In this document: piece after piece, positions 1 through 64,000 of the stretch | Layout of the letters: every line of letters starts with the position of its first letter | How positions within the stretch are numbered: the stretch's first letter is position 1 | Assembly: GCA_001898485.1 (NCBI GenBank) | Contig: MKTY01000020.1 | Coordinates: 248,001-312,000, forward strand | Direction: 5' to 3' | DNA length: 64,000 nt | Source of the DNA: Sphingobacteriales bacterium 46-32 | Lineage (GTDB): Bacteria > Bacteroidota > Bacteroidia > Chitinophagales > Chitinophagaceae | Notes under the pieces: model-generated | Told to the model about the DNA's origin: nothing | What the model saw: only the letters and a program-made list of their open reading frames with translations | Databases searched by the model: none | Translations under genes and position numbers: made by a program

Positions 1-210
1 CCTTTTTAACCCTGCCTGATCGAGAATATTTACTTTTTCAAACACATAGTTTGGAGACGATTCAATATCGCGCAAATTTTCCAGGTTACCTGCATAAGTA
101 AGATCATCCAGATTTACAATACTGTAATCTGGGTACTTTATAACAAACAGGCGTACTACATGCGAACCAATAAAACCGGCTCCACCTGTTATTATAATTG
201 TTTGTTTCAT
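1..210 (-). CDS. rmlB: dTDP-glucose 4,6-dehydratase, N-terminal part (cut by window edge)
   Basis: Seventy codons run from ATG at 210 to the window edge without a stop. The product opens with a Rossmann dinucleotide motif (TGGAGFIGSH) and then LDDLTYAGNLENL, the segment that follows the NAD site in RmlB enzymes. RmlB makes dTDP-4-keto-6-deoxyglucose, the precursor of dTDP-rhamnose and other deoxysugars. It is the last visible gene of the minus-strand polysaccharide operon, 20 bases after the epimerase stop. The family match is clear from the N-terminus. The catalytic YxxxK lies outside the window, so activity cannot be judged. Confidence 0.86.
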   Translation of the reverse strand, partial: MKQTIIITGGAGFIGSHVVRLFVIKYPDYSIVNLDDLTYAGNLENLRDIESSPNYVFEKVNILDQAGLKR

Positions 211-230
211 CGGGAAAAGGTTATAATAAA

Positions 231-1199
231 TTAAACGGTTTTAAAAATATCTGCATGTTGTCTGTACCATGCATAGGTCTTTCGTAATCCCTCCGCAATG
301 TCTACCAACGGCTGATAGCCTAAGAGAGTACGGGCTTTTTCTATAGACGCCAGACTGTGTTTGACATCGCCTTTGCGTTCGGGGCCAAATACAGGCTCTA
401 AATCCGTACCGGCTTCTGTTTTCAACTTTTCAAAAAGTTCGATCAGAGATGTTTGATGACCACATGCAATATTGTATACCTGATTTACTGCCGCTGGGTT
501 GGTTGTCAGCAGTGCAAGAATGTTGGCACTGACTGCATTGTCAACATAAGTAAAATCACGGCTGTGGCTTCCATCACCATTGATATTTGGCGCTTGACCT
601 GTCATTAGCCCTTGCACAAAGAGAGGGATTACAGCTGCATACGGTCCCTGAGGATTCTGGCGGGGGCCAAAAATATTAAAATACCGCAGGCCAATAGGCT
701 CGAGATCATACAGACGGGCATACACCTGCGCATATAATTCGTTTACAAATTTTGTAACCGCATAAGGCGATAACGGGTTACCTATAGCATCTTCCACTTT
801 TGGCAGACCAGGATGGTCCCCATATGTTGATGAGCTGGCTGCATACACCACCCTTTTAATTCCCAGATCTTTTGCGGCAGTAAACAGATGAAGTGTGCCG
901 GTAATATTAACCTCATTGCTGGTTAACGGATCATTAATTGAGCGAGGTACCGATCCAAGCGCGGCCTGGTGTGAGATAGCATCTATTCCCTCACAGGCAT
1001 TCAGGCAGGCCTTAAAGTCCCTTATATCTCCCAGGATAAACTCAAAACGCTGATCGCTTTCATACTCTTTAAGATTATCCAGAGAGCCAGTAGCCAGATT
1101 ATCCAACACGCGCACCAGGGTAATATCTGTCCTTGCCAGCAAGGCGCCAACAAGATTTGATCCAATAAATCCGGCACCGCCGGTCACCAGTATTTTCAT
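231..1199 (-). CDS. UDP-N-acetylglucosamine 4-epimerase-like SDR enzyme
   Basis: This 322-residue extended SDR protein has GGAGFIG at residues 7-13 for NAD binding, a catalytic SST triad near 123-125 and Y146-x3-K150. The C-terminal half carries RYFNIFGPRQNP and GDGSHSRDFTYV, typical of the WbpP/TviC group that interconverts UDP-GlcNAc and UDP-GalNAc or their uronic acids. It probably supplies an activated sugar for the polysaccharide made by this operon. It lies between the tyrosine kinase (42 bases upstream) and rmlB. The SDR assignment is secure. The exact nucleotide sugar is inferred from the family. Confidence 0.86.
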   Translation of the reverse strand: MKILVTGGAGFIGSNLVGALLARTDITLVRVLDNLATGSLDNLKEYESDQRFEFILGDIRDFKACLNACEGIDAISHQAALGSVPRSINDPLTSNEVNITGTLHLFTAAKDLGIKRVVYAASSSTYGDHPGLPKVEDAIGNPLSPYAVTKFVNELYAQVYARLYDLEPIGLRYFNIFGPRQNPQGPYAAVIPLFVQGLMTGQAPNINGDGSHSRDFTYVDNAVSANILALLTTNPAAVNQVYNIACGHQTSLIELFEKLKTEAGTDLEPVFGPERKGDVKHSLASIEKARTLLGYQPLVDIAEGLRKTYAWYRQHADIFKTV

Positions 1200-1241
1200 T
1201 GTGTTATAAACTATTTTCGTTACCGCTATAACTCACCCCGA

Positions 1242-3653
1242 TCACCCTTTCTTTCCAAACCAGTTTAATGGATTAAGTTTCTTAAGAAACCGATCTGCCA
1301 GACCCGATTTCGGAGCAGTCTCGGCTTCATAATAAGATTCCTTTTCTCCATAGGTATAGCCATAACCATAACGACCGTACCCATAATATCCATAACCCGG
1401 CTTGAGTTTTACATCGTTGATTACAACGGAAACACCGGGCAGTTTATTTTCTCTATATACTTCATCAATCAACCCTATCTGTTTTTTGTAGGTATATCCC
1501 TGACGCGCAAGATAAAGAGTGCAGTCTGCATAACGCCCCAGAGCCATAGCATCGCTGACCATCCCAATGGGAGCCGTATCAATTATGATTACGTCAAATT
1601 TCTCTTTAAGGGCTTCAAACAATACATCCACTTTAGGGTTCAGGAGCAATTCTGAAGGATTGGGAGGAATAGGTCCACACGGAAGTACAAAGAGACTATC
1701 TGTCTCGGGTACAGGAAGAATAAGTCCTTCCAGTTCACTCCCACCAGCCAGAAAACTTGTAATCCCTTTTTGCTTTCCCATTTTCAGGCCAGCAAGTACC
1801 CTGGGTTTGCGGATGTCAAATTCCAGGATAATTGTTTTTTTACCCGCCAGGCCCATCACCGCTCCCATATTGGTGCTTACAAATGATTTACCCTCCCCGC
1901 TGAAGGAAGAAGTGACCAGTATAACGATCGGTTTTCTCTTTGTGATAAAAAAATCAAGATTTGACCGAATAGCTCTGAACTGTTCTGCAACCATCGTGCG
2001 GCTGGTCTTGGTAACGACCAGGGTGTTAAGAGAATAGGAATGTCCGACTTCCCCAATGATAGGCGCATTTGTAATCCGTTCAATGTCGTTACGGGTAGTG
2101 ATCTTATCGTTGAGTATTTCGACAATAAATAAAATAAGTGCGGGAATAGCTAACCCAATCAAAGCCGCAATCAATTGAATCATCCGCTTATTGGGCTTTA
2201 CTGGTACAAGATTAACACCGGCCTGATCAACAATTGACGTATTAGAAGTAGTGGCTGCTCGCTCAATACCTGCCTCTTCACGTTTACCTTCCAATAGGGT
2301 ATATAGTGCCAGTTTGGTACTGATCTGACGCTCCAGGTCAATTAATTCTTTCGCTTTGAAAGGCAGGTCTTTCAACATCCCCTTCTGCCTGGCAATATCT
2401 CCTTTTATTTTACTCAAGGCATCCAGATAAGACAGTTTTATATTACGGAGATTTTCTATCAGATCCTGTCTTTGCTGTTCTATGGTAGTCTCCAGTTCCC
2501 GCACTGCCGGATTGGCTACTGGTATATTGGCTTCCAGCATGACCTTCCGCTCCAGTTGAGCCTTATTATAACCAGCAATCAAATCATTCAGTACAGCATC
2601 TTCCAGACCAAGCGATGATGGCACAACAGACTGGCTGAACTGGTTGCGTTTATCCTTCAGGTACGAAGTAATATAATCCACCAGTCCGATCTTTATCTCC
2701 TGCGTCTGAACGTTTTGATCTGCCATATCAATACGGGCGAGGGAACTACCTGACTGTACAGTCACGTCTACAATATCATTACGTCCTTTATAAGTCAATG
2801 CAATATCCTGCAGACTATCCAGCTCCCCTTTGAGGCTGGTTAAACGGTCGTCAATGAAACGGAGTTTCTGGTCGGTAGAGTAATTTTTCTGTTCTATTGT
2901 TAAAGAATCGTATTGCACCATCAGAGAGTTCACAATATCGGCTGCCAGTTTTGCATTATCCGCTTCAAGGCTTATCAGAAGAATGCCTGTACCACTCGAT
3001 TTTGGTTGTACACGAACATTGCCTGCAAAGCTCCTGGCAACCGACTCAGTAGGTCGCCACTTTATTTTAAATTCAGCACCCACAGCCAAAGCAAGGTTTT
3101 CAATCAGAGTAAACTCGCCTTCAGGCAATTTAAAACGTTTACCAAAAACCACTGGCTCATCCAGCCCATTAATTTTAAATTTCCCCTGGCCAAGGTATTT
3201 CAAATCGATAGTAAACGAATGGGTTGAGTCGGCAATGTTATGAGTGAGTAGCCTGAAAGGATGCTGGCCATAAGCATTTCTGTCGAGAATACGGCCAATA
3301 ACAGTAATATTGTATTGAAGCCCCAAACGATTAACCACGCGTGCCATCACAGGTCTGGATTTGATGATCTCCATCTCACTCTGAATGTTCTGTGCACGAT
3401 TATTACCGGCAAGCAGGTCTTCCACCTTATCTGACTTCTGGCTGGTTTGCTGACTCTTGATCTGCAAACTTCCCGACGCTGAATATACACGGTTAGTATA
3501 CCTTAAATAAACAAATGCGGCCAAAAGAGCCAAGGCCACCGATAAAATAAAATAAGGCAGGAATCGGATATACCGATAAAACAATTCCTTGATAGTCAGA
3601 GACGACCCTTCTGACCTCTGTTCTTGTTTCGCTATCTTAAACTGATCTTCCAT
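1242..3653 (-). CDS. Wzc-like chain-length regulator with BY-kinase domain
   Basis: This 803-residue inner-membrane protein begins with a Wzz domain: a transmembrane segment near residues 30-52, a long periplasmic coiled-coil region, and a second transmembrane segment near 490-515. A cytoplasmic bacterial tyrosine kinase follows, with Walker A (SGEGKS, lysine 589), a Walker A' aspartate in EFDIRKPR and Walker B in IIIDTAP. The tail from about 749 is very tyrosine-rich (repeated YGYG), the usual autophosphorylation cluster. Such proteins control polymer length and export together with the Wza-type lipoprotein encoded 20 bases upstream. Length and domain order are normal, and the reading frame is intact. 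Confidence 0.93.
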   Translation of the reverse strand: MEDQFKIAKQEQRSEGSSLTIKELFYRYIRFLPYFILSVALALLAAFVYLRYTNRVYSASGSLQIKSQQTSQKSDKVEDLLAGNNRAQNIQSEMEIIKSRPVMARVVNRLGLQYNITVIGRILDRNAYGQHPFRLLTHNIADSTHSFTIDLKYLGQGKFKINGLDEPVVFGKRFKLPEGEFTLIENLALAVGAEFKIKWRPTESVARSFAGNVRVQPKSSGTGILLISLEADNAKLAADIVNSLMVQYDSLTIEQKNYSTDQKLRFIDDRLTSLKGELDSLQDIALTYKGRNDIVDVTVQSGSSLARIDMADQNVQTQEIKIGLVDYITSYLKDKRNQFSQSVVPSSLGLEDAVLNDLIAGYNKAQLERKVMLEANIPVANPAVRELETTIEQQRQDLIENLRNIKLSYLDALSKIKGDIARQKGMLKDLPFKAKELIDLERQISTKLALYTLLEGKREEAGIERAATTSNTSIVDQAGVNLVPVKPNKRMIQLIAALIGLAIPALILFIVEILNDKITTRNDIERITNAPIIGEVGHSYSLNTLVVTKTSRTMVAEQFRAIRSNLDFFITKRKPIVILVTSSFSGEGKSFVSTNMGAVMGLAGKKTIILEFDIRKPRVLAGLKMGKQKGITSFLAGGSELEGLILPVPETDSLFVLPCGPIPPNPSELLLNPKVDVLFEALKEKFDVIIIDTAPIGMVSDAMALGRYADCTLYLARQGYTYKKQIGLIDEVYRENKLPGVSVVINDVKLKPGYGYYGYGRYGYGYTYGEKESYYEAETAPKSGLADRFLKKLNPLNWFGKKG

Positions 3654-3673
3654 TACTCCTAATTAGAAAACAA

Positions 3674-4459
3674 TTATTGAAACAATCTCACCACTACAGC
3701 CATAGCTGTTATAACACTCAACACAAAACCTGCCTGACGAAAGAAAGCTTCCTGTTCTGTTTTTTTCGCCTTACGTATACTGGGGTCTACCAGAATCATA
3801 TCGTTTTGTTGTAAATTATAATAGGGAGATGTGAATAAATCCCCTGACGACAAATCCACAATACCGACTTCCCGCTTCCCATTTGATTCCCTGACTACTT
3901 TCACCGCTTGTTTTAACCCAAAATCGGTTACTCCGCCAGCGAGACCAATCGCTTCAAGAATATTTACTTTCTCCCCCGGTATCTGTATCACCCCCTGACG
4001 TCCAACTTCACCAAGCACCGTAATCCGGAGATTCTGAAATCTTATAATGATTGAAGGGTTGGCAAGTACAGAATCTTTTTCATTTATTTTCCGAAGAATT
4101 GAATCCCCCAACTCCTGACGGGTTAACCCTTCCGCATGTACTTTTCCAATCATCGGATAATCAATATCACCACGGGCATCGACCAAAAAACCGTTAGAAG
4201 CAGATGCTCCATCTGGACCTCCTGCCGCACTCCCAGGCAGATTGTACGGCATATCCGAAATCTCTCTTTTTGTACTGGCACTATAAACCTGAATGCCTAA
4301 AATGTCATTTTTCTGTATTCTCAACTCCGGATACAGCACTGCCGCTGTACGGGTCGTATCAGACACCTGTTGCAGATAATTAGGAATACGCTTTTGCGTA
4401 CCACAGGAAATAAAATAAAAAGGGAAGGAAAGGAATAATAAAAACCGGAATAGTTTCAT
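3674..4459 (-). CDS. Polysaccharide export outer-membrane lipoprotein (Wza/BexD type)
   Basis: The product starts at the ATG at 4459, because this gives a lipoprotein signal (MKLFRFLLFLSFPFYFISC) ending in a lipobox cysteine. An in-frame ATG at 4498 would bury that signal and overlap the upstream gene. A poly_export domain follows (LRIQKNDILGIQVYSA) and then a SLBB segment (ITVLGEVGRQGVIQIPGE). A hydrophobic helix near the C-terminus fits the membrane-spanning helix of Wza-like translocons. It works with the co-transcribed BY-kinase to move polysaccharide across the envelope. Confidence 0.9.
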   Translation of the reverse strand: MKLFRFLLFLSFPFYFISCGTQKRIPNYLQQVSDTTRTAAVLYPELRIQKNDILGIQVYSASTKREISDMPYNLPGSAAGGPDGASASNGFLVDARGDIDYPMIGKVHAEGLTRQELGDSILRKINEKDSVLANPSIIIRFQNLRITVLGEVGRQGVIQIPGEKVNILEAIGLAGGVTDFGLKQAVKVVRESNGKREVGIVDLSSGDLFTSPYYNLQQNDMILVDPSIRKAKKTEQEAFFRQAGFVLSVITAMAVVVRLFQ

Positions 4460-4469
4460 GAATACTTCT

Positions 4470-5000
4470 TTAAGGATTACGGTCCTTCTTTTTGCCATTT
4501 ATTTCTGGCCGGGCCGAAGTTAGTTTACTTCTTTCAATATGGGCTACCAATACATAACCGAGGCTGTCGATGGCGACCTTGACTGTTTTATGCCGTACGT
4601 CCACCACCTCACCCTCCTGATCCATCAGCGGACCACTGGTTATCTTCACCCGTTCATATTTTTCAATACTGATTGGTTCTACTTCCACATTCTCATGCTC
4701 ATTCAAAAACCGCTTGATAGCCTGAATCTCTTTTTCACGAATCACAGCTGGTTTACCATTCCAGTAAACGAAATTGACCACACCGGGGGTCATTCGAACC
4801 ACAGCGCGGTCTTCATCGTCTACCCTTACAAATACGTATGATTTGAAAAGCGGCTCTTCTACCAGCTTTACCCGATCACTCCATTTACGCCGCACCTTAT
4901 TAAGTGGGCAATAGCTTTCTAATCCCTTGTCTGTCAACAGCTGATTGACTTTTTTTTCCCATCGGGGGCGGCTATATACTGCTAACCATTTACGCGACAC
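4470..5000 (-). CDS. UpxY-family NusG-like transcription antiterminator
   Basis: The 176-residue protein has a NusG N-terminal fold (WLAVYSRPRWEKKVNQLL) and a KOW-type C-terminal segment (KITSGPLMDQEGEVVDV). In Bacteroides, UpxY proteins are encoded first in each capsule operon and let RNA polymerase read through the leader of that operon only. Its place as first gene, 10 bases before the export lipoprotein and about 110 bases downstream of a strong promoter, matches this role. The leader also holds a 7-bp hairpin just before the start, a possible recruitment or pause site. Confidence 0.9.
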   Translation of the reverse strand: MSRKWLAVYSRPRWEKKVNQLLTDKGLESYCPLNKVRRKWSDRVKLVEEPLFKSYVFVRVDDEDRAVVRMTPGVVNFVYWNGKPAVIREKEIQAIKRFLNEHENVEVEPISIEKYERVKITSGPLMDQEGEVVDVRHKTVKVAIDSLGYVLVAHIERSKLTSARPEINGKKKDRNP

Positions 5001-5013
5001 AACTTATTTATTT

Positions 5014-5030
5014 AGATGGCTTCGCCATCT
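5014..5030 (-). promoter_or_regulatory. Leader hairpin before the antiterminator gene
   Basis: Perfect 7-bp inverted repeat AGATGGC/GCCATCT with a 3-base loop, placed 13 bases upstream of the UpxY start in the transcribed leader. No U-run follows, so it is unlikely to be a terminator. It could be a pause or antiterminator-loading hairpin. Confidence 0.45.
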
Positions 5031-5115
5031 CGGTCACATAAATTGTTTTTTACAGGACCGGTTAATTAAAGCGATCTATCAACGAAAAATACCCTCGTCT
5101 ATTGTCGCACAGGTG

Positions 5116-5146
5116 CAAATATAATCGCCTAAATGTGACTGGCAAA
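5116..5146 (-). promoter_or_regulatory. Bacteroidota sigma-ABfr type promoter of the polysaccharide operon
   Basis: On the minus strand the sequence reads TTTG, 19 bases, TATATTTG. This matches the Bacteroidota consensus TTTG-N19-TAnnTTTG exactly, in spacing as well as in both boxes. Transcription would begin near 5108-5110, giving a leader of about 110 bases before the UpxY gene. Confidence 0.75.
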
Positions 5147-5183
5147 GGAATAAAATGAACAGATTTTGAATGATTTGTTATTG

Positions 5184-5199
5184 ACTAACGATTGTTAGT
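5184..5199. promoter_or_regulatory. Dyad ACTAAC-N4-GTTAGT, candidate repressor operator
   Basis: A perfect 6-bp dyad with a 4-base spacer lies 43 bases upstream of the acyltransferase start and about 40 bases beyond the -33 box of the polysaccharide promoter. The form resembles TetR-family operators. No regulator gene is adjacent, so the binding protein is unknown. Confidence 0.35.
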
Positions 5200-5242
5200 T
5201 TAAAATAAGACTTCATATATCTGCTATCTCCCAAAGAATGCA

Positions 5243-6424
5243 ATGACCGCTTTTTCCTACATTTATAAAAAACCAACTGCAGTGAATCAGCGCTTCTATT
5301 CGCTCGATGTTTTTCGCGGAGCTACTGTTTGCCTTATGATCCTGGTAAATAACCCCGGCTCCTGGTCGCATATCTATCCGCCGTTGAAACATGCCCCCTG
5401 GCATGGTCTTACCCCTACTGACCTGGTATTCCCTTTCTTTTTATTTGCCGTGGGAAATGCCCTGTCATTTGTGATGCCGCGCCTGGAAGCTGGCGGAGCT
5501 GCCATCTTCTGGAAAAAAGTGATCAAACGTACTGCCCTCATCTTTCTTATCGGGCTCTTCCTTAATTGGTGGCCTTTTGTACGCTGGCAGGAAGATAATC
5601 TCCGGTTCATTCCCTGGGTAAACGAAGAAGGCACACGGGGCGTACGCATACTGGGCGTACTTCAACGCATTGCTCTCTGCTATTTCTTTGCAGCCATTCT
5701 TTTATATTATCTGAAACCACGCAAAGCATTTTATGTGGGCTTGGTAACCCTTTTAGCCTACTGGGCTATCTGCTATACGGGCAATCCGGCAGATCCGTAT
5801 AGCCTGGCGGGCTGGTTTGGCACAGAAGATATCGATAAAAAAATACTGGGTACCGCACATTTATACAAAGGCGAAGGAGTGCCTTTTGATCCCGAAGGAC
5901 TGGCCAGCACTGCTGCTGCCATCGTGCAGGTACTATTTGGGTTTATGGTGGGTGATTATATCCAGAAAAAAGGAAAAAATTTTGAAATGGTTACCGGCCT
6001 GTTTGTTGCCGGAGTAGCCCTTCTCATTACCGGCTTTATGTGGGATATGGTATTTCCGATCAATAAAAAGATATGGACCAGTTCCTTTACGGTATATACA
6101 TCCGGCCTGGCCACTATTACAATCGCCACAATGATCTATATGATCGAATTTCGCGGTTACAAAGGCGCAGTTGCCCGCTTCTTCGATGTTTTTGGCAAAA
6201 ATGCCCTTTTTGTTTTTGCGTTAAGTGCTTTTTTACCCAAAGGCCTTTCACTGATCCGGCTGGGCGATGGTGTCAATCCCTGGAACTGGCTTTATACACG
6301 TGTATTCAGGTTTATTCCCGGTGATCCGCGTCTCCCGTCATTATTATACGCTCTGTGCGTCATCACCTTTATGTGGATGATCTGCTACTGGATGGATCGG
6401 AAGAAGATATATATTAAAGTGTAA
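5243..6424 (+). CDS. HGSNAT-like membrane acyltransferase (DUF5009/DUF1624 family)
   Basis: This 393-residue polytopic membrane protein opens with the family signature RFYSLDVFRGATVCLMILVNN and then WHGLTPTDLVFPFFLFAVG. About ten hydrophobic segments follow. The family includes human heparan-alpha-glucosaminide N-acetyltransferase, which moves acetyl groups from cytosolic acetyl-CoA to sugars on the far side of the membrane. Bacteroidota homologues are usually linked to glycan modification. It is divergent from the polysaccharide operon, with 240 bases between the starts, so a role in acetylating that or another surface glycan is plausible but unproven. Confidence 0.85.
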   Translation: MTAFSYIYKKPTAVNQRFYSLDVFRGATVCLMILVNNPGSWSHIYPPLKHAPWHGLTPTDLVFPFFLFAVGNALSFVMPRLEAGGAAIFWKKVIKRTALIFLIGLFLNWWPFVRWQEDNLRFIPWVNEEGTRGVRILGVLQRIALCYFFAAILLYYLKPRKAFYVGLVTLLAYWAICYTGNPADPYSLAGWFGTEDIDKKILGTAHLYKGEGVPFDPEGLASTAAAIVQVLFGFMVGDYIQKKGKNFEMVTGLFVAGVALLITGFMWDMVFPINKKIWTSSFTVYTSGLATITIATMIYMIEFRGYKGAVARFFDVFGKNALFVFALSAFLPKGLSLIRLGDGVNPWNWLYTRVFRFIPGDPRLPSLLYALCVITFMWMICYWMDRKKIYIKV

Positions 6425-6510
6425 GAGCAATATGCTGATGTGCTAATGCTGATGAGTTAATGAAGGGGTTCCTTTAGAATAATCAATTAACAAAAATGAA
6501 TACAATGAAT

Positions 6511-6540
6511 AAGAATGCCGGTGTATGCCGGCATTCTTTT
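6511..6540 (+). terminator. Intrinsic terminator after the acyltransferase gene
   Basis: An 11-bp perfect stem (AAGAATGCCGG with its complement) closes a 6-base loop, and the 3' arm runs into TTTT. It lies 87 bases after the stop codon. The A-rich left flank could let it work weakly in the other direction for rtcB. Confidence 0.75.
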
Positions 6541-6604
6541 ACCTTCTTGTCATTATGTATAAAGAACAACTCAGCCACCATTCAGCTTTAAAAGTCGGCA
6601 AGGA

Positions 6605-6674
6605 TTTATCTGCGTAAATCTGCGCCATCTGCGGGAAATCTTGCCCGCAGAAAACGCAGAATACCGCAGATAAA
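6605..6674. repeat. ATCTGCG-type palindromic repeat
   Basis: Three copies of ATCTGCG occur on the left, and CGCAG words occur in mirror order on the right. The outer arms are TTTATCTGCG/CGCAGATAAA and the inner stem is CTGCGGG/CCCGCAG, so the 70 bases can fold into one long imperfect hairpin. I recall similar words in intergenic regions of other Bacteroidota, which suggests a dispersed REP-like element. The copy number in this genome cannot be seen here. Confidence 0.6.
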
Positions 6675-6806
6675 GGATTTCAACAGGAATAAATCATGCT
6701 GAAATCTGAATAGAGTCGCTACTGCATTTTTCAGGATTTCTCCGGACAACAGTGATTGCCCAATCATCAAATCTCATCAGCACATTAACACATCAGCACA
6801 TCAATC

Positions 6807-8207
6807 CTATCCGTCCATCTTCACTATTCTCGGCGTAAACCGTCCAATGGTGGTAACCAGTTGCTTCTGGGAATTCATGACTTCATAAATATCCTTGTAA
6901 GCAAACGGCGCTTCATCAAGACCACCTCCCAGCAATTTTACACCGGTGCGTTTCAACTCTTCCTTCAAGGCCGCATGAGAGATCGATTGCATTGCTGCAC
7001 CGCGGCTCATTCGCCGTCCTGCTCCGTGTGCCGCTGAATTAACGGCGGCCGGTTCACCTTTTCCTTTCACGATAAAGCCATCGGCCGTCATGGAACCCGG
7101 TATAATTCCCAGTACATCCCTGCCGGCCGGAGTAGCACCTTTGCGATGCACAATCACTTCCTGCCCTTCCCATTGTTCTTTCCAGGCAAAATTGTGATGA
7201 TTCTCTACCACCTTTATCGGTTTACGTCCCAGTTCCCGTGCGATCCTGGCGTGAATTACATCATGACAGGCTTTGGCATAGTCGCCGGCGAGGTTCATGG
7301 CCAGCCAGTACTCCATACCTTCTTCCTCATCAAGCATAAGCCAGGCGAGGTTTTTGGCATCGGCGGGAAGCCGGCGTTTACTGATAGCAATACTGGTATA
7401 ATGATTGGCAATCTTTGCTCCGAGTGCCCGTGAACCCGAGTGCGATAACAGACCCAGGTATTGACCAGCTTCTACTCCCAGCACCGCATCCTTTTCTTCG
7501 ATGTTCACTGCGCCAAACTCCACAAAGTGGTTGCCGGATCCGGAAGTACCCAGTTGTTTCCACGTACGGCCGTGCATATTTTTCAACAGCGGCAATTGCT
7601 GAAACAGGGGATCGTCCATAACGGCGTGATTACTTGCCTGCTTAAATTGTGCGCCGCTGCCAAACAGTGTAGCCTCATCGAGTATACGGGCAAACTGATG
7701 CTCCCGTTGCGTGAGTTCTTTTGGCGCAATGTCAAAAATACTCAGGCACATGCGGCAACCAATATCAACCCCCACACCATAAGGTATCACAGAGTGATGT
7801 GTAGCCAGCACGCCACCAATCGGCAAACCATAGCCTGCATGTGCATCCGGCATCAGCGCTCCTGCTACTGATACAGGTAATTTGGCAGCTGTATACATCT
7901 GGTGCATGGCCGTTTCTTCAATATGTTCGCTCCCGAATACATTAAACTGAATACCGCTTTTATTAAGCGAAGCAGCAATTGGTTCTTTCTCCGCAGGTGG
8001 CATGAGTTTTTCCGCAATCACAGCGAGTATCGCATCCTGGCTGTATTCAACCGGAGCTGCCAATACGCTCTTCAATAAATTCATAACCACCTCCTTTTTT
8101 TCGAATCTGCAATTCTTTTCCATTACCTGCATGGCCACACTGATTGCCGGTCCTTCCGGAAAACCAATGCCGCGCAGTTCTTTTGCTATTAATTTTAATC
8201 GTCCCAT
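6807..8207 (-). CDS. rtcB: RtcB RNA ligase with N-terminal extension
   Basis: RtcB joins RNA 3'-phosphate or 2',3'-cyclic phosphate ends to 5'-OH ends using GTP and manganese. This 466-residue protein keeps all six key residues known from the archaeal enzyme: Asp148 and Cys151 (GVDIGCRM), His227 (SGNHFVE), His256 (LSHSGSR), His338 (ENHHNF) and the guanylylated histidine His394 (AAHGAGRRMSR). Roughly 80 residues precede the usual start of the family. The motifs MPDAHAGYG and GCRM, in place of MPDVHLGKG and GCGM, mark a distinct subgroup. It is the last gene of a minus-strand set with a slipin, a tRNA-like RNA, an AAA+ ATPase and a YkuK-like protein, which points to stress-linked RNA repair. 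Confidence 0.95.
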   Translation of the reverse strand: MGRLKLIAKELRGIGFPEGPAISVAMQVMEKNCRFEKKEVVMNLLKSVLAAPVEYSQDAILAVIAEKLMPPAEKEPIAASLNKSGIQFNVFGSEHIEETAMHQMYTAAKLPVSVAGALMPDAHAGYGLPIGGVLATHHSVIPYGVGVDIGCRMCLSIFDIAPKELTQREHQFARILDEATLFGSGAQFKQASNHAVMDDPLFQQLPLLKNMHGRTWKQLGTSGSGNHFVEFGAVNIEEKDAVLGVEAGQYLGLLSHSGSRALGAKIANHYTSIAISKRRLPADAKNLAWLMLDEEEGMEYWLAMNLAGDYAKACHDVIHARIARELGRKPIKVVENHHNFAWKEQWEGQEVIVHRKGATPAGRDVLGIIPGSMTADGFIVKGKGEPAAVNSAAHGAGRRMSRGAAMQSISHAALKEELKRTGVKLLGGGLDEAPFAYKDIYEVMNSQKQLVTTIGRFTPRIVKMDG

Positions 8208-8221
8208 TTTTTAAGTTTTTA

Positions 8222-8330
8222 GTAAGGTAAAAGGCAAAGGGTGGAAGGTTAAAAGAATAAGAAGATAGCCCCTTCTGTTTTCAATATTACCTTTCTCCTT
8301 TTGCCATTTACCTTATCCCTTACTGAATAT
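8222..8330. repeat. AAGGTAAAAGGCAAA-type inverted repeat between slipin and rtcB
   Basis: The left arm reads AGTAAGGTAAAAGGCAAAGG. The reverse complement of the right arm reads AGTAAGGGATAAGG followed by TAAATGGCAAAAGG. The right arm includes the stop codon of the slipin gene. The 105-base spacer between the two genes is nearly all repeat, so the transcript can form a long AU-rich hairpin between them. Confidence 0.6.
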
Positions 8331-9410
8331 CCCTTTCAGCTGATCGAGCAATGCACCATTACCCTGGATACTGATACTGCTGATTTTTTCAGCAATCCTT
8401 TCCACATATTCCATTTCCTTCATTTTCCAGAGAATGGCATTATCCTCCATCAGCCTGGCGGTATTGAGCAAACTCCTGGTCTGTGCAGTTTCTTCGCGCC
8501 GCAGGATGCTATTGGCCTGTGCTTTCTTTTCAGCTACGAGTACCTGATTCATAATAGCCCGAACTTCTCCAGGCAGGATTATATCACGTACACCAAAGCT
8601 CATCAGGCTCACACCCAATCCAGCTGCAATTGTTTCCACACGTTCCTTTACAGCAGCAGCCAGTTCTTCTTTTTTCTCCAACAGTTCATCGAGCGTAAAT
8701 CCGCCTACATATTCCCGCAGGGCCAGTTGCAGCGCAACATATAGTTGCTGATCGTAGGCCTTATTGGCAAGCACAGCCCGCTCAATATTTTCCACCGCAT
8801 ACTGTACCCAGGCATTCAGCCGCAGGGCGGCTTTGTCTCTGGTAAGAATTTCCTGTCCGTTGATCTCGAGTTGCTGTACCCGGGTGTCGATACGTACCAG
8901 CGCAATACTGCTGCTGTTTTTCCACCAGTAATATGTACCGCCAGTCAGAATTTTCACCACGCGTCCATCCATAAAGAGCGCCGCCTTTTCATAAGGCTCT
9001 ACGGAAAGACTGCGCAGATAGGGCACCAGCAGCGGATGCTGAAACAGATTCCTGTCCACTTCTTCGGGAATATCTGTTTCACCAATATTCACCCGCACGA
9101 ACCGATTTTTAAGAATACTTTTCCAGAAGGCGTATATGCCAGTAGTCAGCACTTGTTTCAGCAGCCCGTTTTCGAAACGGAGTACAAGTTGACCGTCCCC
9201 CACTTCCACTACATCCAGTACACTTTTCAGTTCTTCATTTTCCAGCAACAGCCGGAGGTCTGTTGGTGCAGCAAAAGGTTGTGTGATGTCATATTTATAG
9301 ACCTGTTCTCCTTTCCAGAACCAATAGGTACCTGTAGTGATCATACGTACATATTCTTCGTTTTTAAATACCAGGCCGATTTGCCAGGCATTTACAGTTA
9401 CTCTTTGCAT
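8313..9410 (-). CDS. SPFH/Band 7 (slipin) protein with three N-terminal repeats
   Basis: This 365-residue protein has an SPFH core at about residues 165-290 (LNAWVQYAVENIERAV, then VSLMSFGVRDIILPGEV). A helical tail rich in Glu, Lys and Ala follows, of the kind that drives oligomer formation. Unlike most slipins it has no N-terminal membrane anchor. The first 165 residues hold three copies of a motif spaced 64 and 67 residues apart: ITTGTYWFWK at 24-33, LTTGIYAFWK at 88-97 and LTGGTYYWWK at 155-164. SPFH proteins form large ring or cage assemblies that recruit partners. Its place directly before rtcB and after the tRNA-like RNA suggests a scaffold for RNA repair. Confidence 0.85.
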   Translation of the reverse strand: MQRVTVNAWQIGLVFKNEEYVRMITTGTYWFWKGEQVYKYDITQPFAAPTDLRLLLENEELKSVLDVVEVGDGQLVLRFENGLLKQVLTTGIYAFWKSILKNRFVRVNIGETDIPEEVDRNLFQHPLLVPYLRSLSVEPYEKAALFMDGRVVKILTGGTYYWWKNSSSIALVRIDTRVQQLEINGQEILTRDKAALRLNAWVQYAVENIERAVLANKAYDQQLYVALQLALREYVGGFTLDELLEKKEELAAAVKERVETIAAGLGVSLMSFGVRDIILPGEVRAIMNQVLVAEKKAQANSILRREETAQTRSLLNTARLMEDNAILWKMKEMEYVERIAEKISSISIQGNGALLDQLKGIFSKG

Positions 9411-9503
9411 TTCTTTTACTTTTTAAAGGTTGTCAAACAAACAAAACAGATGACCGGCCACTCTTCATCGGCGGAGAAAACCTGTAATAAGTGTTGTTGA
9501 AAT

Positions 9504-9533
9504 CAATAACAATTCCCTTAAGGAAAATTATTG
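9504..9533 (-). other. Hairpin upstream of the slipin gene
   Basis: Outer arms CAATAA/TTATTG and a CCTTAAGG centre form an imperfect AU-rich hairpin 94 bases before the slipin start. No U-run follows on the minus strand. It may shield or mark the 3' end of the upstream structured RNA. The rest of 9411-9587 has no coding potential. Confidence 0.4.
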
Positions 9534-9587
9534 TCCCATATCCACACCTGTCAGTCAGTTTTCTGCAGGCTTTTGCCGGGTGTATCA

Positions 9588-9660
9588 GTAATTGAGTGCA
9601 TTACCAATCCGCCGGTCACCGTTTTGATTTTCATCTTTGATAAGGAAGTGATGGTCTCCC
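9588..9660 (-). ncRNA. Degenerate tRNA-like unit D
   Basis: In transcript order: a 5-7-5 arm GGGAG-ACCATCA-CTTCC in T-arm position, an acceptor-like hairpin TTATC-AAA-GATGA, one base, an AATC/GATT stem with a 16-base loop, one base, and a perfect 5-7-5 arm GTAAT-GCACTCA-ATTAC. The one-base spacing between D-stem and anticodon stem is that of a tRNA. The loops lack tRNA consensus bases (no TTC, no U33), so this unit is decayed or diverged. Confidence 0.4.
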
Positions 9661-9668
9661 TGCGTTCG

Positions 9669-9735
9669 CTACATCCTGATTGTAGTGCTCGTCCATTGAG
9701 CGTCCTCCTCTAAGGAGGGCAGGATTCGAACCTGC
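9669..9735 (-). ncRNA. Circularly permuted tRNA-like unit C
   Basis: In transcript order: T-arm GCAGG-TTCGAAT-CCTGC, acceptor hairpin CCTCC-TTAGA-GGAGG, AC, D-arm GCTC-AATGGAC-GAGC, A, anticodon arm CTACA-ATCAGGA-TGTAG. The anticodon loop has U33, purine 37 and would read CAG (Leu). All four arms of a tRNA are present with correct stem lengths for T, D and anticodon arms, but the T-arm comes first and the acceptor is a closed hairpin. The two acceptor strands could pair over 7 bp as in a normal tRNA, which suggests descent from a real tRNA gene by permutation. Confidence 0.75.
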
Positions 9736-9740
9736 ATCAC

Positions 9741-9810
9741 ACTGTTGCTCTACCAACTGAGCTATCGTATGGCGGATCTACGAAGGGGATTCGAACCCCT
9801 GACACACAGC
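9741..9810 (-). ncRNA. Circularly permuted tRNA-like unit B, open in the anticodon loop
   Basis: In transcript order: GCTGT (3' half of an anticodon stem), GTGTC (5-base variable loop), T-arm AGGGG-TTCGAAT-CCCCT, acceptor hairpin TCGTA-N9-TACGA, TA (U8, A9), D-arm GCTC-AGTTGGTA-GAGC, A26, ACAGT (5' half). GCTGT and ACAGT pair over five positions including one G-U. The unit therefore rebuilds a tRNA body whose only ends are in the anticodon loop. D- and T-loop bases needed for the elbow (A14, G18, G19, T54, T55, C56, A58) are all present. Confidence 0.72.
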
Positions 9811-9842
9811 TGCAGATCGGTCAGTGCGACAATGGCATACAG

Positions 9843-9882
9843 CTGGTTATTACCGCTGCACCAGGGTGCTTCTTTGAAGCAC
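9843..9882 (-). ncRNA. Acceptor hairpin and D-arm of tRNA-like unit A
   Basis: A 7-bp hairpin GTGCTTC-AAA-GAAGCAC is followed by CTGGT-N12-ACCAG, whose loop contains GCGGTAA with the G-G pair typical of D-loops. No canonical T-arm precedes it. The 42 bases between this D-arm and T-arm 1 contain two CAGCTG palindromes that could pair as an enlarged anticodon arm, in competition with the closing stem of unit B. Confidence 0.5.
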
Positions 9883-9963
9883 ACCTCCGGATTGCCTCTT
9901 AACTGCTTCACTGCCTTCCGATACGGAAGCTTTTATTGATTACCGGCTGTTACCGGTTTCACA

Positions 9964-11040
9964 TCAATTCATAATTTCCTGCGCCCGCCGGAATCCTATT
10001 ACCTGTTTTTCCTGCTCCTTTCCTGTTCTTTCGTTGGGATGAGCTATTTCTGCAATAGTTGCAGGAGCTTCAATCTTTGTATCCAGGCCCAGGTGTTTAG
10101 CCAGCCGCTGTGCCTTGGTCACACTCAGGCGTCCAAATTCATAACGCGCTATCAGTCTCCCCTGTCTGGTAAGCGCCTGGTCTACCAGGGTGAGCGCATT
10201 ATTGAACGTACAGATCAACTGCACATTCAGGAAATCGGCCAGCAGTCCATCTGATATATTCAGCAGGTTTGACACAGCAGAACCTGATCCATACCGGCGG
10301 TCTGTCAGAATATTTTCTGCATCCTCAATGATCAGTACCGTATTGGGGTGACTGATGAGCAATTGTACGAAGGATGGATCGACCAGGTGCTCTGCTACAG
10401 ATGGTGAAAGAAAAAGCACTCTCTTCTTTAATCTTCCCACCAGGTATCGCAGATAGGTTGTTTTACCTGTACCCGGCAATCCATGCAGCAGTACAATGCC
10501 CTTATCATTTTTCCGGTTGAGGCGGTTGCAAATGGTTTCGTCAACAGCTTTAAAATCGTCCTCATAATAGAGATCCAGATCAAGCCGCGTACGTCGTATA
10601 TCCATCGATCGCAATTCCACCCCACTGCGCGTTTGCACAACCAGGTTAATTTCGAGGGGTTGTCTCTTTTGTCTTTGGCGGTGCCGGAACAACAGTTTCA
10701 CCAACTCTTCCACCCGTTTTGGTTGTTGCCCGTCATGCAGAATCTCGCAACAGCTGCCATCAAAACTCAGCATCACCCGCCGGTGGAGGATCATAATCGA
10801 TTTATCCAGATAGGTTGTTTTATTGCCGGCCGTGCGCCATTGCATCTGGTAGACATCCGCTATTTCATCGGCCAGTTGCTTTCGGATGGTTTCGCTTGCC
10901 TTTTCGCTATCAATGCGAAAGAGCTCCTGTATATTAGGAAGCCTTCCAAATTGATAGAGATACAGTTGCCGTGCATCCAGGTAGTCATCACCGATCAGCC
11001 TGTTTAATGCCAGTGTCTTTTGCTGGCTTATAGTATCCAT
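9964..11040 (-). CDS. BCS1-like AAA+ ATPase of the RNA-repair locus
   Basis: This 358-residue protein has an uncharacterised N-terminal part (about 1-175) and one AAA+ module: Walker A HGLPGTGKT (186-194), Walker B VLIIEDAE (235-242), a sensor-1 asparagine in CTFN (280), and the arginine-finger region LTRQGRLIARYEF (290-302). The last segment resembles the BCS1 group of AAA proteins. No membrane segment is visible. It starts 29 bases after the YkuK-like gene, so the two are probably co-transcribed, and the tRNA-like RNA begins about 80 bases after its stop. A remodelling role on RNA or on the slipin assembly is inferred. Confidence 0.8.
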   Translation of the reverse strand: MDTISQQKTLALNRLIGDDYLDARQLYLYQFGRLPNIQELFRIDSEKASETIRKQLADEIADVYQMQWRTAGNKTTYLDKSIMILHRRVMLSFDGSCCEILHDGQQPKRVEELVKLLFRHRQRQKRQPLEINLVVQTRSGVELRSMDIRRTRLDLDLYYEDDFKAVDETICNRLNRKNDKGIVLLHGLPGTGKTTYLRYLVGRLKKRVLFLSPSVAEHLVDPSFVQLLISHPNTVLIIEDAENILTDRRYGSGSAVSNLLNISDGLLADFLNVQLICTFNNALTLVDQALTRQGRLIARYEFGRLSVTKAQRLAKHLGLDTKIEAPATIAEIAHPNERTGKEQEKQVIGFRRAQEIMN

Positions 11041-11069
11041 TTGATTTGTCGTTTATAATTACGCCCGTT

Positions 11070-11555
11070 TCATTGTACCATTTTATTGGCGCACGCAGAA
11101 CTGGCAAATGCGTGCGGTTTGGCGCGAAAACTGAATCCCATACCCCGTATGTAGCCCATTGCTTCGCGTAAGGCTTCATTACTTTTAAAAGCAGGATTGG
11201 TATTGATGTCGGCATGCACTTCCATATCCACAGAAAACCTGGAGAATATATTGCACACCCTGTATGCCACTTCAATACTTTTGGCCACTTCAAAAAGCAT
11301 GCGTTCCTTAACAGTCATCTTCTGGCGGGTTGTGTCGTGCAGTACATACATAAAACCTCCTTTGCCTTTCCGGATCAGTACAATCACTGTGGCAAAATGG
11401 ATCGTGCGTCCTTTCACCTGGCTATCTGTACCAATGCAGGCTTTCAGTAAATGGCCATCGCTGCATTCCTGCTCCAGTCTTCCGATGAGTTCATCTTCAA
11501 TCGTTCCGGTTATCCGCTCGCCATTGAGTCTCCTCCAGATTTGTATCTTTTCCAT
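11070..11555 (-). CDS. YkuK/DUF458-like RNase H-fold protein
   Basis: The 161-residue protein matches the DUF458 (YkuK) family, which is predicted to have an RNase H-like fold. It has an early acidic strand CIGTDSQVKG (aspartate near residue 44), a central strand containing HFATVIVLI, and a later acidic segment DMEVHADINTNP followed by KSNEAL. These acidic residues fit metal-binding sites of RNase H-like nucleases, although no activity is established for the family that I know of. It heads the ATPase/RNA/slipin/RtcB set, which suggests that it cuts or binds structured RNA. Confidence 0.82.
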   Translation of the reverse strand: MEKIQIWRRLNGERITGTIEDELIGRLEQECSDGHLLKACIGTDSQVKGRTIHFATVIVLIRKGKGGFMYVLHDTTRQKMTVKERMLFEVAKSIEVAYRVCNIFSRFSVDMEVHADINTNPAFKSNEALREAMGYIRGMGFSFRAKPHAFASSACANKMVQ

Positions 11556-11645
11556 GGCTTTCGTTTTTTAATTTTTTAAAAGAGTGGCCGGTTTGCCCTG
11601 CCACATTTCATAGTTAAGGCTTAATGGAAATCTTTGATTTAAGGA

Positions 11646-11678
11646 AAGCGGCTCCGCTGCATCTCACGGAGCACGCTT
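11646..11678 (-). promoter_or_regulatory. Leader hairpin upstream of the YkuK-like gene
   Basis: AAGCG and GCTCCG pair with CGGAGC and CGCTT around a 10-base loop, giving 11 bp with one bulged base. It is preceded by a strong Shine-Dalgarno-like AGAAGGAGG and a possible 11-codon GTG reading frame that runs through the hairpin. No U-run follows, so it looks like a leader structure and not a terminator. Confidence 0.4.
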
Positions 11679-11702
11679 ATTTCCCTCCTTCTGCACATAA
11701 TA

Positions 11703-11834
11703 TCATCGCATAGGAAATTCAGCAGGGTGTATCACCCGTTCATTTCCCGTTGTTGTTTTTTCGTTTTTGATTGGCCGCCACTCAAAAATGAGAGACAGTA
11801 AACAAATACCCAGCAGTCCCATTATCCATATCAT
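11703..11834 (-). CDS. 43-residue single-pass membrane peptide
   Basis: The start at 11834 is chosen because AAGGAGG lies five bases before that ATG, an unusually strong ribosome binding site for this phylum. An in-frame ATG at 11891 lies inside a terminator hairpin. The peptide starts with a hydrophobic helix (MIWIMGLLGICLLSLIF), then a charged, polar tail. It lies 147 bases upstream of the YkuK-like gene on the same strand and may be the first gene of the RNA-repair operon. I do not recognise the family. Size and layout resemble small regulatory or complex-stabilising membrane peptides. Confidence 0.55.
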   Translation of the reverse strand: MIWIMGLLGICLLSLIFEWRPIKNEKTTTGNERVIHPAEFPMR

Positions 11835-11864
11835 AGTTACCTCCTTCGGTTTGATACAATGGGC

Positions 11865-11898
11865 AAAAAAAAGCCCGGTTGCATTATACAACCGGGCT
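11865..11898 (-). terminator. Intrinsic terminator upstream of the small membrane peptide
   Basis: A perfect 10-bp stem (AGCCCGGTTG with its complement) closes a 7-base loop and is followed on the minus strand by eight T. It ends about 30 bases before the peptide start, so it either closes an upstream transcript or acts as an attenuator for the RNA-repair operon. Confidence 0.75.
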
Positions 11899-11902
11899 CA
11901 AA

Positions 11903-11923
11903 TGACGTTAACAGATAACGTCA
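11903..11923. promoter_or_regulatory. Perfect dyad TGACGTTA-N5-TAACGTCA
   Basis: Eight-base arms match perfectly around a 5-base spacer, immediately upstream of the terminator before the small peptide. It has the shape of a homodimer binding site. It could equally be a hairpin in the RNA ending at the terminator. The surrounding 11924-12160 shows no gene. Confidence 0.45.
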
Positions 11924-12163
11924 ATAATATCTCCGGTTATAAAATATATTTTCAAACACTGTATTATGTTTAGACATACCATGGCCTGCAGCCGAAAAAG
12001 ATTGTTGTCTTTCACAAGCTGGCCGGCTCCATGTCTGACTGCAACATAGTTCGGCGAATAGTTTATATGTTTCCGATCTGTTTATGATCATATTTTGTTC
12101 TGTTTCATACTACTGACAGGTTGGTTTATTCCTTTACACTGAAAAAAGTAACCCATTTAAAAT

Positions 12164-12193
12164 AAAAAAACCCCGCAACTGCTTGCGGGGTTT
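12164..12193 (-). terminator. Intrinsic terminator after the Cys-Trp-Cys peptide
   Basis: AACCCCGCAA pairs with TTGCGGGGTT over a 4-base loop, extended by one A-T pair, and runs into seven T on the minus strand. It lies 26 bases after the stop of the 30-residue peptide. The + strand also has a short T-run, so it may be bidirectional. Confidence 0.8.
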
Positions 12194-12218
12194 ATATTTC
12201 GTTGCATCTGAATCGTTC

Positions 12219-12311
12219 TTACGGATTCGTGGCAATACCACCGCACCAGCATTGATTCCCTCCCAGAGGAAACATGCGTGACTGTTTAATATGTGCTATT
12301 ACCTGATACAT
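12219..12311 (-). CDS. 30-residue peptide with a CWCGG core
   Basis: The reading frame runs from ATG at 12311 to TAA at 12219. It begins MYQVIAHIKQSR and ends GGNQCWCGGIATNP, with a second possible start at the internal Met 13. It is too short to be judged by length alone. The support is the compact gene unit: a promoter-like sequence 20-50 bases upstream, the frame, and a strong terminator 26 bases after the stop. The Cys-Trp-Cys-Gly-Gly core after a Gly-Gly suggests a metal-binding peptide or a precursor of a modified peptide. No maturation enzyme is adjacent. I do not recognise the family. Confidence 0.5.
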   Translation of the reverse strand: MYQVIAHIKQSRMFPLGGNQCWCGGIATNP

Positions 12312-12330
12312 GTTGTTTTTATTTGCGATG

Positions 12331-12363
12331 CAAAGATGAAACCTTTTTTTTGAAGCTGCCAAA
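12331..12363 (-). promoter_or_regulatory. Promoter-like sequence for the small peptide
   Basis: TTTG, 21 bases, CATCTTTG on the minus strand. This differs from TTTG-N19-TAnnTTTG by one base in the -7 box and two in spacing. The predicted start falls about 10-15 bases before the peptide ATG. Confidence 0.4.
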
Positions 12364-12482
12364 TTTTTGTGAAAAAAAATTTTCACCGCCTTACACCCGT
12401 GTTGTTAAGATCATCACAAAGCAGGATGTAGCAGCTGTGTAAACAGATCTGACGCCGCATCTGTCTTTTAAACGTCTTTACC

Positions 12483-12911
12483 ATGAAATGGATTTTAGTT
12501 TCTCTGATCACAATCTGTAGTCTGGAGTTTTCGCAATTCGAAAGTCATGCAGCAAAAAGGCAGAACCAGTTTTCTTTAAGCAGCGATGAATGGATACTGG
12601 TAGCTATTTCGGGCGACACATCATGGAGTCATCTGCCTGACAGAATTCCTTTTATTCATTTTGACAGCGACAAAAACAGGGTCAGTGGTTTTGCAGGGTG
12701 TAACCGTTTTAGTGGAAGCTACATGCAGAACGGTGATAGTATCCACTTTTTACCGCTTGCATCTACACGAATGTATTGCCAGGAAAGCCAGCCCACCGAG
12801 TCTGCTCTTATGGAGGCATTGCTGCGGGCTGACAAAATAGTGATCAGTAAAAATCAGTTGCGCTTGTTTGGCGGATCTGCAGAGCTTCTTCTGTTTGAGA
12901 AAAAAAAGTGA
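12483..12911 (+). CDS. Secreted META-domain (HslJ-like) protein
   Basis: The 142-residue protein starts with a Sec signal (MKWILVSLITICSLEFS, cleavage near residue 23). One META domain follows: WILVAISGD, then FAGCNRFSGSY, then STRMYCQ with a conserved Cys pair and a TESALMEAL helix. META/DUF306 proteins such as HslJ are small envelope proteins of unclear function, linked to heat-shock and novobiocin phenotypes in E. coli. It ends three bases before the stop of the converging gene. No clear promoter consensus is visible. Confidence 0.8.
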   Translation: MKWILVSLITICSLEFSQFESHAAKRQNQFSLSSDEWILVAISGDTSWSHLPDRIPFIHFDSDKNRVSGFAGCNRFSGSYMQNGDSIHFLPLASTRMYCQESQPTESALMEALLRADKIVISKNQLRLFGGSAELLLFEKKK

Positions 12912-12913
12912 AT

Positions 12914-13753
12914 TCAAAATTCGAGCTCATCAATTTCTACTTCACGGATATTCCAGTATCCGTTGATAGTATCAAACTCAAGTAATACCCGCCAGTTTGC
13001 TTTGGTAAACCAGCTTTTGCCGTTCAGGCTGGTCAATATGGAATAAAAGCCTTCGGTATAACAGAACGGATACATGATCTGACAATCGGTACATACAACT
13101 TCATTGGGCATCAGGTCTGTATAATACCGTTTGAATCTGTTGACGACATCTTTCAGTTCATCACGTGTAAGGCCGGTGTGTTGGTTAAGGCGGAGATTAT
13201 CTTCCCAGAAATGAAAAGGAATATGCATGGGTTGATTATCCAAAAGAGCTTTTACCCCAAAATGGCAGGCGGTTTGAGTTGCTTCGTAAACAGGATCAGG
13301 AAAAAACTCATCGTACACAAAACAGTGAATAAGGTTGGGTATATCTATGTCGCTTACATCAAGCTCAAGCATTTCGCCCAGTGCAAACCGGTATAAATCA
13401 CGGTGAGATACGCGGGGGCTGCTGGCGGTAAGGCTTATACCATGTTGCCGCATATAATCGTGCAGATTATTCCAGGCCAGTTCCATTTCATTTTCAGGAA
13501 TTTCATTGATCGGTTTAAAATGACGGGGATAGCCAAGACGCTTATCTACTTTAATAAATTTCTTAAGCGCATACTGCCGTTCAAACTCCATCACCCGGTT
13601 AATAAAACCTTCACAGCTATCCGGAGAAAACCCCTCTCCGTATTCATCATCAATAAACAGGAGTTGAAATGATTTACTGGATGGAGTATGTCCGGATTCT
13701 TCCGGAACCGGCTCCTGCTCTTCTGGCGGAATTTGTTCAGAATTATCTTGCAT
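12914..13753 (-). CDS. Uncharacterised Bacteroidota protein with Cys cluster
   Basis: I do not recognise a named family. The start at 13753 (MQDNSEQIPP) is preferred over 13795 because it removes an odd cysteine-containing leader and follows a purine-rich stretch. The 279-residue product has an acidic, proline-rich N-terminus (PPEEQEPVPEE), no signal peptide and no membrane segment, so it is probably cytosolic. Near the C-terminus a CTDCQIMYPFC cluster may bind metal. The last strand ends in the acidic IREVEIDELEF. It converges on the META gene with almost no gap. Confidence 0.65.
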   Translation of the reverse strand: MQDNSEQIPPEEQEPVPEESGHTPSSKSFQLLFIDDEYGEGFSPDSCEGFINRVMEFERQYALKKFIKVDKRLGYPRHFKPINEIPENEMELAWNNLHDYMRQHGISLTASSPRVSHRDLYRFALGEMLELDVSDIDIPNLIHCFVYDEFFPDPVYEATQTACHFGVKALLDNQPMHIPFHFWEDNLRLNQHTGLTRDELKDVVNRFKRYYTDLMPNEVVCTDCQIMYPFCYTEGFYSILTSLNGKSWFTKANWRVLLEFDTINGYWNIREVEIDELEF

Positions 13754-13882
13754 AGGAAAAAGTTTAGGACATGAAAGTAAATAGCCGGAGGGCAAGTACC
13801 ATGAGAAAAAAACAGGAAAAAGATGGGAAAAAAACGGCGGCCAGATCAGATTAATGACATATTATTAAGCACAGATTTGTGC

Positions 13883-13956
13883 ATCTGGATATTTGAGAAG
13901 GCGAACCAGCTGGCTACTGCCAACTACCCCAGGTTCAAATTTTCAAATATCCAGAT
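13883..13956. repeat. 14-bp inverted repeat with 46-base spacer
   Basis: ATCTGGATATTTGA at 13883-13896 is repeated as its exact complement at 13943-13956. It fills the space between the uncharacterised gene start and the radical SAM stop, and no gene lies inside. It could be a large hairpin or a remnant of a small mobile element. Confidence 0.55.
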
Positions 13957-13985
13957 ACATAAACCTATGTACTGCCACAAGCAGC

Positions 13986-15092
13986 TCAAAAAAGTCTGCC
14001 CTGCTCACCCGGTCTTCTGAACTGAGAAGTATCCAGGCTCCATTCCTCTGCATTCATCCCATACAGCCTGCCATATTTTTTATACTGCTGTGCTACCAAT
14101 TCCGCAATACTTCCTTCACCACGCATTCGTACTCCCCAGCGGCTGTCGTTTACCTTACCATTATGCGATTGCTCTACCAGGTGCCAGACTTTATCTGCCC
14201 GTTCAGGAAAATTTTTATATAACCAGTCATGAAAAAGAAGTTTGATTGCTCCATTGAGTCTGATAAATGTATAAGCTGTGAATGTAGCTCCGTTATCGCG
14301 CGCTTCCTTCATGATCCGCTGCATTTCATGCTCATTCAGCCCTGGTATCATTGGCCCCATCATAATTCCCATTCTGATACCGGCTTCGCTTAGCTCGCGG
14401 ATAACCCGCAATTTTTGCTGAGCAGTGGTAGTACGTGGTTCCATAACCCGGCGAAGGTCTTCATTAAAGGACGTAATGGAAACCATAGCCGACACAATGT
14501 TTTTAGCAGCCATCTGCTGCAGTATGTCCTTATCTTTCAGTATCCAGCTGTTCTTCGTAAGTATGCCTACAGGCTGATTAAATTCGTTGCAGACCTCCAG
14601 CAATCGCCGCGTAAGCCGGTATTGCTGTTCTGCAGGCTGATAGCAGTCTGTATTGCCACTCAGCATAATAGGTATTGGCTGCCATTTAGGATTCATCAGG
14701 AACTTACGCAGCAGGGCCGGAGCATTTTTTTTGACAATGATCTTTCGTTCAAAATCCAAACCTGCGCTGTACCCCCAGTATTCATGTACGTTTCGTGCAT
14801 AACAATAAATACAGCCGTGTTCACAGCCGGCATATGGGTTCATGCTGTATCCCATACCTACATCAGGGCTGTCCACTTTGTTGACAATACTTTTTGCCTC
14901 CTGTTCCAGATACTGGGTAGATATATTTTCTTCTGACCAGTCATCAATACCTTCTACATGCTCCCGCGTTCGCTGATCTTTTAAAAACCGGTTGGGAGTA
15001 TTGATCTGCGCTCCCCGCCCCTGCAGGTATTGGGTGACTTCTTCCTGGCTGGCCGGCTTTACTTTGTAATGGTCCTGTTTCAATTTTGACAT
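13986..15092 (-). CDS. PA0069/SplB-like radical SAM protein
   Basis: The 368-residue protein has the radical SAM cluster motif in GCEHGCIYCYARN (near residue 90; CxxxCxxC). Further segments are typical of the PA0069/Rv2578c group: MLSGNTDCYQPAEQ, VGILTKNSW and MGPMIPGLNEHEM. The group is related in fold to spore photoproduct lyase, but the substrate is unknown. SAM cleavage on a 4Fe-4S cluster is expected. Length is normal for the group. The neighbours give no metabolic clue. Confidence 0.87.
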   Translation of the reverse strand: MSKLKQDHYKVKPASQEEVTQYLQGRGAQINTPNRFLKDQRTREHVEGIDDWSEENISTQYLEQEAKSIVNKVDSPDVGMGYSMNPYAGCEHGCIYCYARNVHEYWGYSAGLDFERKIIVKKNAPALLRKFLMNPKWQPIPIMLSGNTDCYQPAEQQYRLTRRLLEVCNEFNQPVGILTKNSWILKDKDILQQMAAKNIVSAMVSITSFNEDLRRVMEPRTTTAQQKLRVIRELSEAGIRMGIMMGPMIPGLNEHEMQRIMKEARDNGATFTAYTFIRLNGAIKLLFHDWLYKNFPERADKVWHLVEQSHNGKVNDSRWGVRMRGEGSIAELVAQQYKKYGRLYGMNAEEWSLDTSQFRRPGEQGRLF

Positions 15093-15209
15093 AGGTAAGG
15101 GTTAATAGCTAAGGGTAATCGATCGTGAATATTGTATAACATAGGGTACGGCGCTGAATACCGTTATATCAGTTCAATTTTCTGATGTTCATAAAACATT
15201 GTACAGGAC

Positions 15210-15833
15210 TCAGGTGAATAAAAACTGCCCCTGCCGGGTGGCAACCGGCATGTTTTCAAAAGAGTAGGCTCCGGCGACACGAAACGGCCACTCTCCTGCC
15301 TGTCGCTTCAGCAATAACATGCGGTCGGCAATAAAGCGCCCGCTGAATGCCTTCTGGCTGTATTCGGGCCAGCTCTTTTCATATTGCCAGGGTTTGAGCC
15401 GGGCTGCCAGTGTGATATGAGGCTCCAGGATAAAATGCGGTTTATTCTCATCATTCAGCTTCATAATCCGCTGCGTTTCCTGTCTTATTTCCTTTACCAG
15501 CTTCTGTACAGGCAACCGGCTGGCTACCTGTACATATACGCTGTGGCTGGGAAAACTTCCGAAATCTTTCAACTCCACTTTAAAAGGAGTCACCCCCATA
15601 GCCAACTGACGCAACCGGTTACTGATCCGCTCTTCCATCATTTCATACTGTACAAAATTGACCAGCAGTAAATTCGACCGGCCAAGCCCCTTGCCTTCTA
15701 TCTGATAGGCTGTATTGTACTCCTGACGCAACTGGCGCACTTTATCCCGCAACACATCAGGAAGCGGAATCACCAACTGATATTCAAAGACCCGATAACC
15801 CGGAATTGTTAACCCTGTTACTTCCATAACCAT
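15210..15833 (-). CDS. 2'-5' RNA ligase-like (2H phosphoesterase) protein, first motif lost
   Basis: The 207-residue protein has the two-lobed 2H layout. The second catalytic motif is intact (EPHITLAARL near residue 139), but the place of the first HxT is taken by SNLLLVNF near residue 53. 2H enzymes need both histidines, so this member may bind RNA or nucleotides without cutting them. Alternatively HSVYVQVAS near residue 97 could be a displaced motif. It diverges from the umuD-like gene across 135 bases. The family call is moderately sure. Confidence 0.65.
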   Translation of the reverse strand: MVMEVTGLTIPGYRVFEYQLVIPLPDVLRDKVRQLRQEYNTAYQIEGKGLGRSNLLLVNFVQYEMMEERISNRLRQLAMGVTPFKVELKDFGSFPSHSVYVQVASRLPVQKLVKEIRQETQRIMKLNDENKPHFILEPHITLAARLKPWQYEKSWPEYSQKAFSGRFIADRMLLLKRQAGEWPFRVAGAYSFENMPVATRQGQFLFT

Positions 15834-15878
15834 GGTTTTTTAACGTCCATTATAAACTACTTTCATTAGCATAAATTT

Positions 15879-15893
15879 ACTAACTTTTTTAGT
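15879..15893. promoter_or_regulatory. Dyad ACTAA-N5-TTAGT, candidate operator before umuDC
   Basis: A perfect 5-bp dyad lies between the divergent 2H gene and the umuD-like gene, 76 bases before the latter. SOS operators in Bacteroidota are not of a form that I can confirm, so assignment to LexA is only a guess. Confidence 0.28.
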
Positions 15894-15968
15894 TTTTCAA
15901 AAAAATATTTCCCACCTTTAAGTAAATTTTTCAGCAGCCTTTTATGTCAAACATTTAAATGATTGTAT

Positions 15969-16409
15969 ATGAATGAAGATTATTTTTTTGGGTCTGCCTA
16001 TACGGGCAGTAAACAGTTTTCCCAGCAGGAGATTAAAACGGCCAATGCAACCGGTTTTGGCGCTGCCGCAGACGACTATATGGAAAGAGGGATTGACCTC
16101 AACGAAGAACTGGTCAGGAATAAACCGGCTACTTATTTTTTCCGCATGAAAGGTGATGCCATGCGTGAAGCCGGCATTTTTGATAATGACATACTTGTGG
16201 TAGACCGCTCTATTCGTCTTGCCGAAGGAAGGATCATCGTTGCTGTACTGAACGGAGAACTGCTCGTTCGCCGTTTTCATAAAAACTTTTCTTCCGCATT
16301 TCTGATTCCCGAAAACAACCGGTACAAACCAATCAACCTGGCAGAATTCAGTGATTTTACTGTATGGGGTGTGGTCACATTTGTAATCCACGACCTCAGC
16401 AGAGGCTAA
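15969..16409 (+). CDS. UmuD-like S24 protein lacking the catalytic Ser and Lys
   Basis: The protein aligns along its length with E. coli UmuD (146 versus 139 residues), including the cleavage-site region (TGFGAAADDYMERGIDLN versus CGFPSPAADY) and the core ending in FGVV-like VWGVV. In UmuD, Ser60 (GDSM) and Lys97 (VKK) form the self-cleavage dyad. Here the first is GDAM (Ala64, codon GCC at 16158) and the second is VRRF (Arg101). Self-cleavage by the normal mechanism is therefore not expected. It sits 23 bases before umuC. The ATG at 15969 is preferred over the TTG at 15963. Confidence 0.88.
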   Translation: MNEDYFFGSAYTGSKQFSQQEIKTANATGFGAAADDYMERGIDLNEELVRNKPATYFFRMKGDAMREAGIFDNDILVVDRSIRLAEGRIIVAVLNGELLVRRFHKNFSSAFLIPENNRYKPINLAEFSDFTVWGVVTFVIHDLSRG

Positions 16410-16432
16410 TATTTATATAAATCATTTTGTGT

Positions 16433-17713
16433 ATGAAAGCCATTGTGGATTGTAACAACTTTTACTGCAGCTGCGAACGATTATTCAGGCCCGCCCTGCA
16501 GCATAAACCCGTGGTTGTGCTCAGTAATAATGACGGTTGCATTGTATCGCGCAGCGATGAGGCCAAAAAACTGGGTATTGAAATGGCCGGCCCTTATTTC
16601 AAAGCCAAACCACTTATACAGCAACACAATATCACCGTATTCTCATCCAACTATAATCTGTATGGCGATCTGAGCTGGCGGGTAATGGAAACACTGCGTA
16701 TGCTGGTTGGCGCAAACCGGGTAGAGGTTTATTCGGTAGATGAAGCATTTATCGACCTGGAAGGATATGCTGAAGAAGAATGGCATAAGCTGGGCGTGCG
16801 CATATGTAATACAGTGTGGCAGTGGACGGGCATTCAGGTATCAGTAGGCATTGCCCCTACCAAGGTACTGGCCAAAGTGGCTAACCGGCTGGCAAAAAAA
16901 GATAAAAAAGCAACCGGCTGTGTGATGGTACTGGATAGTCCCGAATCGATGGCAGGTGCCCTGCGCCGTACCCCCGTTCAGGAGGTCTGGGGAGTAGGCT
17001 ACCAGTATGCAGACAAGCTGCGTAATCAATGGGGTATTTATGATGCCTGGCAACTGAGTCAGCTACGCGAAGAGTTTGGCCGTGTGCATCTCGGAGGTGT
17101 TGTGGGCGTACGTCTGCTGCGCGAGTTAAAAGGGCAGACCGGCTATGATATGGAAGACGAGCTGATCGCTAAAAAAATGATTGCCACTACCCGCATGTTT
17201 GGCAGCCCGGTCGGCGAACTCAATGCCATCCGCGAAGCCGTGGCCACCTATACCTCGCGTGCCGCAGAGAAGCTTAGACGTCAGTATGGCGCAGCCAGTA
17301 TCATCCATGTGTTTATCGTCAGCAAGGAACAGGATCATTCGGTCAGTTTCAGAGGTGCCACACACAGTAACCAAACCAGGTTGCCGGTCGCCACTTCTGC
17401 CACCCATGAGCTGATCAAACCCGCAGTAGCGCTTGCCGAGTCACTCTTCGAAAAAGGGAAATTGTACAAAAAAGCCGGTGTTATGCTCAGTGGTATTGTA
17501 CCTGACCAGTCCATACAGGGCAACCTGTTTGCAGACCCCGCGCACAACAATAACCGGTTATTAATGGATATGATCGATAATATCAATTTCAGCCAGCGTG
17601 ATGATATTCTCAAGTTTGCAAGCAGTGGCACTACGCGCAACTGGAAAATGCGCCAGGAGTTACGCAGTCCACGTTATACCACCCGCTGGGATGAATTATA
17701 TAAAGTCAGTTAA
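16433..17713 (+). CDS. umuC: DNA polymerase V catalytic subunit UmuC (Y family)
   Basis: The 427-residue Y-family polymerase starts MKAIVDCNNFYCSCERLF, with the first catalytic aspartate at residue 6, and has the second acidic site in VYSVDEAFIDLEGY. Helix-hairpin-helix and little-finger regions follow (VQEVWGVGYQYADKLR, then SFRGATHSNQTRLP). The C-terminal DUF4113-type tail ends in KMRQELRSPRYTTRWDEL, as in UmuC. It performs translesion synthesis, normally with processed UmuD. Start choice: ATG at 16433, because the frame otherwise opens with TTG. Confidence 0.95.
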   Translation: MKAIVDCNNFYCSCERLFRPALQHKPVVVLSNNDGCIVSRSDEAKKLGIEMAGPYFKAKPLIQQHNITVFSSNYNLYGDLSWRVMETLRMLVGANRVEVYSVDEAFIDLEGYAEEEWHKLGVRICNTVWQWTGIQVSVGIAPTKVLAKVANRLAKKDKKATGCVMVLDSPESMAGALRRTPVQEVWGVGYQYADKLRNQWGIYDAWQLSQLREEFGRVHLGGVVGVRLLRELKGQTGYDMEDELIAKKMIATTRMFGSPVGELNAIREAVATYTSRAAEKLRRQYGAASIIHVFIVSKEQDHSVSFRGATHSNQTRLPVATSATHELIKPAVALAESLFEKGKLYKKAGVMLSGIVPDQSIQGNLFADPAHNNNRLLMDMIDNINFSQRDDILKFASSGTTRNWKMRQELRSPRYTTRWDELYKVS

Positions 17714-17741
17714 GTCCGATGCTGATTGTTCTTAACAACAA

Positions 17742-18215
17742 CTATCTGTCGCAGGGCACCTGTTGCCAGGCCTGTGCACTGTCAAATTGCAGATGTACAG
17801 GATCTGAAAAATAAAATGTATCCTGCTGTTGTTTCACCGGTCCTGAAGCCGGCCACAAACTATTGTCTACAACTTTCCAGGCGACCTGGCGTACCGACTG
17901 ACGTCCTTCAGAATTGAAAGTGTACCACCCTGCCAGCACATTTTCATCCATCGTGCCTTTCCATACTCCTTCATTCCGGTCTTTTTCCGCCCAGGCATAT
18001 ACCAGCCGGCCATTCCGGATTCCGGTCCCCAGCTCCAGGCTGAAATAAATACTATCCTTACCCTTTATCCAGGCATAACAATCTTTTGCGGGCGTTGTAC
18101 TGAGTTTGCCCGGCCTCGAAGTTGTATCTGCAGGTGTTTCTGCAGCTGGTGAGTCCTGTTGATTACAGGCCGCGAGTAATAGCAGCAACGAAACAAACAA
18201 ACCTGATTTTTTCAT
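17742..18215 (-). CDS. Small predicted lipoprotein, function unknown
   Basis: The start at 18215 gives a clear lipoprotein signal: MKKSGLFVSLLLLLAAC, with the lipobox cysteine at 17. A low-complexity Thr/Ala/Pro linker follows, then a domain of about 110 residues (CYAWIKGKDSIYFSLEL, then GVWKGTMDENVLAGWYTF). No family is recognised. The layout suggests an envelope-anchored beta-rich domain. It is 31 bases downstream of the DUF779 gene on the same strand, but the longer upstream frame overlapping that gene is rejected. Confidence 0.7.
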   Translation of the reverse strand: MKKSGLFVSLLLLLAACNQQDSPAAETPADTTSRPGKLSTTPAKDCYAWIKGKDSIYFSLELGTGIRNGRLVYAWAEKDRNEGVWKGTMDENVLAGWYTFNSEGRQSVRQVAWKVVDNSLWPASGPVKQQQDTFYFSDPVHLQFDSAQAWQQVPCDR

Positions 18216-18246
18216 ACAGACAATATTTTGTCTAATATAGGAAAAG

Positions 18247-18639
18247 TCAGGACACGCCTTCACGATCTGTAATCCTTTGCACAGGTTCCAGAAGCGCCCG
18301 TTCATTTTCTGTAAACACCCGCGATTGTATGATAAAGCGAACACCCAATGGTATTTCGAGCGAAAAACTGCTGCCTCGCCCCGGTGTTACATCAAGGATC
18401 AATTGCGTATGTTGCCAGTAGGCAAACTGATCGGCACTCATATAAAACGGGCAGCCTTCTACATATCCCAGGCGCACATCGCTGCTGCCCAGTTTAAATT
18501 CTCCGTCCGAAAAACACATCGGCTGACTACCATCGCAGCAGCCACCACTTTGGTGAAACATTAGCGGGCCATGCATTTCTTTAAGCACCGCAATCAGGTT
18601 AGCAGCGGCATCATTGGCCAGCACTCTCGGTATAGCCAT
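18247..18639 (-). CDS. DUF779 protein, partner of aldehyde dehydrogenase
   Basis: The 130-residue protein shows the DUF779 signature FHQSGGCCDGSQPMC, then YMSADQFAYWQHTQLILDV. DUF779 genes are often found next to acetaldehyde-type dehydrogenases, as here 77 bases after the aldehyde dehydrogenase stop. The Cys-Cys motif suggests metal or thiol chemistry, but no activity is established that I know of. The start at 18639 (MAIPRVLAND) fits family N-termini; the longer frame adds an unlikely leader. Confidence 0.85.
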   Translation of the reverse strand: MAIPRVLANDAAANLIAVLKEMHGPLMFHQSGGCCDGSQPMCFSDGEFKLGSSDVRLGYVEGCPFYMSADQFAYWQHTQLILDVTPGRGSSFSLEIPLGVRFIIQSRVFTENERALLEPVQRITDREGVS

Positions 18640-18716
18640 GATTAAAACATTTAGGGATGAAATAAAAAACAGTGGCTTACGGGCCACCGTTTTCTTTGCC
18701 TATAAACATTGCTTGC

Positions 18717-20249
18717 CTAAAAAAAGCCCAGTTTGTCTTTGCTGTAGGATATCAGCATGTTTTTGGTTTGCCGGTAATGCTGCAGCATCATCTTATGTGT
18801 TTCCCGTCCAAATCCTGATTTTTTGTATCCGCCAAAAGGAGCATGAGCAGGATAGTGGTGGTAACAGTTTACCCATACCCGACCGGCCTGAATAGCTCTC
18901 GGTACCTGGTACAACTCATGCGCATCGCGCGTCCACACACCTGCACCCAGGCCATAGAGGGTATCGTTGGCTATATCAATAGCTTCTTCCACAGTTTTGA
19001 ATGTGGCAACAGAAGTTACCGGACCAAAAATCTCTTCCTGGAAAATGCGCATTTTGTTATGGCCTCTAAAAATAGTGGGCTTAATATAGTAGCCATGTTC
19101 AAGACCACTATTCTGATGAAATGCCTCTCCGCCGCAAAGTATCTGGGCGCCTTCCTGCCTGCCGATATCAAGGTAGCTGAGAATCTTCTTATACTGATCT
19201 TCGCTGGCCTGTGCTCCCATCATCACAGTAGAATCAAGGGGATTACCCATTTTTATAGCCTTGGTACGTTGAATTACCCGGTCCATAAACCGGTCGTAGA
19301 TATTTTCATGCACCAGAATACGAGAAGGACAGGTACATACTTCACCCTGATTGAGTGCAAACATCACAGCGCCTTCTACAGCCTTATCAAAAAATGCATC
19401 ATCGGCATCGGCTACCGATTCAAAGAAGATGTTTGGGCTTTTGCCTCCCAGTTCCATCGTTACGGGTATCAGGTTTTCGGAAGCGTACTGCATAATCAGG
19501 CGGCCGGTGGTTGTTTCACCTGTAAATGCGACTTTATTTACACGGGGTGAAGTTGCCAGTGGCTTACCGGCTTCGGGTCCAAATCCGGTCACAATATTCA
19601 GTACGCCAGCAGGAATCACTTCTCCTATCAACTCCATCAGGCACATGATAGATGTAGGTGTTTGTTCGGCTGGTTTTACTATAACGGTACAGCCTGCGGC
19701 CATGGCAGGGGCTATTTTCCAGGCAGCCATCAGCAGCGGAAAATTCCAGGGTATAATCTGGCCTACCACACCAATAGGCTCATGCAGGTTAATGCTTACG
19801 GTAGTCTCATCATGTTCGCTGATGGTCCCTTCTTCGCTACGGATAACACCGGCAAAGTACCGGAAGTGATCCACCACCAGGGGCAGATCGGCCGCTCGGG
19901 TTTCGCGGATGGCTTTCCCGTTATCAATGGTTTCGACTGTAGCCAGGTAGTCAAGGTTGTCTTCAATGATCTGCGCTATCCTGAGCAGGACATTACTACG
20001 CTGTGCCGCGGCAGTTTTACTCCAGGTTTTAAAAGCCCGGTGAGCGGCTTCGATAGCTTTTTCGATATCCTGCGCATTACCGCGTGCGGCCTGGGTAAAG
20101 ACTTTACCATCTATAGGTGACACATTATCAAAATATTGCCCACCCGACGGAGCTACCCATTCACCACCAATATAATGATCATACCGCGATTTGAATTGGG
20201 GACGCGCTGCCACATTTCCTTTAGGAGCAGCTGTTGTAGTTGTACTCAT
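18717..20249 (-). CDS. NAD(P)-dependent aldehyde dehydrogenase (AldB/ExaC-like)
   Basis: This is a full-length aldehyde dehydrogenase of about 510 residues. It has the general base Glu in [14 protein letters not shown], the nucleophile Cys in [12 protein letters not shown], and the closing signature [14 protein letters not shown]. This type oxidises acetaldehyde or related short aldehydes to acids with NAD(P). The DUF779 gene downstream and a divergent AraC regulator upstream form a module seen with acetaldehyde dehydrogenases. The start at 20249 (MSTTTTAAP) is likely; an ATG at 20258 is possible. Confidence 0.92.
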
Positions 20250-20384
20250 TGCAAGCATTTTAATCGTTAAAGAATAGGTCAATTTTCAATTTTCTTCCTT
20301 CTTTCTATGATAATTTTGTACTTTCTTTTAGCATAATCGTACCCCCGATTAAGTGGGGACGGTTGGGATGTAGTACCTTGAACA

Positions 20385-21341
20385 GTGAAAAACGGTGCTG
20401 TGCCAGTAAAGCATATTATAAATAAAATCGACCTCACACAACCCAGGCATCTCCAGACCCTGGTTGAAAACCGGCGCATTTTTAATCTGGAAAACTGCGA
20501 ATTGAATGTCTTTGAAAGTTACCAGGAGGCCTACCGTGTTCCACTCACATTTCATGATTTTGTAATCACCAGTATGGTGCGGGGCAAAAAGGTGATGCAT
20601 CTCTTTGATAAGCCTTCATTCGAGTATCTCCCCGGCGAGTCGGTAATCGTACCGGCCAATGAAACGATGGTGATTGATTTTCCCGAAGCCCAAAAAGGCA
20701 ACCCAACCCAATGTATAGCTCTTGCAGTAGATGCGCAGTATGTCACTCAAACTTTGCAGTATCTCAACAATTATTATAACAGCGACCCACAGGATCAGCA
20801 TGACTGGAAACTACAGTTCAATAAATATCACTTCGATAATGACACGGAGGTTACGGGCCTTATCAATAAGCTGATTCGGGTATGCAGCAGCGGAGACCGC
20901 GCAAAAAATATTTTTGCAGACCTCAACATCAAGGAGTTGCTCATACGCCTGGTACAAAGCCAGCATTTACAGCAAATAGAGATTGAAAAACAGGATAGCG
21001 CCAATCACAGCCGGCTGCACTATGTATTGCATTACATACACGAACACCTTACAGAAAAGATCGCCGTTGATAAATTAAGCCGGAAAGCTTACCTGAGCCG
21101 TAATATGTTTTTTAAATGGTTTAAGGAGCAGTTTGGAATTACACCACTGGAGTATATTAACCGCGAGCGTATAAAACTGGCTAAACAGTTGCTGGAAGAT
21201 CCGAAGCAAAGCATTACGGCAGTAAGCCTGCAATGTGGCTTTGCCGATGTCAACTATTTTGTGCGGCTTTTCAAAAAGCAGGAAGGCATTACGCCTGGCA
21301 CCTACCGGCATTGTATAACAGGAAAGCCGGAAAGCGAATAA
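20385..21341 (+). CDS. AraC-family transcription regulator
   Basis: The 318-residue protein has an AraC-type N-terminal cupin region (about 30-190, including YRVPLTFHDFVITSMVRG and PGESVIVPANE). A C-terminal double helix-turn-helix follows (ISDKL-like AVDKLSRKAYLSRNMFFKWF, then GITPLEYINRERIKLA and VSLQCGFADVNYFVRLFKK). It starts with GTG and is divergent from the aldehyde dehydrogenase with about 135 bases between starts. It probably activates that gene in response to an aldehyde or alcohol. The last link is inference from position. Confidence 0.88.
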   Translation: MKNGAVPVKHIINKIDLTQPRHLQTLVENRRIFNLENCELNVFESYQEAYRVPLTFHDFVITSMVRGKKVMHLFDKPSFEYLPGESVIVPANETMVIDFPEAQKGNPTQCIALAVDAQYVTQTLQYLNNYYNSDPQDQHDWKLQFNKYHFDNDTEVTGLINKLIRVCSSGDRAKNIFADLNIKELLIRLVQSQHLQQIEIEKQDSANHSRLHYVLHYIHEHLTEKIAVDKLSRKAYLSRNMFFKWFKEQFGITPLEYINRERIKLAKQLLEDPKQSITAVSLQCGFADVNYFVRLFKKQEGITPGTYRHCITGKPESE

Positions 21342-21376
21342 CTTCCCGGCTTTCCTGTCTTGTTTTCTGTATTTAT

Positions 21377-23755
21377 TTATTCTACTACAAATTCACGGGC
21401 TGCCATTATAGTCTGGCCGCTGTCGGAAAGCCCTTCCAGCACAGCTACAAATCGTCCCTTCTGGTCAGATGTATAGAACTGTATTTCCGATTTTCCGCTT
21501 GCCGGTATTACCTGGCTGGGTATCCACTGAAGGGTAGTTCGCATATCTGGCAGGCGATTGCCGGTAGTACCGGCTTTGGCATAGTCAGGGGCATAAAACT
21601 CGCGTCGCAATTGCAATCCTTCATAATCTACCATAATTACAGAAGGATCCAGATCAAATGCATCAAACTTGCCTTTATAGGTTTCAAAGCTTACGATACC
21701 GGAAAAGGCTGCAGCCCCCAGCACATAACGACGGGTGACCACATCCAGTCTTTTCAGTTTAATCGGGTCGTAACCGAATATCTTATTATGATCTGCCAGA
21801 GGTATGCCATCCAGCAACACCAGCACATTCTCGTCATATGCCTGCCCATACAAACCGTCATGCACCACTATATTCGGTTTTCCATTACGCATCGATATGG
21901 TAGTCGGAAACACATATTCTCTGAAAGTCTCTTCCACCGTGCTGAATCGTTTATAATCATCCATTTTGTAAACATATTCAGCCTTGCCATAAAAAGGCAG
22001 CGTATCGCGCAGGGCGGGTGAAAGAAAATGACGCAGGCTATCTGCCAGGAACAGGTTTTGCGCCTGCATGGCAACGCTTCGTCGCACCAACGCTTCTTCC
22101 TGTTTTTTATCCAGAACCACCAAGGGCAACTGCTGAATAGATCTGTCTTCGGCAAAGGGGTTGATTACATCAATCCGGTACTTGCTCATGGAGTCACTTA
22201 CCACTTTCATGACGACCTCACCAGGGCCATAATAATTATTTACTTCAAAAAACACATATCCTTCGCTGTTACTTCTGGCCGCCTGAAAACTATATGGTAC
22301 TGCCGGAGCAGACAAATAACAAAGTATGCTTCCGACCGGCTGGCCGGTAGTCTTATTCATCACCCGGCCTCCTATCAGATGACCTCCTACTTCAGGCATG
22401 TGTTTCCAGGGTGTATTGCCGCCCGGTGTCCAGGCAAAACGACGCCAGCCTTGTGTCAGCAGCAGATTATCGGTGGCCTCTTCTACTCCCGCATCGCCAG
22501 AAAAATAATATCCCGGAGATTCTATAGCTCCCAACAGATCGTCCTGCAGCCAGCGATAGGTCTGAATACTGGCCACATCTAGCCCGGTATTTACCGGCAC
22601 CTGATATACTGCGATTGAATAATTTATACTGTCTGTAGCCTGCTGACCAGTTGCGGTTACGCCCAGAATTACTTTATCTCTTTTTGTAAACTGGTTTTTA
22701 CTGAGCGAAAGATCAGCATTCAGTTTAGTGTCGGGGCGTACGAAGACGAGTCGCTCGGCAACGGGCTGTTGCTGGCTATTAAATAATGTAATGAAGTTAA
22801 TACCGGGAGCCAGGCGCGATCTTTCCAACTTTGCAGTCGCCTCTGCATTGTTTCCCGTCTGTAACTGTACAGCCTGACGAACTCCTGTGCGGGTATGCGC
22901 CACTACCGTCAGCAATTCACCTGGTCCGGTTGTAGCTGCACGTACCTGCAGCCCTGATCCGCCAGTGGTAGTTACATTCAGCAGATAACCGGTTGCTACG
23001 GCTGCCGGAATGTTTTGAGTAAGCATCCGTCCATTTTCCAGTTGTACGCGCACCCGATAGGTCTCATTGGCCTGCGGCGTGAAGCTAAAACGGCCAATTC
23101 CAAAACGATGGGTCTGAAATTGGGTTAGCGTATCGCCTTTTGCGTTCAGTAATACACCCGTTGCATTTGCACCACGTCCGTCTTTGCCTGTCACTTTAAA
23201 TGCAATGGTTGACTGGTAACCCTGCAGCAATTGACCACCTTCGGGGTAAAAATCAATAGCAGCAGAAAGGCTATCGATTCTATCAGCAGTGGGAGTTATA
23301 CTAACCGTATTGGTAACACCGATCGGAGTTTCATAAAAATGAGGTGTTTTCTCATTACGCATCAGGCTGGTATAAGCGCGTAACAGATAATGATCTGTAC
23401 GAAGGTTGGTAGGGAGATAAAACGAACCTTCTCCCCCTCTTTTTGACAATGACACCTTAGCCTGCAATACCGGTTTGCTATTGCGATCCAATAGTTCTAC
23501 ATATGCTACTTTACTGAGGCCGGATGGCTTGTACGACAATGCTTCCATTCCATATACCTGAAACCAGATAATCTCACCTGCCAGGTACTGTGGTTTATCA
23601 GTGCGTACATATACCCGCTCCTGGTAGTCTGTACCTGCCGCCGTTGCAGCCTGGGCATTGATTCGGGCTTCGGCAGTGGTTTGAGCCTGTATATCTTTTA
23701 AAGCTCCCGTAAGCGTTATCAGCATCAATCCCCCAATCAGCTTTTTCTTATTCAT
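21377..23755 (-). CDS. Secreted MG2-domain protein with TonB plug-like C-terminus
   Basis: About 790 residues with a Sec signal (start at 23755, MNKKKLIGGLMLITL). The N-terminal half holds alpha-2-macroglobulin-like MG2 domains (VYVRTDKPQYLAGEIIWFQVY, then FYPEGGQLLQGYQSTIAFKV). Near the C-terminus a segment resembles a TonB receptor plug (DENVLVLLDGIPLADHN, then GAAAFSGIVSFETYKG), but no barrel follows. It is the last gene of an operon with a TonB receptor and two DUF4249 lipoproteins, so it probably acts at the outer membrane with that receptor. A paralogue with the same design is at 35339-37723. Confidence 0.8.
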   Translation of the reverse strand: MNKKKLIGGLMLITLTGALKDIQAQTTAEARINAQAATAAGTDYQERVYVRTDKPQYLAGEIIWFQVYGMEALSYKPSGLSKVAYVELLDRNSKPVLQAKVSLSKRGGEGSFYLPTNLRTDHYLLRAYTSLMRNEKTPHFYETPIGVTNTVSITPTADRIDSLSAAIDFYPEGGQLLQGYQSTIAFKVTGKDGRGANATGVLLNAKGDTLTQFQTHRFGIGRFSFTPQANETYRVRVQLENGRMLTQNIPAAVATGYLLNVTTTGGSGLQVRAATTGPGELLTVVAHTRTGVRQAVQLQTGNNAEATAKLERSRLAPGINFITLFNSQQQPVAERLVFVRPDTKLNADLSLSKNQFTKRDKVILGVTATGQQATDSINYSIAVYQVPVNTGLDVASIQTYRWLQDDLLGAIESPGYYFSGDAGVEEATDNLLLTQGWRRFAWTPGGNTPWKHMPEVGGHLIGGRVMNKTTGQPVGSILCYLSAPAVPYSFQAARSNSEGYVFFEVNNYYGPGEVVMKVVSDSMSKYRIDVINPFAEDRSIQQLPLVVLDKKQEEALVRRSVAMQAQNLFLADSLRHFLSPALRDTLPFYGKAEYVYKMDDYKRFSTVEETFREYVFPTTISMRNGKPNIVVHDGLYGQAYDENVLVLLDGIPLADHNKIFGYDPIKLKRLDVVTRRYVLGAAAFSGIVSFETYKGKFDAFDLDPSVIMVDYEGLQLRREFYAPDYAKAGTTGNRLPDMRTTLQWIPSQVIPASGKSEIQFYTSDQKGRFVAVLEGLSDSGQTIMAAREFVVE

Positions 23756-23822
23756 TGCAGCACACTTGAACATGTATACTTGGTTTTGGATGTGTAATTG
23801 TAATAAGGTGGTTAATTATTTT

Positions 23823-24962
23823 TTACCAGAAAGACGGGCGTGTTCGGGTTCCATTACGTTTAGTACAATCCACACAAACCCCGTATGAGCCAAAGTAAGC
23901 CTTGGGTACAATGGTACCCGGTGGTATATCAGCTTCGAAAGGTGAATAGCCGAGTATTTCGAAATAATAAACAACGCTGTCGGGAGTGACTGTCTGTACT
24001 TCACAAATCTGTGGAAAACGCCAGTCCGGCACCTGGCTGGCACTGATGAAGATTCGCTTCTCTTCTATAGAAGATGCGGTGACATAACCGATAACCGGTA
24101 CAGATGGGTCGGTGAGGCAGGTTATATTTCCTTTTACCTCAGAAGGCTGCGCATCAAAAATAGTTCCGATGCTTTCTGTGTTCTTACGCAGCAGATCATA
24201 AAACTCGTAGGCATCTTTATCAAGGGCATACTGGCGTACAAGTATGCTGTATCGAACACCGATCCGGTCATCCCCATTAGAGAAACTGGTGACTGGCATT
24301 TTTGAAATTACATCAGACTCCAGGCGGGTTGTTGTACCCACCAGGATATTGGTGGAGCTACGGTTACGCCAGCAGGTCGACACATCTTCGGCCGGCATTA
24401 CCCTTTCACGCACACGTCTGTTTTCGTAAATGTATTTTGAAAAAAAATAGGTGCGAATTTCCCAGGTTTCATCATATTCCCAACGGTAATATTTTGTTTT
24501 ATTGGCATCATCATGGCTATTAACCTTGATATCTACCCCTCCGGTTGCCGACCGGCTCCAGGTCACACTGTCAATAGGGGGCGTTGTCTTTGCCACTACG
24601 TAGGCCGAAAGATATTCCTTTCCATCTGTGGTTTTTACTCTCAGCCGGTATTCATTACCAATTACCAGGTTAAGGTTAGGGTGTATATATAAACCATTTC
24701 CCTGATAGGCTAATGGGACAGCGGAATTGTCTTTACCCTCAACGGTAACCATTGCACTGGCTTCACCAATGATTGAACTTGTTCTGTCTATTTGTGTGGT
24801 ACGGGTAAGGCGCACATTGGTCGCCCCCTGACCGGCATTCAGTACTCCTTCGATTACCAGGTAATTAGGAGCTTTTGTTACAACTTCAGGACGATACGGA
24901 TCCCGGCAGCCTGTGGCCAGCAGCAGCGCAAATGAAATGCTAAGGAGAAAAAATTTATACAT
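23823..24962 (-). CDS. DUF4249 outer-membrane lipoprotein, copy 2
   Basis: This 379-residue lipoprotein has signal MYKFFLLSISFALLLATGC with a lipobox cysteine at 19, then a DUF4249 domain (YLVIEGVLNAGQGATNVRL, then VEGKDNSAVPLAYQGNGLY) and a Cys-containing tail (CVDCTKRNGTRTRPSFW). DUF4249 proteins are regularly encoded after TonB receptors in Bacteroidota and are thought to be surface partners of them. It is the same length as, and clearly similar to, the gene directly upstream, showing tandem duplication. Confidence 0.85.
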   Translation of the reverse strand: MYKFFLLSISFALLLATGCRDPYRPEVVTKAPNYLVIEGVLNAGQGATNVRLTRTTQIDRTSSIIGEASAMVTVEGKDNSAVPLAYQGNGLYIHPNLNLVIGNEYRLRVKTTDGKEYLSAYVVAKTTPPIDSVTWSRSATGGVDIKVNSHDDANKTKYYRWEYDETWEIRTYFFSKYIYENRRVRERVMPAEDVSTCWRNRSSTNILVGTTTRLESDVISKMPVTSFSNGDDRIGVRYSILVRQYALDKDAYEFYDLLRKNTESIGTIFDAQPSEVKGNITCLTDPSVPVIGYVTASSIEEKRIFISASQVPDWRFPQICEVQTVTPDSVVYYFEILGYSPFEADIPPGTIVPKAYFGSYGVCVDCTKRNGTRTRPSFW

Positions 24963-25000
24963 ATTTAAACGTCTGAATAAACTGAACTAATAAAGCGACC

Positions 25001-26140
25001 TTACCAAAAGGAAGGCCGGGTTGTTGTGCCTTTACGATCCCTGCAATCCACACAATAATCATACGAGCCCATATAACTTTCCACCCGATTGGTAAGTGGA
25101 TTAATATTCGCATCAAACGGCTTATACCCACCTATTCCGAAATAATACGAAACACTGTCAAGGGTAACCAGCTTACTTTCACAGTCCTGAAAATAACGCC
25201 AGTCCGGCACGTCACCGGAAGAAACGAAAATCCGCTTCTCCTGAACCGAAGAAGCAGTCACAAAGCCCAGAACGGGCTCTTCCGGGTCGTTGATGCAGGT
25301 AATATTCCCCCTGACCTCAGAAGGCTGGGCATCAAAAATAGTTCCGATACTTTCCGTATTCTTGCGCAGCAAATCATAAAACTCATAGGCTTCTTTGGTA
25401 AGCGCATACTGACGCACCAGTATACTGTATCTAAAACTCAACCGATCATCTCCCATCGGAAACCCGGTAAGCGGATACATTGATACCTGATCAGACTCCA
25501 GCCTAGCAGTTGAGCTCAGCATTATGCGTGTGGAGCTTGTATTTTTCCAGCATACCGATACATCTTCTGCTGGTAATACACGCGTGCGTACAGACGCGTT
25601 TTCGTATACATATTTCGAGAAAAAAGTTGATCGTATTTCCCAGGTCTCATCATACTCCCACCGGTAGTACCTCGTTTTACCGGCATCATCGTGACTATTT
25701 ACATAAAAGTTTATTCCGCGATCAACAGTGCGTTGCCAGCTGATACTATCAATTGCCGGTGTGACTTTTGCTATTTCATATTCAGATAAATATTCCTTTC
25801 CGTCACTTGTACGTACCCTCAGCCGGTATTCGTTGTCGATTACCATGTTCAGATCGGGATGTACATAGACACCATTACCCTGGTAAGAAAGCGATACTGT
25901 TGAATTATCCTTTCCCTCCACTGTCACCAGCGCATTTGCTTCACCAACGATGGCGTTTGCCCGGTCTACCTTTGTTGTACGGGTAATACGTACAGCCGTA
26001 CCGCCCTGCCCGGCATTAAGTACTCCCTCTATCACCAGGAAATTGGGTGCTTCGGCAACAATATCAGGCAGATATTGCTCCCGGCAACCTGTACCTAGCA
26101 GCAAAACGAGTGAAGCAAACAGAAGAAAAGACTTATACAT
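25001..26140 (-). CDS. DUF4249 outer-membrane lipoprotein, copy 1
   Basis: 379 residues with lipoprotein signal MYKSFLLFASLVLLLGTGC (cysteine at 19) and the DUF4249 layout. Conserved blocks shared with copy 2 include KYYRWEYDETWEIR-like TRYYRWEYDETWEIR and YEFYDLLRKNTESIGTIF. The ends diverge most (CVDCRDRKGTTTRPSFW). It directly follows the TonB receptor, the stop of which is one base upstream, so translation is likely coupled. Duplicate partners may bind different ligands for one receptor; that is inference. Confidence 0.86.
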   Translation of the reverse strand: MYKSFLLFASLVLLLGTGCREQYLPDIVAEAPNFLVIEGVLNAGQGGTAVRITRTTKVDRANAIVGEANALVTVEGKDNSTVSLSYQGNGVYVHPDLNMVIDNEYRLRVRTSDGKEYLSEYEIAKVTPAIDSISWQRTVDRGINFYVNSHDDAGKTRYYRWEYDETWEIRSTFFSKYVYENASVRTRVLPAEDVSVCWKNTSSTRIMLSSTARLESDQVSMYPLTGFPMGDDRLSFRYSILVRQYALTKEAYEFYDLLRKNTESIGTIFDAQPSEVRGNITCINDPEEPVLGFVTASSVQEKRIFVSSGDVPDWRYFQDCESKLVTLDSVSYYFGIGGYKPFDANINPLTNRVESYMGSYDYCVDCRDRKGTTTRPSFW

Positions 26141-26141
26141 T

Positions 26142-28904
26142 TTAAAACCTGATATTATAGTTTATAAATGGTATTACACTCCCAAAAATTGAAAGCTTAT
26201 ATCCATTCACCAAACCGTTCTCAGACACGAAATAAACCGAATACGGATTCTTGCGCCCCAGGAGGTTATACAATCCGATTGTCCATGAACCGTGTGTACG
26301 CTGATGCACTTTGTGGTTGCCATCTATGTTCATAGAAAAATCCATCCGGAAATAATCTGGTATCCGATATGCATTCCTGTCAGAATAAAGCACACGCTGC
26401 GATCCTGCATAATAATAGCGGCCAATGGGTAATGTTATCGGACGGCCGGTGCTGTACGAACCATTTAATGATACGCTAAAGCGGTGACTTACTCTGAAGT
26501 TTCCGGTAAGCGTTACATCATGGGGCTTGTCGTAGTTGGCAGGATAGAACTTTCCGTTGTTGACGAGGATACCCAGATCCGGATCGTCTGAACGCAACAA
26601 TACACGGGAATAGGTATAGCTGATCCATCCGTTCAGTTTACCACCGGGCTTTTTAACCAAAACTTCCACGCCATAAGCCTTACCACGTGTGTTGATTACA
26701 TCGGTTTCTATGTTTTGATTAAGCAGCAGGGTGGCGCCTGGTTTATAATCAAGATAATCCTGTATCCGTTTATAGTACAGCTCAACGGACGTTTCGATAG
26801 TATTTTGTTTAAGGTTCTTATAGAATCCCAATGAAACCTGATCACCACGTTGCGGCTTGATATTGGGATCGCTTAGTTTCCAGATGTCAGTCGGCGCAAT
26901 AGCGGTTGTATTAGACAACATATGGATATACTGGCGTTGTGAGTTGTAACCAGCTTTTATTGAGAAAGAAGGCGTAAGCGAGTAGCGTATCGAGAACCTG
27001 AATTCGGGCCCGGAATAACTATTGATCGTTTTACCTTTTCCATAAGTGCGAGTTTCTGTACGGTTACCTTCCGTTACCGGCAGGCCGGGTGCATAATAAT
27101 CCACAGACTGCGGACCCAGGTACTGATAGAAGGAGAACCGCAGACCTGTATTAATCGACAATTTGTTGTTGGGATTAAACCGGTGTGTGATATAAGCGGC
27201 TGATTCCTGCGCCTGCTCCGTTTCTACTTTCTCCTTTTGTACCAGCGATCCTTTGCCATTAGGCTCATAGATTCCCGGATCCAGTTTGTACCTGAGTGTA
27301 CTGAGACCAAAATCGAAGCCATGCTGCTGGTTGAGATAATACACAAAATTGGTACGCAGATACAGCTGCTGGATGGCGAATTTCAATATAAACGCATTGG
27401 CTTCATTGGCATCACTGGTTACTTTATACTGGTAGTTATCGTAGCCCCCGATAAACTCACCTGTAAGGCGCCTGCTGAAATTACGTTTCCATTTCAGCGA
27501 AAAGTTTCGGTTTGAATACCCATAAACTGTATCACTGTTGAGCGCAAAACGGTCATTGCTGAAATAGCCTGAAAAATAAAGATTATTGGTACTGTCGATG
27601 CGGTGGCTTATACCCAGGTTTACGTCCTGAAATGCAGCCTTACTGTTCTTGTATTCATCCGGAAGGATTTTCAGCAGCCAGTTGGCATAGGTAGTACGGG
27701 CACCGAGGATGAAAGATGTTTTATCCTTATCAATTGGGCCTTCAAGGTGTATACGGCTGGTAACAGGTCCCACGCCCGCCGATCCGGTTATCTTTTTCTT
27801 GTTTCCTTCGCGGCTATTGATATCCAGTACAGAAGCCAGACGACCGCCAAATTTGGCAGGTATGCTGCTTTTATACAGTTCAATCTCATTGACTACTTCT
27901 GGATTAAATGCGGAGAAAATACCGAAGAAGTGGGAAGGGTTATAAATAGTAGATTCATTGTAAAGGATCAGGTTCTGATCGGCCGAGCCGCCACGTACGT
28001 TAAAGCCGGTACTGGCTTCACCCACTGTTTTCACCCCAGGCAGGCTGGTAATCACGCGCAGGATATCGGCCTCCCCAAATACGGAAGGTACTTTACGGAT
28101 GGTTTGGATATCCAGACGCGCCACACCCATATTCACATTGGTGACGTTAAGTGTTTTACGCGATGACACTACCACCTCTTTAAGAGTGGTAACCTGCTCA
28201 GCCAGTTCTACATCGAGCTTTCCATCGGAATAAACAGCCAGTTGCAGTTTGGTATCGCGCATGCCGAGTCCCAGGATATTGAGCGTATACTTGCCTGCAG
28301 GCACCGTGAGCGAGTAGTTGCCGTAACTGTCAGTAACTGTATAGTAGCGTGAATCAATGAAGACAGATGCATTTACAACAGGCTCTCCTGTTTTGGCATT
28401 ACGGACCGTACCGGTTACAATTGCATTGCCACGTACTGTATTCGTTTTTATTCCGATTTCATATAGCTTATTCTCAGAGGTTACAACCCGGCTTTTTTTC
28501 TGTGCCAGATCATAATCAACCAGCGAATCGGCCGTAGGTACAGGCACTGGACGACCCGGAGTGGGGAAAAAGCCGGCTGGTAATGTAGTAGCTATTCGCG
28601 CCCCCCTGGTTACAAATATGTTGTTGTCGGCATCAACAGCAAACTGAAGAAGCGTTCCTTTAAAGGCTTTTTCCAGTACTGAAGAAAGCAATTCATTGTC
28701 TGCCCGCAGATTTACCTCGAGTGAGTCGAGTTTTTTACTGTCATAAAAAAAGTGAACCGGCGCCTGGGCTTCCAGTTTTTCAAAAAATTCGGGCAATTGC
28801 ATCTTTTCAAACACTCCAGTGATGCGAATCTCCGTTTTCTGACGGGCCTGAGCCTGGGTGCCCAGCATTAATACAAACAGTAGGAAGGAAGATAAGATTC
28901 GCAT
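26142..28904 (-). CDS. TonB-dependent outer-membrane receptor with STN and carboxypeptidase-like domains
   Basis: About 920 residues from the ATG at 28904 (MRILSSFLLFVLMLGTQAQA signal). Domains in order: an STN/secretin-like signalling domain (FEKMQLPEFFEKLEAQAP), a CarboxypepD_reg-like beta sandwich (GTVRNAKTGEPVVNASVFID), a plug (GEADILRVITSLPGVKTVG, then GFNVRGGSADQNLILYNE), and a barrel ending in aromatic FINYNIRF. STN-bearing receptors usually signal to a FecR anti-sigma factor, but none is next to it. It is followed by its DUF4249 partners. The ligand is unknown. Confidence 0.92.
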   Translation of the reverse strand: MRILSSFLLFVLMLGTQAQARQKTEIRITGVFEKMQLPEFFEKLEAQAPVHFFYDSKKLDSLEVNLRADNELLSSVLEKAFKGTLLQFAVDADNNIFVTRGARIATTLPAGFFPTPGRPVPVPTADSLVDYDLAQKKSRVVTSENKLYEIGIKTNTVRGNAIVTGTVRNAKTGEPVVNASVFIDSRYYTVTDSYGNYSLTVPAGKYTLNILGLGMRDTKLQLAVYSDGKLDVELAEQVTTLKEVVVSSRKTLNVTNVNMGVARLDIQTIRKVPSVFGEADILRVITSLPGVKTVGEASTGFNVRGGSADQNLILYNESTIYNPSHFFGIFSAFNPEVVNEIELYKSSIPAKFGGRLASVLDINSREGNKKKITGSAGVGPVTSRIHLEGPIDKDKTSFILGARTTYANWLLKILPDEYKNSKAAFQDVNLGISHRIDSTNNLYFSGYFSNDRFALNSDTVYGYSNRNFSLKWKRNFSRRLTGEFIGGYDNYQYKVTSDANEANAFILKFAIQQLYLRTNFVYYLNQQHGFDFGLSTLRYKLDPGIYEPNGKGSLVQKEKVETEQAQESAAYITHRFNPNNKLSINTGLRFSFYQYLGPQSVDYYAPGLPVTEGNRTETRTYGKGKTINSYSGPEFRFSIRYSLTPSFSIKAGYNSQRQYIHMLSNTTAIAPTDIWKLSDPNIKPQRGDQVSLGFYKNLKQNTIETSVELYYKRIQDYLDYKPGATLLLNQNIETDVINTRGKAYGVEVLVKKPGGKLNGWISYTYSRVLLRSDDPDLGILVNNGKFYPANYDKPHDVTLTGNFRVSHRFSVSLNGSYSTGRPITLPIGRYYYAGSQRVLYSDRNAYRIPDYFRMDFSMNIDGNHKVHQRTHGSWTIGLYNLLGRKNPYSVYFVSENGLVNGYKLSIFGSVIPFINYNIRF

Positions 28905-28905
28905 G

Positions 28906-29625
28906 CTAGTGATTAGATTGGTTGAAAGTGTGGGCAATGATTTTAAGCGCTTCGGATGGGTTCTTTTTAAACCTGACTCCGGCAGATTTAAGTGCCTGCT
29001 GTATTTCCTGGCGTTTATCGCGGGTAATTCCTGAAAGTTGTTTTTGACTGTTCACTGAGATTACCTCTCCTTTCCAGACTGCATAGTAACGCGATTTATT
29101 CATAAACTCTTTTTCTACATGCTGGTCAACTATCCGTTCTTCCAGCAAACAGAAACGATAGGCATATATGGTGAGTGGTCCCTCTTCCAGTACTTCATAA
29201 TATCCCGTACGGGGCATACCAGTCTGCCCAGCAGATAAGCGGACAAATTTCAGGTCATTGAATTGAAATGCCTGAACGCGGTCTCCATATAATACCAGAG
29301 GAATTCCGCTTGGATGACGAATCAAAAGTTCATCCCTGTATATGTCATACAACTGCGGGATTTGATGATACCAAACACCTTCATAACAAACAGACCCTAA
29401 AGTCCAGTCTTTTACACCATAGAATGCGCTGCCCTTGATGGCCGCATAGCCACTGGAAAACTGACGTCCATTATAAATAGGTAAAAGTTCTCCCCGGTTT
29501 GAGAGGTAACGGGAAATAACACTGTCTTCGGCTGGATTGGCAGGCCCATTGTTTATAGCAACAGACTGTGCAGCAGCAGTAAAGGATAGGGCCAGCATGA
29601 CGCATAACCCCTGCAATTTTCTCAT
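28906..29625 (-). CDS. Secreted protein of unknown function before the TonB receptor
   Basis: The start at 29625 (MRKLQGLCVMLALSFTAAAQ) gives a standard signal peptide; MLYM at 29634 is possible, and the longer frame is unlikely. The mature part of about 220 residues contains GSAFYGVKDWTLGSVCYEG and a basic, helical C-terminus (ITRDKRQEIQQALKSAG). No named family is recognised. It ends one base before the receptor start, so it is the first gene of the receptor operon and may be a periplasmic accessory. Confidence 0.7.
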   Translation of the reverse strand: MRKLQGLCVMLALSFTAAAQSVAINNGPANPAEDSVISRYLSNRGELLPIYNGRQFSSGYAAIKGSAFYGVKDWTLGSVCYEGVWYHQIPQLYDIYRDELLIRHPSGIPLVLYGDRVQAFQFNDLKFVRLSAGQTGMPRTGYYEVLEEGPLTIYAYRFCLLEERIVDQHVEKEFMNKSRYYAVWKGEVISVNSQKQLSGITRDKRQEIQQALKSAGVRFKKNPSEALKIIAHTFNQSNH

Positions 29626-29815
29626 GTAAAGCATTTTATTAATACGAACCCGATGGTGACAACGAAAAACTCCAGACCGTTGCAATGGTTTAAACAACAA
29701 CGGTTTCAGGAAACGATCGTTAGCCATTCCGTCCAGAGCCTGGCAGGTGTCCGAAAATACGGGCTTTCTGTTTTATAACAATCGCTTCTGTCTATATTTC
29801 CTGACCGCTCAGCAA

Positions 29816-32470
29816 TTAATCTGTGCCAGTCGTCAACTTTGCAGAAGAATCACCTACGCCTTCGCCATATTCACTGATTAGTTCAGCCACAAGTGCCGTC
29901 CAGCCTGTCTGGTGGCTTGCACCCAACCCACGGCCTGAATTGCCATGAAAGTATTCATAAAATGAAACCAGCTGCTCATTGCCCGGTTGTTGATAAAACC
30001 AACTGTAATCTCCATACAATTTTCTTTTTCCCTCTATATCCTGTTCAAAAAGGCTGATAATCCTTCTGGTAAGGCCCTGAGACACCTGGGTAAGGTTCAT
30101 CATAACACCGGATCCCGAAGGGTATTCTACCTTCAGACTATCACCATAGAACTCGCCATATTTTCGTAACGATTGGATAATCAGAAAATTAATAGGCATC
30201 CAAACGGGGCCACGCCAGTTGCTGTTGCCCCCAAACATATCTGAAGTAGAATCACCGGGGTCATATCGTATACTGTACATATTGCCCTGTACTACAACGG
30301 AGTAAGGGTGCTGATCGTGATATTTAGACAATGCCCGTATGCCTCCGGTAGAAAGGAAGCCTTCTTCATCCAGTAAACGCTGCAGCATTTTAACCAGCTT
30401 TTCTCTGGGCACCAGCGACAACAGCAATTCCCCATCATCACTACGCTCTTCATTTGGCCAGAACTTGTTGTTCTTTTTCCGGTAATTCTCAAACCAGGTA
30501 ATACGCTTATGGAAATCGGTGAGGCGATCCAGGACTTTCTGACTGATGCTGGAAACAGCATATAGAGGCGTTATACCTACTACAGACTGAATACGAAGCG
30601 GTACAGGGTCAGCTCCGGTAATACAAAGCACATCATAGAAGAAATTATCCTCTTCATTCCAAAGACCATGTTCATTGAGCGATTCAGCTATCAATACAAA
30701 GTGTTCAAAAAACTTTGTTGCGGTGTCTTCAAAAGACTGATCGTGCATGGCAATCTCCAGCGCCATTTCCATCATATCCAGCGCATACGTCCCCATCCAG
30801 CTGGTACCATCTGCCTGCTCCAGTTGTATTTCGCCGGGAAAATGAAAGCTGCGGTTAAATACCCCAATATTATCCAGGCCAAGAAACCCGCCTTCGAAAA
30901 TGTTGTTGCCATTCACATCTTTGCGGTTGATCCACCAGGTAAAATTGATCAGCAGTTTATGGAAAACCTTTTTCAGAAAAGCTACATCCCCAGCACCTTT
31001 CTGTCTCTTTTCAATATTATAAACCTGCATGGCAGCCCAGGCCTGTACGGGAGGATTGACGTCACTGAAATTCCATTCATAGGAGGGTAGTTGCCCATCG
31101 GGCTTCATATACCATTCGCGCATCACGAGCAATAACTGGTGTTTGGCAAACGTGGGATCCACCACAGCCATTGATATACACTGAAAAGCCAGGTCCCAGG
31201 CCGCATACCAGGGATACTCCCATTTATCAGGCTTCATAATGATGTCCTGATTTTTGAGATGTTTCCAGTCACTGTTTCGCCCATGCTGCTTCGAAGCGCT
31301 AATGGGCGTAATACCATCGCTGTTACTCAGCCATTCCTCTACATCAAAATGGTAGTATTGTTTGCTCCACAATACACCTGCCAGCGCCTGCCGCTGAATC
31401 TGGGCCATATCGCGGCTCATTCCCTTCGGAAGAATAGCTGCATAAAAATCATCCGCCTCCTGTTTGCGCACTGCAAACACATCCTTAAACCCATTGGCAA
31501 AAGGGTTATCAACCCATTTATTGTTGAGGCGGCAATAAAATGTGCGCGTAGCTCCGCCAGCCAGCTTCATCTTATAGGATGGTGAAAACTTGGTGCCTGT
31601 CTTTCGTTTGGTCAGCTCTGCCACATTTTTACCCTGTATCACTGCACCATGAAAAGCATCTTTGGTAAAGATGCTGGTATTGGGCGTGCCCGTAACTATT
31701 TCTGTATTGGTCTCATTCTCCGTAAAGAAGATTTTATCGGCAGGTTGAAAATAAAAGTAATATTCTCCGAGTCGTTCATGTATCGCCTTTACCGTTGTTT
31801 TGTTGACATAGGAAATAGATGGCTTCTCCTTAAAGCTGCCCTGGTCCCAGCGATTATAAAACCAGAGTGTGGGCAACAAAGTAAGTTCTGCCGGCTTATT
31901 ATACCGGTTGGTAATGTCTATTTTAATAAAAATATCCTGCGATCCCTGCTTGGCATAGGTAACCAGTACATCAAAATACTGGTTGTTGTTAAAAACACCT
32001 GTATCCAGTATCTCATATTCCGGATCTTCTTTGCTCAGACCGGCATTTTTCACCCTCAGCTCATCGTATGGGAATGCCTGCTGCGGATACTTATACAGGT
32101 ATTCCATGTAATAATGTGTAGGCAGATTATCGAGGTAATAATATAATTCCTTCACATCCTCGCCATGATTACCCTGCGGGTTACCCAGGCCAAAAAGCCG
32201 TTCTTTCAGAATCGGATCCTGTCCATTCCATAAAGCGATACAAAAACAGAGATTTCCAAAATAATCGGATATACCCGCCAGACCGTCTTCGCCCCACAGG
32301 TACGACCTGCAATGAGCATGTTCAAAGGGGAAATAATGCCAGGCATCTCCATTTGTACTGTAATCTTCACGTACAGTTCCCCATTGCCGCTCACTCAGAT
32401 AGGGCCCCCATTGAGCCAGTGGTATTTCTTTAGTGGCATTAACAGCCAGTCGTTGATGTTCTGCAGTCAT
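29816..32470 (-). CDS. GH63/MGH1-like glucosidase
   Basis: This 884-residue protein without a signal peptide belongs to the mannosylglycerate hydrolase/glucosidase-I-like (alpha/alpha)6 barrel group. Signatures are WGPYLSERQWGTVREDYS at the N-terminus, PDKWEYPWYAAWDLAFQCI (containing a likely catalytic Asp), WEFSDVNPPVQAW-like WNFSDVNPPVQAWA, and GGNSNWRGPVWMPINFLII near the C-terminus. It should hydrolyse alpha-glucosidic or related bonds in the cytosol. No partner genes for a specific sugar are adjacent. The family is secure, the substrate is not. Confidence 0.85.
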   Translation of the reverse strand: MTAEHQRLAVNATKEIPLAQWGPYLSERQWGTVREDYSTNGDAWHYFPFEHAHCRSYLWGEDGLAGISDYFGNLCFCIALWNGQDPILKERLFGLGNPQGNHGEDVKELYYYLDNLPTHYYMEYLYKYPQQAFPYDELRVKNAGLSKEDPEYEILDTGVFNNNQYFDVLVTYAKQGSQDIFIKIDITNRYNKPAELTLLPTLWFYNRWDQGSFKEKPSISYVNKTTVKAIHERLGEYYFYFQPADKIFFTENETNTEIVTGTPNTSIFTKDAFHGAVIQGKNVAELTKRKTGTKFSPSYKMKLAGGATRTFYCRLNNKWVDNPFANGFKDVFAVRKQEADDFYAAILPKGMSRDMAQIQRQALAGVLWSKQYYHFDVEEWLSNSDGITPISASKQHGRNSDWKHLKNQDIIMKPDKWEYPWYAAWDLAFQCISMAVVDPTFAKHQLLLVMREWYMKPDGQLPSYEWNFSDVNPPVQAWAAMQVYNIEKRQKGAGDVAFLKKVFHKLLINFTWWINRKDVNGNNIFEGGFLGLDNIGVFNRSFHFPGEIQLEQADGTSWMGTYALDMMEMALEIAMHDQSFEDTATKFFEHFVLIAESLNEHGLWNEEDNFFYDVLCITGADPVPLRIQSVVGITPLYAVSSISQKVLDRLTDFHKRITWFENYRKKNNKFWPNEERSDDGELLLSLVPREKLVKMLQRLLDEEGFLSTGGIRALSKYHDQHPYSVVVQGNMYSIRYDPGDSTSDMFGGNSNWRGPVWMPINFLIIQSLRKYGEFYGDSLKVEYPSGSGVMMNLTQVSQGLTRRIISLFEQDIEGKRKLYGDYSWFYQQPGNEQLVSFYEYFHGNSGRGLGASHQTGWTALVAELISEYGEGVGDSSAKLTTGTD

Positions 32471-32508
32471 AATAAAATATACACGCGCCTTCCAAAATGA
32501 TCAAATAG

Positions 32509-32516
32509 CAAAAATA
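32509..32516 (-). promoter_or_regulatory. -7 box of the glucosidase promoter
   Basis: TATTTTTG on the minus strand matches TAnnTTTG and lies 39 bases before the glucosidase start. No clear TTTG is seen 19 bases further upstream. Confidence 0.4.
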
Positions 32517-32628
32517 ATGTTTATGTGCCGATACACATTCCCCAGAAACACAGGAGGCCCTGCCAGTAAGTATAACCAGCGGGGCCAATCGTTAGAAAGT
32601 ATAAGATACGAAAAGTACCGTTAACAGC

Positions 32629-33465
32629 TTACTGATAACGCTGCTGAAGGCTTACCAGTATCTTTTTCTCTGCTTCTCCCAGTTGCACAGAAGAATCGGC
32701 AGGAAAAAAATGAAGTTTGAATGATTGTATGGCAGCGGATGGTTGCTTTACATTATAACCGATGATACGCAGTGCCTGCAGGGGATCGAACCCTACGGGC
32801 ACCTGCACAGCAGTAGTATCGTACCAAAGACCATAGCCTTCTGTAGCCAGGCGTTGCCAGGGGAAAGAGCGATTGGGATCAACTTTTCTACCCGGCGCCA
32901 CATCGGCATGTCCTACAAAGTTAGCTGCCGGAATACTGTAAGCTCTTTTCAATCTGCCCAGCAATTGCAGGAGACTGCTTATCTGCGCTTCAGAAAAGCC
33001 TTCGGAGCCGTTGTTGTCGAGTTCGATCCCAATACTGCTGCTATTGATATCAGTTGCATTTCCCCATTTGCTGACACCGGCATGATGAGCTCGCAACAGG
33101 TCATTGAGCATGTGAAAAACAGTACCATCGCGACAGATCACATAATGTGCACTCACCTGCGTTCGCGGAAGTGTAAATGTACGCAGGGTTTGATCGCAGC
33201 TGTTCTGTGCCGTGTGATGGATTACTACAATATTGGGGCGACGTATACTGAAGTTGGTGGTTCCTACCCAGTCTTCTGCATATGGCAGGCCTACCGAGTC
33301 GCGCAGGGGATACTTGCGCAGCAGGCGGGCCATCTGCTTTGCCTGCTTTTTATAATCCCCGTTGGTGGTAGCATACTGACTTTGTTTACATGCTGTAAAA
33401 ATTACAAATGCCAGTAACGGCATAAGCAGCGGCCACTTTGAAAAATACTGAATCGGGTATTTCAT
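32629..33465 (-). CDS. Lipoprotein N-acetylmuramoyl-L-alanine amidase (Amidase_2)
   Basis: The start at 33465 (MKYPIQYFSKWPLL) leads into a lipoprotein signal ending LAFVIFTAC. The Amidase_2 domain follows with zinc ligands in VVIHHTAQ and FVGHADVAPGRKVDP, and the family segment HYVICRDGTVFHML. It cleaves the bond between muramic acid and L-alanine in peptidoglycan fragments and is probably periplasmic or on the outer membrane. It starts just after the M61 peptidase stop (6 bases), so the two are probably co-expressed and may act in wall turnover. Confidence 0.9.
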   Translation of the reverse strand: MKYPIQYFSKWPLLMPLLAFVIFTACKQSQYATTNGDYKKQAKQMARLLRKYPLRDSVGLPYAEDWVGTTNFSIRRPNIVVIHHTAQNSCDQTLRTFTLPRTQVSAHYVICRDGTVFHMLNDLLRAHHAGVSKWGNATDINSSSIGIELDNNGSEGFSEAQISSLLQLLGRLKRAYSIPAANFVGHADVAPGRKVDPNRSFPWQRLATEGYGLWYDTTAVQVPVGFDPLQALRIIGYNVKQPSAAIQSFKLHFFPADSSVQLGEAEKKILVSLQQRYQ

Positions 33466-33470
33466 ATACA

Positions 33471-35291
33471 TTATTTTCCTGCAGCAGATCCCCGTGACCA
33501 ATCGGTCAGGATTGCCTGCTGTAATGCATCAGGATTTGCGATCTTTTTAATTTCAAAAGAAGCTTTACGCTGTACTGCAGAGCGGATGCTCAGTTCTTTT
33601 AATATACCGCCCTGTATGATTTTCAACTTTATTTCTGCTCCAGGCTCGCTGTTTTTCAGCCAATCCTCCAATACGGCACGTGTCGCTTTTTGTCCATTGA
33701 TTTCTGTTATGACGTGGCGTCCTCTAATACCTGCTTCCCAGGCCGGCGACTGCCAGTCAACCTGACCTGCATAAAGACTGTCGTTGCGTATTTGGGTGGT
33801 GAAGCCCAGCCAGGCTCCGGGTTGAGCGCGTGCTACCGTATCAATGCTCAGGCCGGCATAAGACAGTATCGCAGGATAATCGAGCTCTTTGGTGGTATGC
33901 GTATACTCAAAGAATGAGGCCAGCGATACACCAGCCGCCGCCTCACAGGCTATCTGAAATTCAGCGTCAGTATATCCGCGGCCTTTTTCTTTGTAATATT
34001 TATAATACAAAGTACGCATCACATCATCGAGCGACTTTTTATTCTGACTGTGATGACGAATAGTAAAATCAAGCAACATGCCTACTACGGGGCCTTTGTC
34101 ATAATAAGAAATAGTCTTATTCACCTCGTCGGCAGTACGGCCAAATGGTCCATCAGACCAGGTATCGTAGCTGGCCTGTACCAGTGACTGAAACAAACGT
34201 CCGGGTTTGCCTTCAAATGCGAGAATATTGTTGCGAAGGTTACTGATCATTTCCTCTTCGGTAGTAATGCCGGCCCTGCGGAGGATCAGGTATTCATAAT
34301 ACACCGTAAGCCCCTCTGCAATCCAGAGCAGGTTGGTACGGTTGCCATTCAGGTAATCAAATGGTCCCAGTTCAAAAGGACGTATACGTTTAGCATTATA
34401 ATGATGAAAATACTCGTGTGCAATGAAATTGAGTATGCGTATCCGGGCGCCCCGTTCGTGCAAACCGTTGCCGCTAAAACTAATGGTAGTGGAATTAAGA
34501 TGCTCTATGCCACCCTGGCCAGGACCTATACCTATAATGGTATAATGGTTAAAAGGAATATCGCCGATAAGATCTGCAGCTGCCGTGGTGATTTTTTTCA
34601 AGTCGTCCATCAGTGACTGTCCATCAAACTCTCCCATTTTATAACCAACAAAATAGTGAGGAACCCCTTTTACTGAAAATGGTGGCAGTGAGTCGAGATT
34701 GCCTGCCAGCAGGGGGCTGTCATAAAGCACATCATAATCGGGGGCGGTGAAACTATGTGCCTGACCCGGCACTTTATCCAGGCCGGTGACGACCTGTTTC
34801 CAGGCCTTATAAGGCTTTACGGTAATCTTTACGGGCTTTTGTATACCTCCTTCGGGATACATACATACAGATGCAGGAACTATATAGCCACGGGAGGAAT
34901 CCAGATAGGAATTGGCTACGAAAGCCCTTGCGGCCTTTACATCATAGGTTACTTTTACAGCTCCTGCGCGCGGCCAACTGATCTTCCAGCTATTGCTGTC
35001 TGTTTTTTCCCATTTGAGCGGACGGCCTGTGGCATCGGTGGCGGCAAAATTGCTGACCTGCCTGGCATAATCCAGTCGCTGATAATAGCCGGGCGACCAT
35101 ACGGGCATGTGCAGCAGCAAAAAGGCAGATGTGCTCCGAGGCACCTGCATAGAAACCCTGATTTGCTGAGAGGCTGGCTGCTCTAACGAAACAGTAAACG
35201 AAACAGGAGCTGCTGATTGAGCAGTTAACGTAGTATATACGCCTATAAGACATGCCAGAAGCATGCCGTGGCGTAAGTAATGGTTGAGCAT
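33471..35291 (-). CDS. M61-family glycyl aminopeptidase-like protease with PDZ domain
   Basis: About 606 residues with a signal peptide (MLNHYLRHGMLLACLIGVY; an ATG at 35309 is possible). The zinc motif is HEYFHHYN (His292, Glu293, His296), preceded by GGIEHLNS and followed by WIAEGLTVYYEY, all typical of M61 proteases. A PDZ domain follows (AWLGFTTQIRNDSLYAGQV, then PAWEAGIRGRHVITEINGQ). M61 enzymes trim N-terminal Gly/Ala residues. Together with the downstream amidase this may serve peptide scavenging in the periplasm. Confidence 0.9.
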   Translation of the reverse strand: MLNHYLRHGMLLACLIGVYTTLTAQSAAPVSFTVSLEQPASQQIRVSMQVPRSTSAFLLLHMPVWSPGYYQRLDYARQVSNFAATDATGRPLKWEKTDSNSWKISWPRAGAVKVTYDVKAARAFVANSYLDSSRGYIVPASVCMYPEGGIQKPVKITVKPYKAWKQVVTGLDKVPGQAHSFTAPDYDVLYDSPLLAGNLDSLPPFSVKGVPHYFVGYKMGEFDGQSLMDDLKKITTAAADLIGDIPFNHYTIIGIGPGQGGIEHLNSTTISFSGNGLHERGARIRILNFIAHEYFHHYNAKRIRPFELGPFDYLNGNRTNLLWIAEGLTVYYEYLILRRAGITTEEEMISNLRNNILAFEGKPGRLFQSLVQASYDTWSDGPFGRTADEVNKTISYYDKGPVVGMLLDFTIRHHSQNKKSLDDVMRTLYYKYYKEKGRGYTDAEFQIACEAAAGVSLASFFEYTHTTKELDYPAILSYAGLSIDTVARAQPGAWLGFTTQIRNDSLYAGQVDWQSPAWEAGIRGRHVITEINGQKATRAVLEDWLKNSEPGAEIKLKIIQGGILKELSIRSAVQRKASFEIKKIANPDALQQAILTDWSRGSAAGK

Positions 35292-35338
35292 AGTCAGAAA
35301 GGTATGCAATTGGCTTTAATTTTCCGGACCATTCACCC

Positions 35339-37723
35339 CTATTCCAGTATCTGTTCTATACGGGTGAGTTTTCCATCGCGCGTCATCCCTTCGATTACTA
35401 CCCGGAAAGCCTGGGAAAAATCATTATTATAAAAACTAAAGTTGATCGTTCCTTTACCGGGACTGGCCATCAATTGCGGATTCCAGTAAAGAGTGGTGCG
35501 CATATCTTTCTTATCCTGATCCTGCTTGAACGAGCTATAGTTGGGTGAATAAAACTGACGGATAGCCGTATAACCGGTAACCACATTACTGGGCAACCCT
35601 TTACCTGGTTCAGATTTTACATCATTGCCCTTACGTGTATAAATAGCAATAGCGCCATTGGCACCGTTGACAGACCCCATAAATGGCGGGCGTAATACTT
35701 TTATATAGGCCACATCGCTTGCGGATATGGAAGATATCATGGTGGCGTCGGTGGGAATTTCATTAAGGAAAAGTTGGGGCGTGCCACCTCGCCACTGCAT
35801 AGACGGGTTACCTCCTGCCGCATTGGTTATTTGCAAACCTGCTACTCTGCCCTGCAGATAAGTAAAAATATTGAGATTGGCAGATGCCAGCGGATCGCTC
35901 AACAGGTCAAACGAATATCCATCGCCACCCGAAAAAAGTCCGGAAGCATATTTTTCATCCATCAGTTGCTCGGGCGTCTTTGTTCTTGATTTTACTACCA
36001 CATTTTCCAGCAGTTTACCTTCGTAGAGTTTTAGCAAATCCTGCTCCTGTTTTGCCAGTTGCATATGCCGGTAAAAACCGGTAGTATCTGGCGAGGGATT
36101 GGCGAAGCGCCCGCTGGCACTAAGGTTTGAAGTGAGGGCCGGTAGCTTGTTTTCCAGGAATCGCACGCTCGCACTGTTCATCTTTTTGCCTTTCGAAAAC
36201 TGGTAATAGATCGTGGTGGAATCGAAGAGAATAAGGGAGGGTTCCACAAACTGTCCATCAGGCTGCAGGGGTACCACCATCACATTTCCTTCTGCATTTT
36301 TGGGTTTGCTCATTAAGATGATGGATTGCGCCTCTTTCAATTCAGCAGCTGTAGCTCCATATACCCGGCCTGACACTGTCAGGTAAGTTGTGTCGCGGGG
36401 GTAACTGATAGTGGGCAATTTACCGCTGGCTACGTCTTCCCATTTAAAGCGACGCCAGCCATGGGTTAGCATTACCAGATCCAAATGGCGGGCCACGGTA
36501 TCGCTGGTGCTGCTGAAATAATAGCCCGGCTTATATACCTGCCCTTTCAGATCCCCGGTAAGCAGCAAGCGGGTAATGATATTATCGCTGCTGTCTGTTT
36601 CTATGCCGGCATCTGTGATCGATACCGAAAGATTGGCTGTAAGATTATCCGGAATGGTTACTTCAATATCATTGCGGGCTCTTTTGTTCATGCCCCAGTG
36701 TTTTACTTCTAATCCGGGCGTAAACACATACTCCTGGTTATTGATATAAGTGATACGCTCGGCCAGCGGTTGCCATTTGTCGTCAAAAGCTGTAATAGTC
36801 AAAATACCGGAAGGCAAATCCTGTGTTGGAATCACCCCCTTTATCTCGCCGGCCTTACTGTCTTTTGCCAGTTTAAATACCATTACCTGTCCCATAGTGC
36901 CAACGAGATAAATCTGTCCGGGATCAAATGATCCGCCCCGCTCTACCGACACTGAGAAATATCTTTTGTCTTTGATGGGAGATACCTGCAGCGTTATACC
37001 CGTAGCTTTTACTGCCGGCAGGGGTGTTTTCTTTTCTGTGCCACGTGCATCTTTCCATACAGCTGTAAATGCATCACCGGCATTGGGAGTAATAAATACC
37101 ACACCCATACCATCGTGCTGCACACGCAGGCTGTCTATCACCTTACCTGCAGCGTTGGTCACTACTCCTTTTACATTTACAGGAATACCGTATTCGTCAT
37201 GGGCTTTAAACGCTACCTTATTCACCAACCCCTGTATCATATCACCGCCTTCAGGAAAAAATTCGAGATAAGTGGCTGGCTGCGGCTTGTTTTTGGCAAC
37301 ACCGGATGCCTGTAGCACACGTATATCTTTATTGTATAAAAAGGCTGAATCAAAATTGAGCATCCACCGGGTATAGCCGCGGGCATGAATGTATTTTCCG
37401 GTATAACCGGCCGGCAGATCAAACTGACCGTTTGTAGTTCCTTCGTAAAGCGGGCTTGATGTACGCCCAATAAGCTTTCCTGTCTCATCGGTCCAGTCGA
37501 TATAGAAATTCTTGCTCGCATCGGCCGGAAACGGGCCTTCCATAAGGTATACCTTAAACCAAATAGTCTCACCAGGCGAATAAGCAGCCTTGTCGTAATG
37601 CAGATAGGCCCGCTCCTGTGAGAATTCTGTTCCGTAGCGTTCCAGTGTGGATTCAAAATTTTGCGCCTGCAGCCCGGCAAAGGTCAGGAATAGAAGTAGT
37701 AACGTACAGCTCAGACGGATCAT
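35339..37723 (-). CDS. Secreted MG2-domain protein with TonB plug domain (paralogue)
   Basis: This 794-residue protein has signal MIRLSCTLLLLFLTFAGLQA. MG2-like domains follow (AYLHYDKAAYSPGETIWFKVY, then FFPEGGDMIQGLVNKVAF) and then a plug domain (DPLASANLNIFTYLQGRVAG, then GTPQLFLNEIPTD and SASDVAYIKVLRPPF). It shares the design and several blocks (LTHGWRRFKW, YKPGYYFS) with the protein at 21377-23755. There is no barrel. The plug segment keeps the SusC-like turn of receptor plugs, so it may dock to another receptor or be an envelope chaperone; this is inference. Confidence 0.8.
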   Translation of the reverse strand: MIRLSCTLLLLFLTFAGLQAQNFESTLERYGTEFSQERAYLHYDKAAYSPGETIWFKVYLMEGPFPADASKNFYIDWTDETGKLIGRTSSPLYEGTTNGQFDLPAGYTGKYIHARGYTRWMLNFDSAFLYNKDIRVLQASGVAKNKPQPATYLEFFPEGGDMIQGLVNKVAFKAHDEYGIPVNVKGVVTNAAGKVIDSLRVQHDGMGVVFITPNAGDAFTAVWKDARGTEKKTPLPAVKATGITLQVSPIKDKRYFSVSVERGGSFDPGQIYLVGTMGQVMVFKLAKDSKAGEIKGVIPTQDLPSGILTITAFDDKWQPLAERITYINNQEYVFTPGLEVKHWGMNKRARNDIEVTIPDNLTANLSVSITDAGIETDSSDNIITRLLLTGDLKGQVYKPGYYFSSTSDTVARHLDLVMLTHGWRRFKWEDVASGKLPTISYPRDTTYLTVSGRVYGATAAELKEAQSIILMSKPKNAEGNVMVVPLQPDGQFVEPSLILFDSTTIYYQFSKGKKMNSASVRFLENKLPALTSNLSASGRFANPSPDTTGFYRHMQLAKQEQDLLKLYEGKLLENVVVKSRTKTPEQLMDEKYASGLFSGGDGYSFDLLSDPLASANLNIFTYLQGRVAGLQITNAAGGNPSMQWRGGTPQLFLNEIPTDATMISSISASDVAYIKVLRPPFMGSVNGANGAIAIYTRKGNDVKSEPGKGLPSNVVTGYTAIRQFYSPNYSSFKQDQDKKDMRTTLYWNPQLMASPGKGTINFSFYNNDFSQAFRVVIEGMTRDGKLTRIEQILE

Positions 37724-37795
37724 CAGTAATCAGATTTACGGACAGGAAAGAAATGACCCTGTAAATTAAGTTAAGAATGGAAAGTAAACAAAGAA

Positions 37796-37876
37796 TGAAG
37801 GAATAAGGCAAAAGATAAAAGGTAAATGATTTCTTAACATTCCTTTACCTTTTACCCTTGTCCTTTGCTCCTTAAA
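37796..37876. repeat. AAGGTAAAAGG-type inverted repeat upstream of the MG2/plug gene
   Basis: The left arm contains AAGGCAAAAGATAAAAGG then TAAATG. The right arm read in reverse complement contains AAGGGTAAAAGG then TAAAGGAATG. The words are close to those of the repeat at 8222-8330. It lies directly after the IcmF stop. Confidence 0.55.
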
Positions 37877-37883
37877 CCTTCGC

Positions 37884-40800
37884 TTACATATTCCTCCTGT
37901 ACTGCCCGCCTACTTCATACAGCGCATGCGTGATCTGCCCCAGGGTACAATAACGGACTGCATCCATAAGTGCCGCAAACAAATTGCCGTTTTCAACAGC
38001 TACCTGCCGGAGATGGCGGAGACTGATTTCTGCCTGTTGTGCATGCCGTTTTCTGAAGGCCTGCAGATTGTTTATCTGCAATTCTTTTTCTTCGGCAGTA
38101 CTGCGTATGACCTCCCGTGGTACTATGGTAGGACTTCCCTTACTGTTGAGGAATGTATTTACGCCTACCAGCGGCAACTCGCCGGTATGTTTAAGATGTT
38201 CATAATGCAGGCTTTCTTCCTGTATCTTATTGCGCTGATACATCCGCTCCATAGCGCCCAGTACTCCTCCACGCTCGGTAATGCGATCAAACTCTGCCAG
38301 TACAGCTTCTTCCACCAGGCTGGTCAGCTCTTCGATGGCGAAACTGCCCTGGATGAAGTTTTCGGTACGGGCTGTTCCCATCTCCCGGTTTATAATAAGC
38401 TGAATAGCCATGGCCCGGCGTACACTCTCTTCGGTAGGAGTAGTGATTGCCTCGTCGTATGCATTTGTGTGCAGCGAATTGCAGTTGTCGTAAATGGCAT
38501 ATAATGCCTGCAGCGTGGTGCGGATGTCGTTGAAGTCGATCTCCTGCGCATGCAGGCTGCGACCCGAGGTCTGAATATGATACTTCAGCATCTGGCTCCG
38601 CTTGTTGGCCTTGTATTTATATTTCATGGCTTTAGCCCAGATGCGCCTGGCCACCCGGCCAATCACGCTGTACTCCGGATCCATACCATTGCTGAAAAAG
38701 AAGGAAAGATTAGGCGCAAAATCATCAATATTCATTCCGCGACTGAGATAATACTCCACATAGGTAAACCCATTGGCCAGCGTAAATGCGAGCTGTGTAA
38801 TGGGATTGGCACCTGCTTCGGCAATGTGATAACCGCTGATGCTGACGCTATAGAAATTACGCACCTTTTGTTCAATAAAATACTCCTGCACATCACCCAT
38901 CAGCTTGAGGGCAAATTCTGTAGAGAAAATACAGGTATTCTGCGCCTGGTCTTCTTTCAGAATATCTGCCTGTACGGTACCCCGCACCTGCTGCAGAGCA
39001 GTTTGCCGGCATTGTTCATATACATCTGCAGGCAGTACTTCTTCTCCGCTTAACCCCAGCAGGCGAAGACCCAGCCCATCGTTGCCCTCGGGCAACTGGT
39101 CCGGAAAAGCCGGATTAAAGTAACGGGGGGGCGTATCACCGAATTTATTTCGTTTCAGTTCTTCTACCTGTTCCCATAAGCCCAGTTCCGTTATCTTCTT
39201 TTCACATTGCTGATCAATTGCTGCATTCATAAAAAATGCCAGCAGCATGGGAGCAGGACCATTAATGGTCATAGATACAGAAGTACGCGGATCGCAGAGA
39301 TCAAAACCACTGTAAAGTTTTTTGGCATCGTCAACCGTGGCAATGCTCACGCCACTGTTACCGATCTTACCATAGATATCCGGGCGATAGTCGGGATCTT
39401 CGCCATAGAGGGTAACGCTGTCAAAAGCAGTAGAAAGCCGCTTGGCCGGCTGTCCTGCACTTACATAATGAAATCGTTTGTTGGTCCGTTCGGGCCCGCC
39501 TTCGCCCGCAAACATGCGGGTAGGATCCTCTCCTTCCCGTTTGAGCGGAAATACACCAGCGGTAAAGGGAAAATGCCCGGGCACATTCTCCTGCGCCTGC
39601 CATTGCAGCAGGTCTCCCCAGTCTTTGTAGCGCGGTAATAATACTTTAGGAATACGTGTACCGCTCAGACTGGTTGTAAACATGGGTTGGCTTATAACCT
39701 TATCCCGCACGGTATACTCGTAATAATCTTTTTGATACTCGTTCCATTTATCCGGCCAGTTCTGAACCAGTTTGCGGCTGACAGGAGTGAGCTGATCGCG
39801 CAGGGCATCTATCTGTTTTTGGAGGGCCTGGGTCAATTCTGGCGGAGCCGCTGATTCCTGCATGGCGTTCAGCGCCCCCTGCAACTGGTACAGCCGGCTG
39901 GCAATAGCAGCCTGCTCTTTTACCAGCTGGTCGTACCCGCGGTTGGCTTCGCTGATCTCACTCAGGTATCTTGCCCGGCTGGCAGGGATTACGGCTTGCG
40001 ACACAGAAGCTGTTTCGGGAAAACTGAATTCACCAAAATGCACACCGGTTTTTGCCTCTATTTTGGCCAGCAACCGGGTAAACAAGCGATTTACGCCTTC
40101 GTCATTGAAGCGGCTGGCCATCGTACCAATAATGGGCAGCTCGGCATCGGTCGCCGTCCAGAGGCCATGGTTACGTTTATATTGCTTGCGTACGTCAGCC
40201 AGCGCGTCGAGTGCCCCGGCTTTATCAAATTTATTGATACAAACCAGGTCGGCATAATCGAGCATATTGATCTTTTCCAGTTGCGATGCCGCACCATACT
40301 CAGGTGTCATGACATACATGCTCACATCGCAATAATCCAGGATAGACGCATCGCTCTGCCCCACACCAGCCGATTCGAGGATAACCAGGTCGTACCCGGC
40401 CTCCCGGCATATTTCAATGGCTTCTTCCACATGTGCACTGAGTGCCCTGTTATCGTCACGCGTGGCCAGGCTGCGCATATAAGCCCGGGGATGCGAAATG
40501 GCATTCATGCGAATACGATCACCCAGCAGCGCACCACCCGTCTTTTTCTTGGAAGGATCAACGGATATCACCGCTATGGTTTTATCTGCAAAACTGTTCA
40601 GGTAACGGCGCACTATCTCATCGGTAACCGATGATTTACCGGCTCCTCCGGTACCGGTGATACCCAGTACAGGTATGCGTGTTGCCGGTTTTTTATGGGA
40701 TTGCTCCAAACCATTTTCTGCATTGGTGATGCGGCGGGCCACCTGGCGGATATCATGCGCTTCTCCCAGCTGCAGCGGTTTTGTGTATACGCCGGTACCG

Positions 40801-41231
40801 TTGAGGGATATATCACACTGACGAATCACATCTTCGATCATTCCTTCGAGGCCCATTTTGCGGCCATCGTCGGGAGAATAAATACGGGTAATGCCATAGG
40901 CATGCAACTCTTCTGCCTCTTCGGGCAGAATGGTGCCACCACCACCCCCAAAAATGCGGATATGGCCGCATCCGTTTTCCTCCAGCAGGTCTTTCATATA
41001 CTTGAAAAACTCCACGTGTCCGCCCTGGTAACTGGTAATGGCAATACCATGTACGTCCTCTTCTATGGCCGCTTCCACTATTTCCTTTACAGAACGGTTG
41101 TGGCCCAGGTGAATGATTTCGGCGCCTTTACTTTGTAAAATCCGGCGCATGATATTAATAGCGGCATCGTGTCCGTCAAATAATGAAGCGGCCGTTACCA
41201 GGCGTATCTTATGAGAAGGTATGTATGTCAT
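37884..41231 (-). CDS. icmF: Fused isobutyryl-CoA mutase IcmF
   Basis: The 1115-residue fusion has, in order, a cobalamin-binding domain (DGHDAA with the lower-ligand His21, residues 10-140), a MeaB-like G-protein chaperone (Walker A GTGGAGKS at 193-200, NKFD motif later) and a large mutase domain (about 540-1100, including [19 protein letters not shown] and the BxxB-like [18 protein letters not shown]). This order is that of IcmF, which isomerises isobutyryl-CoA and n-butyryl-CoA and repairs its own B12 loading. It fits branched-chain amino acid or fatty-acid breakdown. The gene stands alone with its own promoter. Confidence 0.93.
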
Positions 41232-41250
41232 GAATTTTTATTCGCAAAGG

Positions 41251-41279
41251 CAAAAATAACAAAATCGGACTTCTACAAA
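41251..41279 (-). promoter_or_regulatory. Promoter of icmF
   Basis: TTTG, 17 bases, TATTTTTG on the minus strand, with the -7 box 19 bases before the icmF start. The leader would be about 10 bases. The remaining 41280-41527 contains no gene or clear element. Confidence 0.55.
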
Positions 41280-41527
41280 CAGGTGTTAGCCATACATTTC
41301 CGAAAAAACAGCCGCTGATTATAAACAGACTGGCTGCCGGATTGAATAAGCCCTTGTTCAGGATAGCGGAAAAAACGTTTAATTGCTGTAAGCGGGCCAC
41401 AGCTGGTATAATGCCCGGTCAGAGGAGTATTTTCCGGTAAAGTGGAGAAAAACAGCGCAAATATGTGCTGATCAAACAGCAAAGGTCAAACAATAATTTA
41501 CTGCATGCGCATTAGCTGGTTTCTTTC

Positions 41528-41535
41528 TACTTTTG
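41528..41535 (+). promoter_or_regulatory. -7 box TACTTTTG for the glycosyltransferase-like gene
   Basis: An exact TAnnTTTG match ends 9 bases before the ATG at 41545, so transcripts would start at or just before the start codon (leaderless or nearly so). No matching -33 box is clear. Confidence 0.5.
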
Positions 41536-41544
41536 GCCACTTTT

Positions 41545-42480
41545 ATGGTTAACACCTGTCTGGTTATCGTTTTTAATCACCGGTATGATAAAAATATACC
41601 GGTTCTGGAAAAAATATATGCTGGTCGTTTCCGGCATATCCGTTTCCTGGTGCCTTTTTACAACGGCACCAATCCGCATGTGATCCCTGTATATGAAAGT
41701 TCCAATTACTTTCAGTCTTATTTTGCCCAGGGATTTTCGCGTTTTTTTGACCCCTCTTTTACCCATTATATTTTTATCGGCGATGACTGTCTGCTGCATC
41801 CCTCAATCAATGAGCACAATGTGCTGGAGCAGACGGGGCTTGCTGCCGGGGCCGATTTCTTGCCCCAGTTAAACAAATTTCAAAGTACCTCCGGCGTAAC
41901 CTGGTGGCATACATTTAAGGGAATTGATTTTTTTCACAACCGGAAGGGGGCCGAAATTGCACGTGAACTTCCTTCGCGCGAAGAAGCCGTTGCCCGCTTC
42001 AAACAGCATGGCATTGACACAGTACCACTGAGCATGGCCAATATTTTTGGCACCAAAACACCTCCCGGGAAAAAGGCTTTGGAATACTGGCTGTTTAAAC
42101 AGTACCATTTCCGTTACAAATGGAAAAAATACAGGAAGGGTTCACATATTGAACTCCCCTATCCCATTGCCGGTTCTTACTCCGATATACTGATCATTAC
42201 CCGCGATACAGTAGCCGATTTTTGCCGTTACTGCGGCATAATGGCAGCTGCCGGTTTATTTGTGGAAATAGCAATACCCACCGCACTGCTCCTGAGCGCC
42301 CGTAAGATTATGCTCGAAGACCATCTGCGCCTGCAGGGCAGGGCATTGTGGACCCCGGAAGATATTCAGGCCGTTGAAAAACAATTCAACAGCTCACTCA
42401 AAGCGCTTATGGAAGGTTTTCCTGCAAATCAACTTTATTATCATCCTGTCAAATTATCGAAATGGAAAAACGATCTGTAA
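41545..42480 (+). CDS. Glycosyltransferase-like protein, family uncertain
   Basis: 311 residues from the ATG at 41545 (MVNTCLVIVFNHRYDKN; the frame opens with TTG at 41533). The N-terminal half looks like a nucleotide-sugar binding fold, with a DxD-like acid pair in HYIFIGDDCLLHP. The C-terminal half is basic and lacks membrane segments. Its 3' end overlaps the next gene, a STELLO-type glycosyltransferase, by 19 bases, so they are co-expressed. A role in glycan synthesis is likely, but acceptor and donor are unknown. Confidence 0.6.
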   Translation: MVNTCLVIVFNHRYDKNIPVLEKIYAGRFRHIRFLVPFYNGTNPHVIPVYESSNYFQSYFAQGFSRFFDPSFTHYIFIGDDCLLHPSINEHNVLEQTGLAAGADFLPQLNKFQSTSGVTWWHTFKGIDFFHNRKGAEIARELPSREEAVARFKQHGIDTVPLSMANIFGTKTPPGKKALEYWLFKQYHFRYKWKKYRKGSHIELPYPIAGSYSDILIITRDTVADFCRYCGIMAAAGLFVEIAIPTALLLSARKIMLEDHLRLQGRALWTPEDIQAVEKQFNSSLKALMEGFPANQLYYHPVKLSKWKNDL

Positions 42481-43448
42481 AGAAATATATCGTCATCACC
42501 AGCATCTTTGAACCTACCGAAGCCGTCAGGTCCTTTGCCCGCCAGAAAGGTTACCAGCTGATAGTAGTAGGCGATAAGAAAACACCCGCTCACTGGCAGC
42601 AGGATGGCTGCATTTATCTGAGTGTGGAACAACAACTGGAGCTGGCTCCTGCTTTTGCACAGCGTATTCCCTTTAACCATTATGGCAGAAAAATGCTGGG
42701 CTATGTATATGCCATGCAGCAGGGTGCCGAAGTAATCATCGATACAGATGATGATAACATCCCTTATGCAGGTTGGGAATTCCCTTCCTTTGAAGGTGAT
42801 TTCACCGTGTCTCAGCCTAACCTGGGCTGGGTAAATATTTATCAGCATTACACCAGTCAGTTTATCTGGCCCAGAGGGCTTCCGTTGCGTAATATCCGCG
42901 ATAGCCGCGAAAAACTGCAATGGGCTTCCCCGGGCCCGCAAAAAGTAGGCATCTGGCAGGGCCTTGCCGATGAGGATCCCGATGTGGATGCTATTTATCG
43001 TCTTACCGACAATACCCCCTGCATATTCGATGAGAAGGAACCGGTGGTTCTTGCCAGTGGCACAGTATGCCCCTTCAATTCCCAGAACACCGCTATTCGC
43101 CGCGAATTGTTTCCCTTACTTTTTCTCCCTTCATTTGTAACATTCCGCTTTACGGATATACTTCGCGGCATTGTAGCCCAGCCCATACTCTGGAAACATG
43201 GTTACCGGTTAGGATTTACCAAAGCCACGGTGGTACAAAAACGTAATGAGCACGATTATTTCAAAGATTATGAAAGTGAAGTACCCATGTATCTGCATGG
43301 CGAAAAGGCCCTGAAGCTGGTAGCCGATTCCCTGTCTGCTTCGAGCGTAAGCGATAACCTGCGCGAGGCGTATGAAGCCCTGCATAAAGCAGGTATAGTA
43401 GAACAAAAAGAACTGACTGTACTAACCGAATGGCTGGCCCATTGTTAA
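42462..43448 (+). CDS. STELLO/DUF288-type glycosyltransferase
   Basis: This 328-residue protein starts KKYIVITSIFEPTEAVRSFA and contains the metal-binding acidic cluster IIDTDDDNIPYAGW, both typical of the STELLO (DUF288) family. Plant STELLO proteins work at the Golgi in cellulose synthase assembly; bacterial members are little studied. No signal peptide or membrane segment is seen. The start lies within the last codons of the upstream gene. The two form a small glycan unit before the amino-sugar kinase gene. Confidence 0.75.
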   Translation: MEKRSVKKYIVITSIFEPTEAVRSFARQKGYQLIVVGDKKTPAHWQQDGCIYLSVEQQLELAPAFAQRIPFNHYGRKMLGYVYAMQQGAEVIIDTDDDNIPYAGWEFPSFEGDFTVSQPNLGWVNIYQHYTSQFIWPRGLPLRNIRDSREKLQWASPGPQKVGIWQGLADEDPDVDAIYRLTDNTPCIFDEKEPVVLASGTVCPFNSQNTAIRRELFPLLFLPSFVTFRFTDILRGIVAQPILWKHGYRLGFTKATVVQKRNEHDYFKDYESEVPMYLHGEKALKLVADSLSASSVSDNLREAYEALHKAGIVEQKELTVLTEWLAHC

Positions 43449-43468
43449 CCCATCGCTCATTTTATTTT

Positions 43469-43476
43469 TACTTTTG
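43469..43476 (+). promoter_or_regulatory. -7 box TACTTTTG before the kinase-RapZ gene
   Basis: An exact TAnnTTTG match ends 4 bases before the ATG at 43481. This is the same octamer and near-leaderless layout as at 41528. Confidence 0.45.
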
Positions 43477-43480
43477 ACAG

Positions 43481-44950
43481 ATGCAGGAAATCATTGACAA
43501 TATTAAATCTCTTTACCGGCAATGGAAAGGCAGTGACCCGGCCAGCCTGGATGTGTTGCAGCAATCGGGTAGCGAACGACGTTATTTTCGCCTGTCGGAT
43601 GGCAACGAATCAGTCATTGGTACCTATGGAGCCAATACAAGAGAAAATGAAACATTTACTTATTTCTCCCGCGATTTTAAATCGAAGCAACTGCCGGTAC
43701 CGCAACTACTGACAATAAGTGAAGATGGCATGTACTACCTGCAGGAAGACTTCGGAGATATCTCCCTGCTGAATCATCTGGAAACAAAAGGCCTTGTACC
43801 GGAGGTATATGCGCTTTTCCGGCAAAGTCTCGAAGCCCTGGCTCAATTGCAGGTAAAAGGCGATAAAGGTCTCGACTACAGTAAATGTCTGACAAACCGC
43901 GAGTTTGGGAAACAGGCCATCATGGCAGACCTGCTGTATTTTAAGTACTATTTTCTGGATGCATTACGCAAACCGTATGATAAGCAAAAGCTGATTGACG
44001 ATTTTGAGGCGCTAAGCAACTACCTCACACATACCGAATATAAATATTTCATGTTTCGCGACTTTCAAAGCCGCAACATCATGGTCACGCCAGACAACCA
44101 GGTACATTTTATCGACTATCAGGGAGGCATGAAAGGTGCGCCCCAATATGATGTGGCGAGTATGCTCTGGCAGGCGCGGGCTAATCTTCCGGAAGACTGG
44201 AAACAAAATCTGCTGGAAGATTATATGAATGCGTTTGAAAAACTTATTCCTTCCACCCTTGACCGCGGTATTTTTCGCAGCCAGTATAACGGTTATGTGC
44301 TCATACGATTGCTGCAGGTGCTGGGCGCTTACGGATTCAGGGGATTGTTTGAGCGGAAAGCTCAGTTTCTGACCAGCATCCCACTGGCGTTGCGTAATCT
44401 CCGGTCTTTCTTTGGCAATCAAAGCCTGGGTATAGCTGTGCCCGAATTCAGAAAGGTACTCAACATTTGCGTGGCCGATGAGATCATCGACCATTTCACG
44501 CCTGTGCAGGCTACTGACGATACGCCACTGGTAGTGCATGTGGCCAGTTTCTCTTTTAAAAAATCAATGCCCGAGGACAGCTCCGATAATGGAGGCGGTT
44601 TTGTTTTCGACTGCCGGGGTATCCTTAATCCCGGACGTGTTGAGAGTATGAAGACGAAAACGGGGCGCGACAAAGAAGTAAAAGATTTTCTTGAACAGCA
44701 AACACGCATGCCCGATTTTCTAAATAGTGTCTTTGACATTGTAGATATTACCGTAGAGGACTATATTAAACGCGGATTTGCCAGCCTGATGGTAAGTTTT
44801 GGCTGTACAGGCGGACAACACCGGAGTGTATATGCAGCTGATGCGCTGGCCCGCCATTTGCGTAATAAGTTTAAGGTAAAAATAGAGCTTCGTCACCTGG
44901 TGCAGGATGCCTGCAACTGGCAAAACCCTTTACCCGGTAAAGTATCATGA
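43481..44950 (+). CDS. Sugar kinase (AmgK-like) fused to a RapZ C-terminal domain
   Basis: This 489-residue fusion has two parts. Residues 1-330 are an aminoglycoside-phosphotransferase fold with catalytic loop FRDFQSRN (Asp194) and metal motif FIDYQGGMKGAPQYD. In AmgK this kinase phosphorylates N-acetylmuramic acid and GlcNAc at the anomeric carbon. Residues 350-489 match the RapZ C-terminal domain: VFDCRGILNPGR, then VSFGCTGGQHRSVYAADALA. In E. coli RapZ, this domain binds GlcN6P and regulatory RNA. The stop overlaps the start of the uridylyltransferase gene by 4 bases, giving an AmgK-MurU-type wall-recycling pair with a built-in sensing domain. Confidence 0.87.
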   Translation: MQEIIDNIKSLYRQWKGSDPASLDVLQQSGSERRYFRLSDGNESVIGTYGANTRENETFTYFSRDFKSKQLPVPQLLTISEDGMYYLQEDFGDISLLNHLETKGLVPEVYALFRQSLEALAQLQVKGDKGLDYSKCLTNREFGKQAIMADLLYFKYYFLDALRKPYDKQKLIDDFEALSNYLTHTEYKYFMFRDFQSRNIMVTPDNQVHFIDYQGGMKGAPQYDVASMLWQARANLPEDWKQNLLEDYMNAFEKLIPSTLDRGIFRSQYNGYVLIRLLQVLGAYGFRGLFERKAQFLTSIPLALRNLRSFFGNQSLGIAVPEFRKVLNICVADEIIDHFTPVQATDDTPLVVHVASFSFKKSMPEDSSDNGGGFVFDCRGILNPGRVESMKTKTGRDKEVKDFLEQQTRMPDFLNSVFDIVDITVEDYIKRGFASLMVSFGCTGGQHRSVYAADALARHLRNKFKVKIELRHLVQDACNWQNPLPGKVS

Positions 44951-45663
44951 AAGCAATGATCTTCAGTGCCGGACTGGGCACACGTTTTAAACCCTGGACC
45001 GAACATCACCCCAAGGCGCTGGCCCCGATCAATGGCAGGAGCCTGCTGCAGCGGAATGTAGAATACCTGCAGCGTTATGGCATTTACGATGTAATTGTAA
45101 ATGTGCATCATTTTGCCGATCAGATTGAAGAAGCTGTACAACAACATAACGGATGGGGTAGCCGCATACAGCTCAGTGATGAGCGCAGGGAGGTACTGGA
45201 AACCGGCGGCGGCCTGCTCAAAGCAGCGCCTCTTTTCACTCCCGGCGAAGATTTTCTGACCATCAATGTCGATATTCTCACTACACTTGACCTCAATGAT
45301 TTTATAGCCTTTCACCACCAGCACAATCCGCTTGTATCACTTGCGGTAAGTAATCGCAGCAGCAGCCGTTGTTTTTTGTTTGATACCAGCATGCGCCTTA
45401 CCGGATGGAAAAACCTTCAGACCGGAGCCGAGCGTATTGCTATTGCATCGCCCGAAACCCGGCCTTATGCGTTCAGCGGTATCAGCCTGTTCAGCTATCG
45501 GGTATTTGAGCATCTAAAATTGGAGGGAAAATTTTCGCTGGTAGATGCCTACCTGGCTCTTGCGCCTTCTCAACCAATAATGGGTTTTTTGCATCAGAAT
45601 GACAACTGGGTAGATGTAGGCAAACCCGAAAGCATACCCATTGCAGAATCCATGTTTCGCTGA
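44947..45663 (+). CDS. MurU-like sugar-1-phosphate nucleotidyltransferase
   Basis: 238 residues with the nucleotidyltransferase signature FSAGLGTRFKPWTEHHPKAL, a later ETGGGLLKAAPLF and metal-binding NVDILTT. MurU makes UDP-MurNAc from MurNAc-1-phosphate, closing the recycling bypass that avoids MurA. The 4-base overlap with the kinase gene and their pairing in the AmgK-MurU route support this substrate over glucose-1-phosphate. No other recycling genes are adjacent. Confidence 0.82.
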   Translation: MKAMIFSAGLGTRFKPWTEHHPKALAPINGRSLLQRNVEYLQRYGIYDVIVNVHHFADQIEEAVQQHNGWGSRIQLSDERREVLETGGGLLKAAPLFTPGEDFLTINVDILTTLDLNDFIAFHHQHNPLVSLAVSNRSSSRCFLFDTSMRLTGWKNLQTGAERIAIASPETRPYAFSGISLFSYRVFEHLKLEGKFSLVDAYLALAPSQPIMGFLHQNDNWVDVGKPESIPIAESMFR

Positions 45664-45754
45664 CAGGCGATCTTCCCATTTATCGTAAAAGATCAGGTCG
45701 TGTAATACGGACGGTTTTCGCTTAACTTCGTTAGCATTAAACTAGTTCCGCCTC

Positions 45755-47719
45755 ATGATGAAATGTATTGCTGCAGCCATTACGGCCAGCATCATTACCC
45801 TGCTGGCCTCCGGCCAGAGTGCATTTGATGCCAAAGAAGCCTTCAATCCTCATTTTTATCCTTATCCCGGCAACGAAATGCGCAGTGCGGGCGGCGAACC
45901 CGGGCCAGGCTACTGGCAAAACCAGGCCAGCTACCGTATCAACTGTACACTTGATACCGGCCAGAAGCGTATTACCGGTTCAGTTGATATTGAATATGTA
46001 AACAACAGCCCCGACAACCTCCGTTTTCTGTGGTTGCAGCTTGATCAGAATATCTATAAAAAAGATTCGCGTGGCTCGGCAACAACTACAGAAGCCGGGG
46101 GACGTTGGGCTAATGATGGCTATACAAGCGGGTATATCATTACAGCTGTAGAAGCGGAAAGTGCAGGAGGAAAATATGCGGCCCGCTACCTGATCAATGA
46201 CACACGAATGCAGGTATGGCTGCAGGAACCATTACAAGCCAAAGGCGGAAAAATAAAATTGAGCATTCCTTTTGCATTCACCATACCTGAATATGGCACC
46301 GACCGTATGGGACTCCTTAATTCTCAGCATGGCTGGATTTACCAGATAGCTCAGTGGTTTCCGCGCCTTTGTGTGTATGATGATATACAGGGGTGGAATG
46401 TTGACCCTTACCTGGGTGCCGGTGAGTTTTTCCTCGAATACGGCCATATCGAGTATGCCATAACCGCACCTGCCAATCTGCTGGTGGTGGGATCAGGCAC
46501 CCTGCTTAACCCATCCGAGTGCTTTAACGCGGAAGAATTGGTCCGTTATAACCAGGCAAAGGAAAGTGATAAAACTATACTCATTCGCAGCCTGAAAGAT
46601 GTAACAGCACAAGTACGCAATAGCCGTATGGGAACGATTACCTGGAAATTCAGTATCGAGAATGCACGTGATGTGGCCTGGGCCGCTTCCGGCGCTTTTA
46701 TACTCGATGGCGCCCGCATTAATCTTCCCAGCGGGAAAAGGGCACTTGCCTTAAGCGCTTACCCCGCAGAAAGTGCACGGGAGAAAAAGGAAGAGGACTG
46801 GCGAAAATCTACCGAAATGGTAAAAGCCTCCATTGAATACTATTCGGGGAAATGGTATGAATATCCCTACACAACTGCTGTTAATGTGGCTGGCTCCGTA
46901 GGAGGTATGGAATACCCCGGAATTGTATTTTGCAGCTATTCTTCTACCGGCAGCAGCCTGTGGAATGTAACCGATCATGAATTTGGACACACCTGGTTTC
47001 CGATGATCGTAGGCAGCAACGAACGTAAATATGCCTGGATGGATGAAGGCTTTAATACATTTATCAACGATCTTTCTACGGAAGCCTTTCGCAATGGCGT
47101 TTATAACAATGCCAATCTTTTCAGCAATCCTTCATTGCCGTTTATGATCCAGGCCACTTTTGGCGATGAAATGGATGCCATGTTTACCTCACCCGATGTA
47201 ATACAACAGCAAAACCTGGGCATTGCTGCCTACATGAAGCCTGCCCAGATGTTGCATGCCCTTCGTGACGTGGTGCTGGGCCCTGAACGATTTGATGCAG
47301 CTTTTAAAGAATATATCCGTCGCTGGGCATTCAAGCACCCTACCCCATGGGACTTTTTTCATACCATGGAAAATGTGGGTGGAGAAGACCTGGCCTGGTT
47401 CTGGCGTGGCTGGATATTCAACTCCTGGAAACTCGACCAGGCCGTAAAAGAGGTGAAGTATGTTAAAAATAACCCGGGCAATGGTGCAGAGATAACTATC
47501 GAAAACAAGGAAAAAATGCCCATGCCGGTTGATCTGCTCATTAAAGAAAGTAATGGAAAGGAACATCGGCTGTTACTACCCGTAGAAGTTTGGCAACGGG
47601 GTGCTACCTGGACCATTCACCTGCAAGTCACCAGCGAGATCAAAGAGATCATCATTGATCCTGACAAGAAATTGCCAGACTGGAACCGGGAGAATAACCG
47701 GTGGAAAAGAGCCTTCTAA
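45755..47719 (+). CDS. M1-family metallopeptidase, secreted
   Basis: 654 residues with a signal (MMKCIAAAITASIITLLASG; MKC at 45758 is possible). The aminopeptidase N-like fold is marked by VGGMEYPGIVF (exopeptidase motif) and zinc site DHEFGHTWFP (His408, Glu409, His412) followed by YAWMDEGFNTFIN. Such Bacteroidota enzymes act in the periplasm or outside on peptides. It is not clearly in an operon; the gap to the next gene is a palindromic repeat. Confidence 0.92.
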   Translation: MMKCIAAAITASIITLLASGQSAFDAKEAFNPHFYPYPGNEMRSAGGEPGPGYWQNQASYRINCTLDTGQKRITGSVDIEYVNNSPDNLRFLWLQLDQNIYKKDSRGSATTTEAGGRWANDGYTSGYIITAVEAESAGGKYAARYLINDTRMQVWLQEPLQAKGGKIKLSIPFAFTIPEYGTDRMGLLNSQHGWIYQIAQWFPRLCVYDDIQGWNVDPYLGAGEFFLEYGHIEYAITAPANLLVVGSGTLLNPSECFNAEELVRYNQAKESDKTILIRSLKDVTAQVRNSRMGTITWKFSIENARDVAWAASGAFILDGARINLPSGKRALALSAYPAESAREKKEEDWRKSTEMVKASIEYYSGKWYEYPYTTAVNVAGSVGGMEYPGIVFCSYSSTGSSLWNVTDHEFGHTWFPMIVGSNERKYAWMDEGFNTFINDLSTEAFRNGVYNNANLFSNPSLPFMIQATFGDEMDAMFTSPDVIQQQNLGIAAYMKPAQMLHALRDVVLGPERFDAAFKEYIRRWAFKHPTPWDFFHTMENVGGEDLAWFWRGWIFNSWKLDQAVKEVKYVKNNPGNGAEITIENKEKMPMPVDLLIKESNGKEHRLLLPVEVWQRGATWTIHLQVTSEIKEIIIDPDKKLPDWNRENNRWKRAF

Positions 47720-47722
47720 ATT

Positions 47723-47799
47723 AAAAGTTTAAAGGTATAAGAGTATAAAGGGTATGTAGGTTCGTTCATACTTTTAAACTTTTATACCTTTAAACTTTT
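47723..47799. repeat. Inverted repeat with perfect 18-bp arms between convergent genes
   Basis: AAAAGTTTAAAGGTATAA at 47723-47740 recurs as its exact complement at 47782-47799. The right arm encodes the last five codons and the stop of the phosphoesterase gene. The structure can terminate transcription from both sides and shows how such repeats become part of gene ends. Confidence 0.75.
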
Positions 47800-48870
47800 C
47801 AGACTTCTCTCTTCAAGCACCATACGCAATCCTTCCTGCCGGCTGCTCCATTTGACAAGTCTTATATAGCCGTTTTCGATTTCTATACCGGTAATATCGC
47901 CGTCGGCGAAACAACAGCAGCCCGTATTGAAGTAAGAGGGTTTCATTTGTAAATAATCTACCGATACAGTGGTAAATTCCGATTCTCTGAGCCGGATCTC
48001 GGTCTCCAGTTTTGATTTCTGATCATTATCGCCAGCAGCTATTGCTTTCTGCAACTGTTTATACAATCGTTCGAGGTGAGTAAGCGAAGCAAATACAGGT
48101 TGATGGGTGTGGCCGGTAATAAGCAGGGTATCTGACCTGGTAGCTGACCATTCATACATGATCTCGTTGTGCAGTGTTTTCTTTTCGCTATCGTAGGCCG
48201 GTGTATTGGGATTGATACGCAGATATCCCTGAAGAGGCGCCCAGACCTGTGCTACAAACCATTTGCTAAACCAGTTGCCATCACTTTGTGCATCGCCCTG
48301 GTGTCCGTGTGTACAAAAGATCTTCAGCGAGCGGCCTTCAATAAGAGTGGTGAGTATAACACCCTCATATACTTTCAGCGGTTGCTTATAGATATCTTTC
48401 AGCTGCCACCAGGCAAAAGGATCATTATCCCAGTACAGATCGTGATTACCAAATATTTTCACAAAGGCTTTGCGCGCGAGGAAGGCTCTTTCGAGTTCAA
48501 AATTTTGGGTATTCATTTTTTTAACACGGCTCAGGCCGTTTTCCCATAACTCCTCACTATCACCCAGGCATATCAACTGGTAGTCCTGCCGATTGTAGTA
48601 TTTGAGCGCTTCGAGATATACAGGTTCAGCAATAGCAAAATCATCAGCTCCATCGCGTGCTCCTTTATGCTGGTCAGAAAAAATAATAAACCTGCCTTCC
48701 GTTTCTGCAAAAGGAATGACGAGCCCACGCTTTCCGGGGTTTGTTTGTATTTGTTCATATAATGCATCCAGCGCTTTGAAAATGCGGATACGACGGGGTT
48801 TGGATGCCAGTTTACGGGTGGCCCAGTTTACCGGCCGCAGCAGAAAAGACCTTATCCAATCTCGGAACAT
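47782..48870 (-). CDS. Calcineurin-like metallophosphoesterase
   Basis: 362 residues with the metallophosphatase motif series: FIIFSDQHKGARD, LICLGDSEELWENG, KIFGNHDLYWDN, CTHGHQGDAQSDG and LLITGHTHQPVF. The metals would be bound by the Asp, His and Asn residues of these motifs. The substrate is not evident; UDP-diacylglucosamine hydrolase (LpxH) is a related family, but this protein is longer. There is no signal peptide, so it acts in the cytosol. Its final codons are formed by the repeat noted at 47723-47799. Confidence 0.85.
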   Translation of the reverse strand: MFRDWIRSFLLRPVNWATRKLASKPRRIRIFKALDALYEQIQTNPGKRGLVIPFAETEGRFIIFSDQHKGARDGADDFAIAEPVYLEALKYYNRQDYQLICLGDSEELWENGLSRVKKMNTQNFELERAFLARKAFVKIFGNHDLYWDNDPFAWWQLKDIYKQPLKVYEGVILTTLIEGRSLKIFCTHGHQGDAQSDGNWFSKWFVAQVWAPLQGYLRINPNTPAYDSEKKTLHNEIMYEWSATRSDTLLITGHTHQPVFASLTHLERLYKQLQKAIAAGDNDQKSKLETEIRLRESEFTTVSVDYLQMKPSYFNTGCCCFADGDITGIEIENGYIRLVKWSSRQEGLRMVLEERSLKSLKV

Positions 48871-48982
48871 AAGAATACCGTAAATATAACAAATTAAGAC
48901 ACAATCTACTGATAATGAAAGCCTGCTTTATAGCCATCGCTTATTACAATTTTATAGATTTAGTGCTTATTTTTACTTACTT

Positions 48983-51973
48983 ATGAGAAAAGCAACCTTA
49001 CTACTGACTGTGCTGCTGCTGAGCAATATGGCCCTGCATGCACAACAGATCACTGACCTCTTTGAAAAGCGCACTGCCTTATCCCGCAACTTTTCAACAG
49101 TAGCTTCAAAATATGAAGCGCTTGAACTGAAAGCAGAACGCTTCTCCAGTCTGCAACGTAATCGCCCTGAATCGTTTGAGCTGAAACTTCCGTTTGAAAA
49201 CCGGGAGCTGAAGTTGAAACTGAAACAGGTAAAACTTACGACTGATAATTTCAGTGTTATGGAGGCAGATGCCTCAGGAAAACGCGCAGTTCAATTTGAC
49301 AATACGGGCGTTTTTTATCAGGGCACACTGGAAGACGGTACCGGCTTTGCCACCATCAGCGTTATCAACGATCGTGTAATGGGTGTGATAGCCGATCAGC
49401 AAAGCAATATTGTATTAGGGCCTATCGAGGCGAATGGTAAAGCCACTTCAGAATACACGCTGTACCGCGAAACTGATCTGAAAGTAAAAAATCCGTTGGT
49501 ATGTGCTACACCAGATGCTGATATTTATGCGGATGTACACTCTTCAGCAGCCAATACACCACAGCCACGCGGCCAGCTTGTAGGTGAGCCTGTTGAAATA
49601 TATTTTGAGTGTGATTATAAATTCTACCAGGACAAGGGAAGTAATACTGTTGATGTAATCAACTATGTACTCGGTTTTTTTAATAATGTAGCGCTGCTAT
49701 ATGCCAGTGAAGATATTAAAGTACAGGTATCACAGGTTACTGTGTGGACTTCGCAGGATCCGGAAGCTGCTGCAGGCCTGAATACCACCGGGACTGTATT
49801 GCCTGCTTTTAGAGATCGTATGGCCAATACAAACTATGTAGGCGATTATGCCCATTTCCTCTCTACACGCAGCCTTGGCGGAGGTATAGCCTATGTTCTT
49901 GGCAGCCCCTGTAATACCGAGAAACGTTATCGTACTGCGGTAAGTGCTATTTACAATACGTATTCTAATTTTCCCACTTACTCGTGGACGGTTGAGGTTG
50001 TAACCCATGAGTTAGGCCACAATTTTGGCTCCAACCATACCCAATGGTGTGGCTGGGTAGGTGGCGCACTTGACAATTGCTATCCTACAGAACCCTACCC
50101 TGCTGGTACGGCCGCGTGTCCCCCGGGGCCAGCCCCTTCAAATGGTGGTACTATTATGAGTTACTGCCACCTTACCGGTTACGGTATTAATTTCAACAAT
50201 GGCTTTGGTACGCAGCCGGGGAATCGTATCCGACAAGTTATTGGCAGTGCGTCCTGTTTTGGCTCCTGCCGTATGACGGTTGATATCAGTAAAGTGGATG
50301 CCTCGTGCAACCAAAGCAATGGTTATGCTACTGTTACTACCCAAAACTCAACCGGAGCGCTCAGCTATCTTTGGAGCAACGGGCAGACCTCCGCAACACT
50401 TTCAAACGCTGCTCCCGGTACCTACCACGTTGTTGTTTCCGATGCGGCAGGTTGTAAGATTACCAAAGATGTGGTAATCGGCAATTCGGGCACCACGCTC
50501 ACATTCGCTGTAAATCCTTCTCCCATAGCTGCAATTTGTGCGGGAGGAAATATTACACTTAATGCTACCAGTAATCCAGGCTACACCTACCAGTGGTATC
50601 TGGGCAGCAATCCTATTGGAGGCGCCACCAGCAGTTCTTATAACGCTACTGCCGCGGGCAATTATTCTGTACGCGCAGTCTCCGGATCCTGCAATGGAAC
50701 ACAAAACGTACAGGTGGTGCAGGTAACTCCCCCCACTGCCACGATTACACCAGCCGGCAGCACTACATTCTGCAGCGGCAGCAGCCTTATCCTCGATGCA
50801 ACCGCCGGCAGCGGGTATACTTACCAATGGTATAAAAACAATGATGTTATTTCTGGCGCAACCAGTGCTACCTATACGGCCATATCATCTGGCGCTTATA
50901 CTGTAAGAGTGGCCGCAGGCGCTACCTGTCAGTCTACTTCTTCGGCTGTTAATATTACGGTCAACCCTTCCCCTTCAGCTACGCTTACTACCACAGGCAG
51001 CCTGAATTTCTGTAGCGGCAGCAGTGTTAAGTTTGATGCCAGTACAGGTACTGGTTATTCTTACCAATGGTACCAGGATGGAGACCCTATTCTGAATGCC
51101 ACCCAAAGTACTTATTCTGCTACTACATCGGGTACGTATAATGTACAGGTAACCCTGGGAAGTTGTAATGCTTCTTCTGAATTTAAAACCGTAACGGTCT
51201 TACCACGGCCTGCCGTAGCAGTTACGCCCGCTTCTTCAACCATTGAAAAATTCCAGACACAGACACTTACAGCCACAGGCGCCAGCCAGTACAACTGGTC
51301 TTCGCTGCCTGATATGGTTAGCAGTACAGCAACTACCGGCACCTATCGCCCATTGTCGACTACTACCTATACTGTAGAAGGCACTGCCAGCAATGGATGC
51401 CGTAATACAGCTACCGCTGTCATTACCGTGATTGGCTGCGGTGATGTCACCAATTTCAGCGCAACCGCCTATAGCCCTTCGCGTGTATTGCTGAAGTGGA
51501 CCAATCCGGCCGGTGTAACCACAGATACTTTACAATATCGTATTGCGGGCACTACTGTATGGACGCGCCTTTTTGTAACAGGAGAGCAATATGAACTTAC
51601 AGGCTTGCAGCCGGGAGCCAGCTACGAATACAACCTGATCCCCATCTGTACCACCTCTACGGTGTATGTACCTTCTGCCAATCAGAGTATTCAAACCAGC
51701 AGCCTGGTAAATGGACGTTATGTTCGTCTCTTCCCCAATCCGGTAAGCAGTGAGGCCCGTCTGGAAATCATCACCTCGTCTGCTACATCGCTGAGCATTG
51801 TTATCTACGATGATGCCGGAAAACTGGTACGTCAGATACTGAACAGACAAAACATGCCGGCGGGTCAGCTGATTCAGACCATAGATGCATCCAGACTAAG
51901 CAATGGGCTCTACCTGGTTTCAGTGACCATCGATGGGAAAAGTGAAATAATTAAAATGGTTGTAGCGCATTAA
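48983..51973 (+). CDS. Secreted metzincin protease with Ig-like repeats and type IX sorting domain
   Basis: 996 residues. A signal peptide (MRKATLLLTVLLLSNMALHA) and a propeptide precede a reprolysin-like M12 domain with the zinc motif HELGHNFGSNH (His342, Glu343, His346, His352). After a Cys-rich end come repeated Ig/PKD-type domains (YTYQWYLGSNPIGGATSSSY, YTYQWYKNNDVISG, YSYQWYQDGDPI), a fibronectin-like domain (SPSRVLLKWTNPAG) and a type IX C-terminal domain (LFPNPVSSEARLEI, ending IIKMVVAH). It should be exported by the type IX system to the surface or medium. It stands alone and ends at a strong bidirectional terminator. Confidence 0.93.
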   Translation: MRKATLLLTVLLLSNMALHAQQITDLFEKRTALSRNFSTVASKYEALELKAERFSSLQRNRPESFELKLPFENRELKLKLKQVKLTTDNFSVMEADASGKRAVQFDNTGVFYQGTLEDGTGFATISVINDRVMGVIADQQSNIVLGPIEANGKATSEYTLYRETDLKVKNPLVCATPDADIYADVHSSAANTPQPRGQLVGEPVEIYFECDYKFYQDKGSNTVDVINYVLGFFNNVALLYASEDIKVQVSQVTVWTSQDPEAAAGLNTTGTVLPAFRDRMANTNYVGDYAHFLSTRSLGGGIAYVLGSPCNTEKRYRTAVSAIYNTYSNFPTYSWTVEVVTHELGHNFGSNHTQWCGWVGGALDNCYPTEPYPAGTAACPPGPAPSNGGTIMSYCHLTGYGINFNNGFGTQPGNRIRQVIGSASCFGSCRMTVDISKVDASCNQSNGYATVTTQNSTGALSYLWSNGQTSATLSNAAPGTYHVVVSDAAGCKITKDVVIGNSGTTLTFAVNPSPIAAICAGGNITLNATSNPGYTYQWYLGSNPIGGATSSSYNATAAGNYSVRAVSGSCNGTQNVQVVQVTPPTATITPAGSTTFCSGSSLILDATAGSGYTYQWYKNNDVISGATSATYTAISSGAYTVRVAAGATCQSTSSAVNITVNPSPSATLTTTGSLNFCSGSSVKFDASTGTGYSYQWYQDGDPILNATQSTYSATTSGTYNVQVTLGSCNASSEFKTVTVLPRPAVAVTPASSTIEKFQTQTLTATGASQYNWSSLPDMVSSTATTGTYRPLSTTTYTVEGTASNGCRNTATAVITVIGCGDVTNFSATAYSPSRVLLKWTNPAGVTTDTLQYRIAGTTVWTRLFVTGEQYELTGLQPGASYEYNLIPICTTSTVYVPSANQSIQTSSLVNGRYVRLFPNPVSSEARLEIITSSATSLSIVIYDDAGKLVRQILNRQNMPAGQLIQTIDASRLSNGLYLVSVTIDGKSEIIKMVVAH

Positions 51974-51983
51974 TTATTCCTGA

Positions 51984-52030
51984 AATAGAAACAGAAAAGG
52001 TCCGCTATGCGGACCTTTTCTGTTTCTATT
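51984..52030. terminator. Bidirectional terminator, 22-bp perfect stem
   Basis: The arms 51984-52005 and 52009-52030 are exactly complementary around a TAT loop, with a GGTCCGC core and A-rich/T-rich outer parts, so it can work on both strands. It separates the metalloprotease gene from the converging RidA gene. Confidence 0.9.
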
Positions 52031-52043
52031 ATTAACCGTTAAT

Positions 52044-52427
52044 TTATTTTACGGCAATCATGCTTATCTCCACATTCACAAACTTGGGCAGTGCCGATAC
52101 CTGCACGGTTTCGCGTGCCGGGAAATCGCCCGAAAAAAAAGATCCATACACTTCATTGATCTCCGCAAACCGCTTCATATCTGTAATAAAAATGGTTGTC
52201 TTTACTACATTAGAAAAAGTCATCCCGGCTGCCTTTAAAATGGCCTCAAGGTTGGTCATGCATCGCTTTGTTTCCTGCTGCACATCGTTATTCTCCAACT
52301 CGCCAGTCTGTGGGTTAATACATATTTGCCCGGAAATATAAAGTGTTTCTCCAGCCAGTATCGCCTGATTGTAGGGGCCAATAGGCGGAGGCGCGTCTGC
52401 TGTTTTGATAATAATCTTGCCTGACAT
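52044..52427 (-). CDS. ridA: RidA-family reactive intermediate deaminase
   Basis: 127 residues matching the RidA/YjgF family along the full length. The key features are the N-terminal PPPIGPYNQAIL, GETLYISGQI, and the arginine in FPARETVQV, which contacts the substrate carboxylate. RidA hydrolyses reactive enamine/imine intermediates made by PLP enzymes such as threonine dehydratase. It is divergent from the dehydrogenase-like gene before tsaB. No partner enzyme is adjacent. Confidence 0.93.
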   Translation of the reverse strand: MSGKIIIKTADAPPPIGPYNQAILAGETLYISGQICINPQTGELENNDVQQETKRCMTNLEAILKAAGMTFSNVVKTTIFITDMKRFAEINEVYGSFFSGDFPARETVQVSALPKFVNVEISMIAVK

Positions 52428-52486
52428 GCTTATAAATTTGATGAAGCGAATATAGCTTTATGCGCTTTCTTTGCAAAAAAACGGAT

Positions 52487-53125
52487 ATGAACGTATGGGT
52501 GATTACAGATGAAACGTTGTACCAGGAGATGATGGCTACAACCGTTTCTCCTGAAATCAGTATAAACCGGATTACCAACCCAGACCAGATTGATGAGGAA
52601 CAAACAGATTTTGCAGTAATAGATTTACTATTTGACAGTAAAGAGCCCGATCGTCTGCAGGCAATCCTTAAAACAGGTGCAAGCCTGATACTGTTAAACG
52701 AGGTAACTGAAACATGTGCCGGATGGCCCGATCATGTTATCCGTTTTAATGGCTGGCCCGGATTTCTTCGTCGCTCTGTGATGGAAATGACTGGAGGAAG
52801 TCTCCATAGCCGGCAGCGGACGGGTGAAATCATGCAACTGTTGGGACGTGAGACTGAGTGGGTACCGGATATACGGGGAATGATTACCGCCCGTGTGGTG
52901 TGTATGATTATTAATGAGGCATTTTTTACACTGAATGAAAAAATAAGCACCGAAACCGAAATAGATACCGCCATGAAACTTGGAACCAATTACCCCTGGG
53001 GCCCTTTTGAATGGTGTAAACTATTGGGTATTCGCACTGTTTATACTCTTTTGGAAAAGCTGGCTACTGAGCACTCTCGTTATCAACCCGCTGCATTATT
53101 GCAGCAAAGAGCTTTGGCACAATAA
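52487..53125 (+). CDS. Degenerate 3-hydroxyacyl-CoA dehydrogenase-like protein
   Basis: The C-terminal part (about residues 115-205) matches the 3-hydroxyacyl-CoA dehydrogenase C-terminal domain: DIRGMITARVVCMIINEAF, then AMKLGTNYPWGPFEW. The N-terminal part has a Rossmann-like pattern but no GxGxxG NAD motif, so it is probably not an active dehydrogenase. The start is put at 52487 (MNVWVITDETL); an ATG at 52460 adds nine residues. The stop shares its last base with the tsaB start (ATAATGG), so the two are coupled. Confidence 0.72.
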   Translation: MNVWVITDETLYQEMMATTVSPEISINRITNPDQIDEEQTDFAVIDLLFDSKEPDRLQAILKTGASLILLNEVTETCAGWPDHVIRFNGWPGFLRRSVMEMTGGSLHSRQRTGEIMQLLGRETEWVPDIRGMITARVVCMIINEAFFTLNEKISTETEIDTAMKLGTNYPWGPFEWCKLLGIRTVYTLLEKLATEHSRYQPAALLQQRALAQ

Positions 53126-53787
53126 TGGCAATTATTCTTAATATAGATACGGCAGGCAATACCGCCTCAATATGTGTGGCAAAAGATGCTATAGCGGTGG
53201 CTGTGGCAGAAAACCCCCAGCAGCAGGATCATGCTGCCTGGATGCATGGTGCTATTGAAAATCTTCTGTGGCAAGAAAATTTACAATTTCATGACATTGA
53301 GGCGGTGGCTGTGAGTAATGGTCCGGGATCATATACGGGTTTACGCGTAGGACTGTCGGCAGCAAAGGGTTACTGTTACGCGCTCAATATTCCGCTGATT
53401 ACGTTACCAACACTTCGTATAATGGCGGAAGTTCATAAGGATGAATCAGTTGATTTCATTTGCCCGATGATCGACGCGCGAAGAATGGAAGTGTATATGG
53501 CCGTTTATGATCAGGAGTACAGGCTATTACAGGAACCTGAAGCAGTAATTCTGGAAGAAAACAGCCTGTCAAAATGGACAGCTCAGGGAAGGATAGTAGT
53601 GAGTGGCAGTGGCGCCGATAAAGCCAGTCATATTTTAACTGCTGAAAATGTTCTATTCAGCAACATCAAAGCTAGCGCTATCAATATGAGCGGATTAGCA
53701 GAGTCTGCTTTTATCCGGAAGGAGTGGGCTAACCTGGCCTATACCGAACCTTTTTACCTGAAAGAGTTTTTTCATACGGGCCGTTAA
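53125..53787 (+). CDS. tsaB: tRNA threonylcarbamoyladenosine biosynthesis protein TsaB
   Basis: 220 residues with an ASKHA fold: ILNIDTAGNTASICVA, SNGPGSYTGLRVGLSAAKG and DARRMEVYMAVYD are TsaB signatures. TsaB joins TsaD and TsaE to put the threonylcarbamoyl group on A37 of ANN-decoding tRNAs. Translation is coupled to the dehydrogenase-like gene upstream. Length is normal. Confidence 0.93.
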   Translation: MAIILNIDTAGNTASICVAKDAIAVAVAENPQQQDHAAWMHGAIENLLWQENLQFHDIEAVAVSNGPGSYTGLRVGLSAAKGYCYALNIPLITLPTLRIMAEVHKDESVDFICPMIDARRMEVYMAVYDQEYRLLQEPEAVILEENSLSKWTAQGRIVVSGSGADKASHILTAENVLFSNIKASAINMSGLAESAFIRKEWANLAYTEPFYLKEFFHTGR

Positions 53788-53849
53788 TTAATGGTTTGTA
53801 CTGAGTCAGGTATTAACATTTTTCTTTTTAAAAAGCAATCATACATAGT

Positions 53850-53857
53850 TATTTTTG
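53850..53857 (+). promoter_or_regulatory. -7 box TATTTTTG of the ArsR-type regulator gene
   Basis: An exact TAnnTTTG match, 26 bases before the ATG, with a TTTA 19 bases upstream in place of TTTG. Confidence 0.55.
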
Positions 53858-53883
53858 CAATTTATATTTAACCGGTCATTACT

Positions 53884-54222
53884 ATGAACAACTACACGTT
53901 AACGCTCAATGCGGCTCCGGATAATAGCAACTCCCTGAAAGTGGACCTGCTAAATGTAAAGAAGGCGTCATTAGTACTGCGGGCAATCAATCACAAACTC
54001 AGACAACAGATCCTCAAACTCATTGATGAAAATGGCAGGATCACCGTTACTGAAATTTATGTAAAACTCCGGTTGGAGCAGTCAGTAGCCTCTCAGCATT
54101 TATCAATCCTGCGCAAAGCAGGCTTCGTGAATACAGAAAGGGATGGCAAATTCATTTACTATACAGTAAATACGGGCCGGATCGAAGAACTCAACAATTT
54201 CGTAGAATCCTTGTTGAATTAA
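53884..54222 (+). CDS. ArsR-type winged helix regulator without cysteines
   Basis: 112 residues with an ArsR-family winged helix: HKLRQQILKLIDENGRITV, recognition helix RLEQSVASQHLSILRKAG and wing VNTERDGKFIYYTV. The sequence has no cysteine, so it cannot use the Cys-based metal or persulfide switch of SmtB, BigR or SqrR. It sits upstream of a persulfide dioxygenase-like gene but has its own promoter and terminator. Regulation of that gene is possible but not shown. Confidence 0.85.
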   Translation: MNNYTLTLNAAPDNSNSLKVDLLNVKKASLVLRAINHKLRQQILKLIDENGRITVTEIYVKLRLEQSVASQHLSILRKAGFVNTERDGKFIYYTVNTGRIEELNNFVESLLN

Positions 54223-54242
54223 GGCAATCTGATCACTGATTT

Positions 54243-54269
54243 AAAAGGAAGCCACTGGCTTCCTTTTTT
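54243..54269 (+). terminator. Terminator after the ArsR-type gene
   Basis: An 11-bp stem AAAAGGAAGCC/GGCTTCCTTTT with an ACT loop runs into six T. Confidence 0.88.
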
Positions 54270-54283
54270 ATTGTAATATGAAG

Positions 54284-54291
54284 TAATTTTG
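54284..54291 (+). promoter_or_regulatory. -7 box TAATTTTG of the MBL-rhodanese gene
   Basis: An exact TAnnTTTG match 17 bases before the ATG, giving a short leader. No clear -33 TTTG at 19 bases; a T-rich stretch of the preceding terminator occupies that place. Confidence 0.5.
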
Positions 54292-54307
54292 ATATTTAAT
54301 CATTTGT

Positions 54308-55720
54308 ATGTACATCCAGCAATTATATACCGGCTGCCTGAGTGAAGCAGCTTACTACATCGAAAGCGACGGCGAAGCCGCCATCATAGATCCCTTGCGC
54401 GATATTGAAGTGTATCTTCAACTCGCTGCAGAGCGTAAAGCCCGTATCAAATACATTTTTGAAACGCATTTTCACGCCGATTTTGTGAGCGGACATCTTG
54501 ACCTCGCTAAAGCCACACAGGCACCCATCGTTTATGGCCCGGGTACTGTCACCTCTTTTCCGGCGCAGATAGCCAGCGATGGAGCTGAATTCTCTATCGG
54601 TCGTCTGAAACTGGTGGTATTGCATACACCTGGTCATACACTGGAATCATCCTGTTACCTGCTCAAGGATGAAAACGGCAAGGATTATTGCCTGTTTACA
54701 GGCGATACACTGTTTGTAGGGGATGTAGGCAGGCCTGATCTGGCGCAGAAAGACGCAGAGATCACCACAGCTGATCTGGCCGGCATGCTGTATGACAGCC
54801 TTCAAACTAAATTAATGCCCCTGGCCGATGATGTGCTGGTATATCCGGCTCATGGCCCCGGCAGCTCCTGCGGCAAAAACCTGGGACCCGATACGCATAG
54901 CACCATAGGCGAAGAAAAACGGAGTAACTACGCCCTGCAGGCAGCAGACAAACAGGCTTTTATCGCGGCAGTTACTGATGGTATTCCTCCCCCACCCGCT
55001 TATTTCCCTATCAATGCCCGCATTAATCGTGAGGGATATGACAGTCTCGATGCAGTGCTCGAAAAAGCACTTCGCGCGCTGAGCATTGATCGTTTTAAAG
55101 AACTGGCTTCGCAAGACAATACCATTATTCTTGATACACGCCACTCAGATACTTTCACGCGGGGCTTTATTCCCGACTCTATCAGTATTGGCCTTAACGG
55201 ACGCTTTGCCGAATGGGCGGGTAGTCTCCTTCCTTTTAATGTGCCAATCCTGCTGGTAGCAGACGCCGGGCAGGAAAAGGAAAGTATTATCAGGCTGGCA
55301 CGTGTTGGGCTTGATCAGGTGCAGGGTTACCTCGACGGAGGATTTGAAGCCTGGCAAAAAGCAGGCGAGACAATTGACCTTATCATAGATGTAGAAGCCG
55401 ATGAGTTGCTGATGGACCAGCGTTTTGACGACAACCTGGTTGTGGTAGATGTACGCAAACCGGCGGAGTTTGCTGAAGGCCATCTCAAAGATGCAGTTAA
55501 TCTGCCCCTGAGTGAGATGACAGACCCGGCTAAACTTTCAAACTTTGAAGATCATCATAATATTTATGTTCATTGTGCTGGCGGATACCGCAGCGTTATT
55601 GCTGCATCGCTACTTAAACGACAGGGCATCCATAACCTCCGCAATGTAGAAGGCGGATGGGCGCAGATTAAAGCACAGGAAAAAGTTGAGATCGTAAAAG
55701 AAACAAGCATGCTGAATTAA
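54308..55720 (+). CDS. Persulfide dioxygenase-like MBL protein fused to two rhodanese domains
   Basis: 470 residues. Residues 1-240 form a metallo-beta-lactamase fold of the ETHE1/persulfide dioxygenase type with FETHFHADFVSGH (His54, His56, Asp58, His63) and FTGDTLFVGDVGRPDL. The first rhodanese domain (about 265-355) has no catalytic Cys in its loop (ILLVADAGQEKE), while the second has Cys423 in YVHCAGGYRS. This is the CstB-like layout, which handles sulfane sulfur and H2S detoxification. It is followed by its own terminator. Confidence 0.9.
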   Translation: MYIQQLYTGCLSEAAYYIESDGEAAIIDPLRDIEVYLQLAAERKARIKYIFETHFHADFVSGHLDLAKATQAPIVYGPGTVTSFPAQIASDGAEFSIGRLKLVVLHTPGHTLESSCYLLKDENGKDYCLFTGDTLFVGDVGRPDLAQKDAEITTADLAGMLYDSLQTKLMPLADDVLVYPAHGPGSSCGKNLGPDTHSTIGEEKRSNYALQAADKQAFIAAVTDGIPPPPAYFPINARINREGYDSLDAVLEKALRALSIDRFKELASQDNTIILDTRHSDTFTRGFIPDSISIGLNGRFAEWAGSLLPFNVPILLVADAGQEKESIIRLARVGLDQVQGYLDGGFEAWQKAGETIDLIIDVEADELLMDQRFDDNLVVVDVRKPAEFAEGHLKDAVNLPLSEMTDPAKLSNFEDHHNIYVHCAGGYRSVIAASLLKRQGIHNLRNVEGGWAQIKAQEKVEIVKETSMLN

Positions 55721-55756
55721 ATGAAGAAGCGACTCCGGGGAGTCGCTTCTTCATTT
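55720..55756. terminator. Terminator after the MBL-rhodanese gene
   Basis: The 17-base arms 55720-55736 and 55740-55756 are exactly complementary around CGG. The left arm begins at the last base of the stop codon, and the right arm ends in CATTT. Confidence 0.85.
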
Positions 55757-55801
55757 ATCTAAATACCGTTAAAACACGGTTGTGCCGCGATTTGCACATA
55801 A

Positions 55802-55809
55802 TAGTTTTG
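55802..55809 (+). promoter_or_regulatory. -7 box TAGTTTTG before the small acidic protein gene
   Basis: An exact TAnnTTTG match 29 bases before the ATG, with TTG about 19 bases upstream. Confidence 0.5.
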
Positions 55810-55837
55810 GCTTTAAGTCACCAAACTTACAGCCGCT

Positions 55838-56167
55838 ATGGAAGAAGTAGTAATGTACACTGTAACACAGCTTACAACCCTTTTGCAAGACAGCAATGTG
55901 CCCGCCAGTGAAATTACCGCAATCATTAACCAGGGAAACCCTTACGACAATGACACGGTAAGTCTTTTTGCCATATCACTGGTAGGCGATCCCATCAGGC
56001 CAATCAATGTAAATGCCGATCCTGTTATTTATATTGTTCGCGACGACAGTACAAACCCTGCCACTCATACCTTGAAAATAGAACCGGCTTCCGGATCTCT
56101 CCTCGCTATGGATCCGCCGGATCCCGATTGGGATATCAACGGAAAGGTTCCCCCGCGCAACGGATAA
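55838..56167 (+). CDS. Small acidic protein of unknown function
   Basis: 109 residues, soluble, no signal peptide, no cysteine. It begins MEEVVMYTVTQLTTLLQDS and contains NPYDNDTVSLFAIS and a Pro/Asp-rich end (PPDPDWDINGKVPPRNG). No family is recognised. It has its own promoter-like sequence and converges on the clostripain-like peptidase gene with 16 bases between stops, which invites testing as its substrate, activator or inhibitor; the sequence itself gives no proof. Confidence 0.6.
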   Translation: MEEVVMYTVTQLTTLLQDSNVPASEITAIINQGNPYDNDTVSLFAISLVGDPIRPINVNADPVIYIVRDDSTNPATHTLKIEPASGSLLAMDPPDPDWDINGKVPPRNG

Positions 56168-56183
56168 TAAGGTTGCTTCCGGA

Positions 56184-57350
56184 TCAGTGTGTATACCCCA
56201 TTTTTTTGCCAGCAATATCTATCAGCTTATACCAGTCAAAAGGCAGTTCACTGGCTTTGTAGCGCCTGGTGTAATCGGTGAATATTCGTGTATAATAAGA
56301 TTTTTTGCCTTTCGGAAGATAAATGGATATGCCCTGGCAATTGCTGTAAGGGTCTCCCTCAATTGTTATTTTATCGAGTATCATATGCTCAATAAGCCGG
56401 AGCATTGCCTCAATATGTTCTTTTACTGCGGGAAATGCAGGCAGGCTTTCGCCTATTTTTTGCAAAACAAAACTCATGTCTATCAAATCAAACGAAGTGA
56501 CATAATGCATCCGCATCTCCTGCAGCAATGAAAAATACCAGTTGGCCTGATTATAAAACTGCCGGATCAATAACCCGCTCAACGTATTAAAGATGTTCAG
56601 CAAGCGGGGCATTTGCTGTAAGTCTATCAGAAAAAGAGATGCACCGGTCATTCCAGGTGCTTTACTGCCATACAAAAAGCCGGACCTCGCTGCCTCAAAT
56701 GCAATAGCCGCCATGGTATGGTCATCTGACTTCCCATCACACATAGCCAGTTTGTTGATCAGGACATCTAACTGCAGCATGCTGGTATTTACATAGTTTT
56801 CCGTGGCAATGATGTATCGCGAAATACCGCCATAGAAATAAAGTGAGTCAAAATAATTTACATGGCAGTTATTAAAATAAAGAAATGCCGGGCGCAGATG
56901 AGTAAGGGCCCTGACCAGACTTTTATTCCAGATAAGAGAAGAATAGGGCGAATGCTGATTGCCGGATGGCAGATTGCCTGTACCGGTCATTTCAACCGGC
57001 GTGTACTGAATAGCGCCTAATCCATAAGCACTCCCATGACCGGAAGTACAGAAAAAAAATCTTGTACCGGGTGCACATAAAGATGCTATTCTCCTGAAAC
57101 TGGCTTCCAGATCATCTTCAAACTTGAAATTGTAAACTCTTTCACCGACATTGTAAAAGGATCGTCCATCGTTTGTAACCTTCAACTCATATAGAAAATC
57201 TTTATATTCGAATGGACTTTCACTATTCATTTTTAAGTAAAATAACCTAAACCGATCACCAGCCCGGGATGCATGCATCTCTGCCTCCAGGCGTTGAATA
57301 GTAGAAATATGGCCTGTTGTATCAAAAAGAAAGATGAAAGCAAGATTCAT
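56184..57350 (-). CDS. Clostripain-like (C11) cysteine peptidase homologue
   Basis: 388 residues of caspase-like fold. The catalytic dyad is His105 (TSGHGSAYG) and Cys162 (FNNCHVNYFDS), 57 residues apart, close to the spacing in clostripain. The C-terminal NCQGISIYLPKGKK matches the family end. There is no signal peptide, so it seems cytosolic, unlike secreted clostripains. It may be a stress or cell-death protease. Its first 14 codons overlap the start region of the divergent sensor kinase gene. Confidence 0.78.
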   Translation of the reverse strand: MNLAFIFLFDTTGHISTIQRLEAEMHASRAGDRFRLFYLKMNSESPFEYKDFLYELKVTNDGRSFYNVGERVYNFKFEDDLEASFRRIASLCAPGTRFFFCTSGHGSAYGLGAIQYTPVEMTGTGNLPSGNQHSPYSSLIWNKSLVRALTHLRPAFLYFNNCHVNYFDSLYFYGGISRYIIATENYVNTSMLQLDVLINKLAMCDGKSDDHTMAAIAFEAARSGFLYGSKAPGMTGASLFLIDLQQMPRLLNIFNTLSGLLIRQFYNQANWYFSLLQEMRMHYVTSFDLIDMSFVLQKIGESLPAFPAVKEHIEAMLRLIEHMILDKITIEGDPYSNCQGISIYLPKGKKSYYTRIFTDYTRRYKASELPFDWYKLIDIAGKKMGYTH

Positions 57351-60293
57351 GCTCTATTGCTTTTTTTGCTGCTAATCAGTTGCCATTTTTCAAGCATGGC
57401 CCAAACCTTTTCAAAGGTACAAATAAAGAAATTTGAAGATGATGCCATCGCGAATGTATACGCCATTGAAATGGACAATCAGCATTTCATCTGGCTGGCA
57501 ACCCAAAACGGCATCTTCCGCTTCGATAGCCGTTCTTTTGAAAAAATACCGGTAAAACAAACTAACGGCGAAAACGCGGAATGGACAGCAATAGGCGCTA
57601 TCTGCTACCAGCCTGCCTCTAACCGCCTGGTAGTTATGTCGCCAGACAAAGGCCTTGCCGTGCTGATGCGGGAGGCAGATAGTCTTCATTTTAAGGAAGT
57701 ACATTTACCTGCCAGCATAGAAGCGAAAGACATTAAAAGACTCACCAGGGCTGGAAACGATTTTGCCTTACTAACCGATCGCGGATTGTATATTATTGAC
57801 ATCAATCCTTACCAGACCAGGCAGGTAACCGTTCTCCATACTATTAACAGACCCTATCTGAGTATCAACAGCCCCTCACCTGCCAAAATCTGCGGGCTAA
57901 CCGCTAATGGTACCATTGATACGCTCTACCGGGCAGCTTCCGGCCAGTGGTCTTCAGGTTCGCTGCCTGCATCTGATAAAAAAAATCTTTTTGACCCGGG
58001 TGACGAGATTTTTGACTTCGTTTCGGTTGATTCGGTCTTTTATGTGGGAACCAGCCGCGGATTGGTTATCTACCGTGCAGGCGCAAAAGAAGTAACTGCG
58101 GAAAAAAGATTTTCAGACACCATTATTCACGCCATTACCCCCCTCGCTCCAAACTTAATTGCTGTTGCCAGCAGCAGGGGTTTATATTTCAGCCAGTCAG
58201 GAGGAGCTTTCGAAAAAATCACTTCGATGTATTCTCCCGAAAACAATCACTGGTTCAACTCAACCTATGCCTTATTTGCGGAAAAGACGGGCAATTTGTG
58301 GCTTGGAAGTCAGAATGGTCTCGCTCTCCTCAAACAAAAACCAGACCCCTTCATCAAACTCACGGGAAGTAATGATGGCAAATACAGAATAGGTCAAACC
58401 TATCATATACTGCGCAAAAAAGATGGCAGTCTGATTATATCTGCAAGTAATGGCTTAAGTGTTGCAGACAGGCAACTGCAGGTGACGCCTCTTTTTGAAG
58501 ACGAAACTTTCTTTCTGTCTTTTGAAGGGCCGGATAACCAATTATTCGTATCTGACCGAAACAATACTTACATACTCAATGGCCATCGACTGATTCCATG
58601 CGGCCAGCGTTTTCCGGAACTATTACCCTTTGAAGAGTTTTCATTTAATGACGTAGAAGCCATCGGAGATTCCTGCCTGATGCTGAGTACAGAAAATTAT
58701 AAGGGAGTAGTGATATGGAACTATAAAAAAAGACAGGCCAGACATTTGGCAACCCAGGCCAATCCACCGCTTTCACAAACCAACAGCCTGTTTCAATATG
58801 AAGGGCAGATTTATATTCTGACCGATAACTTTATCTACCGATATGACCCAGTTAAAGGGACGCTAAACAGCTTCCGTATTCAACAGCCCGGCCGGACAGA
58901 CTATTATGCACTTTTCTTTGATATGGTTGCCCTCCATAACCGGTTTTATATTACCAGTTACGGAAGCGGGGTGATTGAAACAGATCAGCAATTCCGGGTT
59001 ATTCAAACTATCAATGAAAAGAAAGGCCTTACCGACAATGGCACCTATAAACTCTTTGTCACCGACAGCAATACCATCTTTGTGAGCAGCAATCACGGTA
59101 TAAATCTCATTCATTTTCCTGATCTGACGATAGAAAACCTTACAGCAGATGATGGCCTGCATGGTAATCTTTTCGAGGAGTTCAGTGGGCTTTTGTCCAA
59201 TAACCTGCTCTACTTTGGCGGAAAGGGGGGGCTTACGCTTATTGATCCCACTCTTCTTGATTTTGCTCCTAACCGCGGACATTTTGTTTTTACAAAATAT
59301 ACAACGGCCGATAACCGCAATAGCCTGCAGACCTATTCGCTAATTGACAAATCTGCAATATCTATCGAAAATAATGTGGCGCAAACCACGCTTTACTTTC
59401 AAAATATTCTTTATCCCGGCAATAGCCGTATCAGGTATGCCTATAAGATTAACGGAATCAATGATGACTGGATCGATCTGGGTAACCAGAATTTTCTGAA
59501 CCTGATCGGCATTGCGCCCGGTAATTATACAGTGCACGTACGATCGACTGATGACCAGGGCAACTGGCAGGAAGCAAACGCGCTATCCGTATCCATACTT
59601 CCCAAATGGCATCAGACCTGGTGGTTTAAGCTTATATTATTGTCAATGGCCCTCGGTTGCATTTACATCATCTACCGGGTTCGTATCAATCAGCTGAAGC
59701 AGACTCAGGCTATCAGGACCAAACTGGCAGGCGACCTGCACGATGACCTGGGTAGTACATTGAATAGTGTGAAGGTATATGCCAACCTCGCTTTAATGGA
59801 GAAAGACAGCAATAAACACGCAGGTAAGATAAAAGAGAGTATCCAGGAAGCTATTACCGGTTTGCGGGATATGATATGGGTACTGGACGACCGCAAGGAT
59901 ACTCTTGAAGATCTCACCGGACGTATCCGTCAGTTTGCAGCACCCCTTTGTGAGGCTTCGGGAATCCGCTATATAGAAGACCTCGACAATGAAGCAAGAT
60001 CGCACCGGCTCAATAGTGAAGAAAAACGCAACCTGTATATGATCCTGAAAGAGGCTATTAATAATTCACTCAAGTATGCAGATGCTTCGGAAATAAAAGT
60101 GAGCGTCCGGATAACCGGACATAAAAATCCAGAAATCAGTTGTAGCGACAATGGAAAAGGATTTGAGCACAGCACAACCCAATCTGGAAACGGACTTGCG
60201 AACATGCAACGGCGCGCCCGGCAATTACGTTATCAATTGATCATGCAGTCGGCAAACGGAGAAGGCTCCTCTATTACGCTGCGTAAAGCTTAA
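57309..60293 (+). CDS. Two-component sensor kinase with beta-propeller and Y_Y_Y domains
   Basis: About 994 residues from the ATG at 57309 (signal-like MACCIKKKDESKIHALLL). The periplasmic part is a Reg_prop-type beta propeller (FIWLATQNGIFRFDSRSF, NLWLGSQNGLALLK) with a Y_Y_Y domain (IRYAYKINGINDDWIDLG). A transmembrane helix (WWFKLILLSMALGCIYIIY) leads to a HisKA_3 domain with phospho-acceptor His811 (AGDLHDDLGSTLNS) and an HATPase domain (LKEAINNSLKYA, then DNGKGF). This layout senses outside signals, often glycans. It converges on the LuxR-type regulator with a 4-base stop overlap, a likely cognate pair. Confidence 0.92.
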   Translation: MACCIKKKDESKIHALLLFLLLISCHFSSMAQTFSKVQIKKFEDDAIANVYAIEMDNQHFIWLATQNGIFRFDSRSFEKIPVKQTNGENAEWTAIGAICYQPASNRLVVMSPDKGLAVLMREADSLHFKEVHLPASIEAKDIKRLTRAGNDFALLTDRGLYIIDINPYQTRQVTVLHTINRPYLSINSPSPAKICGLTANGTIDTLYRAASGQWSSGSLPASDKKNLFDPGDEIFDFVSVDSVFYVGTSRGLVIYRAGAKEVTAEKRFSDTIIHAITPLAPNLIAVASSRGLYFSQSGGAFEKITSMYSPENNHWFNSTYALFAEKTGNLWLGSQNGLALLKQKPDPFIKLTGSNDGKYRIGQTYHILRKKDGSLIISASNGLSVADRQLQVTPLFEDETFFLSFEGPDNQLFVSDRNNTYILNGHRLIPCGQRFPELLPFEEFSFNDVEAIGDSCLMLSTENYKGVVIWNYKKRQARHLATQANPPLSQTNSLFQYEGQIYILTDNFIYRYDPVKGTLNSFRIQQPGRTDYYALFFDMVALHNRFYITSYGSGVIETDQQFRVIQTINEKKGLTDNGTYKLFVTDSNTIFVSSNHGINLIHFPDLTIENLTADDGLHGNLFEEFSGLLSNNLLYFGGKGGLTLIDPTLLDFAPNRGHFVFTKYTTADNRNSLQTYSLIDKSAISIENNVAQTTLYFQNILYPGNSRIRYAYKINGINDDWIDLGNQNFLNLIGIAPGNYTVHVRSTDDQGNWQEANALSVSILPKWHQTWWFKLILLSMALGCIYIIYRVRINQLKQTQAIRTKLAGDLHDDLGSTLNSVKVYANLALMEKDSNKHAGKIKESIQEAITGLRDMIWVLDDRKDTLEDLTGRIRQFAAPLCEASGIRYIEDLDNEARSHRLNSEEKRNLYMILKEAINNSLKYADASEIKVSVRITGHKNPEISCSDNGKGFEHSTTQSGNGLANMQRRARQLRYQLIMQSANGEGSSITLRKA

Positions 60294-60949
60294 CGAACCT
60301 GTACCAATCCGCTACGTATGGCGTACAACACAAGCCCTACGCGGTTTTTGGTATTTAATTTTTCAAATAAAATATCTCTGTATCCGTCAATGGTGCGTGG
60401 GCTAAGGTGCATTTTTTCTGCAATTTCTTTATACGTCAGCTCAGTACTGGCCAGTTTCAGAAATTCTATCTCCCGTTCGTTGAGCTGTGGTGCATGTATA
60501 GGAGGAGCAGTTGCAGGTTCTTCTACCTGGTAAATAGAATGCAGCAAACGTCCGGTTACAACTTCTGAGTAATGTACGCCTTTCCGCAACACATCATCGA
60601 TAGCGGCTTTCAGATCGCGGGGGTCAGCGTCTTTCATGACGTAACCTTTTGCGCCATTGTGCAACATGCGGATAATCGCCTGTTCATCGTCGTACATACT
60701 TAATGCAAGCACAGATATTTTGGGATAATTATCCCTTACCCATAATGTGGCTGCATAACCATCCATTTCGGGCATATTGATATCCATTAAAATAATCTGG
60801 GGCTCAGGCGATACTTTCAGTTTTTGTTTTAGCTCCAGCCCATTGCTGCATTCAAACAATACTTCATACCCCAGGTTGGATACCAGTCCGGCCAGCCCGT
60901 TACGAAGTAATACATGATCATCTACCAGTGCTACTGTAATATTTTTCAT
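60290..60949 (-). CDS. NarL/LuxR-family response regulator
   Basis: 219 residues: receiver domain with Asp10/Asp11, phospho-acceptor Asp56 (LMDINMPEMDG) and Lys in YVMKDADP, then a LuxR-type helix-turn-helix (LNEREIEFLKLASTELTYKE, then LSPRTIDGYRDILFEKL). HisKA_3 kinases such as the convergent neighbour usually pair with this class. Its start overlaps the stop of the upstream histidine-kinase-like gene by 4 bases (ATGA), so the two are translated together. Confidence 0.93.
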   Translation of the reverse strand: MKNITVALVDDHVLLRNGLAGLVSNLGYEVLFECSNGLELKQKLKVSPEPQIILMDINMPEMDGYAATLWVRDNYPKISVLALSMYDDEQAIIRMLHNGAKGYVMKDADPRDLKAAIDDVLRKGVHYSEVVTGRLLHSIYQVEEPATAPPIHAPQLNEREIEFLKLASTELTYKEIAEKMHLSPRTIDGYRDILFEKLNTKNRVGLVLYAIRSGLVQVR

Positions 60950-61590
60950 ACAAACCTGTTGTAATTAAGATGGATTAATAGCTGATTATTTTCCGGGCCG
61001 ATCGGTTCCTGCTGCCAAAGGCCGCCAGCTTGTTTTATGAGGCCTGGAAGCGGGGATGATGCAGAAAGATGTTCCCAGTGCAACGGTTTACCCTTATACA
61101 ACACCTGTACATGTATACCGGCATTATCCTCCTCCATCAGCAACGAATCAATGGCATTTTTCCGGGTCCGGTGCAGCTGTCTGAAAATCTTTAATAATAT
61201 ACTGAATAAAAATAAACGAAGCTCTTTGCTTCCTTTGCGGTGAGTAGACTGTGCAGGATGCTCCTGAAAGCAGGCAGCGGGGAAGTACCGGTGCAGCTCC
61301 TGTTGCAGTAAATCGCGAAAGCCCTGCGCTTCCTGCACGGCCAGAGGCCATTGCAATTGCTGGCAATGCCGTCGAAGGTCACGTATAGCCTGCCCGATTA
61401 GCTCTCCCGACTTCTGATCCTGCGGAGCGCCCGGCTGCAGCAATTGAATACGGGCCAGACTAAGCAGTTGTGCCGTATTCTCATATACTTCTTTTATCAC
61501 TTCTTCGATGCAATGATCCAGGATGGCCTGCCTGGAAGATAACATGCGGTTTTGCAACAGAAGTTCTCTCTGTGAACGGATTACTTTCAT
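60946..61590 (-). CDS. Histidine-kinase-like protein lacking the phospho-histidine
   Basis: 214 residues from the ATG at 61590. The segment KEVYENTAQLLSLARIQL (33-50) lines up with the HisKA_3 dimerisation helix KELHDNxGQLLSxAKxQL, with Tyr36 where the phosphorylated His should be. The C-terminal part (ELRLFLFSILLKIFRQLHR) resembles the start of an HATPase fold but lacks the DxGxG box. It is therefore probably not a kinase. Co-translation with the response regulator suggests that it binds and controls that protein. Confidence 0.65.
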   Translation of the reverse strand: MKVIRSQRELLLQNRMLSSRQAILDHCIEEVIKEVYENTAQLLSLARIQLLQPGAPQDQKSGELIGQAIRDLRRHCQQLQWPLAVQEAQGFRDLLQQELHRYFPAACFQEHPAQSTHRKGSKELRLFLFSILLKIFRQLHRTRKNAIDSLLMEEDNAGIHVQVLYKGKPLHWEHLSASSPLPGLIKQAGGLWQQEPIGPENNQLLIHLNYNRFV

Positions 61591-61671
61591 ATAGCAATAA
61601 TAGCTCATTGATCGCGTCAAACAGACGTGAAAAACACTGGAAAGCAAAAAGTGTAAAGCAGGGTGAAAGCC

Positions 61672-62577
61672 CTATTTAATGTGCTGGCTTACAATATCGT
61701 CCTCAATTACAGGCCCGTATTCGGGTTGCCACTCATGGCGCCAGCGCCGGTGGGTCCAGAGATAATTGGAAGGATTCTGGCGGATAAACTTTTCCAGCGC
61801 CTGTTTGTACAGTACCGTCAGCTGTTCCGGAGTATAGACACTGGCTTCTTCGGTGATGGGTATGGTTCGGTAGGCATAATATCCCCTTTTTATCCGCTCA
61901 AATCCTACAAAGACCACGGCGGTGTTGTTTTTAACAGCACCTTTTGCAGGACCGGTCACAAAGGGAGCCGGCTGGCCAAAGTAGCGCAGCCAATAGCCGC
62001 GCGAAGCGTTGGAAGGATTCTGGTCAGCCGCCAGCCCCAGTACATACTGCGAAGCAAATACATGGTGCATACGTCCTGTAAACTGGCGGGTTGATATAAG
62101 AATAGTGCCGTAACGGCTGCGCGTTTTATAAAAAATACGGTCAAATATCTTGTTACCTATGGGTGCATATACACCCACAAATGGAATTTTCATCCGGCGG
62201 GCGTAGACTATATTGGCAAACTCCCAGTTAAACTGATGACCTACCATGATATGAATGTTATGCCCTTTTTCGATCAGCTGGTTAATATAATCTATATCGA
62301 TCTGGCTACGTCGCGCTGCCTGCTTTTCGCTCATGGAAATGAGTTTGATCGATTCAATAAATGTATCGGTAAACTGGCGGTAAAACTGGCGGGCAATTTT
62401 TTCGCGTTCGGCCTCTGTCTTTTCAGGAAATGCAATAGACAGATTATGCATGACTACCGCTTTACGGTATCCTTTTACCCGGTATATTATAAACCAGGCA
62501 AAATCAGATAACAGGTAAAGTACCCGCAGCGGAAGCAGGGATACGAGATAAAGCAGTCCATACACTACATAATACAT
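61672..62577 (-). CDS. Lipid A biosynthesis acyltransferase (LpxL/HtrB family)
   Basis: 301 residues with an N-terminal membrane segment (YVVYGLLYLVSLLPLRVLYL) and the catalytic H-x4-E motif in GHQFNWEF. Further family segments are GLAADQNPSNASRGYWLRYFG and YLWTHRRWRHEW. It adds a secondary acyl chain to lipid A precursor at the inner membrane. It lies 18 bases after the NadB stop on the same strand. Confidence 0.92.
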   Translation of the reverse strand: MYYVVYGLLYLVSLLPLRVLYLLSDFAWFIIYRVKGYRKAVVMHNLSIAFPEKTEAEREKIARQFYRQFTDTFIESIKLISMSEKQAARRSQIDIDYINQLIEKGHNIHIMVGHQFNWEFANIVYARRMKIPFVGVYAPIGNKIFDRIFYKTRSRYGTILISTRQFTGRMHHVFASQYVLGLAADQNPSNASRGYWLRYFGQPAPFVTGPAKGAVKNNTAVVFVGFERIKRGYYAYRTIPITEEASVYTPEQLTVLYKQALEKFIRQNPSNYLWTHRRWRHEWQPEYGPVIEDDIVSQHIK

Positions 62578-62595
62578 AATTGTGCAAAGATAAAC

Positions 62596-64000
62596 TCAGA
62601 GCACGATGTTTTGAACCAATTCTGCTTTTGTGGGATAATCGGTAGTAAAATGCAATCCACGGCTTTCTTTGCGGAAGGAAGCGCCTTTGACAATCAGGTA
62701 TCCTACGGTAATCTGGTTTCGCAGCTCCAGCAGCTGTGGTGAGAGGGTGGCCTGCTGATAGAGTTGTTCGGTTTCCTCAAAAAGAAGATCCAGCCGTTTC
62801 ATGGCCCGTTGCAGGCGAATGGTGTTGCGTACAATACCTACATAATCGCTCATGACCTGTTGCAGCTCCTTAAGACTTTGTGTGATCAGGATCATTTCGC
62901 GCGGGTTGGATGTGCCTTTGGCATTCCAGTCGGGTACACTGATTTCCCACTCGCCGTGTACCAGGTTTTCTGAGACATCGAGAAAACAACGATGTGCAAA
63001 CACCATAGCTTCCAGTAATGAGTTGCTGGCCAGGCGATTGGCTCCATGCAGGCCGGTACTGGCGCATTCTCCGCAGGCATGCAGGTGGCGAATGGAAGTG
63101 CGCCCCCACTCGTCTGTCTTGATACCTCCGCAGCTATAATGTGCTGCGGGAGCCACAGGAATCATCTGCTGACTGATGTCGATACCAATACTCAGGCATT
63201 TCTGATAAATATTCGGGAAATGCTCTACAAATTTTTCCCGGTCAAAATGCCGGCAATCAAGCCATACATGTTCTGTACCGGTACGTTTCATTTCACTATC
63301 TATGGCGCGGGCCACAATATCACGCGGGGCCAGATCCTTTCTTTCGTCATATCGCTCCATAAAGGCTTCGCCTTCTTTATTGCGCAGAATACCTCCATCG
63401 CCGCGTACTGCTTCAGTAATCAGAAAAGCCTGTCCGCGCAGCCCCGGTTCATACAGGGCGGTTGGATGAAACTGGATAAATTCCATATTCTCAATCCGTC
63501 CCTTGGCGCGGTATACCATGGCCACACCGTCGCCGGTAGCAATAGATGGATTGGTAGTGGTACGGTATACCTGACCATTTCCTCCTGTAGCCAGCAGGGT
63601 AGTGCGGGCAAGTATCTTTTCAATCTGATTCGTTTCGAGGTTTAGGGCATATACCCCATAGCAGGTAATGTCTGGCGATGCCTTGGTGATCAGGTAGCCC
63701 AGATGGTGCTGAGTGATGATATCAATGACAAAAAAGTGTTTGATGATTTTAATATTCGGCTGGCTGTAGACTGCTTCCAGCAGGGCGCGCTCCATTTCCC
63801 AACCAGTCACGTCTTTGTGATGAATGATTCTGAATTCGGAATGCCCGCCTTCTTTGCCCAGTTTATAATCACCGTCTTTTTCTTTATCAAACCGGGCACC
63901 CCATTCAATAAGCTCCCGCACCCTGTCAGGGCCTTCTTTTACCACTATCTCCACCACCTGTTTATTGCAAAGGCCATCGCCGGCTATAAGCGTATCCTCA
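62596..64000 (-). CDS. nadB: L-aspartate oxidase, N-terminus cut by window edge
   Basis: At least 467 residues. The frame is open to the window edge, where it reads EDTLIAGDGLCNKQVV, typical of NadB; an apparent GTG start at 63957 is internal. The FAD-dependent oxidase is marked by HRRDTG-type active-site segment HHKDVTGWEMERALLEAV, then GGIKTDEWGRTSIRHLHACGECASTGLHG and NRLASNSLLEAMVFAHR. It oxidises L-aspartate to iminoaspartate for NAD synthesis. NadA and NadC are not in view. Confidence 0.93.
   Translation of the reverse strand, partial: EDTLIAGDGLCNKQVVEIVVKEGPDRVRELIEWGARFDKEKDGDYKLGKEGGHSEFRIIHHKDVTGWEMERALLEAVYSQPNIKIIKHFFVIDIITQHHLGYLITKASPDITCYGVYALNLETNQIEKILARTTLLATGGNGQVYRTTTNPSIATGDGVAMVYRAKGRIENMEFIQFHPTALYEPGLRGQAFLITEAVRGDGGILRNKEGEAFMERYDERKDLAPRDIVARAIDSEMKRTGTEHVWLDCRHFDREKFVEHFPNIYQKCLSIGIDISQQMIPVAPAAHYSCGGIKTDEWGRTSIRHLHACGECASTGLHGANRLASNSLLEAMVFAHRCFLDVSENLVHGEWEISVPDWNAKGTSNPREMILITQSLKELQQVMSDYVGIVRNTIRLQRAMKRLDLLFEETEQLYQQATLSPQLLELRNQITVGYLIVKGASFRKESRGLHFTTDYPTKAELVQNIVL

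What the first reader, a model, noticed from the sequence alone, without database searches (positions are those of the whole stretch)
9588..9882. Chain of inside-out tRNA modules with hairpinned acceptor stems
Four successive units repeat the order T-arm, closed acceptor hairpin, D-arm, anticodon arm. Two T-loops are exact TTCGAAT, two D-loops have the G-G pair, and one anticodon arm is a perfect 5-7-5 with U33. The spacings (two bases before the D-stem, one after) are those of tRNA. This is neither a set of normal tRNA genes nor random decay, because T-arms and acceptors are joined to the next unit's D-arm. It looks like a concatemer of tRNA mimics, which I do not recognise as a described RNA class.
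Basis: seen in the sequence. Interest (0 to 1): 0.92.

Follow-up and report, generated by a model that had tools for sequence, protein, structure and literature searches.

The report
Tandem inside-out tRNA-mimic RNA
Next to the genes for a membrane protein (slipin) and an RNA-repair enzyme (RtcB), this bacterium encodes a conserved structured RNA built from two tRNA look-alikes with their parts in rotated order plus an anticodon-like hairpin, a relative of bacterial Y RNAs that has apparently parted from their usual protein partner and may act in tRNA damage repair.

Summary
The AAA-slipin gap (9411-9963) holds a structured RNA with two tandem circularly permuted tRNA modules (T-arm, closed acceptor hairpin, UA/AC, D-arm), then a closed 5-7-5 anticodon-like hairpin and an H-type pseudoknot. 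Nineteen homologous loci support it by covariation (29 of 35 pairs compensatory; score 0.64 vs 0.22 shuffled). The module is not unheard of: it is the tRNA-mimic module of bacterial Y RNA (YrlA, RF02553; crystal structure 6CU1). The RNA is not a standard Y RNA: the Ro-binding stem is missing, this genome has no Ro60 gene, modules come in tandem, and anticodon-type hairpins with varied triplets are attached. The RNA precedes slipin across Bacteroidota; tRNA-like units also precede slipin in some proteobacterial RNA-repair operons. Many loci carry arrays of ordinary tRNA genes upstream. Best reading: a Ro-free, slipin-linked branch of Y-RNA-type tRNA mimics in a tRNA-damage/translation-stress locus, working as tRNA decoy, scaffold or sensor. 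Identity is well supported; mechanism is inferred.

The parts
9632..9935 (-). Approximate extent of the conserved structured RNA (5' hairpin domain, two permuted tRNA modules, anticodon-like hairpin, pseudoknot); transcript ends unknown
9810..9935 (-). 5' domain: hairpin CTTCC..GGAAG, hairpin GTGCTTC-AAA-GAAGCAC, helix GTGCAG../..CTGTATGC with conserved GTARTAAC loop
   Evidence: RNAalifold of 17 loci, 13 of 22 pairs with compensatory change
9742..9809 (-). Module 1: outer anticodon-type stem CTGT/ACAG, 5-nt variable loop GTGTC, T1, acceptor hairpin, TA, D1 (YrlA-like)
   Evidence: YrlA RF02553 positions 23-85, 33.5 bits, E 2e-5; covariation
9784..9800 (-). T-arm 1 (AGGGG TTCGAAT CCCCT)
9765..9783 (-). 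Closed acceptor hairpin 1 (TCGTA GATCCGCCA TACGA)
   Evidence: 5 of 5 pairs with compensatory changes
9747..9762 (-). D-arm 1 (GCTC AGTTGGTA GAGC)
9719..9735 (-). T-arm 2 (GCAGG TTCGAAT CCTGC)
9704..9718 (-). Closed acceptor hairpin 2 (CCTCCT TAG AGGAGG)
9687..9701 (-). D-arm 2 (GCTC AATGGAC GAGC)
9669..9685 (-). Closed anticodon-type hairpin, 5-7-5, loop ATCAGGA (U33, triplet CAG)
   Evidence: 93 canonical anticodon-type hairpins in 83 loci vs 4.9 in shuffles
9632..9661 (-). H-type pseudoknot: S1 9661-9656/9648-9643, S2 9653-9650/9635-9632
8313..9410 (-). Slipin / SPFH (Band_7) protein, the constant gene partner of the RNA
   Evidence: Pfam PF01145; R1 hits upstream of slipin in 65 loci
6807..8207 (-). 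RtcB RNA ligase
   Evidence: Pfam PF01139, 266.7 bits
9964..11040 (-). AAA ATPase upstream of the RNA
   Evidence: Pfam PF00004; conserved in family loci
11070..11555 (-). RNase H-like (YkuK-type) protein; in several relatives directly preceded by a tRNA gene array
   Evidence: Pfam PF04308

Best explanation
The gap encodes a conserved noncoding RNA (minus strand) made of two tandem, circularly permuted tRNA modules of the bacterial Y RNA (YrlA) type, with a 5' hairpin domain, an anticodon-type hairpin and a pseudoknot. It is a Ro-free branch of these tRNA mimics linked to slipin. Shown: structure, conservation, gene linkage. Inferred: the locus responds to translation stress or tRNA damage, and the RNA offers protein-binding tRNA elbows (T-loop/D-loop) and naked anticodon arms, serving as decoy or scaffold for tRNA-acting proteins. 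The partners could be the locus's own repair proteins (slipin, RtcB) or tRNA-cleaving nucleases. A cut in the displayed anticodon loop by a metal-independent tRNase would leave 2',3'-cyclic phosphate and 5'-OH ends, which RtcB can seal (established RtcB biochemistry). My confidence is about 0.97 for a real structured RNA with Y-RNA-type modules, about 0.8 for a role in tRNA damage or translation stress, and about 0.35 for the decoy/scaffold mechanism; the score below is for the statement as a whole.
For: Covariation in two modules and the anticodon hairpin; pseudoknot; 5' domain. YrlA matches module 1 here and in most of 20 relatives, as a rule only over positions about 23-88 of 114. Ro-linked Y RNAs of the same bacterial family mostly match the full model 1-114. 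Own genome: one copy, 130.8 bits, no TROVE/Ro60. Linkage: among 119 family genomes, R1 hits of at least 79 bits occur in 19 of 29 with this slipin and in 0 of 90 without (Fisher 4e-15). In 65 of 80 slipin loci from Bacteroidota a hit of at least 81 bits ends 191-657 nt before slipin. Stress/repair context: RtcB beside it; tRNA gene arrays upstream, at least 3 genes in 36 of 67 loci and at least 8 in 21; Photobacterium RtcR | two tRNA-like units - slipin - RtcB; Citrobacter slipin beside rtcR. In Anabaena a 26-tRNA operon, rtcB and a slipin gene are derepressed together when TrcR is lost, and TrcR repression is relieved by translation antibiotics (PMC10272220). Anticodon-type loops follow tRNA rules and carry many different triplets.
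Against: No expression, binding or cleavage data. The RNA may only be a leader of the slipin mRNA: no Bacteroidota-type promoter stands out within 700 nt upstream. Some relatives have one module or lack the anticodon hairpin (L050, L054), so that hairpin is not indispensable. RtcB was found within the fetched stretch in only 39 of 80 loci.
Confidence: 0.55

Rival explanations
1. Cis-acting sensor: the RNA is the 5' leader of slipin-rtcB and controls their expression, for example because cleavage of its anticodon hairpin or competition with damaged tRNA for an elbow-binding protein changes readthrough or translation.
For: Fixed position 191-657 nt upstream of slipin on the same strand; no clear own promoter found, so probably part of a longer transcript; pseudoknot next to the anticodon hairpin.
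Against: A long gap (median 357 nt) separates the RNA from slipin; no terminator-like switch was found between RNA and slipin on that strand in the window. Ro-linked relatives are separate Y RNAs downstream of Ro, that is trans-acting in kind.
Confidence: 0.25
2. Ordinary bacterial Y RNA that works with a Ro60 (Rsr) protein.
For: Same permuted module; Ro genes occur in 13 of 119 family genomes and near slipin in L131, L177, L202, L204, L214.
Against: No TROVE domain in the own genome, 100% complete; the YrlA outer (Ro-binding) stem is not matched here, whereas it is in Ro-linked Y RNAs.
Confidence: 0.1
3. Permuted pre-tRNA genes that are processed, perhaps with RtcB, into functional tRNAs.
For: T-acceptor-D order and the RtcB neighbour recall permuted tRNA genes of algae and archaea (from memory).
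Against: Acceptor stems vary from 4 to 8 bp with short unrelated loops, without a conserved CCA; in module 2 the anticodon arm is a closed hairpin, so the break lies in the variable region, not in the anticodon loop; module 1 has no anticodon loop.
Confidence: 0.04
4. Decaying tRNA genes, or chance tRNA-like pieces left from a tRNA array.
For: tRNA arrays lie nearby in many relatives; the Rfam tRNA model matches D1-T2 at 29.5 bits, just over its cut-off of 29. Tandem tRNA duplication may be how the module arose.
Against: 29 of 35 pairs show compensatory change; conservation across families of Bacteroidota.
Confidence: 0.02

Closest known systems
Bacterial Y RNA YrlA (Rfam RF02553; structure PDB 6CU1)
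   Same: Circularly permuted tRNA module: T-arm, closed acceptor hairpin, two bases, D-arm, closed by a stem in place of the anticodon stem; linked to RtcB loci.
   Different: Tandem modules in one RNA, no Ro-binding stem matched, no Ro60 in the genome, closed anticodon-type hairpin(s), pseudoknot and 5' domain, fixed slipin partner.
rsr-yrlBA-rtcBA RNA repair operon (Salmonella; PMC7790460)
   Same: tRNA-mimic RNA beside RtcB; repair of broken tRNA implicated.
   Different: Slipin in place of Rsr; no RtcR or RtcA seen in the window; tRNA arrays in many relatives.
Anabaena trn operon / TrcR regulon (PMC10272220)
   Same: tRNA array, RtcB and slipin act in one translation-stress regulon.
   Different: Genes scattered in the genome; no tRNA-mimic RNA reported there.
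tRNA genes (RF00005) and tmRNA (RF00023)
   Same: T-loop and D-loop sequences, elbow contacts; tmRNA also combines tRNA mimicry with pseudoknots.
   Different: Rotated arm order, acceptor closed by a hairpin, no 3' CCA end.

Membership tests
Bacterial Y RNA (YrlA, RF02553) | Circularly permuted T-acceptor hairpin-D module | tested here: met
Bacterial Y RNA (YrlA, RF02553) | Outer stem of the paired 5' and 3' ends (Ro-binding) | tested here: not met
   Model positions 23-85 only (about 23-88 in most relatives; a few low-scoring full-length alignments); Ro-linked Y RNAs match 1-114
Bacterial Y RNA (YrlA, RF02553) | Ro60/Rsr (TROVE) protein in the genome | tested here: not met
   0 matches in own genome; 13 of 119 in the family
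Bacterial Y RNA (YrlA, RF02553) | Rfam gathering score 69 | tested here: not met
   33.5 bits; Ro-linked Y RNAs of this family reach only 34-49 too, so this is weak evidence
Bacterial Y RNA (YrlA, RF02553) | Binding to PNPase; DusA/TruB modification | not testable with these tools
   Described for YrlA in PMC8394870
tRNA gene | Order acceptor-D-anticodon-T-acceptor with free 3' end | tested here: not met
   ARAGORN 0; arms closed in rotated order
tmRNA | Rfam/ARAGORN tmRNA match | tested here: not met
Permuted tRNA gene | Break in the anticodon loop and processable 7-bp acceptor with CCA | tested here: not met
   Anticodon hairpin closed, acceptor stems 4-8 bp, no conserved CCA

The most novel reading that the evidence does not exclude
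A Ro-independent class of multi-module tRNA-mimic RNAs, partner of slipin, that displays changing anticodon arms as bait or tripwire for anticodon nucleases and is resealed by RtcB, within a tRNA emergency locus (repair enzymes plus spare tRNA array).
Probability: 0.25. Interest if true: 0.9.

Novelty: new variant of a known kind. Interest (0 to 1): 0.72.

Why it matters
Y RNAs are defined through Ro60; here their tRNA-mimic module appears, doubled and armed with anticodon hairpins, in loci where slipin takes Ro's place beside RtcB. That makes two open questions testable: what SPFH/slipin proteins do in RNA repair operons, and what the tRNA mimicry of Y RNAs is for. The link with tRNA gene arrays points to a widespread stress locus in Bacteroidota that both repairs and replaces tRNA.

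Tried and rejected
Four-unit reading: outer units lack T-arms and follow another conserved fold. Ordinary tRNA genes: ARAGORN negative. R1 matches below about 78 bits in genome scans are mostly pairs of adjacent ordinary tRNA genes read across their junction and were not counted. Ro dependence: no TROVE in own genome. Own promoter: no TAnnTTTG box in 700 nt upstream in 63 of 65 loci; no sigma-54 site at this locus. Phage origin: slipin has no match in 50,697 phage records.

Full report
WHAT IS THERE. The finding lies in a 553-nt gap between an AAA ATPase gene (9964-11040) and a slipin/SPFH gene (8313-9410), followed by rtcB (6807-8207), all on the minus strand. The element is on the minus strand too. 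ARAGORN finds no tRNA gene in the window. Rfam gives one match over threshold, a tRNA fragment of 29.5 bits joining D1 to T2; a search limited to the gap adds YrlA, the bacterial Y RNA, at 33.5 bits, E 2e-5. The gap as a whole folds better than shuffled sequence (z -5.3).

CHECK OF THE OBSERVATION. Two units are as described: T-arms with TTCGAAT, closed acceptor hairpins, exactly two bases, D-arms with GG, one base, and a 5-7-5 hairpin with U33. The other two are not tRNA-like.

HOMOLOGUES AND COVARIATION. Slipin relatives in the same bacterial family gave 29 loci, many with two modules at the same place in different genera. A plain MAFFT alignment of 19 folded by RNAalifold returns, without being told, an outer stem around module 1, T1, acceptor 1, D1, T2, acceptor 2, D2 and the anticodon hairpin: 35 pairs, 29 with compensatory change. 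Controls: 94% of cells paired against 72% in shuffles; covariation 0.640 against 0.223 shuffled and at most 0.166 when slid. The outer stem of module 1 varies CUGU/ACAG, CUGC/GCAG, CUAC/GUAG, GCCG/CGGC and is followed by a 4-5 nt variable loop, as in tRNA. A 5' domain (13 of 22 pairs compensatory) and an H-type pseudoknot (S2 pairs 100%, against 56% when strands are dealt anew; stems were chosen by best pairing, so this control is lenient) complete the RNA. Seventy-one percent of loci score at least 22 in the pseudoknot descriptor against 13% of shuffles.

DISTRIBUTION AND LINKAGE. A covariance model R1 finds the RNA once in the own genome (130.8 bits; next 37.7, and the next matches inspected fall on ordinary tRNA genes). 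In 65 of them a hit of at least 81 bits lies 191-657 nt before slipin. In 119 family genomes, 19 of 29 with this slipin and 0 of 90 without it have a hit of at least 79 bits. Modules per locus: 0 in 5, 1 in 26, 2 in 40, 3 in 6, 4 in 1; 0.05 in shuffles; 118 distinct acceptor stems among 128; the linker is TA or TG, tRNA positions 8-9, in 123 of 128.

RELATION TO Y RNA. The Salmonella Y RNA structure 6CU1 is a circular permutation of tRNA (PMC11472068), and YrlA carries D, T and acceptor arms on a basal stem that holds Rsr (PMC8394870). YrlA matches most of 20 relatives, as a rule only over the module. In Ro loci of the same bacterial family, one to four Y RNAs follow the Ro gene and mostly match the full model including the basal stem, 34-49 bits. 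Some of those Ro loci carry the same YkuK, AAA and RtcB genes. So the same gene set occurs with Ro plus Y RNA or with slipin plus this RNA; L131 has both. The own genome has no Ro. I therefore do not file it as a Y RNA, but as a sister arrangement that shares the module.

ANTICODON ARMS. Among 83 loci, 93 hairpins fit a strict anticodon arm (5-7-5, Y32 U33, R37, not G38), against 4.9 +/- 2.3 in shuffles (about half a dozen of the 93 are T-arms); triplets vary widely (TTT, CAA, GAA, GTT, CAT, GTG and others), and several Flavobacteriaceae have two in a row. The window's own loop (ATCAGGA) has A32 and is not in that count.

tRNA ARRAYS AND OTHER PHYLA. In several family loci an array of ordinary tRNA genes stands directly before the YkuK gene. 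Of 67 loci with enough upstream sequence, 36 have at least 3 same-strand tRNA genes and 21 have at least 8. The window has none. Outside Bacteroidota, Photobacterium has rtcR, then two tRNA-like units in normal order, slipin and rtcB; Burkholderia has a tRNA-like unit whose anticodon arm ends in a GAAA loop (my reading); Citrobacter slipin lies beside rtcR with only a weak match. An SPFH gene in the P. aeruginosa rtc locus is reported in PMC13086221. In Anabaena, loss of the repressor TrcR raises rtcB and a slipin gene and derepresses a 26-tRNA operon, and translation antibiotics relieve TrcR repression (PMC10272220).

MECHANISM. Shown: a conserved, structured RNA with tRNA-like arm sequences and linkage to slipin, RtcB and tRNA arrays. 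Inferred: service in tRNA damage or translation stress; elbow mimicry for protein binding; anticodon arms as decoys or triggers for tRNases; RtcB as resealing enzyme. The cis-leader model is the strongest rival. A tandem duplication of a tRNA gene reads T-acceptor-acceptor-D across its junction, with complementary acceptor strands; this offers a simple origin for the module and is my inference.

LIMITS. No transcript data; E-values of R1 are rough; the genome scans of more than 40 genomes use strict filters; named papers that may mention slipin-RtcB linkage could not be read.

Noticed in passing
L032, L035, L036, L037, L039, L057; L138-L214: Arrays of ordinary tRNA genes (up to 18) on the same strand upstream of YkuK or of the tRNA-mimic RNA in slipin/RtcB loci of Bacteroidota; absent in the window.
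   Followed up: partly
L122-L131: Ro60 loci in the same bacterial family carry one to four separate Y RNAs downstream of Ro, some with tRNA genes, YkuK, AAA and RtcB.
   Followed up: partly
L218:6632-6769; L217:6636-6745: Proteobacterial slipin genes are directly preceded by tRNA-like units in normal order; the Burkholderia one has a GAAA tetraloop in place of the anticodon loop.
   Followed up: partly
window 12219-12311 (-): Thirty-codon ORF MYQVIAHIKQSRMFPLGGNQCWCGGIATNP upstream of a terminator-like hairpin (12193-12168).
   Followed up: no
window 11703-11834 (-): Small ORF of 43 aa with a hydrophobic N-terminus and a good ribosome site, just after a terminator-like hairpin (11899-11871) and before the YkuK gene.
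   Followed up: no
window 12914-15833 (-): Conserved neighbours in several family loci: protein of 293 aa without Pfam match, radical SAM protein, 2'-5' RNA ligase (LigT-like).
   Followed up: partly
L104:1234-1307 (-): Flavo-1 RNA match below its gathering score near the slipin RNA.
   Followed up: no
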